From assembly GCA_012522415.1 (NCBI GenBank), contig JAAYKM010000003.1, forward strand, positions 1 through 37,684: a stretch of DNA of 37,684 nucleotides, written 5' to 3'. Below, piece by piece: positions 1-37,684 of the stretch. Below the pieces are notes generated by a model that was not told where the DNA came from, did no database searches, and worked only from the letters and a program-made list of their open reading frames with translations. The translations under genes and the position numbers were made by a program. Each line of letters opens with the position of its first letter. Within the stretch, counting starts at the first letter, position 1. Source of the DNA: Deltaproteobacteria bacterium (GTDB lineage: Bacteria > Desulfobacterota > Syntrophia > Syntrophales > JAAYKM01).

Positions 1-599
1 CCTCTACGGGCCATTCCCAATGGATCAGCGGCGATAAATCCCGTCGGTTCGCCCATCAGTTGCGCGCCTTGCACGATGCCGTGCTTGCTGGATCCGGGAC
101 AGTGGCCAAGGATGATCCGATGTTGACCGTTCGACATGTCAAGGGGCGCAACCCCCTGCGGGTCATCATCGATCCTGAATTGGGCATCTCTCCAAACGCT
201 AGGATTCTCCGGGAGCAGGACCAAGCCCGTACATTGCTGATTACGGGGGGCAAGGCTCCTCGTGAAAAACAGGATCAAATCAGGGCGCTGGGCGCTGAAA
301 TCCTGTCCTTGCCTGAGGGAGAAAAGAATATCTTTGACTTAAGAGTTCTTTTTGCCTCCCTGGCGGAACGAAAAATTTCCTCTATTCTGGTGGAGGGCGG
401 CGCGGGGGTGATCACTTCCGTCTTGAAACAGGGACTTGCCAACCGCGTTGTGGCCATTGTCGCTCCAAAAATTTCAGGGGAGGGACTAAACACGGTAGGA
501 AATCTTGGAATCAATGATATGGGCAAGGCTCTCGGGCTTACCTTCGAAAAAATAACCCGCAGCGGTGACGATGTCATCCTTGATGGGAGGATGCGATAA
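1..599 (+). CDS. ribD: RibD C-terminal reductase domain (5' end outside the window)
   Basis: This is the 3' part of the bifunctional riboflavin enzyme RibD. The visible part is the NADPH-dependent reductase domain, which reduces the deaminated pyrimidinone in step three of riboflavin synthesis. The frame is open from base 3 and reads the family segment with QWIS, then DAVLAGSGTV and DDPMLTVR, and later VEGGAGV, the usual reductase signature. Stop is at 597-599. The internal TTG at 60 is not the real start, because conserved family sequence continues upstream of it to the window edge. The deaminase domain is off the window. It is odd that the other rib genes (ribE, ribBA, ribH) lie about 11-13 kb away on the opposite strand with ribD missing from their row. 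Confidence 0.93.
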   Translation, partial: STGHSQWISGDKSRRFAHQLRALHDAVLAGSGTVAKDDPMLTVRHVKGRNPLRVIIDPELGISPNARILREQDQARTLLITGGKAPREKQDQIRALGAEILSLPEGEKNIFDLRVLFASLAERKISSILVEGGAGVITSVLKQGLANRVVAIVAPKISGEGLNTVGNLGINDMGKALGLTFEKITRSGDDVILDGRMR

Positions 600-700
600 A
601 CAAATTCCTTCATCAGCTCTGCCAACCTTACCCCCAGCAACTGGGTCATATTCAAACGGCGTCTTTCCTGATAAGAAAAAATATAACAGGCAGGCAATTC

Positions 701-1103
701 ATGAAACGGAAGAGATTTTCACCGGAACAGATCATCAGGTTTCCCAACGGGGACAGGGCTAAGCAATATCGACCTGTTCCGTAAGTATAGTATTTCCGAG
801 CAGGCATTCTATAACCGGAGGACTCAGTACGGAGATATGTCGATCAGCGATGATGGTAAACTTCGTCATGAGTGTTTGAATGAACGCTGGTTTCTTAATA
901 TGATCGATGCGCAAGAAAAGATTGCCGTATGGAGAGAGGCCTACAGTCAGGAGCGATCTCACAGTTCCCTGCAGAATCTCTCTCCCTGTGAATTTGTCGA
1001 AGAATGTTGCTGGAACCTACAGGACCAAAGGCTCAATACCGAGATGGCTCATCCTTTAGGGCAAGATCAGAGGACCTCAAGGCTCCATGAACGGAAAAAC
1101 TGA
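701..1103 (+). pseudogene. Decayed IS3-family transposase (orfA/orfB remnant)
   Basis: This is a remnant of an IS3-family element, closest to the IS407-like subgroup from memory. The ATG at 701 opens MKRKRFSPEQII, the typical orfA N-terminus. The frame then breaks, and a shifted frame continues with LFRKYSISEQAFYNRR, the orfA helix-turn-helix end, up to about base 836. It then joins directly to GKLRHECLNERWF and AYSQERSHSSLQNLSPCEF, which is the extreme C-terminus of orfB. Most of orfB is gone, including the DDE catalytic residues; even the last-Glu segment is altered to SISDDG. It cannot make a transposase. I could not define terminal inverted repeats. Confidence 0.85.
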
Positions 1104-1517
1104 CTGCACACTGTGGGATTTTCTGAAGCAGCGACGGCAGACGGGATGGTTGCGGGACCTCGCCTGACAGGCCTCTAAGTCTATATAATAATGATGGATT
1201 TCACACCACCTAAATTTTATGTTCTCCCCCGATTCGGGCGGGGTTTCCTGCGTTCCCCGAGTTATTTTCCGTCCTGATTGACGCATCGGATCGCTCCATG
1301 TGCCCAAACAAAGGGAGCTGTCTGTCCTTTTAGAATCTCTCCAACAAAACCGGCCTGTTTGTCAACGAGAGCCGCATCGTTCAACTCCCAGCCGATGCCG
1401 CCCAATTTATAATGGTCGTTCAGATATCTCGGGATAACCGTAAAACCATTGCAGACACAACTCTCTAAAAAAGAAAAGCCCCACAAACGGCGTGGGGCTT
1501 TTCGCACCTGCTTGATA
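1104..1517. other. Gap with a coding-like fragment and a terminator
   Basis: This 414-base stretch lies between the IS remnant and the VOC gene. On the minus strand, about 1455 down to 1262, a frame reads smoothly with plausible codon use (for example YLNDHYKLGGIGWELNDAAL, ending in VNQDGK and a TAA). It has no start or ribosome site of its own and its upstream end runs into the terminator hairpin, so it may be the cut 3' end of a lost gene. I do not recognise the family. A GC-rich inverted repeat sits near 1228-1246. Nothing else is evident. Confidence 0.35.
1466..1503 (-). terminator. Rho-independent terminator after the VOC gene
   Basis: A perfect stem AAAAGCCCCAC / GTGGGGCTTTT with a 7-base loop lies 15 bases beyond the VOC stop codon. 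On the minus strand the stem is followed by a T-rich run, as expected for the end of the SDR-bamA-VOC transcript. Confidence 0.85.
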
Positions 1518-2048
1518 TTATTGTCCGGGGCTCGGCCTCGACTCTTTCTCGATCACACGCCAGTAAACCCCATGCGTATCTTCCGGATGAACGAACGCCT
1601 GGTGCTTTTTCTGTGACCGCCAGTATCGTACTTCTCGGCCCTCTCCTGTTCGCTCCGGGAGAACCTTTGCGCCATTGCTCTTCAGCGCATTGACCGCATC
1701 ACTGACGCTTGCGACATTCAGGCCCAGTAACTGCACCCCAAATTCGTAGTCTTCCCGTTCCCGAACGGGCTTTTCTTTACGCGACCAGCGCGTTTCCCCG
1801 CCCTTGCCGGAAAGAACCACCTTACCTTCGCAATCCAGAAGTTCGTACCATTCATCGCCGCCTTCCATCAGTTCCACGATCGTCTGTCCCACAGAAAAGC
1901 AGGACACATTGATTTGGAAGTCATGGTCGGTGTACCGTTCCACGACTTCCCAGCCAAAGAGCCGACAGTAGTCTTCCTCGGCTTTGACCACATCGAAAAC
2001 GGCAATGCTGATCCGGTCAATAAAACCGGCCTCGACTTTATCACTCAC
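1518..2048 (-). CDS. VOC-superfamily protein (methylmalonyl-CoA epimerase-like)
   Basis: A 176-residue protein of the vicinal-oxygen-chelate (glyoxalase/epimerase) superfamily, built of two beta-alpha-beta-beta-beta modules. The first opens at FIDRISIAVFDV and the second around FGVQLLGLNVASVSDAVNAL, ending FVHPEDTHGVYWRVIE. In methylmalonyl-CoA epimerase the first metal ligand is a His in this opening strand; here residue 12 is Arg, while the later HP histidine and terminal Glu remain. Metal-dependent epimerase activity is therefore uncertain. It starts with GTG, preceded by GAGGT, 14 bases after the bamA stop, so it is almost surely co-transcribed with bamA. By context it should act on, or bind, a CoA intermediate of ring cleavage; that role is inference. 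Confidence 0.8.
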   Translation of the reverse strand: MSDKVEAGFIDRISIAVFDVVKAEEDYCRLFGWEVVERYTDHDFQINVSCFSVGQTIVELMEGGDEWYELLDCEGKVVLSGKGGETRWSRKEKPVREREDYEFGVQLLGLNVASVSDAVNALKSNGAKVLPERTGEGREVRYWRSQKKHQAFVHPEDTHGVYWRVIEKESRPSPGQ

Positions 2049-2062
2049 CAGAGAACGACCTC

Positions 2063-3196
2063 TTACTTCTTCGGCTTGGCCAGAACCTTCTCCGCCAACT
2101 CTTCTCCATAGATGTGGCCAAGGGAAATCTGGCGCCGCAGTTCGAGGAAATCCACCGTGCTGGAACCGGTCTTTGCTTGCGTATTGAAAGCGTTGAAGCC
2201 CATCCAGGCATCACCGTTCATGTTCGCACCGAGCCAGTATCTTGCATGAGTCTTCGTCGTATCCCAGAAGAATCTCTTCTTCAGGCGGATCGTCTCAACC
2301 GCCTTCATCAGGCACATGGGGAAGGTATTCGTCAAAGTCCAGATCATGCCGTTGATGTGGTTGTCCAGAAGCGTGAAATCCGTAGCCAGGGTTTTCAGGT
2401 AATCGTTGCCCTCTTTCAGGGCCGCACCGCTTTTCATTTCACCATAGACGATTTCCCCGTTGTCCACATACTTGTCCGTGATGACGCGGGGGTCGCGGAC
2501 CCAGTTGCCGTCCTTGTCCTTTTTCACCGGCAGAGCCTTGCCTATCAACCCCAGGCGCTCCATTTTATAGGAACTGTAAGGAATGTTCGAAACACAGTTC
2601 CACAAGGCGTGCTCCATGGAAAGATTCCAGGGCAGGAAGTCCGTGGACCCGCCATCGGGTGAGGAGCCCGCACGGGTACCGACCTGTCCGAAGACCGCCG
2701 TGTCAGCGGAGATATTGATATCACAGGCCTGACCGATTTCCTGTCCACCCCCAATCCGCATCCCGTTGACGCGGCAGATCGTGGGAACACCGCAACTCAA
2801 TATGGCATCGACCATTGCCCCGAACAGATAGATATAATCGGAATAGTCTTTTGGACGGCGTGTGTAATACTCTGCGTATTCCTTGGTGTTACCGCCGGTG
2901 CAAAAGGCCCGGTCGCCAACGCCCGTAAAGACGGCCGCTACGATTGACTTGTCCATGGAAGCCTTGTGGAAGCCTGCAATAACGCCCTTTACCATGTCCG
3001 TTGTGTAGGAATTGTACTGCGCAGGGTTATTCAAGGTGATTCGTGCCGTGTAAAGCCCTTCCACCGCATTCCCCTTGGGATCGAGAAGAGGTGCCTTCTC
3101 GTAAATCGTGGAGGGCGCTTCGGCCCGGTTAAACCGGTCGTCAAACAGATTATGATCCTTCAAAACATTGTCTCTTTCCAACCAATCTAGTGCCAT
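2063..3196 (-). CDS. bamA: BamA-type 6-oxocyclohex-1-ene-1-carbonyl-CoA hydrolase
   Basis: A 377-residue crotonase-fold enzyme of the BamA/Oah family, which hydrolytically opens the ring of 6-oxocyclohex-1-enecarbonyl-CoA to 3-hydroxypimelyl-CoA in anaerobic benzoyl-CoA degradation. Family signatures visible are YNSYTTDMVKGVI (residues 61-73), FTGVGDRAFCTGGNTKEYAEYY (from about 90), the glycine-rich oxyanion-hole segment RVNGMRIGGGQEIG (142-155) and DGGSTDFLP. Length fits the family, which is longer than ordinary enoyl-CoA hydratases (about 260). The segment FGQVGTRAGSS differs from the FGQAGP-type sequence I remember for canonical BamA, so this could be a divergent paralogue with an alicyclic or modified substrate. 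The start ATG has AAGGGG upstream. Confidence 0.88.
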   Translation of the reverse strand: MALDWLERDNVLKDHNLFDDRFNRAEAPSTIYEKAPLLDPKGNAVEGLYTARITLNNPAQYNSYTTDMVKGVIAGFHKASMDKSIVAAVFTGVGDRAFCTGGNTKEYAEYYTRRPKDYSDYIYLFGAMVDAILSCGVPTICRVNGMRIGGGQEIGQACDINISADTAVFGQVGTRAGSSPDGGSTDFLPWNLSMEHALWNCVSNIPYSSYKMERLGLIGKALPVKKDKDGNWVRDPRVITDKYVDNGEIVYGEMKSGAALKEGNDYLKTLATDFTLLDNHINGMIWTLTNTFPMCLMKAVETIRLKKRFFWDTTKTHARYWLGANMNGDAWMGFNAFNTQAKTGSSTVDFLELRRQISLGHIYGEELAEKVLAKPKK

Positions 3197-3325
3197 AATT
3201 CTTACCCCTTTCTTTTCTGTAGTTCTTGATGAAAAAGCTTGACGGCCTCGAAAACTGAGGTCCGCCGAGCATTCATTCTCCTGGCGTTCAATCCCGAATC
3301 CGTTACCGCCTCATTGTTTATCGGA

Positions 3326-3344
3326 AAACGCGGGGATATCCCGC
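3326..3344 (-). terminator. Weak hairpin between the SDR gene and bamA
   Basis: On the minus strand a GCGGG-ATATC-CCCGC hairpin followed by GTTTTCC begins 5 bases past the SDR stop. The short T run makes it at best a partial terminator or an mRNA-stabilising hairpin between SDR and bamA. Confidence 0.35.
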
Positions 3345-3349
3345 AACGG

Positions 3350-4105
3350 CTAAGTCATGCCGTAACCGCCATCCACGCAAAGCAGCTGGCCGGTTATGTA
3401 GCTTGAATCGTCTGAAGCAAAAAAGACAAACGGCCTCGCCACTTCCTCCGGCTCCGCGAAACGGCCCAGAAGGATGCGTCCCGCATAAATGTCCTTAAGC
3501 TTGGGATCCGTTGTGATCTTCTCGGTCATATCCGTGCTCACGATGCCCAGGGAAATAACATTACAGGTGACCCCAATACCAGCGAGTTCCCTTGCCACAG
3601 ACTTGGTGAAGGAAACGATACCGCCTTTGGCCGCGCTGTATTGAACCTGACCTTTCGTCCCGACAATGCCTGCCACGGAGGTAACGTTGACGATCCGGCC
3701 GTAATTTTGCCCCTTGAAATACTTGTAAGCCGCCTGGATGAGAAGAAAAGGGCCTTTCATGTGGATATCCACGATGTCGTCCCACTGTTCTTCCGTCATC
3801 TTGTGCAGCATGGCCGGGCTGGTCGTACCGGCATTATTGATGAGAATATGAACGGCGCCGAACGCATCGACGGCAGCCTGAACGGTTTTTTCCGCATCGG
3901 CCTTGACCTCGACCTTGCCCTGCACGGCGATAGCCTTGCCGCCCATTTCGGTGATCATTTCAACCACCTCGTTGGCCGTTTTGTGGTTGCCTGCATAATT
4001 CACAACCACATTCGCGCCTTCCCGCGCGAAAGCCAGACTGATTGCCCTGCCTACCCCTCTTCCTCCGCCGGTGACGATAGCGGTCTTCCCTTCCAGTTTG
4101 CCCAT
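3350..4105 (-). CDS. FabG-like short-chain dehydrogenase/reductase
   Basis: A 251-residue classical SDR that oxidises or reduces a 3-hydroxy/3-oxoacyl thioester with NAD(P). Visible features are the dinucleotide motif TGGGRGVG (12-19), NNAG (90-93), and catalytic Ser143, Tyr156 and Lys160 (QYSAAK). The frame extends upstream to 4294, but MGKLEGKTAIVTG is the natural SDR N-terminus and has an AGGGGG ribosome site, so the start is placed at 4105. In this cluster it would fit oxidation of 3-hydroxypimelyl-CoA (BamA product) to 3-oxopimelyl-CoA, or of the ring alcohol before BamA; the choice is inference. The usual BamQ ring-alcohol dehydrogenase belongs to a different, zinc-ADH family. No fabG occurs in the fatty-acid operon, so a FabG role cannot be excluded. 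Confidence 0.87.
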   Translation of the reverse strand: MGKLEGKTAIVTGGGRGVGRAISLAFAREGANVVVNYAGNHKTANEVVEMITEMGGKAIAVQGKVEVKADAEKTVQAAVDAFGAVHILINNAGTTSPAMLHKMTEEQWDDIVDIHMKGPFLLIQAAYKYFKGQNYGRIVNVTSVAGIVGTKGQVQYSAAKGGIVSFTKSVARELAGIGVTCNVISLGIVSTDMTEKITTDPKLKDIYAGRILLGRFAEPEEVARPFVFFASDDSSYITGQLLCVDGGYGMT

Positions 4106-4130
4106 TGGCGCTAACCCCCTGTCTTTTAGT

Positions 4131-4520
4131 CTAGTCAATACCAACCCATTTGATCTGGACAGGCGCCACATACCGGTACCAAATAACAGTCCTCGTATCG
4201 CCTTCCATGGACAAGGTTTCGTAGCAAACAAGAAGGCCCTTGTCAAGCAAATTCTCCCGTCCCCACGGGGGGGCGGCTCCATAAAGGCCGACATATCGGA
4301 ATCTTACACCATTGATCACCTGAATTGGAACGGGCAGGTCGACGAAAGGAAAGCGCCGTGGAAGTCCAGGCGTCAAGACACCAACTTTACAAATTGACAA
4401 GGGAAATAAAGTGTGATAGCGACGCACTCTGGTAACAGACAAGGCACCTTTTTCTAAAAAACTGTGACGGGTCCGGGAAACCTTGATTTTTTCCCATGCT
4501 GACCTTTTACAAGACAGCAA
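4131..4520 (-). CDS. Possible small hypothetical protein upstream of the SDR
   Basis: The C-terminal two thirds of this frame (about 4400 to 4131) reads like coding sequence: it is rich in alternating hydrophobic and aromatic residues (VINGVRFRYVGLYG, VIWYRYVAPVQIKWVGID) and has a natural stop 25 bases before the SDR start. The upstream part is less convincing and would run through the thiolase promoter region. No good ribosome site was found for the first ATG at 4520, and a TTG or GTG start nearer 4400 is possible. I do not recognise the family. It may instead be the tail of a decayed gene. Confidence 0.3.
   Translation of the reverse strand: MLSCKRSAWEKIKVSRTRHSFLEKGALSVTRVRRYHTLFPLSICKVGVLTPGLPRRFPFVDLPVPIQVINGVRFRYVGLYGAAPPWGRENLLDKGLLVCYETLSMEGDTRTVIWYRYVAPVQIKWVGID
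4211..4246 (-). promoter_or_regulatory. Candidate promoter for the SDR-bamA-VOC genes
   Basis: On the minus strand there is a consensus TTGACA (4246-4241), a 17-base spacer and a weak TACGAA -10 (4223-4218). It would give an SDR leader of about 105 bases. It lies inside the possible small ORF above, so the two interpretations compete. Confidence 0.3.
4394..4422 (+). promoter_or_regulatory. Candidate promoter for thiolase-DUF35
   Basis: A perfect TTGACA at 4394-4399 is followed at 15 bases by GATAGC in a TGTGATAGC context. The -10 is poor. It is the only clear -35 in the 438-base divergent region on this strand. No operator repeat was recognised. Confidence 0.3.
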
Positions 4521-4543
4521 AACATTAAATCAGGAGGACAAGT

Positions 4544-5710
4544 ATGAGCAAAGTTGGAATTATTGGCGTGGGGCAAAGTTCGTTCGTGCGCAGCTACCCC
4601 GGTTCCATCAGGGAATTGGCTTTCGAGGCCTATAGCGATGCCATGAAAGACGCGCAGATTACGAACGATCTCATTGACGCAACAGTGATCTGTTCGTCCC
4701 CCGAGTATGACAAGCAAAGATCGCCGGCCGGTGTCGTCGCCGAGTACCTGGGGCTCAATCCGCAACCGACATTTTACGTGGAAACCCTGTGCTCATCAAG
4801 CAGCACGGGCTTAAAACTGGCCTATTCAATGGTCAAATCAGGTCTGCACAGTTGCGTCATGGTGTTGGGTTTCCAGATCATGTCTCAGCTAACCTCCGCG
4901 GAATCCCAGGAAAGAATGGGACGGGGTGCTGATATTCAGTGGGAATCGCCCTTCGGTACCATGATGCCTGCTTACTACGCCCTGCACGCCCGGGCTCATT
5001 TTGCCAAATATGGAACGACGCCCGATGACTTGGCCCTCATCCGCGTCAAGTCCGGCACCTACGGCCAATTGAACGACAGGGCCGTTTACCGGAAAGGGGT
5101 CACGGCGGAAATGTTCGAGGACAAAGACGGTTTCGGAAGCCCCGTTTCCAGCCCGTTGAGACTGGGAGATTGTTGTGCCAACGCCGACGGCAGTTCCTGC
5201 ATTATCGTTGCCAGCGAAGAGAAGGCCAAGGCCCTTTGCAAGAAGCCCGTATGGATTCTGGGAATCGGCGCCGCCTCGGCCCCGGTCAACATGGTGGGCC
5301 GCGACCAGTTCTCCGGCCTGCTCGTGGGCATCGAAGCGGGCAAGGAGGCCTACAAGATGGCGGGCATTTCACCCAAGCACATTGACGTCGCCGAGGTTCA
5401 CGATTGCTTCACCATCGCCGAAATGATGGCAACGGAAAACCTCGGTTTTGCCGAACCGGGCGGTGGAGCCGAGCTGATTCGGTCCAAGGAAACCTACAAG
5501 GAGGGCAGTATCCCGGTCAACGTGGACGGAGGCCTCCTCTCCAAGGGTCATCCCATCGGGGCAACCGGCGGCTCCCAGGTGAGAACCATCGTTCTGCAGC
5601 TGAGAGGCGAGGCGGGAGTCATTCAGGTAAAGGATCCGGTCATCGGCCTGATACACAACATCGGTGGCGTCGGATTGTACGGTAACGTTACTATTTTAGG
5701 GAGAGAATAG
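4544..5710 (+). CDS. SCP-x-type thiolase / acetyl-CoA acetyltransferase
   Basis: A 388-residue thiolase that cleaves (or forms) a 3-oxoacyl-CoA. The nucleophilic Cys83 sits in VETLCSSSS, His286 in EVHDCF and His336 in KGHPIGATGG, the triad of the sterol-carrier-protein-x-type group. A strong AGGAGG lies 6 bases before the ATG. The DUF35 gene follows after 2 bases, the usual pairing for this thiolase class. The best-known case is BbsA/BbsB in anaerobic toluene degradation, where the zinc-finger protein is needed for thiolase activity. Next to bamA the likely substrate is 3-oxopimelyl-CoA, giving glutaryl-CoA and acetyl-CoA; this assignment is inference. Confidence 0.88.
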   Translation: MSKVGIIGVGQSSFVRSYPGSIRELAFEAYSDAMKDAQITNDLIDATVICSSPEYDKQRSPAGVVAEYLGLNPQPTFYVETLCSSSSTGLKLAYSMVKSGLHSCVMVLGFQIMSQLTSAESQERMGRGADIQWESPFGTMMPAYYALHARAHFAKYGTTPDDLALIRVKSGTYGQLNDRAVYRKGVTAEMFEDKDGFGSPVSSPLRLGDCCANADGSSCIIVASEEKAKALCKKPVWILGIGAASAPVNMVGRDQFSGLLVGIEAGKEAYKMAGISPKHIDVAEVHDCFTIAEMMATENLGFAEPGGGAELIRSKETYKEGSIPVNVDGGLLSKGHPIGATGGSQVRTIVLQLRGEAGVIQVKDPVIGLIHNIGGVGLYGNVTILGRE

Positions 5711-5712
5711 CC

Positions 5713-6150
5713 ATGGCGAAAAAAGAAATCGACCGTCGTTTTGATAAATTCGGCACCGTGAGTTTCATGGGTGTCTCCAAAACCAATGATTTTATAGACC
5801 ACCTCGAACAGGGGAAAGTGATGGGGACCCGTTGCAAAGTCTGCGGTAAAACCTTCTTTCCTCCTCGGGCAGACTGTTTCCACTCCCTTGCAAGCGACAT
5901 GGAGTGGTTTGAAGTGGCGGGTACGGGCACGCTTCTGACCTTCAGCACACTGCGCTACGCGCCGGTGGGCTTTGAAGAGGACCTGCCCTACACGATTGCC
6001 GTTGTCGATTACGGGGCCTACAAGGTATTCGGCCGTATCGATAAATCCATTGCCTCTGCTGATGACGAACTGAAGGTGGGGATGAGCATGAAAGTCGTTG
6101 CCGGCAAAACCGCCAATGACCAGTTGACCTATTTCTTCCAGAAGGCATAA
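5713..6150 (+). CDS. OB-fold / zinc-ribbon (DUF35) thiolase partner
   Basis: A 145-residue protein of the DUF35 family: an N-terminal rubredoxin-like zinc ribbon (Cys41, Cys44 in CKVCG and Cys55 in PRADCFHS) and a C-terminal OB-fold domain (about 65-145) that binds acyl-CoA. In most relatives the second half of the ribbon is CxxC; here the fourth Cys is missing and His57 may stand in, so metal binding could be altered or lost. The gene begins 2 bases after the thiolase stop and ends just before a strong terminator, so the two form a bicistron. By analogy with BbsA it should form a complex with the thiolase and channel or stabilise the acyl-CoA. Confidence 0.85.
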   Translation: MAKKEIDRRFDKFGTVSFMGVSKTNDFIDHLEQGKVMGTRCKVCGKTFFPPRADCFHSLASDMEWFEVAGTGTLLTFSTLRYAPVGFEEDLPYTIAVVDYGAYKVFGRIDKSIASADDELKVGMSMKVVAGKTANDQLTYFFQKA

Positions 6151-6197
6151 CAGGGACAGCAACCGTTTTGGGAAACAGTATATTTTGAATCACAATC

Positions 6198-6238
6198 GAG
6201 GTTAGGGGAACAGGCCACTTCCCCTGACCTCTTTTTTT
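6198..6238 (+). terminator. Rho-independent terminator after thiolase-DUF35
   Basis: A 13-bp stem starting GAGGTTAGGGGAA, an 8-base loop, the complementary arm with one mismatched pair, then seven Ts (6232-6238). It closes the thiolase-DUF35 unit. Confidence 0.92.
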
Positions 6239-6257
6239 ATCCATGGTAAGTTGACTC

Positions 6258-6284
6258 TTGACAAAACCGGCGAATTCATATAGG
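6258..6284 (+). promoter_or_regulatory. Candidate promoter of rpsT
   Basis: TTGACA (6258-6263) and TATAGG (6279-6284) with a short 15-base spacer lie between the terminator and rpsT. A TTGACT a few bases upstream offers an alternative -35. Confidence 0.5.
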
Positions 6285-6333
6285 GATAGCGCCTCGCCGT
6301 TTCGGAGAGAGAATCAGGAAGGAGGAACGTTTT

Positions 6334-6606
6334 TTGGCTACCCATAAATCAGCGGAAAAGAGGAGCAGGCAGGCGGAAAGGCGACGGAACAGGAATGTGG
6401 CGATTAAGTCCAAAGTAAGAACATATATCAAAAAAGTGGTGAGTGCTTTAGAAAACAAGGATAACGAAGCCGCGTCTGGCTTTCTGGCCGATGCAATTCC
6501 GCAAATCGCCAAGGCGGCATCGAAAGGGGTCCTTCACAGAAGGAATGCATCCCGCAAAATTTCGCGCCTGACAAAAAAGATGAACAACCTGACCGCGGAG
6601 GCGTGA
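6334..6606 (+). CDS. rpsT: 30S ribosomal protein S20
   Basis: A 90-residue, strongly basic, helical protein with the S20 pattern: ATHKSAEKRSRQAERRRNRN at the N-terminus, KSKVRTYIKK in the middle and KGVLHRRNASRKISRL near the end. It binds 16S rRNA in the small subunit. The start is TTG, preceded by GGAAGGAGG; a non-ATG start on rpsT is known from other bacteria and is linked to autoregulation there. It is transcribed alone, from its own promoter after a terminator. Its stop codon directly abuts the stop codon of convergent lptE with no base between. Confidence 0.95.
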   Translation: MATHKSAEKRSRQAERRRNRNVAIKSKVRTYIKKVVSALENKDNEAASGFLADAIPQIAKAASKGVLHRRNASRKISRLTKKMNNLTAEA

Positions 6607-7122
6607 TTAAAAATCCGCAATCATCAATCGATACGCCCTCTCAGCCATGTCTTGTGACAGCTTGATGAGGGCTTCCCTTTTCCCGGTCCTTACCGCATCC
6701 CGAACCAGATAATCTTCAGCCCCGGAGAAATTCCGATCTTCCCAGAGGGTCCGCCCCGTCTCCCGATCTTCGAAGACGATCTGCACACTCAGATTGATCC
6801 TTTCCTCCATCCCCAAGTCCGTTTCTTCATACGCCGTATAGCGCGTCGAAATTCTCAGGATCCTGCCGCTTACAACCGCATCGGCATCCGCCTCTTCACC
6901 CACCACCTGGAAAATATTACTACGGACAAACTGATCAATCATGGCATTGCGAAAAATATTTTCCAGGTAGGCTTCGTCGGTTCTGTTGAGAAAGTTGCCC
7001 ACGTAAATCTTGCGGATTCCATCCAGGGACCCGGATACCTCACTGAAATGGTAGCCACAGCCCCCCAGGAGCAAAGCAAGAATCACAACCGCCAGCCACC
7101 TCCATGCGCTTGTTTTTTTCAT
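6607..7122 (-). CDS. lptE: LPS-assembly lipoprotein LptE
   Basis: A 171-residue outer-membrane lipoprotein with the LptE/RlpB pattern: signal peptide, lipobox LLLGGC followed by GYHF, then VGNFLNRTDEAYLENIF and the VSG and SVQIVFED segments typical of the family. It plugs and assists LptD in lipopolysaccharide delivery to the cell surface, so the cell has an outer membrane. I set the start at 7122 because it puts a normal signal peptide before the lipobox. The frame is open to an ATG at 7227 with a modest AGGT site, which would add 35 polar residues. It is the last gene of the long minus-strand row and converges on rpsT without spacing. Confidence 0.85.
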   Translation of the reverse strand: MKKTSAWRWLAVVILALLLGGCGYHFSEVSGSLDGIRKIYVGNFLNRTDEAYLENIFRNAMIDQFVRSNIFQVVGEEADADAVVSGRILRISTRYTAYEETDLGMEERINLSVQIVFEDRETGRTLWEDRNFSGAEDYLVRDAVRTGKREALIKLSQDMAERAYRLMIADF

Positions 7123-7237
7123 GAAAACCAACGGTTCCATCCCTGAGTAAACCGGCTTTTTCCCAGTCTTTTTATCCCGGTCTATTCTCATGACTTCCTT
7201 GATTCTCACTCTCTTCTTTTCAGCCATAACATTCTAC

Positions 7238-7450
7238 CTAAAAATGCGCGCCAGGTTCCATTTCCAGAAGAACAGTTGAGGGAAGAGCGAAGCTACCCGC
7301 TGGATGCCCCATAAAGTTTTCAGGCTCTCCCCGTGGTGTTCCAAAGGCTTCTTTCAAACCAGGTGTCAGATTGTAAACAACCTTCCCATCCACCATTCTG
7401 ATCGTTCCTGCTTCTCCAAAGTTGCCGCCGCAGCCTTCGTAAAGCATCAT
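7238..7450 (-). CDS. Small hypothetical protein between leuS and lptE
   Basis: A 70-residue open frame placed in line with the operon, 18 bases after leuS and ahead of lptE. A GGAG lies 7 bases before a double ATG. The sequence (for example GTIRMVDGKVVYNLTPGLKEAF) has no signal peptide, membrane segment or motif I recognise. Position and ribosome site favour a real gene; the lack of any family match leaves it uncertain. Confidence 0.4.
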   Translation of the reverse strand: MMLYEGCGGNFGEAGTIRMVDGKVVYNLTPGLKEAFGTPRGEPENFMGHPAGSFALPSTVLLEMEPGAHF

Positions 7451-7468
7451 CGTACCGCTCCGGACCTC

Positions 7469-10060
7469 TTATCCCCGGATGACGATGTTGACGAGTTTCC
7501 CCGGAACATAAATTTGTTTGACCATGCTTTTTCCTTCGATGAACCTGGCCACCTTTTCATCAGCCAGGGCGCGGGACTGGATTGTTTCCGCCGTCTCATC
7601 GACGGGAACAACTATTCTGCCCCGCACTTTGCCGTTCACCTGGACCACGATCGTCATTTCCTCCGCCGCAATAACGGCCTCATCCCAAATGGGCCAGGAG
7701 GCAAATAAAAGGGGTTTCTTTTTACCCAGTTTCGCCCATAGCTCCTGGGAAATATGGGGAACAATGGGCGCCAGCATAAGAACAATGACCTCGATCGCCT
7801 CCCGGACAACGGAGAGCCCGATTCGATCCTCTTTTGCCGGCCGCTCCAGAAGATACAGGGTGTTGACCAGTTCCATAACCGCGCTGATAGCGGTATTGAA
7901 ATGGAATCGGCCCTCAATATCGGACGAGACTTTCCGGATGGTCTGGTGAATCTTCCGGCGAAAGTTTTTGAGCTCCCCGGCCAGGGGAGTTTGGTCATCG
8001 CAGGGATCAACAGACGAAATATCCCCGCAGTAATCCATGACGATGCGCCAGGTACGGTTTAGAAACCGGAAGGCTCCATCCACACCCTGCTCACTCCATT
8101 CCAGGTCTTTTTCCGGCGGGGCCGCAAACAGGCAGAACATCCGCACCGTATCCGCACCGTACTGACGAACCAACTTGTCAGGATCGATCACATTTTTCAG
8201 AGATTTGGACATTTTTTCCGTTTTGCCGATCGTCACGGCGGCGCCGCAGTGGGAACATTTTCCGTTTACCGCCTCTTCAGGGAAGAGATAACCATGCTCC
8301 GAGCAGCGGCTGGTTTCCTTGCAGACCATCCCCTGGGTCAACAGGTTGGCGAAGGGTTCGTTCACACTCATTACCCCGAAGTCGCGCAGCATTTTGGCAT
8401 AAAACCGGGCATAAAGGAGATGAAGAATGGCATGCTCGATACCCCCGATGTATTGATCGACGGGGAGCCAGTAATCAACCCGCTTCTTGTCCAGCCCCGG
8501 CTTTTCATGGAAATCGGCACAACAGAAACGGGCATAATACCACGAGGATTCGACAAAGGTGTCCATCGTATCCGTTTCACGCCTGGCGGATCCACCACAG
8601 GCGGGACAGGCGGTTTCAAGAAAAGACCGATGTCTGGCCAGGGGTGAGCCCCCTTCGCCTGTCAGGCGGACATCGTTCGGCAACACCACCGGGAGCTGCT
8701 CTTCAGGCACGGTGACGACGCCGCACTTCTCACAGTAAACAACGGGAATCGGCGCGCCCCAATAACGTTGCCGTGAAATACCCCAGTCCCGCAAGCGATA
8801 CTGGATTGTTCGCTTCCCCTTGCCGTTTGCTTCGAGGTAATCAGCAATGGTCTCCAGGGCATGGGTATTGATCATGCCGTTGAAGGGCCCCGAATTCACA
8901 AGGATACCTTCATCGACGTAGGCTTCGGTCATAGTCGCTCCATCCAGATCCCGGTCTTTCGGCTGAATGACAATAATTCGTTCCAGACCGAATTTTTCGG
9001 CAAACTCAAAGTCCCGCTGATCGTGTGTAGGCACGGCCATGACACATCCCGTACCATAATCCGCCAGGACAAAGTTCGCGGCATAGACGGGCATCCTGTA
9101 ATTCGTCACCGGGTTAAGGCAGTACGTATCGAGGAAAATGCCCTCTTTCTCGTAATAGTCGGACGTACGCATAAGACGGTCCTGCTTTTTTACTTTTTCC
9201 ACAAACTCCCTGACATTCCCCTCACAGGCTTTGCCCCTGACCAGTTCCATAACCAGGGGGTGTTCCGCTGCAACCAGCATGAATGTCGCCCCGAAAATCG
9301 TGTCCTGCCGGGTCGTAAAAACACGGATTTCTCCATCCCTGTCCGCTATGGGGAAAATCAATTCGCAGCCGTAGCTTTTGCCGATCCAGTTCTTTTGCAT
9401 CGTCACGACGCGTTCCGGCCAGCCCGGCAGATTGTCGCATCCTTCAAGGAGTTCCTCGACATAAGCCGTAATCCGAAAAAACCACTGATCCAGAGTCTCC
9501 TCCCTGACTCCGGAACCACACCGCCAGCACAGGCCTGACTCAACCTGCTCGTTCGCCAGAACGGTCCGGCACTGAGGACACCAGTTGACCGTCGAGGTCT
9601 TCTTGTAGGCAAGCCCCTTTTCGTACATCCAGATGAAAAAAAGCTGCTCCCATCGATAATAATCGGGATCACACGTCGAAATTTCTCGTTTCCAATCGTA
9701 ACTGAACCCCATCCGCTGAAGTTGTCTGCGCATGGCGACGATATTTTCGTTGGTCCATTCCGCCGGATGCACGCCCCGTTCGATTGCGGCGTTTTCCGCG
9801 GGCATACCGAAGGAGTCCCAGCCCATGGGATGCAGGACATTGTACCCTTTCATGCGCTTGTAACGGGCAACGACATCACCGATGGTATAATTACGAACAT
9901 GACCGACATGAATTTTCCCCGATGGGTAGGGGAACATCTCGAGGAGATAGTATTTGGGTTTGGCGGGATCTTCGACGACCTGATACAGTTTTTCTTCTTC
10001 CCACCGTTTTTGCCAGGCTTCCTCAATTGCCTGGGGGTTGTATTTTCTGTTCATTTCCAT
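7469..10060 (-). CDS. leuS: Leucyl-tRNA synthetase
   Basis: An 863-residue class I aminoacyl-tRNA synthetase charging tRNA-Leu. Visible features are the HIGH-type motif HVGH (residues 51-54) after FPYPSGK, a zinc-binding NWCPQC segment, the CP1 editing domain ([31 protein letters not shown]), a second cysteine cluster, KMSKS near residues 616-620, and the C-terminal anticodon and tRNA-binding domains. The frame is open further upstream, but GGAGG lies 4 bases before the ATG at 10060 (MEMNRKYNP); a second ATG at 10054 is also possible. It lies downstream of nusB and upstream of lptE, an order common in deltaproteobacteria. Confidence 0.97.
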
Positions 10061-10151
10061 TCCGCCTCCCGGCTTTGCGCCGGTTACAAAACCTGTCACG
10101 TTGCGAGAAGCAAGATGAGGAACCCGGCGAAAACCGCTCTTTTATATCAGA

Positions 10152-10622
10152 TTAAGTATGCCTGTTTTTTGCAGATTCCGGTTTCAGCTTGTGAAGTCCC
10201 CCCTCACCGACATCCGCCAATCGCAAGTTCGCGTACAGGGCATCGAGAATCCCGTTGATGAAAGAACCGGAATTCTCTGATCCGTAGATTTTGCCAAGAT
10301 CAATGGCTTCGTTGAGTGTCACTTTGGGTGGGATATCATCACAGAAGAGCAATTCAAATACCGCCATGCGAAGAATATTACGGTCCACCTTCGCCATTCT
10401 CGATAGGGACCAGTTTTCCGAATGCCTGCTGATCAGTTCATCCAGGTGGTTTCGTTTTTGCCACGTACCTCCAATCAAAAAAGACGAAAAGGTTTTGGCT
10501 TCTTCCGGACCCTCGAAATGGGACCAGAACAAATCTATCGCTGTTTCGACATCCCGGTTCGCCACATCGAGCCCGTAAAGAACTTTCAAGGCAATTTCTC
10601 TTGCCTTTCTTCTATGACTCAT
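10152..10622 (-). CDS. nusB: Transcription antitermination factor NusB
   Basis: A 156-residue all-helical RNA-binding protein. It opens with the family's SHRRKAREIALKVLYGLD and contains MAKVDRNILRMAVFELLF and LNEAIDLGKIYGSENSGSFINGILD, the diagnostic NusB core. It pairs with S10/NusE at boxA of rRNA leaders to prevent premature termination. It lies 78 bases after ribH and ahead of leuS; the ribH-nusB linkage is widespread. The C-terminus is extended by about 20 polar residues compared with many relatives. Confidence 0.95.
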   Translation of the reverse strand: MSHRRKAREIALKVLYGLDVANRDVETAIDLFWSHFEGPEEAKTFSSFLIGGTWQKRNHLDELISRHSENWSLSRMAKVDRNILRMAVFELLFCDDIPPKVTLNEAIDLGKIYGSENSGSFINGILDALYANLRLADVGEGGLHKLKPESAKNRHT

Positions 10623-10700
10623 ACACCCCTCTGAGTCTGTACGGCGTTACATGGTCCACATCAAACGAAAACCCCTGCATGACGTAACACCGCCGCTGTA

Positions 10701-11168
10701 TCAGACAATCCTTTTCAGCAAATCCACCATTTCAATGGCTGTCATGGCGGCATCCCAACCCTTGTTGCCGGCTTTCGTTCCGGCACGCTCGATGGCCTGT
10801 TCAATGGTGTCGGTTGTAAGAACGCCGAACGCGATAGGAACTTCCGTGTCCAGTCCGACATTGGCGATCCCCTTCGAGACTTCAGCGCTGACGTATTCAA
10901 AATGGGGTGTGGCGCCCCGAATGACCGCGCCCAGGCAGATGACCGCATCAAACTGGCCGGTCTTGGCCAGCTTCTTCGCCGCGAGGGGCAGTTCAAAAGC
11001 GCCGGGCACCTTGTAAATCCTGATATCCTTTTCATCCGCCCCGGCCCGGGTGAGGGCGTCTACCGCCCCTTCGATCAGGCGTCCGCAGATAAAGTCATTG
11101 AACCGGCTCGCGGCAATGCCGAACTTCATCCCCTTGGCAACAATTTTACCTTCCGTTACTTTTGGCAT
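10701..11168 (-). CDS. ribH: 6,7-dimethyl-8-ribityllumazine synthase
   Basis: A 155-residue lumazine synthase, which condenses the ribityl-aminopyrimidinedione with dihydroxybutanone phosphate. Visible motifs are [54 protein letters not shown] (with the catalytic His) and [20 protein letters not shown] with a closing [13 protein letters not shown]. It is the penultimate enzyme of riboflavin synthesis and sits in line with ribBA and ribE; its partner ribD is elsewhere. Confidence 0.97.
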
Positions 11169-11233
11169 CGTTTCCTCTCCGTCTTATTGGGTGTCTTGTC
11201 CACCGACCGATTCGCGGGTTTGTCCGCAACGAC

Positions 11234-12439
11234 TCAGCACTTGTCCAGTATATGCCCCATCTTCTTCTTTTTGGTTTTCAGGTAATGAATGTTGGCATCG
11301 TTGGGTTTGATCTCGATGGGAACCCTTTCGGTGATGGTCAGCCCATAACCCTCCAGGCCGACAATTTTTTTGGGGTTGTTGGTCAGCATACGGATCTTGC
11401 GCACACCGAGATCGACAAGAATCTGGGCGCCGATACCATAATCCCGCAGATCATCTTTGAAGCCCAGCTCGATATTGGCCTCGACCGTATCCTTCCCCTT
11501 TTCCTGCAGTTCGTATGCCCGGATCTTGTTGACGAGTCCGATGCCCCGCCCTTCCTGGTGCATGTACACAATAATACCTTTGCCTTCATCATTGATCATG
11601 CCCATAGCCCGGCGTAATTGATCACCGCAGTCGCAGCGCTCGGATCCAAAAATATCGCCTGTAACACATTCCGAGTGAACCCGGACGAGAACCTCGTCGT
11701 CCTCGCTGATCTCTCCCTTGACAAGGGCGATGTGCTTCATCTCGTCCACATCATTTTCGTAAACGATCATTTTGAAATCACCACCGTAGCGGCTCGGAAT
11801 GTTCGCCGACGCGGCCCGCCGGATCAGGGACTCGTGTCGCATTCTGTACTCGATCAGGTCAGCAATGGTCACGATCTTCATGTCATGTTCTTTGGCAAAG
11901 ATCTCGAGATCAGGCATGCGGGCCATCATGCCGTCATCCCGCATGATTTCGCATATAACCCCCGCCTGCTTCAGGTTCGCCAGGCGGGCCAGATCAACGG
12001 ATCCCTCGGTCTGGCCGGTCCGTACCAGCACACCGCCCCGTTTCGCCCGAATGGGAAAAACGTGGCCGGGACTGACGAGATCATCCGGCTGCACGTCATC
12101 GGCAATGGCAGACAGAATGGTCGTCGCCCGATCGGCGGCGGATATCCCTGTTGTAACACCCCGCTTGGCTTCTATTGAAACGGTAAAGGCCGTCCCGAAA
12201 CGGGAACGGTTATCACGCACCATGGGGTACAACCCCAGTTTGTCCGCGTGTTCTTCCGTCAGGGTAAGACAAATCAGGCCACGGCCGTATTTGGCCATAA
12301 AGTTAATTGCCTCCGGCGTAACGAACTGCGCCGCCATACAAAGATCACCCTCATTTTCCCGGTCCTCGTCATCGACCAGAATCACCATTCTGCCACTTTT
12401 GATATCGACAATGGCTTCCTTGATTGAACTGACACCCAT
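11234..12439 (-). CDS. ribBA: DHBP synthase / GTP cyclohydrolase II (bifunctional)
   Basis: A 401-residue fusion making both riboflavin precursors. The N-terminal half (about 1-200) is 3,4-dihydroxy-2-butanone-4-phosphate synthase, shown by [16 protein letters not shown] and the [20 protein letters not shown] segment. The C-terminal half (about 205-400) is GTP cyclohydrolase II, with the zinc ligands in [18 protein letters not shown] and the [11 protein letters not shown] motif. It is placed between ribE and ribH with short gaps. No FMN riboswitch was seen within the rib gaps in this window. Confidence 0.97.
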
Positions 12440-12483
12440 GATTCACCTTCATATAAATTTATTCCCGTTTTATCGGGTCCTGC

Positions 12484-13140
12484 TTACTTCAAAAATCCAT
12501 ACTCCGCCAAGACGGACCAATCAAACCCCGTCTTCTCCGAAGTGCCATGCCCACCGGGCTGAACGAACCGCTCGACGTACTTGCCGATGATGTCCGTTTC
12601 AATATTCACGGAATCCCCCACCTTTTTCAGACCGAGAGTCGTAACCCGGGCCGTGTGGGGAATCATGTTAACATAAAAACATCCGCTTTCAAACCGGTTT
12701 ACCGTCAGGCTTACCCCGTCAACCGCAATGGAACCCTTGACGACGATGTATTTACCCGCCTCAGGGGAAACATCGATCCCCAACACAACGGACGATGACT
12801 TCAGGACCTTCTCCCGGACAATGCCTACCTCATCGACATGCCCCAGGACGAGGTGTCCCCCGAGAAAGTCCGTCAGGCGGAGGGCCTTTTCCAGGTTCAC
12901 CCGGTCCCCTGCATGGAGTGTCTTCAGATTGGTTTTTCCCAGGCTCTCGGCAGACACATCGGCGGAAAAACGATCCCTGCTCACAGCGATAACGGTAAGA
13001 CAGGTGCCGTTCACCGCGATACTGTCTCCCAGACGGACATCGCCCAAATCCAAGCCGCCTTCGACTTCGACGACGGCATCCTGCCCCTTGCGATCAATCC
13101 GCCGTACCGTTCCCAAAGCCTGTACAATTCCCGTAAACAT
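12484..13140 (-). CDS. ribE: Riboflavin synthase alpha chain
   Basis: A 218-residue riboflavin synthase, dismutating two lumazines into riboflavin. It has the tandem lumazine-binding domains: [12 protein letters not shown] at the start, [12 protein letters not shown] in the first repeat and [13 protein letters not shown] in the second, with LGHVDEVG between. The frame is open about 14 codons further, but MFTGIV is the invariant family N-terminus, so I use 13140. The gap to nrdR is 54 bases; ribD, expected here in related gene orders, is missing. Confidence 0.95.
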
Positions 13141-13194
13141 GGGTTTTTCCATTATATTCTGAGTCCTGTGGGTCATCCCCACCCATGGCTCTGC

Positions 13195-13671
13195 TTATCC
13201 CTCGTCATCCCCGTCTTCGTTCGTTTTCAGAAATCCCTTTAATTCGTTAAGGAATTCGGTCACATCCCGAAATTGTCTGTAAACAGAGGCAAACCGTACA
13301 TAGGCCACGCCATCCAGTTCCTGGAGTTCCTTCATAACCTTTTCGCCAATCAACGTCGTCGAAATCTCGTCACCCGAATACTCCTGGCAGGCCCGTTCCA
13401 CATTTTCCACGATCCGTTCGATGTCTTCTGTTTTGATCCGCCTTTTCTCACAGGCCTTCTTGATGCCGGCACGAATCTTGGTCCGATCAAAAGATTCCCG
13501 GCGTCCGTCTTTCTTGACCACGGAGGGAAGCACTTCTTCCACATATTCGTAAGTGGTGAAACGACGCCCGCAGCCCACACATTCCCTGCGGCGCCTGATC
13601 GCACTGCCGTCCTTGCTGATCCGCGAATCGATTACGCGGTTCTCGCTGCTGGGACAAAAAGGGCATTTCAT
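13195..13671 (-). CDS. nrdR: Transcriptional repressor NrdR
   Basis: A 158-residue NrdR, the ATP/dATP-sensing repressor of ribonucleotide reductase genes. It has an N-terminal zinc ribbon (MKCPFC, then [19 protein letters not shown]) and an ATP-cone domain (about 48-140: [20 protein letters not shown] and [13 protein letters not shown]). Its ATG overlaps the stop of the dCMP deaminase gene by 4 bases, so the two are translationally coupled. The pairing of a dNTP-pool enzyme with this repressor is functionally coherent. Confidence 0.96.
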
Positions 13672-14111
13672 CGCCGTACCACCTTGATTCGGGCTTCGGC
13701 CAGCATTTCCTCCGCCATTTTATCGGCGTAACCATCCTTGACAACAATCATCGCAATACCGGCATTGATTGCCATTTTCGCGCAGATGATGCACGGCTGG
13801 TTCGTACAGTACAGGGTCGCCCCCTTGACACTGACCCCATGCAACGCCGCCTGGATGATCGCATTCTGTTCCGCGTGAAGCCCCCTGCAAAGTTCATGGC
13901 GTTCTCCCGAGGGAATTTGCAGTTTATCCCGCAGGCATCCCATCTCCAGGCAATGCCGAAGACCGGAGGGCGCCCCGTTGTAGCCAGTCGCCAAAATCCG
14001 CTTGTCCCGGACGAGGACGGCCCCCACCGTGCGACGCAAACAGGTGGAACGCTTCGCAACCAGACCCACAATATCCATGAAGTACTCATCCCAGCCGGGC
14101 CTTCCCGTCAT
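13668..14111 (-). CDS. Deoxycytidylate deaminase (ComEB-like)
   Basis: A 147-residue zinc-dependent cytidine/dCMP deaminase. The zinc site is visible as HAEQNAI and PCIICAKM, the HAE...PCxxC signature, and GYNGAPSGL is the usual dCMP deaminase loop. It converts dCMP to dUMP for thymidylate synthesis. The frame is open to 14192 but overlaps glyA there; [11 protein letters not shown] at 14111, with a GGTGGGGGAG purine run upstream, is the family-like start. It overlaps nrdR by 4 bases and follows glyA by 16 bases. ComEB naming is by similarity only; no competence genes are present. Confidence 0.92.
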
Positions 14112-14127
14112 CTCCCCCACCCCGTTC

Positions 14128-15420
14128 TCAGGAGTCACGCACCTCCTGATTCGATTCGGTTTCTCCCTCTCCCCGCGCGATGCGGTTCTCATACAGGGGA
14201 AAGCGTTCGCAGAGCGCCTTCACCCCTTCCCCGGCATCCCTGACCTTTTTCTCATCCTCCCGGTTGAGCAGGACCTGGGCAATCAAACGGGCGATCTGTT
14301 TCATCTCCGGCTCCTTCATGCCCCGGGTTGTCACAGCAGGGGTGCCAACGCGGATCCCGCTGGTAATCATGGGGCCCTGGGAATCGAAGGGTATGCCGTT
14401 TTTGTTGACCGTGATACCGGCCTGATCCAATATTTCCTGGGCTTCCTTCCCGGTCAGGTTTTTGTCGGTCAGATCGACCAGCATGAGGTGGTTGTCCGTA
14501 CCCCCCGAAACGAGACGGAATCCGAGTTTTGCCAGCTCTTCGGCCATGGCTCCGGCATTTTTCACAATCTGTCCCTGATACTCGCGGAAATCATCCGACA
14601 GGGCCTCCCTGAATGCTACGGCCTTGGCGGCAATGACATGCATGAGGGGGCCACCCTGGGTACCCGGAAACACACGACTCCCCAGAACCCTGCTATGGTC
14701 TTCCCTGCACATGACCAAGCCACCCCGGGGACCGCGGAGCGTCTTGTGAGTCGTCGAGGTCACAAACTCGCAAAGCGGCACCGGGGTCGGATGATGGCCT
14801 GTCGCCACCATGCCCGCAATATGGGCAATATCGGCCAGGATCACGGCTCCGACCTGATCGGCCGCCTCCCGAAAAGCGGCGAAATCGATGATCCGGGAAT
14901 AGGCGCTCGCCCCGACCACAATCATCTTGGGCCTGTGTTTTTTCGCCAGATCCATCACTTCGTTGTAATCGATCCTCTCCGTCTTCCGATCCACGCCGTA
15001 GGGGATAACGTTATAGAATTTACCTGAGAAGTTGGCCGGACTTCCATGGGAAAGATGGCCACCGTGAGAGAGATTCATGCCCAGGATGGTATCCCCCGGC
15101 TTGAGCACGGAAAAGTACACCGCCATGTTCGCCTGGGTTCCCGAATGGGGCTGAACGTTTACATAATCGACTCCGAAAAGGGCCTTGCAACGTTCGACCG
15201 CCAAGTTTTCCACGATATCGACAAACTCGCAACCGCCGTAATAACGCCTGCCCGGATAACCCTCGGCGTACTTGTTGGTCATAACACAACCCTGTGCTTC
15301 CAGCACGGCCTCGCTGACAAAATTCTCCGAAGCGATCAGTTCGATTTTGCCCGTTTGCCTTTCCGTCTCCCATAAAATGGCCCGGGCCACTTCGGGATCT
15401 TTCTTCATCAGTTCTGACAT
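14128..15420 (-). CDS. glyA: Serine hydroxymethyltransferase
   Basis: A 430-residue PLP enzyme interconverting serine and glycine and loading one-carbon units onto tetrahydrofolate. Motifs visible are [62 protein letters not shown] and the PLP Lys226 in [14 protein letters not shown]. The C-terminus carries about 15 extra charged residues. Its start overlaps the 3' end of rpiB by 13 bases. The rpiB-glyA-deaminase-nrdR row is a familiar deltaproteobacterial order. Confidence 0.97.
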
Positions 15421-15893
15421 GTACGTGTTCCCCTCATTTGTTTCGCCTCTATTTCCCGGATTTTACCGAGACGCCGCCCATGACGTCCTCCGTCGAACTC
15501 CGTGACAAGCCACGTCCTTACAATTTTCTCCATGGCAACGGCCTCGGTCTGGCGGCCCGCCAGGATCAAAATATTCGCATCGTTGTGGCGCCGGCTCATT
15601 TCCGCGGTGTATTCGTCAAGACACAGAGCCGCCCGAACACCGGGAAACTTGTTCGCCACGATAGACATGCCCACACCGGACCCGCACAGCAGAATCCCCG
15701 CCTCATACTCGCCGGAGGAAACCTTTTCCGCCACAAAACAGGCGTAATCAGGATAATCCACGGAATCCGCATTGAACGTCCCGACGTCCAGTGCGCTGAT
15801 ACCCATTTCCCTCTGCACCGACTTCACCGCCTCTTTCAGGGCGTACCCGGCATGGTCCGATCCGATAACCAACTGACGCCACATCGTTTTCAT
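15408..15893 (-). CDS. rpiB: Ribose-5-phosphate isomerase B
   Basis: A 161-residue RpiB/LacAB-family isomerase interconverting ribose-5-P and ribulose-5-P. Visible motifs are [46 protein letters not shown] (active-site cysteine and phosphate loop) and [14 protein letters not shown]. Its ATG overlaps the fabF stop by 4 bases and its end overlaps glyA by 13, so the three are tightly coupled. It supplies ribulose-5-P, which RibBA also uses. Confidence 0.95.
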
Positions 15894-17125
15894 CCGTCAA
15901 ATTTCTTCATCACCAGTGTCGCATTCACACCCCCGAAACCAAAGGTGTTGGACAGGGCAATCCGAATTTCCTTTCTCCTCGCATGGAGGGGCACATAGTC
16001 AAGATCGCATTCCGGATCGGGCTCATCGAGATTGATCGTCGGAGGCAAAACGTGATCACGGATGGCCAGGACCGTAAACACGACCTCGACGCCGCCGGCG
16101 GCACCCAGCATATGACCCGTCATGGACTTCGTCGAACTGACCGGGACGCCTGGGGCGCTTTGACCGAAAACCTCCCGGATGGCCTGTGTTTCGTAAAGAT
16201 CATTCAGGGGCGTTGATGTACCATGGGCATTGATATAGTCCACTTCCTTCGGCACAACACCACCGTCGGCCAGGGCCTCTCTCATGCACCGGACGGCCCC
16301 CTCATGCCCGGGTGGCGGCGCCGCCAGGTGAAACGCATCCGATGTCAGACCGTAGCCGATCACTTCACCGTAAATGGCTGCCCCTCTCTTCAACGCAACC
16401 GACAACTCCTCCAAAACAACGAGACCACATCCTTCACCGATAACAAAACCGTCCCTTTTCGTGTCGAAAGGGCAACTGGCTTTTTCCGGGACATCGTTCC
16501 TGACGGACAGGGCCCGCATGGCGTTGAATCCGGCAACCGCCATGGGGGAAACCGCCGCCTCGGTACCTCCGGCAATCATCAGATCGGCATAACCGTGACG
16601 AATAATCCGGAAAGCATCCCCGATGGCATTCGTGCCGGCGGCACAAGCCGTCACCGGGCAGGTAACGGGACCCTTGAATCCATAGCGGATGGAGACATGA
16701 CCCGCCGCCAGGTTAGCGAGGACCGCCGGGATCATGAAGGTGGCCACCCGCCTGGGTCCCCCCTGCAAAAGGGTCTCCTTTTCTTTTTCGAGAGTGGACA
16801 AACCGCCGATACCCGAACCGATAATCACACCGGCGCGCCCGCAGGCAACCGTGGCTTCCCCCGCATCCTGAATCGCCATGTCCGCAGCAGCCAGGGCATA
16901 AACGATAAAGTCGTCCAGCCGGCGATATTCTTTTTTGTTGACATGCTGAAGCGGGTCAAAGTCCTTGATTTCTCCCGCAATCTTCGTATTGAAGGCAGAC
17001 GTGTCGAATCTCGTGATGGCCCCGATACCGGATCTGCCCGCACAGATACCTCTCCAGGAATCTTCGACGGAGTTGCCCAAGGGTGTGACGGCTCCCAAGC
17101 CGGTTATAACGACCCTCCTTTTCAA
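15890..17125 (-). CDS. fabF: 3-oxoacyl-ACP synthase II
   Basis: A 411-residue beta-ketoacyl-ACP synthase II, the elongating condensing enzyme of type II fatty-acid synthesis. The triad is clear: Cys161 in VTACAAGTNA, His in NAHGTSTPLND and His in KSMTGHMLGAAGG. The N-terminus KRRVVITGLGAVTPLG and the C-terminal SNTFGFGGVN are typical. It is 32 bases from acpP, the acyl carrier it uses, and overlaps rpiB by 4 bases. Length and motifs favour FabF over FabB. Confidence 0.97.
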   Translation of the reverse strand: MKRRVVITGLGAVTPLGNSVEDSWRGICAGRSGIGAITRFDTSAFNTKIAGEIKDFDPLQHVNKKEYRRLDDFIVYALAAADMAIQDAGEATVACGRAGVIIGSGIGGLSTLEKEKETLLQGGPRRVATFMIPAVLANLAAGHVSIRYGFKGPVTCPVTACAAGTNAIGDAFRIIRHGYADLMIAGGTEAAVSPMAVAGFNAMRALSVRNDVPEKASCPFDTKRDGFVIGEGCGLVVLEELSVALKRGAAIYGEVIGYGLTSDAFHLAAPPPGHEGAVRCMREALADGGVVPKEVDYINAHGTSTPLNDLYETQAIREVFGQSAPGVPVSSTKSMTGHMLGAAGGVEVVFTVLAIRDHVLPPTINLDEPDPECDLDYVPLHARRKEIRIALSNTFGFGGVNATLVMKKFDG

Positions 17126-17157
17126 AGACGCTGCCTCTCCATATCAGAAAACGGCCT

Positions 17158-17394
17158 TCACGAGACACCCCGGCTTTTCAGAAAATCAATCACATCCTGG
17201 ACGGTCCTGATTTTCTCAAGCTCTTCATCAGCCACCTGAATATGGAAGGTTTCCTCCATCTCCATGATCAGCTCCACGAGATCCAGCGAATCGGCGCCCA
17301 GATCATCGATAAACGACGCTTCAGGTACGCACTCCTCCCGGGTTATATCCAACTGTTCCACAATCAAGCTTATAACCTTTTCTTCCAGCGTCAT
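17158..17394 (-). CDS. acpP: Acyl carrier protein
   Basis: A 78-residue acidic four-helix carrier. The phosphopantetheine site is Ser36 in [16 protein letters not shown], the ACP signature. It opens [15 protein letters not shown] and ends with [13 protein letters not shown]. It shuttles acyl chains among FabD, FabF and the other fatty-acid enzymes. It stands between fabD (119 bases upstream) and fabF (32 bases downstream). fabG, which commonly precedes acpP, is not present. Confidence 0.97.
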
Positions 17395-17513
17395 CTGCTC
17401 TCCCTTCTCTGTTCCCGAAAATATTGAACTTCAAAATTCATATGCATGACCACCCATGCCCGGTTGGCGCCGGTGGAACCGTCCCCTTCGCACGCCGCAC
17501 CGATAACGAGATG

Positions 17514-18455
17514 TCAATTCCTCAACGCCGACAAGGTTCCCCTCAGGGAAGCCGTGTCTTCGACATGCAAAAGCCGAAGGCGGTCATCGACCTGCCTGGC
17601 CAGGCCTCCCAGAACCCGTTTCGGGCCCAGTTCCACCATGGTATCGACATCCATCGCGATCATTTTCTCGATTGTTTTCTGCCATTGGACCGGACTTGTA
17701 AGCTGCCTGACCAATAGATCCCCCGTTGTTCCGGCATCATGAAAAACCGCCGGATCGCAATTCGGAATAACGGGAACACGGCAGTCACGAATATGGATCT
17801 CCCCCAAGTCACGTTGCAATTTTGCAGCGGCTCCTTCCATGAGACCGCAATGGCAGGGCACGCTGATGGCCAGTTTGACGGCCCGGCGCGCCCCTCCGTC
17901 GATGGCCCGGGCCATCGCCTCGTCAACAGAATCGGTGTAGCCTGAAACGACAATCTGCTCCGGGGCGTTGATGAGCGATACGGCAACGATTCTCCCCTGC
18001 CGGCGGATGTCCTCGCATATCCGGTTTACGGTCTCTTTATTCAGGCCGATAATGGCCGCCATCGCACCGTCTCCCGGCGGCACCGCCTCTTCATGATACC
18101 TGGCCCGCGCCCACGCAAGGGGAATGACATCCTCCATGGACAAGGCCCCCGCCGCATACAGGGCGGCATACTCACCCAGGCTGTGTCCCGCAAGGACAAG
18201 GGGTTCGCCGTCGTAAGCGTCGGCGAAAACCTCATAAACGGCAATATCCAGGGTCAAAACGGTCATTTGTGTATGGATCGTCAGGTCGAGTGTTTCCTGG
18301 GGGCCATGAAAACAAAGAGAGGGGATATCGACACCGATTTCTTCCCCGACCCGATGAAAAACCTCCCTGACCCGCGGGATCTCCCGATAAAGCTCCGCTC
18401 CCATTCCCACATACTGGGACCCCTGGCCGGGGAAAATGAAGGCAACCCTGCCCAT
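17514..18455 (-). CDS. fabD: Malonyl-CoA:ACP transacylase
   Basis: A 313-residue malonyl transferase loading ACP with extender units. Motifs visible are AFIFPGQGSQYVGMG (residues 5-19), the nucleophile Ser92 in AGHSLGEYAAL and the catalytic His in SVPCHCGLMEG. A GTG two codons upstream is in frame, but the ATG at 18455 has AAGAGGT at proper distance. It follows rpmF by only 21 bases, so plsX and fabH, which often stand here, are absent. Confidence 0.96.
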   Translation of the reverse strand: MGRVAFIFPGQGSQYVGMGAELYREIPRVREVFHRVGEEIGVDIPSLCFHGPQETLDLTIHTQMTVLTLDIAVYEVFADAYDGEPLVLAGHSLGEYAALYAAGALSMEDVIPLAWARARYHEEAVPPGDGAMAAIIGLNKETVNRICEDIRRQGRIVAVSLINAPEQIVVSGYTDSVDEAMARAIDGGARRAVKLAISVPCHCGLMEGAAAKLQRDLGEIHIRDCRVPVIPNCDPAVFHDAGTTGDLLVRQLTSPVQWQKTIEKMIAMDVDTMVELGPKRVLGGLARQVDDRLRLLHVEDTASLRGTLSALRN

Positions 18456-18476
18456 GAACACCTCTTCGTTCCGGCG

Positions 18477-18665
18477 TTAACTGGGAATCCCTTTGAGCGC
18501 GATGACTTCCCGGCCCTTGTAGGTGCCGCACGCTTTACAGACCCGGTGGGGAAGTTTCGGTTCCCCGCACTGGGGACATTTGGACGTCGAAGGCAACGTC
18601 AGGAAGTCATGAGCCCGGCGCATATTCCTTCGGGTCCTGGAATGTCTTTTTACTGGATTTGGCAT
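18477..18665 (-). CDS. rpmF: 50S ribosomal protein L32
   Basis: A 62-residue basic zinc-ribbon ribosomal protein. It opens [20 protein letters not shown] and carries [25 protein letters not shown], with the four-cysteine CxxC...CxxC ribbon. It lies 20 bases after the DUF177 gene, the near-universal yceD-rpmF pairing, and just ahead of fabD. Confidence 0.97.
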
Positions 18666-18685
18666 GATCTATATCCTTTCTCCTG

Positions 18686-19219
18686 TTACATGAATTTCAA
18701 TTTCAGATTTTTCAACGCGCCCAGGCGCTCATCGAATTTTTTCTCCCCGCAGGAACAACTGGATGTGTTCAGGTTTGTCCCGCACTGGGAGCAGAGTCCC
18801 CGGCAGTTATCCCGACAAAGCACCCGCATGGGAATCTGCAGAACGATCTGTTCAAGAATGATCGGGGCCAGATCGATCGTTTCTTCATCGTAGAATTCAA
18901 CCTCCATGTCCTCCGCCGTGAGTTCTTTTTCCTCCCGCACGCTTTCCCGCCGAGGGATCAGGGTATAACGAAATCGGTTTTTGACGGGAATGAGGGCTTT
19001 TTCAAGACACAGGGAACATTCCGTTTCGATTTCGGTGTCAATATCACCCTCGACAAGGATCGAATCCATGACCTTTCTAACCCGGCAGAAAACATTCGCC
19101 TGCCCCATGGAAAAACGGCCCGTTTCACCCTGGGGAAGCAGCTCCTTCAACCACTTCCCATCCCGAAGAAAGGACAGTTCAAGACCCTCCTCCGTGATAT
19201 TCGGCACATGAATCTTCAA
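18686..19219 (-). CDS. yceD: DUF177 / YceD-family protein
   Basis: A 177-residue DUF177 protein; relatives are needed for normal 23S rRNA accumulation in bacteria and plastids. Visible are ECSLCLEKALIPV (first CxxC) and, near the C-terminus, CRDNCRGLCSQCGTNLNTSSCSC, the family's characteristic cysteine-rich end, which probably binds zinc. It is the first gene of the minus-strand row and lies directly before rpmF. The region upstream is shared with divergent gltX. Confidence 0.9.
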   Translation of the reverse strand: MKIHVPNITEEGLELSFLRDGKWLKELLPQGETGRFSMGQANVFCRVRKVMDSILVEGDIDTEIETECSLCLEKALIPVKNRFRYTLIPRRESVREEKELTAEDMEVEFYDEETIDLAPIILEQIVLQIPMRVLCRDNCRGLCSQCGTNLNTSSCSCGEKKFDERLGALKNLKLKFM

Positions 19220-19279
19220 TTTTCAAATACTCCCGAACCAGCTCCACGCCGGTTCTCCAAAGGGGATACCCACCCAATA

Positions 19280-19319
19280 TAAAGTGGTGTACTTAATGAT
19301 AAATTCCTCATCTTGTCAA
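19280..19319 (-). promoter_or_regulatory. Candidate promoter for the yceD-rpmF-fab operon
   Basis: On the minus strand a perfect TTGACA occupies 19319-19314; at 17-18 bases the -10 is poor (TTAAGT/TAAGTA). A better -10, TATATT, occurs about 30 bases downstream with a TTATCA -35 at a short 15-base spacing. One of these most likely drives the row. Confidence 0.4.
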
Positions 19320-19375
19320 GTACAATTTGCGCCAAACCGGAACTTCACGGGAGGAGCGTTCCTGCCAAATCCGGC

Positions 19376-19404
19376 TTGACAAAGAGAGCGCATAAACCTA
19401 TAAG
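19376..19404 (+). promoter_or_regulatory. Promoter of gltX
   Basis: TTGACA (19376-19381), a 17-base spacer and TATAAG (19399-19404) form a near-consensus sigma-70-type promoter about 30 bases ahead of the gltX start. The predicted leader is very short, ending in the ribosome site AAGGA. Confidence 0.8.
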
Positions 19405-19432
19405 GGGGCGAAATAATTTATCAAGGATCAGT

Positions 19433-20869
19433 ATGATCACAGCATCAACCCGAGTCAGAACGCGCTTTGCCCCATCGCCGACAGGCTTTCTCCATATCGG
19501 GGGAGCCAGAACCGCTCTTTTTAACTGGCTTTACGCCCGACATACAGGAGGCGCCTTTATTCTGCGCATTGAAGACACGGATCAGCAGCGTTCAACGGAG
19601 GAATCCACCCAGGCGATCCTCGACGCCATGACCTGGCTCGGCCTGGACTGGGACGAGGGGCCTTTCTTCCAGGCCCAACGGGTGGACCGACACCGGAGCA
19701 TGGTGGAACAGCTTATTCAGCAGGGGAAGGCCTACCACTGTACCTGCACGCCGGAGGAACTCGAACAAAAACGCAAAGCCGCCCTGGCCGAGGGAAGAAA
19801 GCCGAAATACGACGGCACCTGCCGTAACAGGGGGCTCCCTCGGTCGATCAACTCGGTGGTGCGCTTCCGCTGCCCCGAAGCCGGCGCCACAGTCGTGAAA
19901 GACCTCATCAAGGGGAATATCGTATTCAACAATGAAGAATTGGACGATCTGATCATCGAGCGGGCCGACAGGTACCCGACCTACAACTTCGCCGTGGTCG
20001 TGGACGACGCCGACATGGAGCTCACCCATGTGATCCGTGGTGACGACCATGTCAACAACACGCCCAGACAAATCCTTCTCTACCAGGCCCTGGGTTATGA
20101 GGTTCCTCTGTTCGCCCATGTCCCGATGATTCTCGGTCCAGACAAGGCCCGCCTGAGTAAGCGGCACGGTGCCACATCCGTCATGGCATACCGGGACATG
20201 GGGTTTCTGCCGGAAGCGCTGGTCAATTACCTGGTTCGCCTCGGCTGGGCTCACGGTGACCAGGAAATCTTCACCGGCGAGGAATTGACAGGTCTGTTTT
20301 CCCTGGAGGCTGTGGGCAAGTCCGCAGCCGTTTTCAACCCCGACAAGCTGTTGTGGCTTAACCAGCACTACATCAAGAATTGCCCGACGGATCGCCTGGC
20401 TGAGGAGATGAGGCCTTTCTGGCGCGGCATGGGGCTGGATGCGCCGGATACCGATTTTGCCCGCGGCATCGTCATCTCCCTGAAAGAGAGGGCCAAGACT
20501 CTCATCGAACTGGCTGAGGGAAGCCTCTTTTATTTTGCCGATGTCCCCGGCTACGAAGAAGAGGCGACGCGCAAGTTCCTCACGCCGGAAGCTTCAGGAT
20601 ACCTGGAAGCCATCGCTGAGGCGTTGCCGTCCCTGGCCGACTATTCCAAAGCGGGTATCGAAAACTTCCTGCGGAGCCTCGCGGAAGAACGGGGCACGAA
20701 ACTGAAATTTATCGCCCAACCGCTTCGAGTCGCCTTGACCGGAAAAACCGTCAGCCCAGGCATCGACGATGTGATGGCCATTCTCGGCAAAGAGAGGGTG
20801 TTGGAGCGACTGCGTCACGCGGTGAATTTTATCGGGAAACAGGCGTTACCCGCTGCGGATTCACCTTGA
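19433..20869 (+). CDS. gltX: Glutamyl-tRNA synthetase
   Basis: A 478-residue class I synthetase charging tRNA-Glu. Visible are [16 protein letters not shown] (HIGH-type HIGG at 21-24), [11 protein letters not shown], the cysteine-rich [17 protein letters not shown] (KMSKS-type, about 240) and the helical anticodon-binding end. The frame is open 40 codons further upstream, across the promoter, but the ATG at 19433 has AAGGA upstream and gives the family-like N-terminus. A tRNA-Glu gene follows 96 bases downstream. Whether it also charges tRNA-Gln cannot be decided here. Confidence 0.96.
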
Positions 20870-20910
20870 CATTTCGGTCCTGATTGAATAAATAGCATCG
20901 TCTTGTCATC

Positions 20911-20930
20911 CGGGCCCACGGCATGGCCCG
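20911..20930 (+). other. Hairpin between gltX and tRNA-Glu
   Basis: A perfect CGGGCC / GGCCCG stem with an 8-base loop lies 41 bases past gltX. No T run follows, so it is not a standard terminator; it could be a processing site if gltX and the tRNA are read together. Confidence 0.3.
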
Positions 20931-20965
20931 CCGGAAACGGTTTCGGGTGACCAGGAAACATAAGC

Positions 20966-21040
20966 GGTCCCATCGTCTAGTGGTCAGGACGCTGGCCTCT
21001 CACGCCGGAAACCGGGGTTCAAGTCCCCGTGGGACCACCA
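20966..21040 (+). tRNA. tRNA-Glu (anticodon CTC)
   Basis: All arms pair: acceptor GGTCCCA/TGGGACC, D stem GTCT/GGAC, anticodon stem CTGGC/GCCGG with loop CTCTCAC (anticodon CTC, reads GAG), and T arm CGGGG-TTCAAGT-CCCCG. The discriminator base is A and the CCA end is encoded (21038-21040). It follows gltX, the gene for its own synthetase. Confidence 0.95.
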
Positions 21041-21052
21041 ATAGCAAGATCA

Positions 21053-21085
21053 AGGGGTTGCACCATCGGATGCGACTCCTTTTTT
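21053..21085 (+). terminator. Terminator after tRNA-Glu
   Basis: A 10-bp stem AGGGGTTGCA / TGCGACTCCT with two G-U pairs and an 8-base loop is followed by a run of Ts. It begins 13 bases past the tRNA CCA end. Confidence 0.75.
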
Positions 21086-21344
21086 CTTTGCATGATCCTT
21101 GTTTCCAACCTCCGGGGTGAGGATCAGATATGCTCTGTTTTTCACGCTTTGTGCGCGTGGCCGGCTCATTCACGTTACGTTTAATCTCTATGCTCGAGGT
21201 GCCTCAATTTCAATTACAAGGCCATTCTCTACGCGTCGTTTTCGTCTATTTCCCCCTGGTTCCCGGTATTTGCGTCATCTTTGGAAAGGTTGGCTCATAT
21301 CGCCGGATTTGGATAGTTTAAGAATCAAAAATCGTTCAATTTAG
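21086..21344. other. A+T-richer intergenic stretch
   Basis: Nothing gene-like is visible here. Base composition drops compared with the housekeeping block. It marks the start of the accessory region downstream of the tRNA. I found no repeat of the tRNA 3' end inside the window. Confidence 0.4.
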
Positions 21345-22184
21345 GTGGGTACTTTGGGTTTAACTCTGGACATACTGATTTGCACCATTGACGAGGGTAT
21401 CGAAAACATCGCCTCCATCCTTCAGGAAGAAAGGTCTGATGTAACCTACATCGTATCCCATCAAATTACAGACCACAAGTTCCGCCAGATTCCTCCCCCA
21501 TTGAAAGTTCGAAATGACGTCCTTATTTCTCATATCAAAGGGAGAGGGCTCTCCGCAAACCGGAACAACGCGCTCTCTCTGGCCCGCGGCGACATTGCCG
21601 TTTTAGCCGACGACGACATTCTCTATTTGACCGATACTTTTCATCAGGTTCTGAATTCATTTGACGAGAACCCCGATGCCGAAGTGATCTGCTTCAAAAT
21701 CAAAAACATGGCGTTCTCCGGAGAATATAAACCTTATCCCGCCCGGCCAACCCGGATAAATAAGCTGGGCCGCTATCCTATCAGTTCCATTGAAATTGCA
21801 TTCCGTGTCGCAGCCGTTCGGGAAAGGCAAATCCGTTTCGACGAAAGGTTCGGATTGGGCAGCCCTGTTGTAATCGGGGGAGAAGAACAGGTTTTCATTG
21901 ATACTTGTTTATCCCGGGGCTTGAGGGTTCTTTACCTTCCAATATACATCGTTAAACATAACGGCCTGGGCTCAATTGCGAAATTGCCGTTCCATGATAT
22001 TGAAAGGGCGGTAACGATGAGTGCCGTCGATGCCCAAATCTCTCCCATCATTGCCATTCCCAAGGCCTTTGGGAGAACAGCAAGGTATATGCCACAAATG
22101 CTTTCCCACAAAACAAACCCCGTTCATTTTCTTTTCCAATCCCTCAAAGCCATCCATTATATCTGGTCGACAAATAAAAAATGA
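21345..22184 (+). CDS. Family 2-type glycosyltransferase
   Basis: A 279-residue GT-A-fold glycosyltransferase of the GT2 type, transferring a sugar from a nucleotide donor. The metal-binding motif is LADDDILYL (about 82-90), preceded by GLSANRNNALSLARGDIAVL. A second conserved segment, GGEEQVFIDTCLSRGLRVLYLP, matches the acceptor and ED region. No membrane segment is evident, so it should be cytoplasmic. The start is GTG at 21345, or TTG at 21354, which has a better-placed AGGTGG. It stands alone, with lower G+C than its neighbours. Substrate unknown; surface polysaccharide is the default guess. Confidence 0.8.
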   Translation: MGTLGLTLDILICTIDEGIENIASILQEERSDVTYIVSHQITDHKFRQIPPPLKVRNDVLISHIKGRGLSANRNNALSLARGDIAVLADDDILYLTDTFHQVLNSFDENPDAEVICFKIKNMAFSGEYKPYPARPTRINKLGRYPISSIEIAFRVAAVRERQIRFDERFGLGSPVVIGGEEQVFIDTCLSRGLRVLYLPIYIVKHNGLGSIAKLPFHDIERAVTMSAVDAQISPIIAIPKAFGRTARYMPQMLSHKTNPVHFLFQSLKAIHYIWSTNKK

Positions 22185-22621
22185 TTCTGTCCCACATATT
22201 GTGCGGAGACAAAACGATGAAAAACATGGGTTGCCGATGTTTTGCCGGGCCTGATGTTCCGCATCCTCCATTACTACAGGAGAAGCGTTGAACATGATCC
22301 GATGAGGCTTTAGGGGTTTTCAAAGGGGCGGCCAAACCGGACGTGAAAACGGACAGGTCCCTTGTCCCGTCAATGAATGAAGCGCCGGACCCACCAGGTA
22401 TTGCCTTTCCACCGGTTCCCGACCCTGTCCTGCCCTCACAGGTTTCAATTGACAAAGTCTCCTCAAATGATTAGCCATATTCTCATTGGGATATCACAGG
22501 AACACCGTCATTCGCGTGAACCGGAACGCCCTGCGGACGAATCGGCGGGCGGCGAGAACGAGGACGATTCCGGCCGCCCTTCCACGGCCCATCAACCTTC
22601 AACCAGTCATGAGGAGCGGAC
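22185..22621. other. Intergenic region before the ferredoxin gene
   Basis: No supported gene lies in these 437 bases. A 52-codon frame from ATG 22467 ends in a 4-base overlap with the next gene, but it lacks a ribosome site and has low-complexity polar composition. A TTGACA at 22449 lacks a credible -10. Confidence 0.4.
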
Positions 22622-23635
22622 ATGAAAGAAACGGATGAAAAGCGGGGGTTAAGCCGCAGATCATTTCTCAGGACCACCGCGGGCACCCTGGCCGTTACGG
22701 GGTTCACCGGGATCGGAACATTGCGTGCCGCGGAGGCGGGAAAACTGGCAACGCTCATCGACCTCAGCCTCTGCGACGGTTGTCCCACCATGACCGTACC
22801 CGCCTGTGTTTCCGCCTGCAGAGATCTCAACCGGGACACGATTCCGGCCATAGCCGACCCCATCCCGGTACCCTGGCCGCGGAAAACGGTGGAGGACTGG
22901 TCGGACAGGCGGGAGATCTCCGACCGGCTTACCCCGTACAACTATCTCTATGTACACCGGGTCGAGATCGACCAGGGAGGCAGACAAAGAACCCTGTTCG
23001 TCCCACGGCGCTGCATGCACTGCGACAACCCGGCCTGCGCAACGATCTGCCCCTTCTCGGCGAACCACAAGTTCGAAAACGGCGCCGTCGTCATCAACCA
23101 GAACCGATGTTTCGGCGGCGCCAAGTGCAAGGCGGTCTGCCCCTGGAAGATCCCGCAGCGCCAGTCCGGTGTGGGCATTTATCTGCACATCCTGCCGGAC
23201 TACATGGGAAACGGTGTCATGTACAAGTGCGATCTCTGTCACGATCGTCTCACCCGGGGCGAACAACCGGCCTGCATCGAGGCATGCCCGCGGCAGGCCA
23301 TGCTCATCGGGCCGCGTGAAGAGATTCTCGCGGAGGCGGAAGGACGCGCCCGAAATATGAGGGGTTACCTCTACGGGAAAGACGAAAACGGGGGCACCTC
23401 GACGATCTACGTTTCGCCCGTGTCCTTCGATTTGATCAATGCATCCATGGCCCGTGAACCGGGCAGACCGGGGATGAAGCCGGGTGTGAAAAGAGAAATG
23501 GCCGAATCAGACGGTCTGGGAAAGGCCGTTCTTGCGGCACCCGCCCTCGGTGCCGTCGTCGGCGCGGCGGGCGCTTTCAGGTGGCTTGCCGGACGAAAGA
23601 CAAGGCTGGTAAAGGAGGGGAAAAACAATGGCTGA
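22622..23635 (+). CDS. Tat-exported 4x[4Fe-4S] ferredoxin subunit (FdnH/HybA-like)
   Basis: A 337-residue electron-transfer subunit. It has a twin-arginine signal (SRRSFLR, 11-17) and a hydrophobic stretch, then four cysteine clusters: LCDGC...CVSAC, CMHCDNPACATICP, CFGGAKCKAVCP and CDLC...CIEACP, the pattern of the beta subunits of formate dehydrogenase and related enzymes. A C-terminal hydrophobic helix (LGKAVLAAPALGAVVGAAG) should anchor it to the membrane, with the clusters outside. GAGGAG precedes the ATG. It overlaps the cytochrome b gene by 8 bases. No molybdopterin catalytic subunit lies nearby, so its electron partner is unknown. Confidence 0.88.
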   Translation: MKETDEKRGLSRRSFLRTTAGTLAVTGFTGIGTLRAAEAGKLATLIDLSLCDGCPTMTVPACVSACRDLNRDTIPAIADPIPVPWPRKTVEDWSDRREISDRLTPYNYLYVHRVEIDQGGRQRTLFVPRRCMHCDNPACATICPFSANHKFENGAVVINQNRCFGGAKCKAVCPWKIPQRQSGVGIYLHILPDYMGNGVMYKCDLCHDRLTRGEQPACIEACPRQAMLIGPREEILAEAEGRARNMRGYLYGKDENGGTSTIYVSPVSFDLINASMAREPGRPGMKPGVKREMAESDGLGKAVLAAPALGAVVGAAGAFRWLAGRKTRLVKEGKNNG

Positions 23636-24362
23636 CCGGATTATCAGGGAGAAAAACCGGGCCGTCCGACACGGGTTTGTGGAGCTTACCGAACATTGGG
23701 TCATCGCCCTATCCGGTCTTGCCCTCGTCCTTTCCGGATTGTTCCAGAGGCCCGTGGCGAATCGTTATTACATCTCTTCCGTGCCTGGACTGGGCTGGGC
23801 CGGGGACTACTTCGTCTCCCTGAAGGTCCACTATGCGGCCTCTCTTCTGTTTATCGCCGCGGCCCTTTTCCATGTCCTCTATCACGGTTTACGGGGCGAC
23901 CTGGGGATGATCCCCCGCAGGGGGGATATTCGGGCCTCCATGGAGGTAATGAAAAGTTTTTTCGGAAAGGGGGAGGAACCGCCTTTTCACAAGTACCTGC
24001 CCGAGCAGCGCCTGGCCTACGCGGGAATGGCGGCGATCATCGCCGTGCTCATCGTCTCCGGGCTTGTCAAGGTGTACAAGAATATCTATGCCCCGGACAT
24101 GTCCTACACGGTTCTCCTCTGGGCGACATGGGCGCACAACATCGCTCTCATCCTCTTTGTCCTCGCCTTTATCGCCCACGTCGGAGCCGTCCTGCTCAAA
24201 CCGAACCGCCCCCTGTTCAGGGGGATCCTGACCGGGGCCGTGCGCCTGGACTACGCCGAACGCCGCCACCCGCTGTGGATCGCGGAGATCGCCGGTGAAG
24301 TTCCGCCCAAAAAAGAGACATCGGAACCCCGGCAAAGGGAAACCACCCCTGCCGATCCCTGA
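23628..24362 (+). CDS. Membrane cytochrome b (FdnI/thiosulfate-reductase-like)
   Basis: A 244-residue di-heme cytochrome b subunit with four hydrophobic helices (about 22-45, 67-90, 128-150, 165-190). Likely heme-ligand histidines sit in TEHWVIALSG, KVHYAASLLF, ALFHVLYHG and FIAHVGA. This family links periplasmic iron-sulfur subunits to the quinone pool. GGAGGGG lies before the ATG, inside the end of the ferredoxin gene. In a syntroph the pair could carry electrons between a periplasmic donor such as formate dehydrogenase or hydrogenase and menaquinone, supporting reverse electron transfer; that is inference. Confidence 0.85.
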   Translation: MADRIIREKNRAVRHGFVELTEHWVIALSGLALVLSGLFQRPVANRYYISSVPGLGWAGDYFVSLKVHYAASLLFIAAALFHVLYHGLRGDLGMIPRRGDIRASMEVMKSFFGKGEEPPFHKYLPEQRLAYAGMAAIIAVLIVSGLVKVYKNIYAPDMSYTVLLWATWAHNIALILFVLAFIAHVGAVLLKPNRPLFRGILTGAVRLDYAERRHPLWIAEIAGEVPPKKETSEPRQRETTPADP

Positions 24363-24467
24363 GCCCTTCCCCGCCGGGGACCACGACCCCATAGGAACTA
24401 CTGTTCCAGCGGGGCCGTCGGATTCCCCGAGACTGTGTGATTCCGGCGAGATCGGCCCGGAATCATC

Positions 24468-24496
24468 TTGACGGGTGGGCCGGCTCACCGTATATT
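24468..24496 (+). promoter_or_regulatory. Promoter of the cysteine-rich secreted protein
   Basis: TTGACG (24468-24473), exactly 17 bases, then TATATT (24491-24496): a near-consensus promoter with the start site expected near 24503, about 47 bases before the ATG. Confidence 0.8.
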
Positions 24497-24549
24497 CAGC
24501 CGCATCGAAGCAACAAGGCACACGCCACAAAATTTCAAACGGAGGTTTT

Positions 24550-25239
24550 ATGATGAAAAAAACAAATCCCCTGACCGTATCTGTGCGTCTTGCCATCCTG
24601 GCCGGTATTATGTTTTTCCCTGCCGGTCTCGTTGCCGCCGAACCATCGAAAGGTCAGGTGACAAAAATGTGGGAAAACCAGTACAAAAATGCCAAAGTTC
24701 TCGACATCAAATCAAAGGGCGGGGAAAGACTGACAAAACAGCTCCATAACAAGCATTACATCACCCCCATCGGAACCTGCTGGGATTACGACGTGACCGA
24801 AATGCAGAAGTGCGGATGCCGCCTGTTCAGCAAGGCCAGTGTCTGCTGCCGCAAGGTCTCTTCAACGGATTGCGAGATTCGCATCGGAAACGCGACTCCC
24901 GTGGACTGTACCAAATTCGGGAAACCGAAGTACGGCCTGTCGGGAAACACCGAACCGCAGGATTGCAGGGAACGCCGCGTTCAGATGGATTGCAACAATC
25001 GCCGCGACCTGGTCTTCGGACCCGGCAGTGCCGTGGGACCGTGCTATGGGACCGGCGGCGTGGCCCAGGACTGGCCGCCGGCTTTCGTCTGTCCCAACGG
25101 GCAGAATACGGTGCTTGACTTCCACAACGGTAAATGCGGCCCGACTCCGGAGGATTGCGGCTGCCGGCTCGTGGAAGAGTGTTCGTCCGAAGAGGGCCTG
25201 TCCTGCTATCGGAACTGGAAAAACAAACTGGGCCGTTGA
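24550..25239 (+). CDS. Secreted cysteine-rich protein of unknown family
   Basis: A 229-residue protein with a clear signal peptide (MMKKTNPL, hydrophobic core, cleavage after LVAA). The mature part has 16 cysteines, all after about residue 75, including CGCRLFSKASVCC and later CGCRLVEECSSEEGLSC, which look like two copies of one small disulfide module flanking a central part with QDCRERR and QMDCNNRR. There is no CxxCH, so it is not a c-type cytochrome, and no lipobox. GGAGG lies 4 bases ahead of the first ATG; the second ATG is also possible. It has its own strong promoter and stands as a single gene. Function unknown; an extracytoplasmic disulfide-stabilised or metal-binding role is a guess. 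Confidence 0.75.
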   Translation: MMKKTNPLTVSVRLAILAGIMFFPAGLVAAEPSKGQVTKMWENQYKNAKVLDIKSKGGERLTKQLHNKHYITPIGTCWDYDVTEMQKCGCRLFSKASVCCRKVSSTDCEIRIGNATPVDCTKFGKPKYGLSGNTEPQDCRERRVQMDCNNRRDLVFGPGSAVGPCYGTGGVAQDWPPAFVCPNGQNTVLDFHNGKCGPTPEDCGCRLVEECSSEEGLSCYRNWKNKLGR

Positions 25240-25683
25240 CGGGAAAAGACCGTTCACGACATGGCGCCCGCGGGACGGCCCTTCACCGGGAGCCACCCGC
25301 GGGTACATCCTCATGCAGAACCCTTTGGATAGCAAAAAGCGCGGGGCCGACGGGTGCCACCCGAGGCTTTCACCCCCCGGATCACTTCCAAAAGGAAACG
25401 CATACCACTAATCCCTATCGCCACCTGTTGCCCTTTGCACTTTCGGCGCCTCCTCCAATAAAAAATGGTTTTTCTGTCCCGATTATTTTTGGGTGTGAAC
25501 GAAACGCCCGGTCAGAATATTCATCCGCATTCCGCCCGGAAATGTGCGGCAACGGGAAAGCCCTTTACCATCCAACGGTTTACAATCGGTAAAATGAACG
25601 TGTTTGTGCAAAGTATATCCTCAGAAAACCCGCCACGACAAAATTGGAAAATGCTTTCTTAAACATTTTCCTTTTGTCCCGCT

Positions 25684-25885
25684 TCATATTGGATGCCTCC
25701 TTTTCTTTCTTCTTGCCTTCAATTTCTTTATGGGATTCAGGATCTGACCGCACCTAAACGGCACCAGGTCGCCCATAACGATCATAATCCCCGCTTCCGA
25801 CACGTCGCAATCCCTTCGTAAATCAGGTCGGTTGGTTCCATGTTTCTTAGCAACGGCGGCAACCCTTGTCAAGAAATTCAGACAT
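25684..25885 (-). pseudogene. Possible frameshifted small gene
   Basis: An ATG at 25885 opens MSEFLDK and then runs into a stop. In the adjacent frame the reading continues with VAAVAKKHGTNRPDL, later IMIVMGDLVPF, and a very basic end KLKARRKKRRHPI. One base change would join them into a protein of about 66 residues. There is no strong ribosome site and no family I recognise. Confidence 0.2.
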
Positions 25886-25932
25886 CGTATTCAAATCTTG
25901 CCTCCAGAGACGGATATGGGTATAGACTCAGA

Positions 25933-25962
25933 CGCCTGCTCGTCCATCGCCTGCTCGTCCAT
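25933..25962 (+). repeat. Two-copy 15-base tandem repeat
   Basis: The unit CGCCTGCTCGTCCAT occurs twice without a gap. It is probably a simple slippage duplication in intergenic DNA. Confidence 0.6.
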
Positions 25963-26022
25963 CTCGAAGACGGGTATCATTAACGGTGCAATTTATGAAA
26001 GCCGGGGCCGGAACCCACCGAA

Positions 26023-26868
26023 ATGAAAGATGCCAGAACAACAAAACCAGTGAATTCCCCCGGGGTTCAACGGGGGGATACCCTTTTGCTTGTCCCGGAA
26101 GACACCGCCACCGAACAATGCCTGATGAAGCTGATGCTTCTCATGTTCAGCAGACCGGAGTTCACGGTGGAATATTTCTCGCCCTATTCGGAACCGTTCG
26201 CTCCCCCCCTGAAGACCGCCATTGACCGGGGTGACATGTTTTTACTCAAATCGGAGAGCTTTTACTACAAGGATCACCGAAGGGAACGAACCTACGTGTT
26301 CATACCACCGGCCATGGCGGAGGCAAAATCCTGCCCGAAATGGAAACGGGAACGGGTTGCGAAATCCCCGGTCTTTGTCAAAAGCACGCTCTCCCTCTCA
26401 AACAGAAAAAAGCAAGAACTCGCCGTATGGTTTGGCACAGTGGGTGCGGACGCAGACCACCAGGCAAGGCGGATAGAAGGGTTCACCTATGACATCTTCC
26501 TGAGTTACAGTGAAAGGGACCGGTCCCTCGCCTCGGAAGTCGGCGGTAAGCTCGAAAGGGCGGGAGCGCGTGTTTTCATGGCACAGCAGCCCGGGGCGAC
26601 AGGCGGCGTTTTCACCGAGGAACTGAGGATCTCACTTCGTGAATCACGGGAGATCTGGCTCATTGTGTCCCCGGACAACTTGCGCAGCGAGTGGGCCATG
26701 GCCGAGTGGGGCGCCGCCTGGGTTCTGGGGAAAAAACTGGTTTCCGTGTTGCACGGCTGCCCCGCGCCGCGGTTTCCGTTGAAACCCGGCGATTTATGCT
26801 GCGTCGGCGTCACGGGGGCGGGGGAATTGATAAAGGACCATCTGAACACAATTCACGACAGCCCCTAA
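26023..26868 (+). CDS. TIR-domain protein with an unrecognised N-terminal region
   Basis: A 281-residue protein. The C-terminal part (about 155-246) is a TIR domain: YDIFLSYSERDRSLASEV opens it, a BB-loop-like QQPGATGGVF follows, and SEWAMAEWGAAW carries the S-x-W-x-x-x-E pattern (Ser222, Trp224, Glu228) of TIR NADases. The N-terminal about 150 residues (GDTLLLVPED, FTVEYFSPYSEPFAPPL) match nothing I recognise and are presumably the sensing part. No signal peptide or membrane segment is seen. The start is uncertain: no good ribosome site precedes the ATG. Bacterial TIR proteins often deplete NAD+ or make signal nucleotides in antiphage defence; no defence partner such as a ThsA-type effector is nearby, so the role here is inference. 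Confidence 0.78.
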   Translation: MKDARTTKPVNSPGVQRGDTLLLVPEDTATEQCLMKLMLLMFSRPEFTVEYFSPYSEPFAPPLKTAIDRGDMFLLKSESFYYKDHRRERTYVFIPPAMAEAKSCPKWKRERVAKSPVFVKSTLSLSNRKKQELAVWFGTVGADADHQARRIEGFTYDIFLSYSERDRSLASEVGGKLERAGARVFMAQQPGATGGVFTEELRISLRESREIWLIVSPDNLRSEWAMAEWGAAWVLGKKLVSVLHGCPAPRFPLKPGDLCCVGVTGAGELIKDHLNTIHDSP

Positions 26869-27235
26869 GGGGGCAAACAGCAAAGCGGCCGTAAAGGGGG
26901 CGGAGAGTCGCGTCGGCGTGAAATCGTCGTGTCGAACCGTAAATTTCACCTTGATTTTACCCATGCCATGATGCAGAATAGACTTGTCAAAGTGGTTTCA
27001 TGGAATTCATGTGGGGGACCGTATCCGACCCCGCATCGAAATCGAACTTTCAAATACATGTAATTGTTGCCACTCCCACCGGCGCAGGAAGCGCTGGATC
27101 GTATCGGGTGAAAAGGCGGATCATTGTAACCGGGGGCAGCGGAGAAAAAAACACCGAGCACCCTTTGATGTCCGTAAACCGAATCATGGTGTTGATTATT
27201 ATAAACCCCACTATCATTCAACAAAGGAGGATTCT
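26869..27235. other. Intergenic region between the TIR and CBS genes
   Basis: These 367 bases hold no supported gene. Several short A+T-rich stretches occur ahead of the CBS gene but no clean promoter was identified. Confidence 0.4.
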
Positions 27236-27688
27236 ATGGACAGCAGCATCTTGAACGCGGCAACAGTTTTAAAGAACAAGGGCGGCAAACTCTACAAAGT
27301 ACAGCTTGGAGAAATTCTGAAGGATTGCGTCAGCCTGATGAACAGGAAAAGGATCGGTGTCCTCATTGTCCTTGATGATAACGGCAAGCTGGCGGGCGTG
27401 ATTTCCGAGCGCGATATCATGCGCCTGGTGGAAAGCGAAGAAACCGACCTATGGGAAAAGCCGGTAAAGGATGTCATGACACCCAGAAAAAAACTTTACA
27501 CGGTGCCCAAAGACACGCGGCTGAATGATGTAATGGGCCTGATGACGGAAAAACGCGTCCGGCATCTTCCCGTCATGGACAGCGACATGGTAATGGGCAT
27601 TATTTCGATCGGCGACGTGGTGAAGAACCTTCTCGACGAAGCAGCCTTTACGACGGAACAGTTGAAAAAGTACATTCAGGGATATTGA
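27236..27688 (+). CDS. Two-CBS-domain protein
   Basis: A 150-residue stand-alone CBS pair. The first CBS repeat runs about 15-70 (LMNRKRIGVLIVLDDNGKLAGVISERDIM) and the second about 77-135 (VMTPRKKLYTVPKDTRLNDVMGLMTEKRVRHLPVMD, then GIISIGDVVKNLL). Such modules bind adenine nucleotides and work as energy or redox sensors. A strong AAGGAGG precedes the ATG at 27236, which rules out the longer upstream frame. It is monocistronic and followed by a terminator. The target is unknown. Confidence 0.92.
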   Translation: MDSSILNAATVLKNKGGKLYKVQLGEILKDCVSLMNRKRIGVLIVLDDNGKLAGVISERDIMRLVESEETDLWEKPVKDVMTPRKKLYTVPKDTRLNDVMGLMTEKRVRHLPVMDSDMVMGIISIGDVVKNLLDEAAFTTEQLKKYIQGY

Positions 27689-27712
27689 TATTCTACGAAA
27701 AACATGGCCTGG

Positions 27713-27739
27713 CGGCCGGCAGCAGGCCGGCCGTTTTTT
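27713..27739 (+). terminator. Terminator after the CBS gene
   Basis: A perfect 8-bp stem CGGCCGGC / GCCGGCCG with a 5-base loop, then six Ts, 24 bases past the CBS stop codon. Confidence 0.9.
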
Positions 27740-27781
27740 ACAGGAGCGTGACCGTCCGATAAAACAAACGTCGGCACCGTC

Positions 27782-28456
27782 TCAGGTTTCCAGTGCTTCG
27801 AACGCAGCCTCGCTGTTCATGACAAATGCCCGGACAAGAGCATAATCCTTCCTCCCGTCGCAACCTTCAACACCGGTATGGCTATCAACTCCCCAGGGGC
27901 GTACCATGGAAATAGCCCGGGCGGCGTTATCCGGGTTCAGACCGCCAGCCAGAATAAGCGGTTTCGAAGAGTGCGTCACCAGAGCCCGACTGACCTTCCA
28001 ATCGTGAGTCTTCCCGGTGGCTCCGGAGGCGCCGGTCTCCGGGTCGAACGTATCGCTGATAAACGCATCGACCCAGGGCAGCCATCTTTCAACGGCGAGG
28101 AATAGGGTTTCCCCGTTATCCGATTTGACGATCAGACTCTTGATGATCGCGAGACCCGGCGCCATCTCCCGCAGTCTTGCTAATTCCCGAACGAGAATTT
28201 CCCCATGGATCTGGACAACGGACGCCCCGACCCAACGGCACAGGCGGGCGATATCCCCGGCGCGGTCCAGGTAAGTGATGACCGTTTTTTCAACATCGCC
28301 GGGCAGGGACCGGCAAATCCGGCGGGCTTCATCCTCCGTGCAGTCCTCCTCATGCACGTTCAGCCCCAAAGGGAAACCCAGTTGACGCGCACCGGCCCGC
28401 AGACAGCAAATGGCCTCGTTCAGATCATGAATTCCCGCAATCTGGATTCTTTCCAT
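27782..28456 (-). CDS. Phosphoribosylanthranilate-isomerase-like protein lacking the catalytic Cys
   Basis: A 224-residue (beta/alpha)8 barrel of the TrpF family. Family landmarks are VVQIHGE, the Asp135 region FISDTFDPETGASGATGKTHDW, and LILAGGLNPDNAARAI followed by RPWGVDSHTGVEG. The catalytic general-base Cys, normally residue 7 in KICGI, is replaced by Ala7 (QIAGI), and the usual SPR loop after the GF strand is also changed (LGFPLGLNVHEED). True TrpF activity is therefore doubtful; a related isomerase or binding function is more likely. It has an AAGGGGTG ribosome site and no trp neighbours. It lies 63 bases downstream of the DUF296 gene on the same strand. Confidence 0.82.
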   Translation of the reverse strand: MERIQIAGIHDLNEAICCLRAGARQLGFPLGLNVHEEDCTEDEARRICRSLPGDVEKTVITYLDRAGDIARLCRWVGASVVQIHGEILVRELARLREMAPGLAIIKSLIVKSDNGETLFLAVERWLPWVDAFISDTFDPETGASGATGKTHDWKVSRALVTHSSKPLILAGGLNPDNAARAISMVRPWGVDSHTGVEGCDGRKDYALVRAFVMNSEAAFEALET

Positions 28457-28519
28457 TCCACCCCTTTATCCAAACGAGGGCATCACGCATAAAGCAGTCC
28501 CGAATTATCTCCCCGACCG

Positions 28520-28963
28520 TCAAGGCTGAAGAAGTTTGAAACCCGTCGCCTCGTCCAGTCGGCGGCTTGCACCGGTGTCGGCCAGTTCGATGAGAATCAC
28601 CTCAAGGACATGCCACACCCTGACGCCGTTCCGGACACAGCCCGTCACGACCTTCCCCTTCCGCCCGAAGGCGCCGTGCATATGCAGAACCGGTTTTCCC
28701 GTATCGTCGGGAAACAGGGTCCCGACACCGGCGACCTCATGGACATCGTTCAGGACATGCTCCAGAGGTACAATCGGTTTGACACGGCCCTGTTCCGGGC
28801 CCACGACCAGGGTGCTGCCCTCATCGGCACCACCCACGGCAAGCAACGCCGCCGCACGGATGTTCTTGGCGTCGGCAAATTTCTCAATTTCTTCGTGGAG
28901 AATATCCCCGTCTTCCAGACGGAGAATAAAAACACGCCCTTGTTTTGCCTGGGAATATTTCAT
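28520..28963 (-). CDS. DUF296 / PPC-domain protein
   Basis: A 147-residue PPC (plant and prokaryote conserved, DUF296) protein. Typical features are FILRLEDGDILHEEIEKFA near the start, LLAVGGADEGSTL, and HMHGAFGRKGKVVTGCV in the core. Bacterial members form trimers; some are annotated as DNA-binding by likeness to plant AT-hook proteins, but this one has no AT-hook. The ATG at 28963 has GAGGT at good distance; upstream in-frame starts lack one. It probably forms a unit with the TrpF-like gene. Confidence 0.85.
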   Translation of the reverse strand: MKYSQAKQGRVFILRLEDGDILHEEIEKFADAKNIRAAALLAVGGADEGSTLVVGPEQGRVKPIVPLEHVLNDVHEVAGVGTLFPDDTGKPVLHMHGAFGRKGKVVTGCVRNGVRVWHVLEVILIELADTGASRRLDEATGFKLLQP

Positions 28964-29008
28964 CTTATACACCTCTGCCATCACTGTTTTACCCGCCCTC
29001 TGTAACAC

Positions 29009-29349
29009 CGTACCGCCGATTATTCCAGCACAAGCCGTTTATCCCGCTGTGAACCGTTATCTCGTTTTAGTTTTTGACCGATAAGATAATGACGATATCT
29101 TCGGGAACGCAGGCGGCTACATCCAGGGAATCGGTCTCAACGGCATCGGCATGGAACGACCAGGCAAAGAAATTGACGATGGTCTCTTCAAGACTTCGAG
29201 CCATTGTCGAAGGTAAGGACAATCATAGGTCACGGGGAAATGCCCTGATGAGGCGAAGAAACATATTCGATCATCCGACCCTGGTACCCGTCGGGAAGAA
29301 AAAACACCCCCAAGCGCCTCCGGCACACCCGGTCAGCGGGAAGACGATA
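29009..29349. other. Gap between the DUF296 gene and the GGDEF remnant
   Basis: Nothing gene-like is supported here. It probably holds the former 3' flank of the decayed GGDEF gene. Confidence 0.4.
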
Positions 29350-29620
29350 ACACGCCGTCACCCGGTTTCGTCCCGAGATCCTGGCCTGGTAGAGGGCCGG
29401 ATCGGCCCGATTTATGAGTTGCAGGGGATCCCGTTGGGTCGAGGCACCTCCGTTACACACCCGATGCTCACAGTCACCGCGTCCGCAATATCGGACATGA
29501 CGTGGAGAATGCTCAGGGAATGAACCCCTTCCCGAATCCGTTCAGTCACATCCGGAAGATCCTCTTGCCGGTATCCGGCAGAATGGTCACAAATTCCCCC
29601 CCGCCAACAGGGATCAGTTG
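29350..29620 (-). pseudogene. Frameshifted GGDEF (diguanylate cyclase) remnant
   Basis: Three consecutive frames on the minus strand rebuild the C-terminal half of a GGDEF domain: IPVGGGEFVTILPDTGK (the signature, with GGGEF in place of GGDEF), then DLPDVTERIREGVHSLSI and AVTVSIGCVTEV, then LINRADPALYQARISGRNRV, the normal domain end. At least two frameshifts and stops separate them. The N-terminal half of the domain is missing. The remnant starts right at the stop codon of the solute-binding-protein gene, as if a larger sensor or a neighbouring gene had been cut by a deletion. It is not functional. Confidence 0.8.
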
Positions 29621-30330
29621 GCCCTTGAAAGGATCTTGGCCAGACTCCCGTCCTTTTTCATCTCGCCCAGAGCCCTGGAAAAAGCTTCCGCGGCGTTCTC
29701 CCCATCCGGGGTACTTTTGAAGGCAAAGTAAACGGCCTGACGGGAAATCGGTTTCGTGGCATCGTAGGTCACAGAGACCCCACCACTTTTCTTCAGCGCC
29801 TCGAGTCCGTTCCTCTCCTCGACGACAAACGCGTCAATCCGGCCTGACGCGAGTTTCTTCATATTCGTGACATCATCATCTGCGGAATCGAAAAGGATCT
29901 TTCGATTCGACATGAGTTCGGCGGCGTAGGGATAACCACGGGTAATGCCCACTCTTTTACCTTCCAGATCCTCGCTCGTCCTCAACTCCGCCCCCTCCTT
30001 CCTGAAAAAGGCAAAGTCCTGTATGGTGTAAACGGGAGATGGTTTGGCGGCCGCTCCGAAAACAAGAAGTACATCCAGGGCCGGGAAAAAACCGTCGAAT
30101 TTCCCCTGTGAAAAATCTCCCACTATTCTGGGAGGAGGCGCGATTTCAAGATCCAGGACATAGCCCGCACGTTTTGCAACTTCCCTGGCCAGATCGATAA
30201 AGACACCCCTGTCTTCACTCTCCACCATTTTGGGAATGGGGTAAGTTCCCATCCTGAGCGATGCCGCCATCAAAGGAGACACGGCAATCATGAACACAAT
30301 CACCGAACATATTACAACCACTTTCCTCAT
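29614..30330 (-). CDS. Periplasmic solute-binding protein (SBP_bac_3 family)
   Basis: A 238-residue extracytoplasmic solute-binding protein of the amino-acid-binding type. It has a signal peptide (MRKVVVICSVIVFMIAV, cleavage after PLMAA), then LRMGTYPIPKM, FIDLAREVAKRAGYVLDLEIAPP, the LEGKRVGITRGY hinge and a second lobe ending AEAFSRALGEMKKDGSLAKIL. The start at 30330 is set by AAGGAAGGT and the signal peptide. No ABC permease or ATPase gene is adjacent; instead a GGDEF remnant follows directly. It may be an orphan binder, or the leftover sensor domain of a signalling protein. Confidence 0.85.
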   Translation of the reverse strand: MRKVVVICSVIVFMIAVSPLMAASLRMGTYPIPKMVESEDRGVFIDLAREVAKRAGYVLDLEIAPPPRIVGDFSQGKFDGFFPALDVLLVFGAAAKPSPVYTIQDFAFFRKEGAELRTSEDLEGKRVGITRGYPYAAELMSNRKILFDSADDDVTNMKKLASGRIDAFVVEERNGLEALKKSGGVSVTYDATKPISRQAVYFAFKSTPDGENAAEAFSRALGEMKKDGSLAKILSRAN

Positions 30331-30801
30331 ATCTGACCTTCCTTTACCCATTGTCCGGCTGACCCGTAAAGTGCCCTGTTGCATCCTGTCTCCATCAGGA
30401 TGCGGCATGGCCGGACCAAAGCCGGCAGCGTGATTCCCCGTCGGCACGTTCAAAGTCTAACCGCTCCCGACGCACACTTCAAGACAAAGATTAGCCCTTC
30501 CTGATAAAAGCGAATCCACGGGACTTCGATATGCGAGTCATGTTTTTTGCCCCGTCATCCACAGAACAGAACGCTGAAAAGGCATGAACCGATAAGATAT
30601 CGTTACCCATTCTTCAGTATTTGTTGTACTATCCGCCCTGCCGTGGGTTGATCCAACTCGCCCGGAAAGCATCACACGGCCCCGCTTCCGGTCAATCCGG
30701 CGCAACACGGCGTCTGGAAATTATCAGAAGAGACCGGATTGCGTACCGCTCAACGTCCGACAGGATAGCCCTTAATGGAGGTATGACAAACAGGAGACTG
30801 T
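30331..30801. other. Divergent intergenic region
   Basis: 471 bases lie between the divergent solute-binding and M50 genes. The only structure noticed is a perfect inverted repeat, GCATCCTG / CAGGATGC, at 30381-30403. No gene was seen. Confidence 0.4.
30381..30403. repeat. 8-bp inverted repeat upstream of the solute-binding gene
   Basis: GCATCCTG, a 7-base loop, CAGGATGC. It lies about 50 bases upstream of the solute-binding-protein start. No T run follows on either strand, so it is an operator or leader hairpin candidate rather than a terminator. Confidence 0.4.
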
Positions 30802-31422
30802 ATGGGACTGATTAAACTGCTCATCAACGACCCGGTCACTTTCTTGCTGCTGACCATTCCGTTACTTTACTCCGTGATCGTCCACGAGCTGGCCCATGGC
30901 TGGGTGGCTCTCGTCATGGGGGACAACACCGCCAAACGCCTGGGACGCCTGAGCCTGAACCCGCTGAAACATCTCGATCCCCTGGGAACCCTGATGCTTT
31001 TCATCGTCGGATTCGGCTGGGCGAAGCCTGTACCGGTCAACCTACAAAACATTTCGAGCCGCCGGACGGGATTTGTTCTGGTATCCGCCGCCGGTGTTGT
31101 GGCCAATACCATTTTTGCCTTTGTCGCGATCCTGCTGACGCAGATCCTGATGCCTCCCCCACAGAGTCCGATGGCGACTTTTCTGTTTTACCTGGCCCAG
31201 ATCAATATTATTCTGGCGGCCTTCAATCTGATCCCCATTCCACCCCTGGACGGGTCGAAAATCGTCATGGGCCTTCTGCCGGACCACATCCGTCACATCT
31301 TTCAGCGCATGGAACCGTACGGCTTTTTCATCATCATCATTATGCTTTACCTGGGCGTTCTGACACCGGTCATCGTATTCTTCCGCCGGATGATCCTCGG
31401 TGTTATCGGTTTTTTTCTATGA
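30802..31422 (+). CDS. Site-2 protease-family (M50) zinc metallopeptidase
   Basis: A 206-residue integral membrane protein of the M50 family. The zinc motif HELAH is at residues 28-32 within the first hydrophobic segment, and the third ligand motif is NLIPIPPLDGSKI (Asp150), both inside membrane helices as expected for intramembrane cleavage. Four or more hydrophobic helices are visible. It lacks the PDZ domain of RseP and belongs to the short type often seen near housekeeping genes in deltaproteobacteria and firmicutes; its substrate is unknown. AGGAG lies 5 bases before the ATG. Confidence 0.92.
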   Translation: MGLIKLLINDPVTFLLLTIPLLYSVIVHELAHGWVALVMGDNTAKRLGRLSLNPLKHLDPLGTLMLFIVGFGWAKPVPVNLQNISSRRTGFVLVSAAGVVANTIFAFVAILLTQILMPPPQSPMATFLFYLAQINIILAAFNLIPIPPLDGSKIVMGLLPDHIRHIFQRMEPYGFFIIIIMLYLGVLTPVIVFFRRMILGVIGFFL

Positions 31423-31591
31423 GGCCGTTGAACAAAGCAAGGAATCGAAAGACAAGGGCGCATGGAGAAAAGAATTCGGTCGCCCCATCACAAAACGATA
31501 TGACGATACGGCGAACAGGGCCTGACCGTTGACGCATATTCACATGTGAGGGAATGAATGGCAGGAACGCGAATAAATCAAATCGCGAAAA

Positions 31592-31630
31592 CCGGAAAAA
31601 AACGCCCCCGATAAAGGCTACCGGGGGCAA
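31592..31630 (-). terminator. Rho-independent terminator after the aldolase gene
   Basis: On the minus strand GCCCCCG, an 11-base loop and CGGGGGC are followed by GTTTTTTT, about 40 bases past the aldolase stop codon. Confidence 0.88.
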
Positions 31631-31669
31631 AGATTCTCATTTATATACGCTGATTGTACGGGACCGTCC

Positions 31670-33064
31670 CTACTTCAACTGCTCCGGACACGGAAGGGAT
31701 ACATTCACAGGGCTGACGTATTTAGTCAACACGCTGTCCGTGTCGTTCACCCCCAGTTTCGCAAAGAGGAAGGCAAACTGGTTCTCCAGTTCACCCATAA
31801 TGGTCCGCATGCGCTCTTCCGGCAACGTCCAGAGTTCCCGTTTGAAGGGACCGAGGCCCTTTTTGCGTGTCTTGTAGAGGAACTGCTCTTCCGTGTCGGA
31901 ATCCTTCTTTTCGTCGGCGTGCTCCTCCCTGATGAACCGGTAGATCTTCTCCCGTAATTCTGGAGGAAAGGCCTCGCTCTCACAGACGATATTCTGAAAT
32001 CCCGTCGCCAGATGCACCTCTGCCGTCCCGCGGGCGGGAAATTGATCGAAGGCCTCGTCCGGCAACGTCGAAGCCCCGTGCTGAACCGCCCCGGCGAGAC
32101 CGTATTCGACGCGGGCCGTTTCGGAGAGCTTTTCCAGGGTATCGAAATCAATTTTGACCTTGGCAACGGTCCCGTCCGGCAGGGGAACCCCTCCATGGGT
32201 TGTCCCGGTCTGAACACTGATCTTGCTGATACCCTTCAGCTCCTCGCCATTTTTCTTCAGTTCTTCATGGTAGCCGTCCATAAAGGCCCGCAGCTCTTCG
32301 ACCGTGCTGTTCTTGCCACCCACTTCTCCGATCTCACCTCCCACGGATACAGTGATCCCCTCAGGCTCCAGGTCCCGAATCATGGCGGTCAACTCAGCTG
32401 CGAGGGTATAATTCAAGTCCTGCTGCTCTTTGATCGTCGGTCGGGACAAATCGACCAAGGTCGAGGAGTCGATGTCGATGTTGTAAAATCCCGCATCCAG
32501 AGCTTCCCAGATCAGATCTTTCACCGCCTGGGTCTCCTTTTCTGCGTCCTCGGCGAATTTTTTAGCATTGAGCTGAAAATGATCCCCCTGGATAAACAGC
32601 GGCCCCCTGTATCCGGTCTTGATGGCGGCCGCAACGATCGCGCTGGTATATTCCGCGGGACGCTGCAGGGTGTAGCCGATCTCCGACCTGGCTATTTCAA
32701 AAATAACCGGCCCCACCTGTCCTTTGAATGCCGCCCTCAGAACCGCCTGGGCTGTTTCGTAGGTCAGGGTGCGGATGTTGATGGCCGGAACCGTGAATCC
32801 ACCGACCTCTTTCCTTCCCATGGCCTCATACAAGGACTGGATCGAGGCCACATAAGCACCCACGGCCGCGCCCGTCTGACGGATCAGCCATCGACAGGCA
32901 GCGCAAACATCGGAATCGGCACTGAATACGGCGGAAAAGATGAGCTCGTCAATGAGACGGGATCGCAATTTTCCCTCGTCAATAACCTCGACTCGATCAC
33001 CGTCGATTTTCAATATCCCCGACAACGCTTCCCTGACCTGTCCTATCGTTTCATATACCGTCAC
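31670..33064 (-). CDS. Long class II aldolase (fructose-bisphosphate aldolase-like)
   Basis: A 464-residue zinc-type aldolase, longer than the usual 300-360. Candidate zinc and catalytic residues are Asp161-His162 (IQGDHFQLN), Glu244 (GGEIGEVGG), His290 (GTTHGGV) and His329 (VQHGAS), on a TIM-barrel pattern starting near FTVPAINIR. The first 85 residues and a charged tail (EEHADEKKDSDTEEQ) are extra. It lies 36 bases downstream of the fructose-1,6-bisphosphatase gene, so together they would run gluconeogenesis from triose phosphates to fructose-6-phosphate, which fits an acetate- or acyl-CoA-fed anaerobe. The sugar-phosphate substrate is inferred from that pairing. Confidence 0.82.
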   Translation of the reverse strand: MTVYETIGQVREALSGILKIDGDRVEVIDEGKLRSRLIDELIFSAVFSADSDVCAACRWLIRQTGAAVGAYVASIQSLYEAMGRKEVGGFTVPAINIRTLTYETAQAVLRAAFKGQVGPVIFEIARSEIGYTLQRPAEYTSAIVAAAIKTGYRGPLFIQGDHFQLNAKKFAEDAEKETQAVKDLIWEALDAGFYNIDIDSSTLVDLSRPTIKEQQDLNYTLAAELTAMIRDLEPEGITVSVGGEIGEVGGKNSTVEELRAFMDGYHEELKKNGEELKGISKISVQTGTTHGGVPLPDGTVAKVKIDFDTLEKLSETARVEYGLAGAVQHGASTLPDEAFDQFPARGTAEVHLATGFQNIVCESEAFPPELREKIYRFIREEHADEKKDSDTEEQFLYKTRKKGLGPFKRELWTLPEERMRTIMGELENQFAFLFAKLGVNDTDSVLTKYVSPVNVSLPCPEQLK

Positions 33065-33100
33065 GTTCCGAACCGTCCTTTCTGTTTTCTTTTATCATTC

Positions 33101-34051
33101 TCAGTAAAACACATCCCACTTCAAATAATCGCCAACCTTGTCCACCTCGAACCGGCTGCCGATATAAATGGGCGATCGCTGCCCCAGTTCCTCCACCGGC
33201 ACCGTAAGAATATCCCGCTGACCGTCCGTCGCCCGTCCACCCGCCTGTTCGATGATAAAGGCCATGGGCTGGAGCTCAAACAGAAGCCGCAATTTCCCCC
33301 TGGGACTGTCCTTCAACGCCGGGTAGGTAAACAGACCGCCTCTTTTAATCAGAACCTGATTTATATCGGGAACAAAACCTCCGCTGTATCGGAGCTTGTA
33401 TCCTGTTTCTTCCAGGAATTCGATATACTGGAGATGCTCCGGGGTCCATTCGCTTCGCAATCCGCCGGGACTGTAAATCGATCCCTTCTCCTTGAGCCTG
33501 ATGTTATCCTCGGACAGAACATACTCCCCTTCGCGGTTCAAGACAAACTCATGGCTCCCCTTTCCGGTGGAATACACCATCGTAATGAGAGGACCGTAGG
33601 TGATGTACATGGCGGCAACCATTGTGTTGCGACCGATGTCGAAAACGGATTCCCTGTGAATGCCGATGATTGTGCCCATGGAAAGGTTCGTATCCACCAG
33701 GGACGAACCGTCCAGGGGATCGGCGGTGATGATAAACTTTTCATGCCCCTTGCCGATCCGCATGACGCTGTCCTGTTCTTCCGATGCGTAGTCCAGAACG
33801 AATCCCGAGTGTTCGAGCTGATTCTTCAGGATTTCATCCGCACCGCGATCGAGGGTCAACTGCTCCTCGCCGTAGATATTCTTGAAACCCGCAAGCTTAC
33901 GGTTCGCCTCATGAATTTTCGCTGAAACGTACTTCCCCATTACGGCTATTTGCCATATCAGGCGGCGCAATTCCTGATCGACCCCGGCCAGCCACATATG
34001 CCGCCGCAGATCTATGGAAAACCGAGTGTAATCGCCGATGCCTCCAGCCAT
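33101..34051 (-). CDS. fbp: Fructose-1,6-bisphosphatase class I
   Basis: A 316-residue class I FBPase, the irreversible step of gluconeogenesis. Visible are the metal-site motif ITADPLDGSSLVDTN (about 108-122), YGPLITMVYSTGKGSHEFVL, YSGGFVPDINQVLIKRGGLFTYPA and the C-terminal GGRATDG. A second ATG two codons in (34051) is better spaced from AGGGG than the first at 34057, so I use it. It precedes the aldolase gene by 36 bases. Confidence 0.95.
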   Translation of the reverse strand: MAGGIGDYTRFSIDLRRHMWLAGVDQELRRLIWQIAVMGKYVSAKIHEANRKLAGFKNIYGEEQLTLDRGADEILKNQLEHSGFVLDYASEEQDSVMRIGKGHEKFIITADPLDGSSLVDTNLSMGTIIGIHRESVFDIGRNTMVAAMYITYGPLITMVYSTGKGSHEFVLNREGEYVLSEDNIRLKEKGSIYSPGGLRSEWTPEHLQYIEFLEETGYKLRYSGGFVPDINQVLIKRGGLFTYPALKDSPRGKLRLLFELQPMAFIIEQAGGRATDGQRDILTVPVEELGQRSPIYIGSRFEVDKVGDYLKWDVFY

Positions 34052-34078
34052 AAACATTCCCCTTTCAAAAGTTAACTA

Positions 34079-34107
34079 TTCTTAGCAATTTATCCCCGTT
34101 TTGACAA
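34079..34107 (-). promoter_or_regulatory. Candidate promoter for fbp-aldolase
   Basis: On the minus strand there is TTGTCA (34107-34102), a 17-base spacer and TAAGAA (34084-34079), giving a short leader before fbp. Confidence 0.4.
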
Positions 34108-34217
34108 GTCCATTTTTCCGGATCCCGCCATTTAAACATGCGTAACAGACTAATATAATAAGAATATTTCAAGAATTAACCCTTCGACGGACAGTGTGGT
34201 TGCACCCCTTGATCCCT

Positions 34218-35117
34218 TCATCTCTGCTCGACCACATACCCCCGCGCACGCAGCAGATTGACCAGTCCGTCCCGTCCCAGAAGATGGCCCGCCCCGACCA
34301 CGACAAACGTAACCTCCCGCCTATCCAGGAGAAGTTCGATCTGGGAGAGCCAGTTGAGGTTGCGACGGACGAGGAATTTCTGGTAAAGCTCCGGATAATC
34401 GGTGAAGCTTTTCATGAGCATTCTTTCCAGATTTTCGATGTCGCCCCGGGTCCAGAACCGGATCATCTCGCCCATTTCGGACTCCATCGTGTCAAAGTCA
34501 CGAATGGTCTGTTCAACCAGCCATTCCTGTTCCCGTGAGGACAGGGCGTCGAACAGGCCTATCTGATAACTCAACGTCTCCAGTCCGGAGGTGCTTTTAC
34601 CCACTGCCCGGGCCCTGGCATAAAAATACCGGTCAACCCCTTTGGCCGGGTCGAACCCCAACTGGTCGAGTTTCAAGCCCATGAGGGTCATGGCCACACT
34701 CCAGGGCTTGAAGGCGTCCAGCATCGTGACATCGAGACCGAATTCCGCCGTTTTCTCGGCGAGGTTTTGGTAAAGGGAGGGTGAAAGGCTCCCTCGGAGG
34801 GTGTTTCCGTCGATATAAATCGACCGGGACAACATCATGGCCTGGGTATCGGGAGAATCCATCGTTGACATATCGACCTCGAAGACGGCCCGGGAAGATG
34901 CGGCGAAGGCTTTTTCGATCGTGTCTTTCAGGGGATAAGCCGTTTCCCTCATGAAATGGATGGACCCCAGCAGATATACGGTGCTGCCGGGCGCTGTAAC
35001 CCGGAACAGACAGGATTTGCCCATCCCTTCCCGAGCTTGAAGAGCGGATCCGCACAGAAGTAACAGAAAAATGAGGGTAAGACAGAACGCAATTTTTTTC
35101 AGTCGGCCGACAGTCAT
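34218..35117 (-). CDS. TraB/GumN-family protein
   Basis: A 299-residue exported protein of the TraB/PrgY/GumN family. After a signal peptide (FCLTLIFLLLLCGSALQA) come the two family motifs, YLLGSIHF near the start and VVVGAGHLLGRDGLV near the end, whose Gly/His residues form the putative metal site. It also has a conserved GLETLSYQI segment. Relatives are proposed metalloproteases related to Tiki proteins, but bacterial roles are poorly defined. A Cys in the signal region (LLLLCGSA) could be a lipobox, but the spacing is poor. It is a single gene. Confidence 0.85.
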   Translation of the reverse strand: MTVGRLKKIAFCLTLIFLLLLCGSALQAREGMGKSCLFRVTAPGSTVYLLGSIHFMRETAYPLKDTIEKAFAASSRAVFEVDMSTMDSPDTQAMMLSRSIYIDGNTLRGSLSPSLYQNLAEKTAEFGLDVTMLDAFKPWSVAMTLMGLKLDQLGFDPAKGVDRYFYARARAVGKSTSGLETLSYQIGLFDALSSREQEWLVEQTIRDFDTMESEMGEMIRFWTRGDIENLERMLMKSFTDYPELYQKFLVRRNLNWLSQIELLLDRREVTFVVVGAGHLLGRDGLVNLLRARGYVVEQR

Positions 35118-35304
35118 GATTCATCTCCTTTCGCACCGCGCAATGTACAGGTTTTTTCAGGAAACGGCAAAGATGATTGTACCTCCAACACCTCCTCTTT
35201 GGTTACCTTTTATTATGAGCCAAACCGTTTTTCAGCTTTCCTTTCTTCCGACTCTTAGGATAAACAAAGGGTTCCCCGGATAACCCGTAAAGGCATAAAC
35301 CGAC

Positions 35305-36177
35305 GTGAAAACAGGATTCTCCCGTATAAAGAAAAAAATCCTGATATTGATTTTTGTTCTATTCCTACCCATTCCCGCGGCCATGGGTTTGCCACCGTCT
35401 CGGATCGTCTCGCTGGCACCGAACGTGACGGAAGTGCTCTACGACCTGGGCCTGGGCGACCGGATCGTCGCGGTCAGCACCTATTGCAATTATCCACCCG
35501 ATACCGAAGGAAAACCAAAAATCGGCGGCATGTCAAACCCCTCCCTGGAAGCGATTGTCGCCCTGAAGCCGGACATGGTCGTCCTGACGGACGACGGTAA
35601 TCCCCAAATGATTCAGCAGCGCCTGACGAAACTGAATATCCGGACCTACGTCTTTCGCGCCAGGCGGCTCAACGAACTCCCCGGGGCAATCCGAAAACTC
35701 GGGCGGGTCCTGGACGTCGGGGAACAGGGCGACCGCTCAGCCCGGCGAATCGAAAAGGCTTTGAAGAAATATGAGGCGCGGGAACGCAATACCTCCCCCA
35801 CGGCCAGGCGCCGGGCTCTTTTTGTGATTCAGACGGCACCATTAATGGTCGCGGGAAGGGATACGGCCATTGACGACATCATGAACGTGCTGGGCTTAAG
35901 GAACATCGCAGCGGATGCCCCGAACAAATATCCTCACTTTTCTCTGGAGGAAGTGCTGCGCCGGATGCCCGATATCATCTTCATCGTAAAAACCCACGAC
36001 AACGAAAACCGGCAAACGGCGCAGTTCCTCAAACGTATCCGTCAGACCGAAGCAGTCCGCCACGGCCGGGTTATTTTTGTCGGCGACCCCCTGCTTCGGG
36101 TGGGACCGCGTCTCGCGGACGGCATGGATGAAATGGCCGGATCCCTGGAAACACAAAAGAACCGATCTGTCGAATAG
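35305..36177 (+). CDS. btuF: Corrinoid ABC transporter substrate-binding protein
   Basis: A 290-residue BtuF/FecB-type binding protein. It has a signal peptide (KKKILILIFVLFLPIPAAMG), then SRIVSLAPNVTEVLYDLGLGDRIVAVS, KIGGMSNPSLEAIVALKPDMVV and a long backbone helix typical of the class. The btuC permease follows after the cobalamin riboswitch, so the ligand is most likely vitamin B12 or another corrinoid. The start is GTG with only a distant AAAGG. Unlike btuC, btuF lies upstream of the riboswitch and would escape its control unless read from another element. Confidence 0.88.
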   Translation: MKTGFSRIKKKILILIFVLFLPIPAAMGLPPSRIVSLAPNVTEVLYDLGLGDRIVAVSTYCNYPPDTEGKPKIGGMSNPSLEAIVALKPDMVVLTDDGNPQMIQQRLTKLNIRTYVFRARRLNELPGAIRKLGRVLDVGEQGDRSARRIEKALKKYEARERNTSPTARRRALFVIQTAPLMVAGRDTAIDDIMNVLGLRNIAADAPNKYPHFSLEEVLRRMPDIIFIVKTHDNENRQTAQFLKRIRQTEAVRHGRVIFVGDPLLRVGPRLADGMDEMAGSLETQKNRSVE

Positions 36178-36204
36178 CCCGATACCGGGCGCCCGTTTTC
36201 CCGC

Positions 36205-36233
36205 TTGACAAAAACCGCTCACGTCTCTAAAGT
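36205..36233 (+). promoter_or_regulatory. Promoter ahead of the cobalamin riboswitch
   Basis: TTGACA (36205-36210), 17 bases, TAAAGT (36228-36233). The start of transcription near 36240 falls just before the riboswitch, so btuC has its own promoter. Confidence 0.7.
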
Positions 36234-36265
36234 CCACGTCGACCGCTTTGTCGGCAAGTCAAGCA

Positions 36266-36408
36266 GATGGATTCCGGGAAGAGGGGTGTGAATCCCCCGC
36301 TGCCCCGCAGCCGTAACGGGAACGAAAGTCCATAATGCCACTGTCATGATGCAACCATGATGGGAAGGCGGGCCGGTAGGTCGCCCGAAGCCGGAATACC
36401 GATCCATC
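36266..36408 (+). ncRNA. Cobalamin (B12) riboswitch
   Basis: The conserved AdoCbl-type aptamer elements are in order: GGGAA then GGGGTGTGAATCCCCC, GCAGCCGTAACGGG, GTCC, GCCACTG, GGGAAGGC and GAAGCCGGAATACC. The outer P1 helix is formed by GATGGAT (36266-36272) and ATCCATC (36402-36408). At about 143 bases it is on the short side for the class. The btuC ribosome site begins about 15 bases after P1 and no terminator lies between, so translational control is likely. Corrinoid binding would lower btuC expression. Confidence 0.92.
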
Positions 36409-36430
36409 GAAGATCCTCGAGGGTGGAGAT

Positions 36431-37525
36431 GTGTTCCGGTCATCATCACGGTTTTTTTTGAAACCACGCCTGTCAGCGTCCATAAAGGCATCGTCAGGCG
36501 GTGGACGTCCGCGGGTCTCTCCCGGACGTATTGTCCGGGTCACCCTGTCTTTCGCCGTCCTGTTGTTGCTGGCCGCTTCAGTTGCCCTCGCGACCGGCGC
36601 AGGTGGAATCGCCTTCTCCCCCCTGGCCGGGGTATTGCGGGGCTTTTTACCGGGCTCAGGAATTACGGCCGACCCAACAGAGACCAGCATCCTTCTGTCA
36701 ATCCGCCTGCCCCGCGTTTTACTCGCCGGCATCGTCGGGGCGGCCCTTTCGTCATCCGGGGTGATTTTCCAGGCCCTGCTCCGAAATCCCCTGGCCGACC
36801 CTTACATCCTCGGCATCTCCGGCGGTGCCGCTCTGGGAGCCGTTATCGGGATCAGCTTCGGTGCGGCCTTCGCCTCTATCGGCGTACCGGGACTGGCTTT
36901 CGGGGGGGCTCTGGTCACAATCTTCCTCATTTTCAGCATATCGAGAACGAGCAGCGGACATTCCGGCACAACCCTTCTCCTGACGGGGGTTATCATCAAT
37001 GCCTTCTTTTCCGCCTTGATCATGTTTCTCGTCTCCATCAGCACGAGTGGTCGTCTGCACAGTATCCTGTTCTGGTTGATGGGGAACCTGAGTCTGGCGC
37101 AAGGTTATGAAATTGCGTCCACCGCAACGGCGCTCCTGATCGGCTTCCTGGTGATGTTCCTTCACGCCCGGCCGCTGAACCTTCTGGCCCTTGGCGATGA
37201 GACGGCCATGCAACTCGGGGTGGACACAAAGAGAACCAAAGTCCTCCTTCTGGTGACGGCTTCCCTGGTCACGGCGACAGCCGTTTCCGCCAGCGGAACC
37301 ATCGGATTCATCGGCCTGATCATCCCTCATATGCTGAGATTCATGCTGGGTCCCGATCACCGCCTGCTCCTGCCGGCATCCGTGCTTTTCGGGGCCACCT
37401 TCCTGATTGTCACCGATACGATCGCCCGGAGCATCATGGCGCCGTTTGAACTGCCCGTCGGTGTTGTTACCGCCCTGTGCGGTGCCCCCTATTTCCTCTA
37501 TCTCATGCGGCGAAGGACCTTCTGA
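36431..37525 (+). CDS. btuC: Corrinoid ABC transporter permease (FecCD family)
   Basis: A 364-residue FecCD/BtuC-type permease with about nine or ten hydrophobic helices. Family segments are [49 protein letters not shown] in pieces around residues 88-137, LGVDTKRTK and [16 protein letters not shown]. The GTG at 36431 follows GGTGGAG closely; no ATG is available in the N-terminal region, whose first 30 residues are polar and basic. Its leader is the B12 riboswitch. The ATPase gene follows after 2 bases. Confidence 0.92.
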
Positions 37526-37527
37526 CC

Positions 37528-37684
37528 ATGCTCATTCTGAAGGCCGATCACATACATTTTGCCTACAACGCCTCTCCCGTGATCCGGGATGTCAGTTTCG
37601 GAATTGAAAAGGGCGATTTTCTGGGCCTGATCGGACCCAACGGGGCGGGTAAAACCACCCTGCTCAAACTGATCGACGGGGTGC
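37528..37684 (+). CDS. btuD: Corrinoid ABC transporter ATPase (3' end outside the window)
   Basis: The first 52 codons of an ABC ATPase. It opens [14 protein letters not shown] and contains the Walker A loop [13 protein letters not shown]. It begins 2 bases after btuC and completes a BtuFCD-type importer. The remaining motifs (Q-loop, signature, Walker B) lie beyond the edge. Confidence 0.93.

Follow-up and report, generated by a model that had tools for sequence, protein, structure and literature searches.

In this study, we characterized a gene in a 37,684-nucleotide stretch of DNA from a deltaproteobacterial genome (contig JAAYKM010000003.1; the whole stretch is referred to here as the window) that encodes a member of a protein family that is rare, seemingly undescribed, and marked by a strict 16-cysteine signature. 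Sequence features and comparison with relatives suggest that the product may be a Sec-exported, multi-disulfide, non-catalytic binding or structural protein of the periplasm or cell surface, a reading to which we give about an even chance of being correct. The signature defines a small family in organisms in which oxygen-free disulfide formation has been little studied, and because the culture-collection strain Trichlorobacter thiogenes carries a member, the family can be tested experimentally. The gene and its product have the following features:

24541 to 24545, forward strand: ribosome binding site GGAGG, read from the sequence, preceding the ATG
24550 (or 24553) to 25239, forward strand: gene for the exported 16-cysteine protein, 229 codons or amino acids counted from 24550
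24550 to 24639, forward strand: predicted Sec-type signal peptide, residues 1 to 30, with predicted cleavage between VAA and EPS
24640 to 24900, forward strand: N-terminal mature part, a helix and curved sheet in an NTF2/cystatin-like arrangement in a low-confidence model
24778 to 25206, forward strand: cysteine-rich region, C77 to C219, with the motifs GTCWDYD, CGCR-x-F-x-KAS-x-CCR, and CGPTPEDCGC, from alignment and motif reading

The enclosing open frame spans 24475 to 25239, with the probable ATG at 24550 or 24553; position 24468 belongs to a promoter-like site and is not the start codon. The gene is single-copy in its own genome and its third-position G+C content is unremarkable (0.68; mean, 0.65). 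Comparison with the two nearest relatives by the NG86 method yielded a dN of 0.29 to 0.30 and a dS of 1.4 to 1.7 (dS was uncomputable for 8 of 28 NG86 pairs), demonstrating that this is a real gene under purifying selection, with a dN/dS of about 0.2. A preliminary description of this DNA had proposed a signal peptide, and this feature-based prediction is upheld by a hydrophobic core at residues 14 to 28, the VAA-EPS junction that follows it, and the conservation of the cleavage site ([AV]-x-A, then EP) in the alignment of relatives with complete N termini, except for the acidobacterial relative (L013), the sole family member with a lipobox (LAAC).

The 16 cysteines of the window protein (residues 77, 88, 90, 99, 100, 108, 120, 139, 148, 165, 181, 196, 203, 205, 211, and 219) all lie beyond residue 75, as first described, and make up 7.0% of the protein, the highest content among the 35 genes picked in the window (mean of 1.6% and maximum of 5.1% for the other 34). 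Cysteines close in sequence form two CxC motifs, both CGC, at 88 and 203, and one CC at 99. The protein has no CxxC, the hallmark of ferredoxins, rubredoxins, and zinc ribbons, and no Fe-S or Tat motif; the absence of a heme motif and a lipobox noted earlier also holds, given that there is no CxxCH of the kind found in c-type cytochromes and no [LVI][ASTVI][GAS]C at the end of the signal peptide, the first cysteine being residue 77. The two CGCRL modules of the preliminary description are present (residues 88 to 92 and 203 to 207), but relatives keep only CGC in the second, and we rejected the idea that the CGC modules arose by internal duplication because only 12 residues align between the two.

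Relatives were identified in eight other genomes, with mature parts 50 to 62% identical to that of the window protein. The nine genomes of the family comprise the window's own, two that belong to a single other genus within the same order, five from the Trichlorobacter/Geobacter group, and one Vicinamibacteria metagenome-assembled genome (MAG). In overlapping genome samples, carriers amounted to 3 of 41 genomes among the relatives of the window's organism (its own included), 3 of 155 in the class, 2 of 395 in an evenly sampled set from the phylum, 5 of 141 in the order of T. thiogenes (one genus only), and 1 of 396 in the phylum sample of the Vicinamibacteria MAG, namely, that MAG. Two genomes of the genus of the window's organism, only 72% and 75% complete, gave no family match, and in one of the five Trichlorobacter-group carriers (G662) the gene seems to be split across two contig ends. 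A contig scan with a three-row alignment as the query recovered 6 relatives among 28 candidate stretches, five apparently from genomes already counted and the sixth from the Vicinamibacteria MAG; an earlier contig scan with the single window protein as the query had recovered no relatives among 23 stretches. Plasmids and phages gave chance matches only (E of about 8 to 10), and none of 59 pattern stretches in viral contigs turned out to be a relative.

All 16 cysteines are invariant in the nine aligned mature rows (9 of 9), which represent four groups; one row (L012) is missing its N-terminal end yet begins before the first cysteine. The rows also keep GTCWDYD, CGCR-x-F-x-KAS-x-CCR, and CGP-x-P-x-DCGC, and tryptophan, tyrosine, phenylalanine, glycine, and proline residues are conserved between the cysteines, which are spread over 143 residues. 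The orthologs in T. thiogenes, the Geobacter group, HGW-Deltaproteobacteria-19, and the Vicinamibacteria MAG thus resemble the window protein in the 16 cysteines, GTCWDYD, CGPxPxDCGC, and an export signal, but they differ from it in three respects. The mature window protein has 16 cysteines, whereas each of the seven other complete proteins counted has 18, that is, the 16 plus one pair, which is C-terminal in the rows of the same order (two) and of the Trichlorobacter group (five) and N-terminal in the acidobacterial L013. The same-order and Trichlorobacter-group rows carry a C-terminal extension that is absent from the window protein and from L013, and L013 alone carries the lipobox. We rejected truncation of the C terminus of the window protein, as a tblastn search downstream of the stop codon found no remnant of the extension (best E, 0.7).

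The family matched nothing characterized in the libraries that we searched. No significant match to the window protein was found in Pfam, NCBIfam, PHROGs, PADLOC, or PDB sequences (best PHROGs E, 0.51), and an eight-member family alignment recovered no credible match (best E among members, 0.19 in Pfam and 0.64 in NCBIfam), in keeping with the earlier statement that the protein belongs to no recognizable family; a known family with an assigned function, which would have contradicted that statement, was looked for in these libraries and not found. Full-text literature searches found no description of the family, and the terms lipocalin, cysteine, and Glov_01 do not occur in the excerpted passages of PMC3403914. 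Compared to bacterial cysteine-rich exported disulfide proteins in general, the window protein is similar in its signal peptide, its even number of cysteines, and the presence of an encoded candidate disulfide-forming enzyme, but it has no family in common with them in the libraries searched.

High expression of such an exported protein had been called unusual in an anaerobe, a claim weakened by the apparent disulfide-forming potential of the genome itself. The Pfam models PF07884 (VKOR) and PF02600 (DsbB) matched nothing in the five Desulfobacterota carriers tested, two of which belong to the Trichlorobacter group, and each matched only the acidobacterial genome among six carriers; PF01323 (DSBA) matched in three of the six. 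The PF01323 protein in the window's own genome (G000) and in G653 has an in-frame TGA at U-P-x-C and no evident signal peptide, and we take it to be, probably, a cytosolic FrnE-like selenoprotein. A search with PF13462 pointed to a membrane protein of G024, one of the same-order carriers, in which a VKOR-like region bearing CDTDC and CPFC precedes a thioredoxin domain, and the window's own genome encodes a 38%-identical relative with the motifs CGTSC, CPYC, and CGPC. PF07884 gave no match to either of these two fusions, the membrane half of which appears VKOR-like from its motifs. The fusion is present in five of nine genomes (G024, G000, G005, G001, and G002), relatives of it were found in none of the four Trichlorobacter-group genomes tested, and G005 also encodes a DsbC-type isomerase, with a DsbC-like protein, identified by reading, in G653. 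The loci concerned are as follows:

L028, about 1501 to 2082, and L027, about 1501 to 2073: DsbA/FrnE-like protein with in-frame TGA, in the window's own genome and in G653
L038, 1510 to 2493, reverse strand: VKOR-like/thioredoxin fusion gene, from motif reading
L032, 811 to 2019, forward strand: VKOR-like/thioredoxin fusion gene, from motif reading
L037, 1369 to 2586, forward strand: VKOR-like/thioredoxin fusion gene, from motif reading

The view that the host lacks disulfide enzymes was dropped for the window's own genome once this fusion emerged. Because a fusion with CGTSC, CPYC, and CGPC is encoded, a maturation route for a multi-disulfide exported protein is plausible, and the window's organism is plausibly able to make periplasmic disulfides; the fusion, which the Pfam VKOR model overlooks, is a candidate oxidase in Syntrophales-like anaerobes. 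We propose that signal peptidase I would cleave at the VAA-EPS junction to leave a mature protein of about 199 residues, which would then be oxidized in the periplasm, probably by the VKOR-like/thioredoxin fusion, although this pairing of enzyme and substrate is presumptive. About eight putative disulfides would hold together a compact domain whose small N-terminal part combines helix and sheet and whose C-terminal part is cysteine-rich, and the folded product could act as a protease-resistant, non-catalytic binder or structural element, periplasmic or surface-located, with the acidobacterial relative as a putative lipid-anchored form. A disulfide-stapled exported protein is an ordinary kind of molecule.

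An AlphaFold2 model built from nine rows is weak (pLDDT, 68.2; pTM, 0.48) and was not used as a basis for any cysteine pairing, and a three-row model was set aside (pLDDT, 48.8). Neither Foldseek nor a viral structure library gave a match at an E of 0.001. VIA-align placed mature residues ~1 to 95 on IcmL-like, affimer/cystatin, and NTF2-like chains with Z scores of 5.0 to 6.8, a range below 8 that may reflect only a common arrangement; these alignments barely cover the C-terminal cysteine-rich part. The top match was an IcmL-like protein (Z, 6.8; root mean square deviation, 3.1; 77 residues), with DotI, TraM, and VirB8 also listed, and by this resemblance of its N-terminal part to IcmL/DotI/VirB8 periplasmic domains the protein could be an envelope component of a secretion or conjugation-like machine. 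We consider this very improbable. The helix and curved sheet of the model resemble these domains, but the match is tied with affimer/cystatin rows (Z, 5.0 to 6.6) and not above background, there is no sequence match in Pfam or the other libraries searched, neither the IcmL/DotI/VirB8 nor the cystatin-like domains cover the cysteine-rich C-terminal half, and no secretion genes were recognized beside the gene.

The adjacent genes raise another alternative, and here gene names are readings by eye unless a family search is cited. Upstream of the gene lies the following pair:

22622 to 24362, forward strand: genes for a Tat-type HybA/HmcB-like Fe-S protein and a b-type cytochrome, from family searches; best NCBIfam scores are below the curated cutoffs and the family naming is approximate

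On the same strand, 188 nt separate the end of the cytochrome b gene from the start of the window gene, and the protein could be an accessory or electron-transfer partner of this pair in a quinone-linked module. In the Trichlorobacter group, moreover, the gene is near an apparent [NiFe]-hydrogenase operon, which encodes a protein 27 to 28% identical to the window's Fe-S protein. We nonetheless regard a partnership as improbable: the window gene has its own promoter-like site, its product is free of heme, Fe-S, and Tat motifs, such genes are not adjacent in G005, G024, or L013, and the Trichlorobacter-group genes are convergent to the hydrogenase-like operon, hence on separate transcripts. No catalytic subunit was recognized near the pair, and its adjacency is probably incidental. 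Among other lineages, the gene follows an apparent acyl-CoA synthetase gene by 73 nt in G005 and G024, and a lipocalin gene directly precedes it in three of the four Trichlorobacter-group loci compared (L010, L011, and L022, but not L009), the lipocalins of L010 and L011 by reading:

L022, 10437 to 11099, reverse strand: lipocalin, directly upstream of the family gene, PF08212

A conserved operon was rejected, given that the lipocalin gene is not adjacent in L009 and the hydrogenase-like operon is convergent. None of the acyl-CoA synthetase, hydrogenase operon, lipocalin, and Fe-S/cytochrome genes was recognized in the L013 neighborhood, and there is no neighbor or operon partner common to different lineages.

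Rather than forming disulfides, the CGC, CC, and other cysteines might bind soft metals, for storage or detoxification by a periplasmic or extracellular metal-thiolate protein in metal-rich anoxic sediments. The 16 invariant cysteines with their CxC and CC motifs would suit this explanation, and several carriers belong to the Trichlorobacter/Geobacter group, whose members are metal reducers; the paired gain of cysteines would also fit metal binding. It is nevertheless doubtful, as the conserved residues among the widely spread cysteines are folded-domain-like, no metal-resistance gene was recognized beside the gene in the loci read (neighbors mostly by eye), and the genome encodes the VKOR-like/thioredoxin protein. 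We favor disulfides over metal because CxxC is lacking and cysteines are gained or lost in pairs; the invariance of the 16 cysteines, their even counts, and purifying selection also speak for the disulfide reading, but the weak structure model, the limitation to four independent lineages, and the silence of the Pfam VKOR model on the fusion count against it, as do the negative results for VKOR and DsbB in two Trichlorobacter-group genomes and for the fusion in four. A bolder combination, in which the family constitutes a new fold class, a ~140-residue domain with 16 invariant cysteines and no CxxC that serves at the surface of cells living without oxygen, whether as a module of eight disulfides or as a periplasmic thiolate protein for soft metals, and that is sporadic in anaerobic Desulfobacterota and an acidobacterium, appears to us rather unlikely.

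The upstream region contains two further elements:

24438 to 24465, no strand assigned: inverted repeat TGATTCCGG-N10-CCGGAATCA with perfect 9-bp arms, separated by two bases from the -35 box downstream
24468 to 24496, forward strand: sigma-70-like promoter site TTGACG-17-TATATT, 10/12 consensus match

The strong promoter of the preliminary description is present as a 10/12 site, but it does not imply high expression, both because seven other sites are equal or better and because a consensus match does not equal expression. Across both strands of the window, eight sites reach at least 10/12, one of them 11/12, and by sequence the site would rank as good but not outstanding. The upstream regions of four Trichlorobacter-group genes share a different candidate, TTGCGG-16-TATAGT (8/12), at a similar distance from the ATG, and the acidobacterial upstream region has no promoter-like site above 6/12. 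The inverted repeat has one match in the window, with no mismatches, and at least one match with up to three mismatches arose in 5 of 100 shuffles; it is possibly an operator. That the gene has no cotranscribed partners is plausible, but a scan found no forward-strand terminator in the 188-nt gap after the cytochrome b gene, so read-through from that gene is possible.

Elsewhere in the window, the product of positions 2063 to 3196 (reverse strand) reads like a 6-oxocyclohexene-carbonyl-CoA hydrolase of anaerobic benzoate breakdown, a likeness that is consistent with an anaerobic host. Downstream of the 16-cysteine gene, positions 26023 to 26868 (forward strand) encode a TIR-domain protein (PF13676), unassigned in its N-terminal half, with weak similarity to Thoeris and other defense TIR proteins, and positions 26984 to 27688 (forward strand) encode a protein with two CBS domains.
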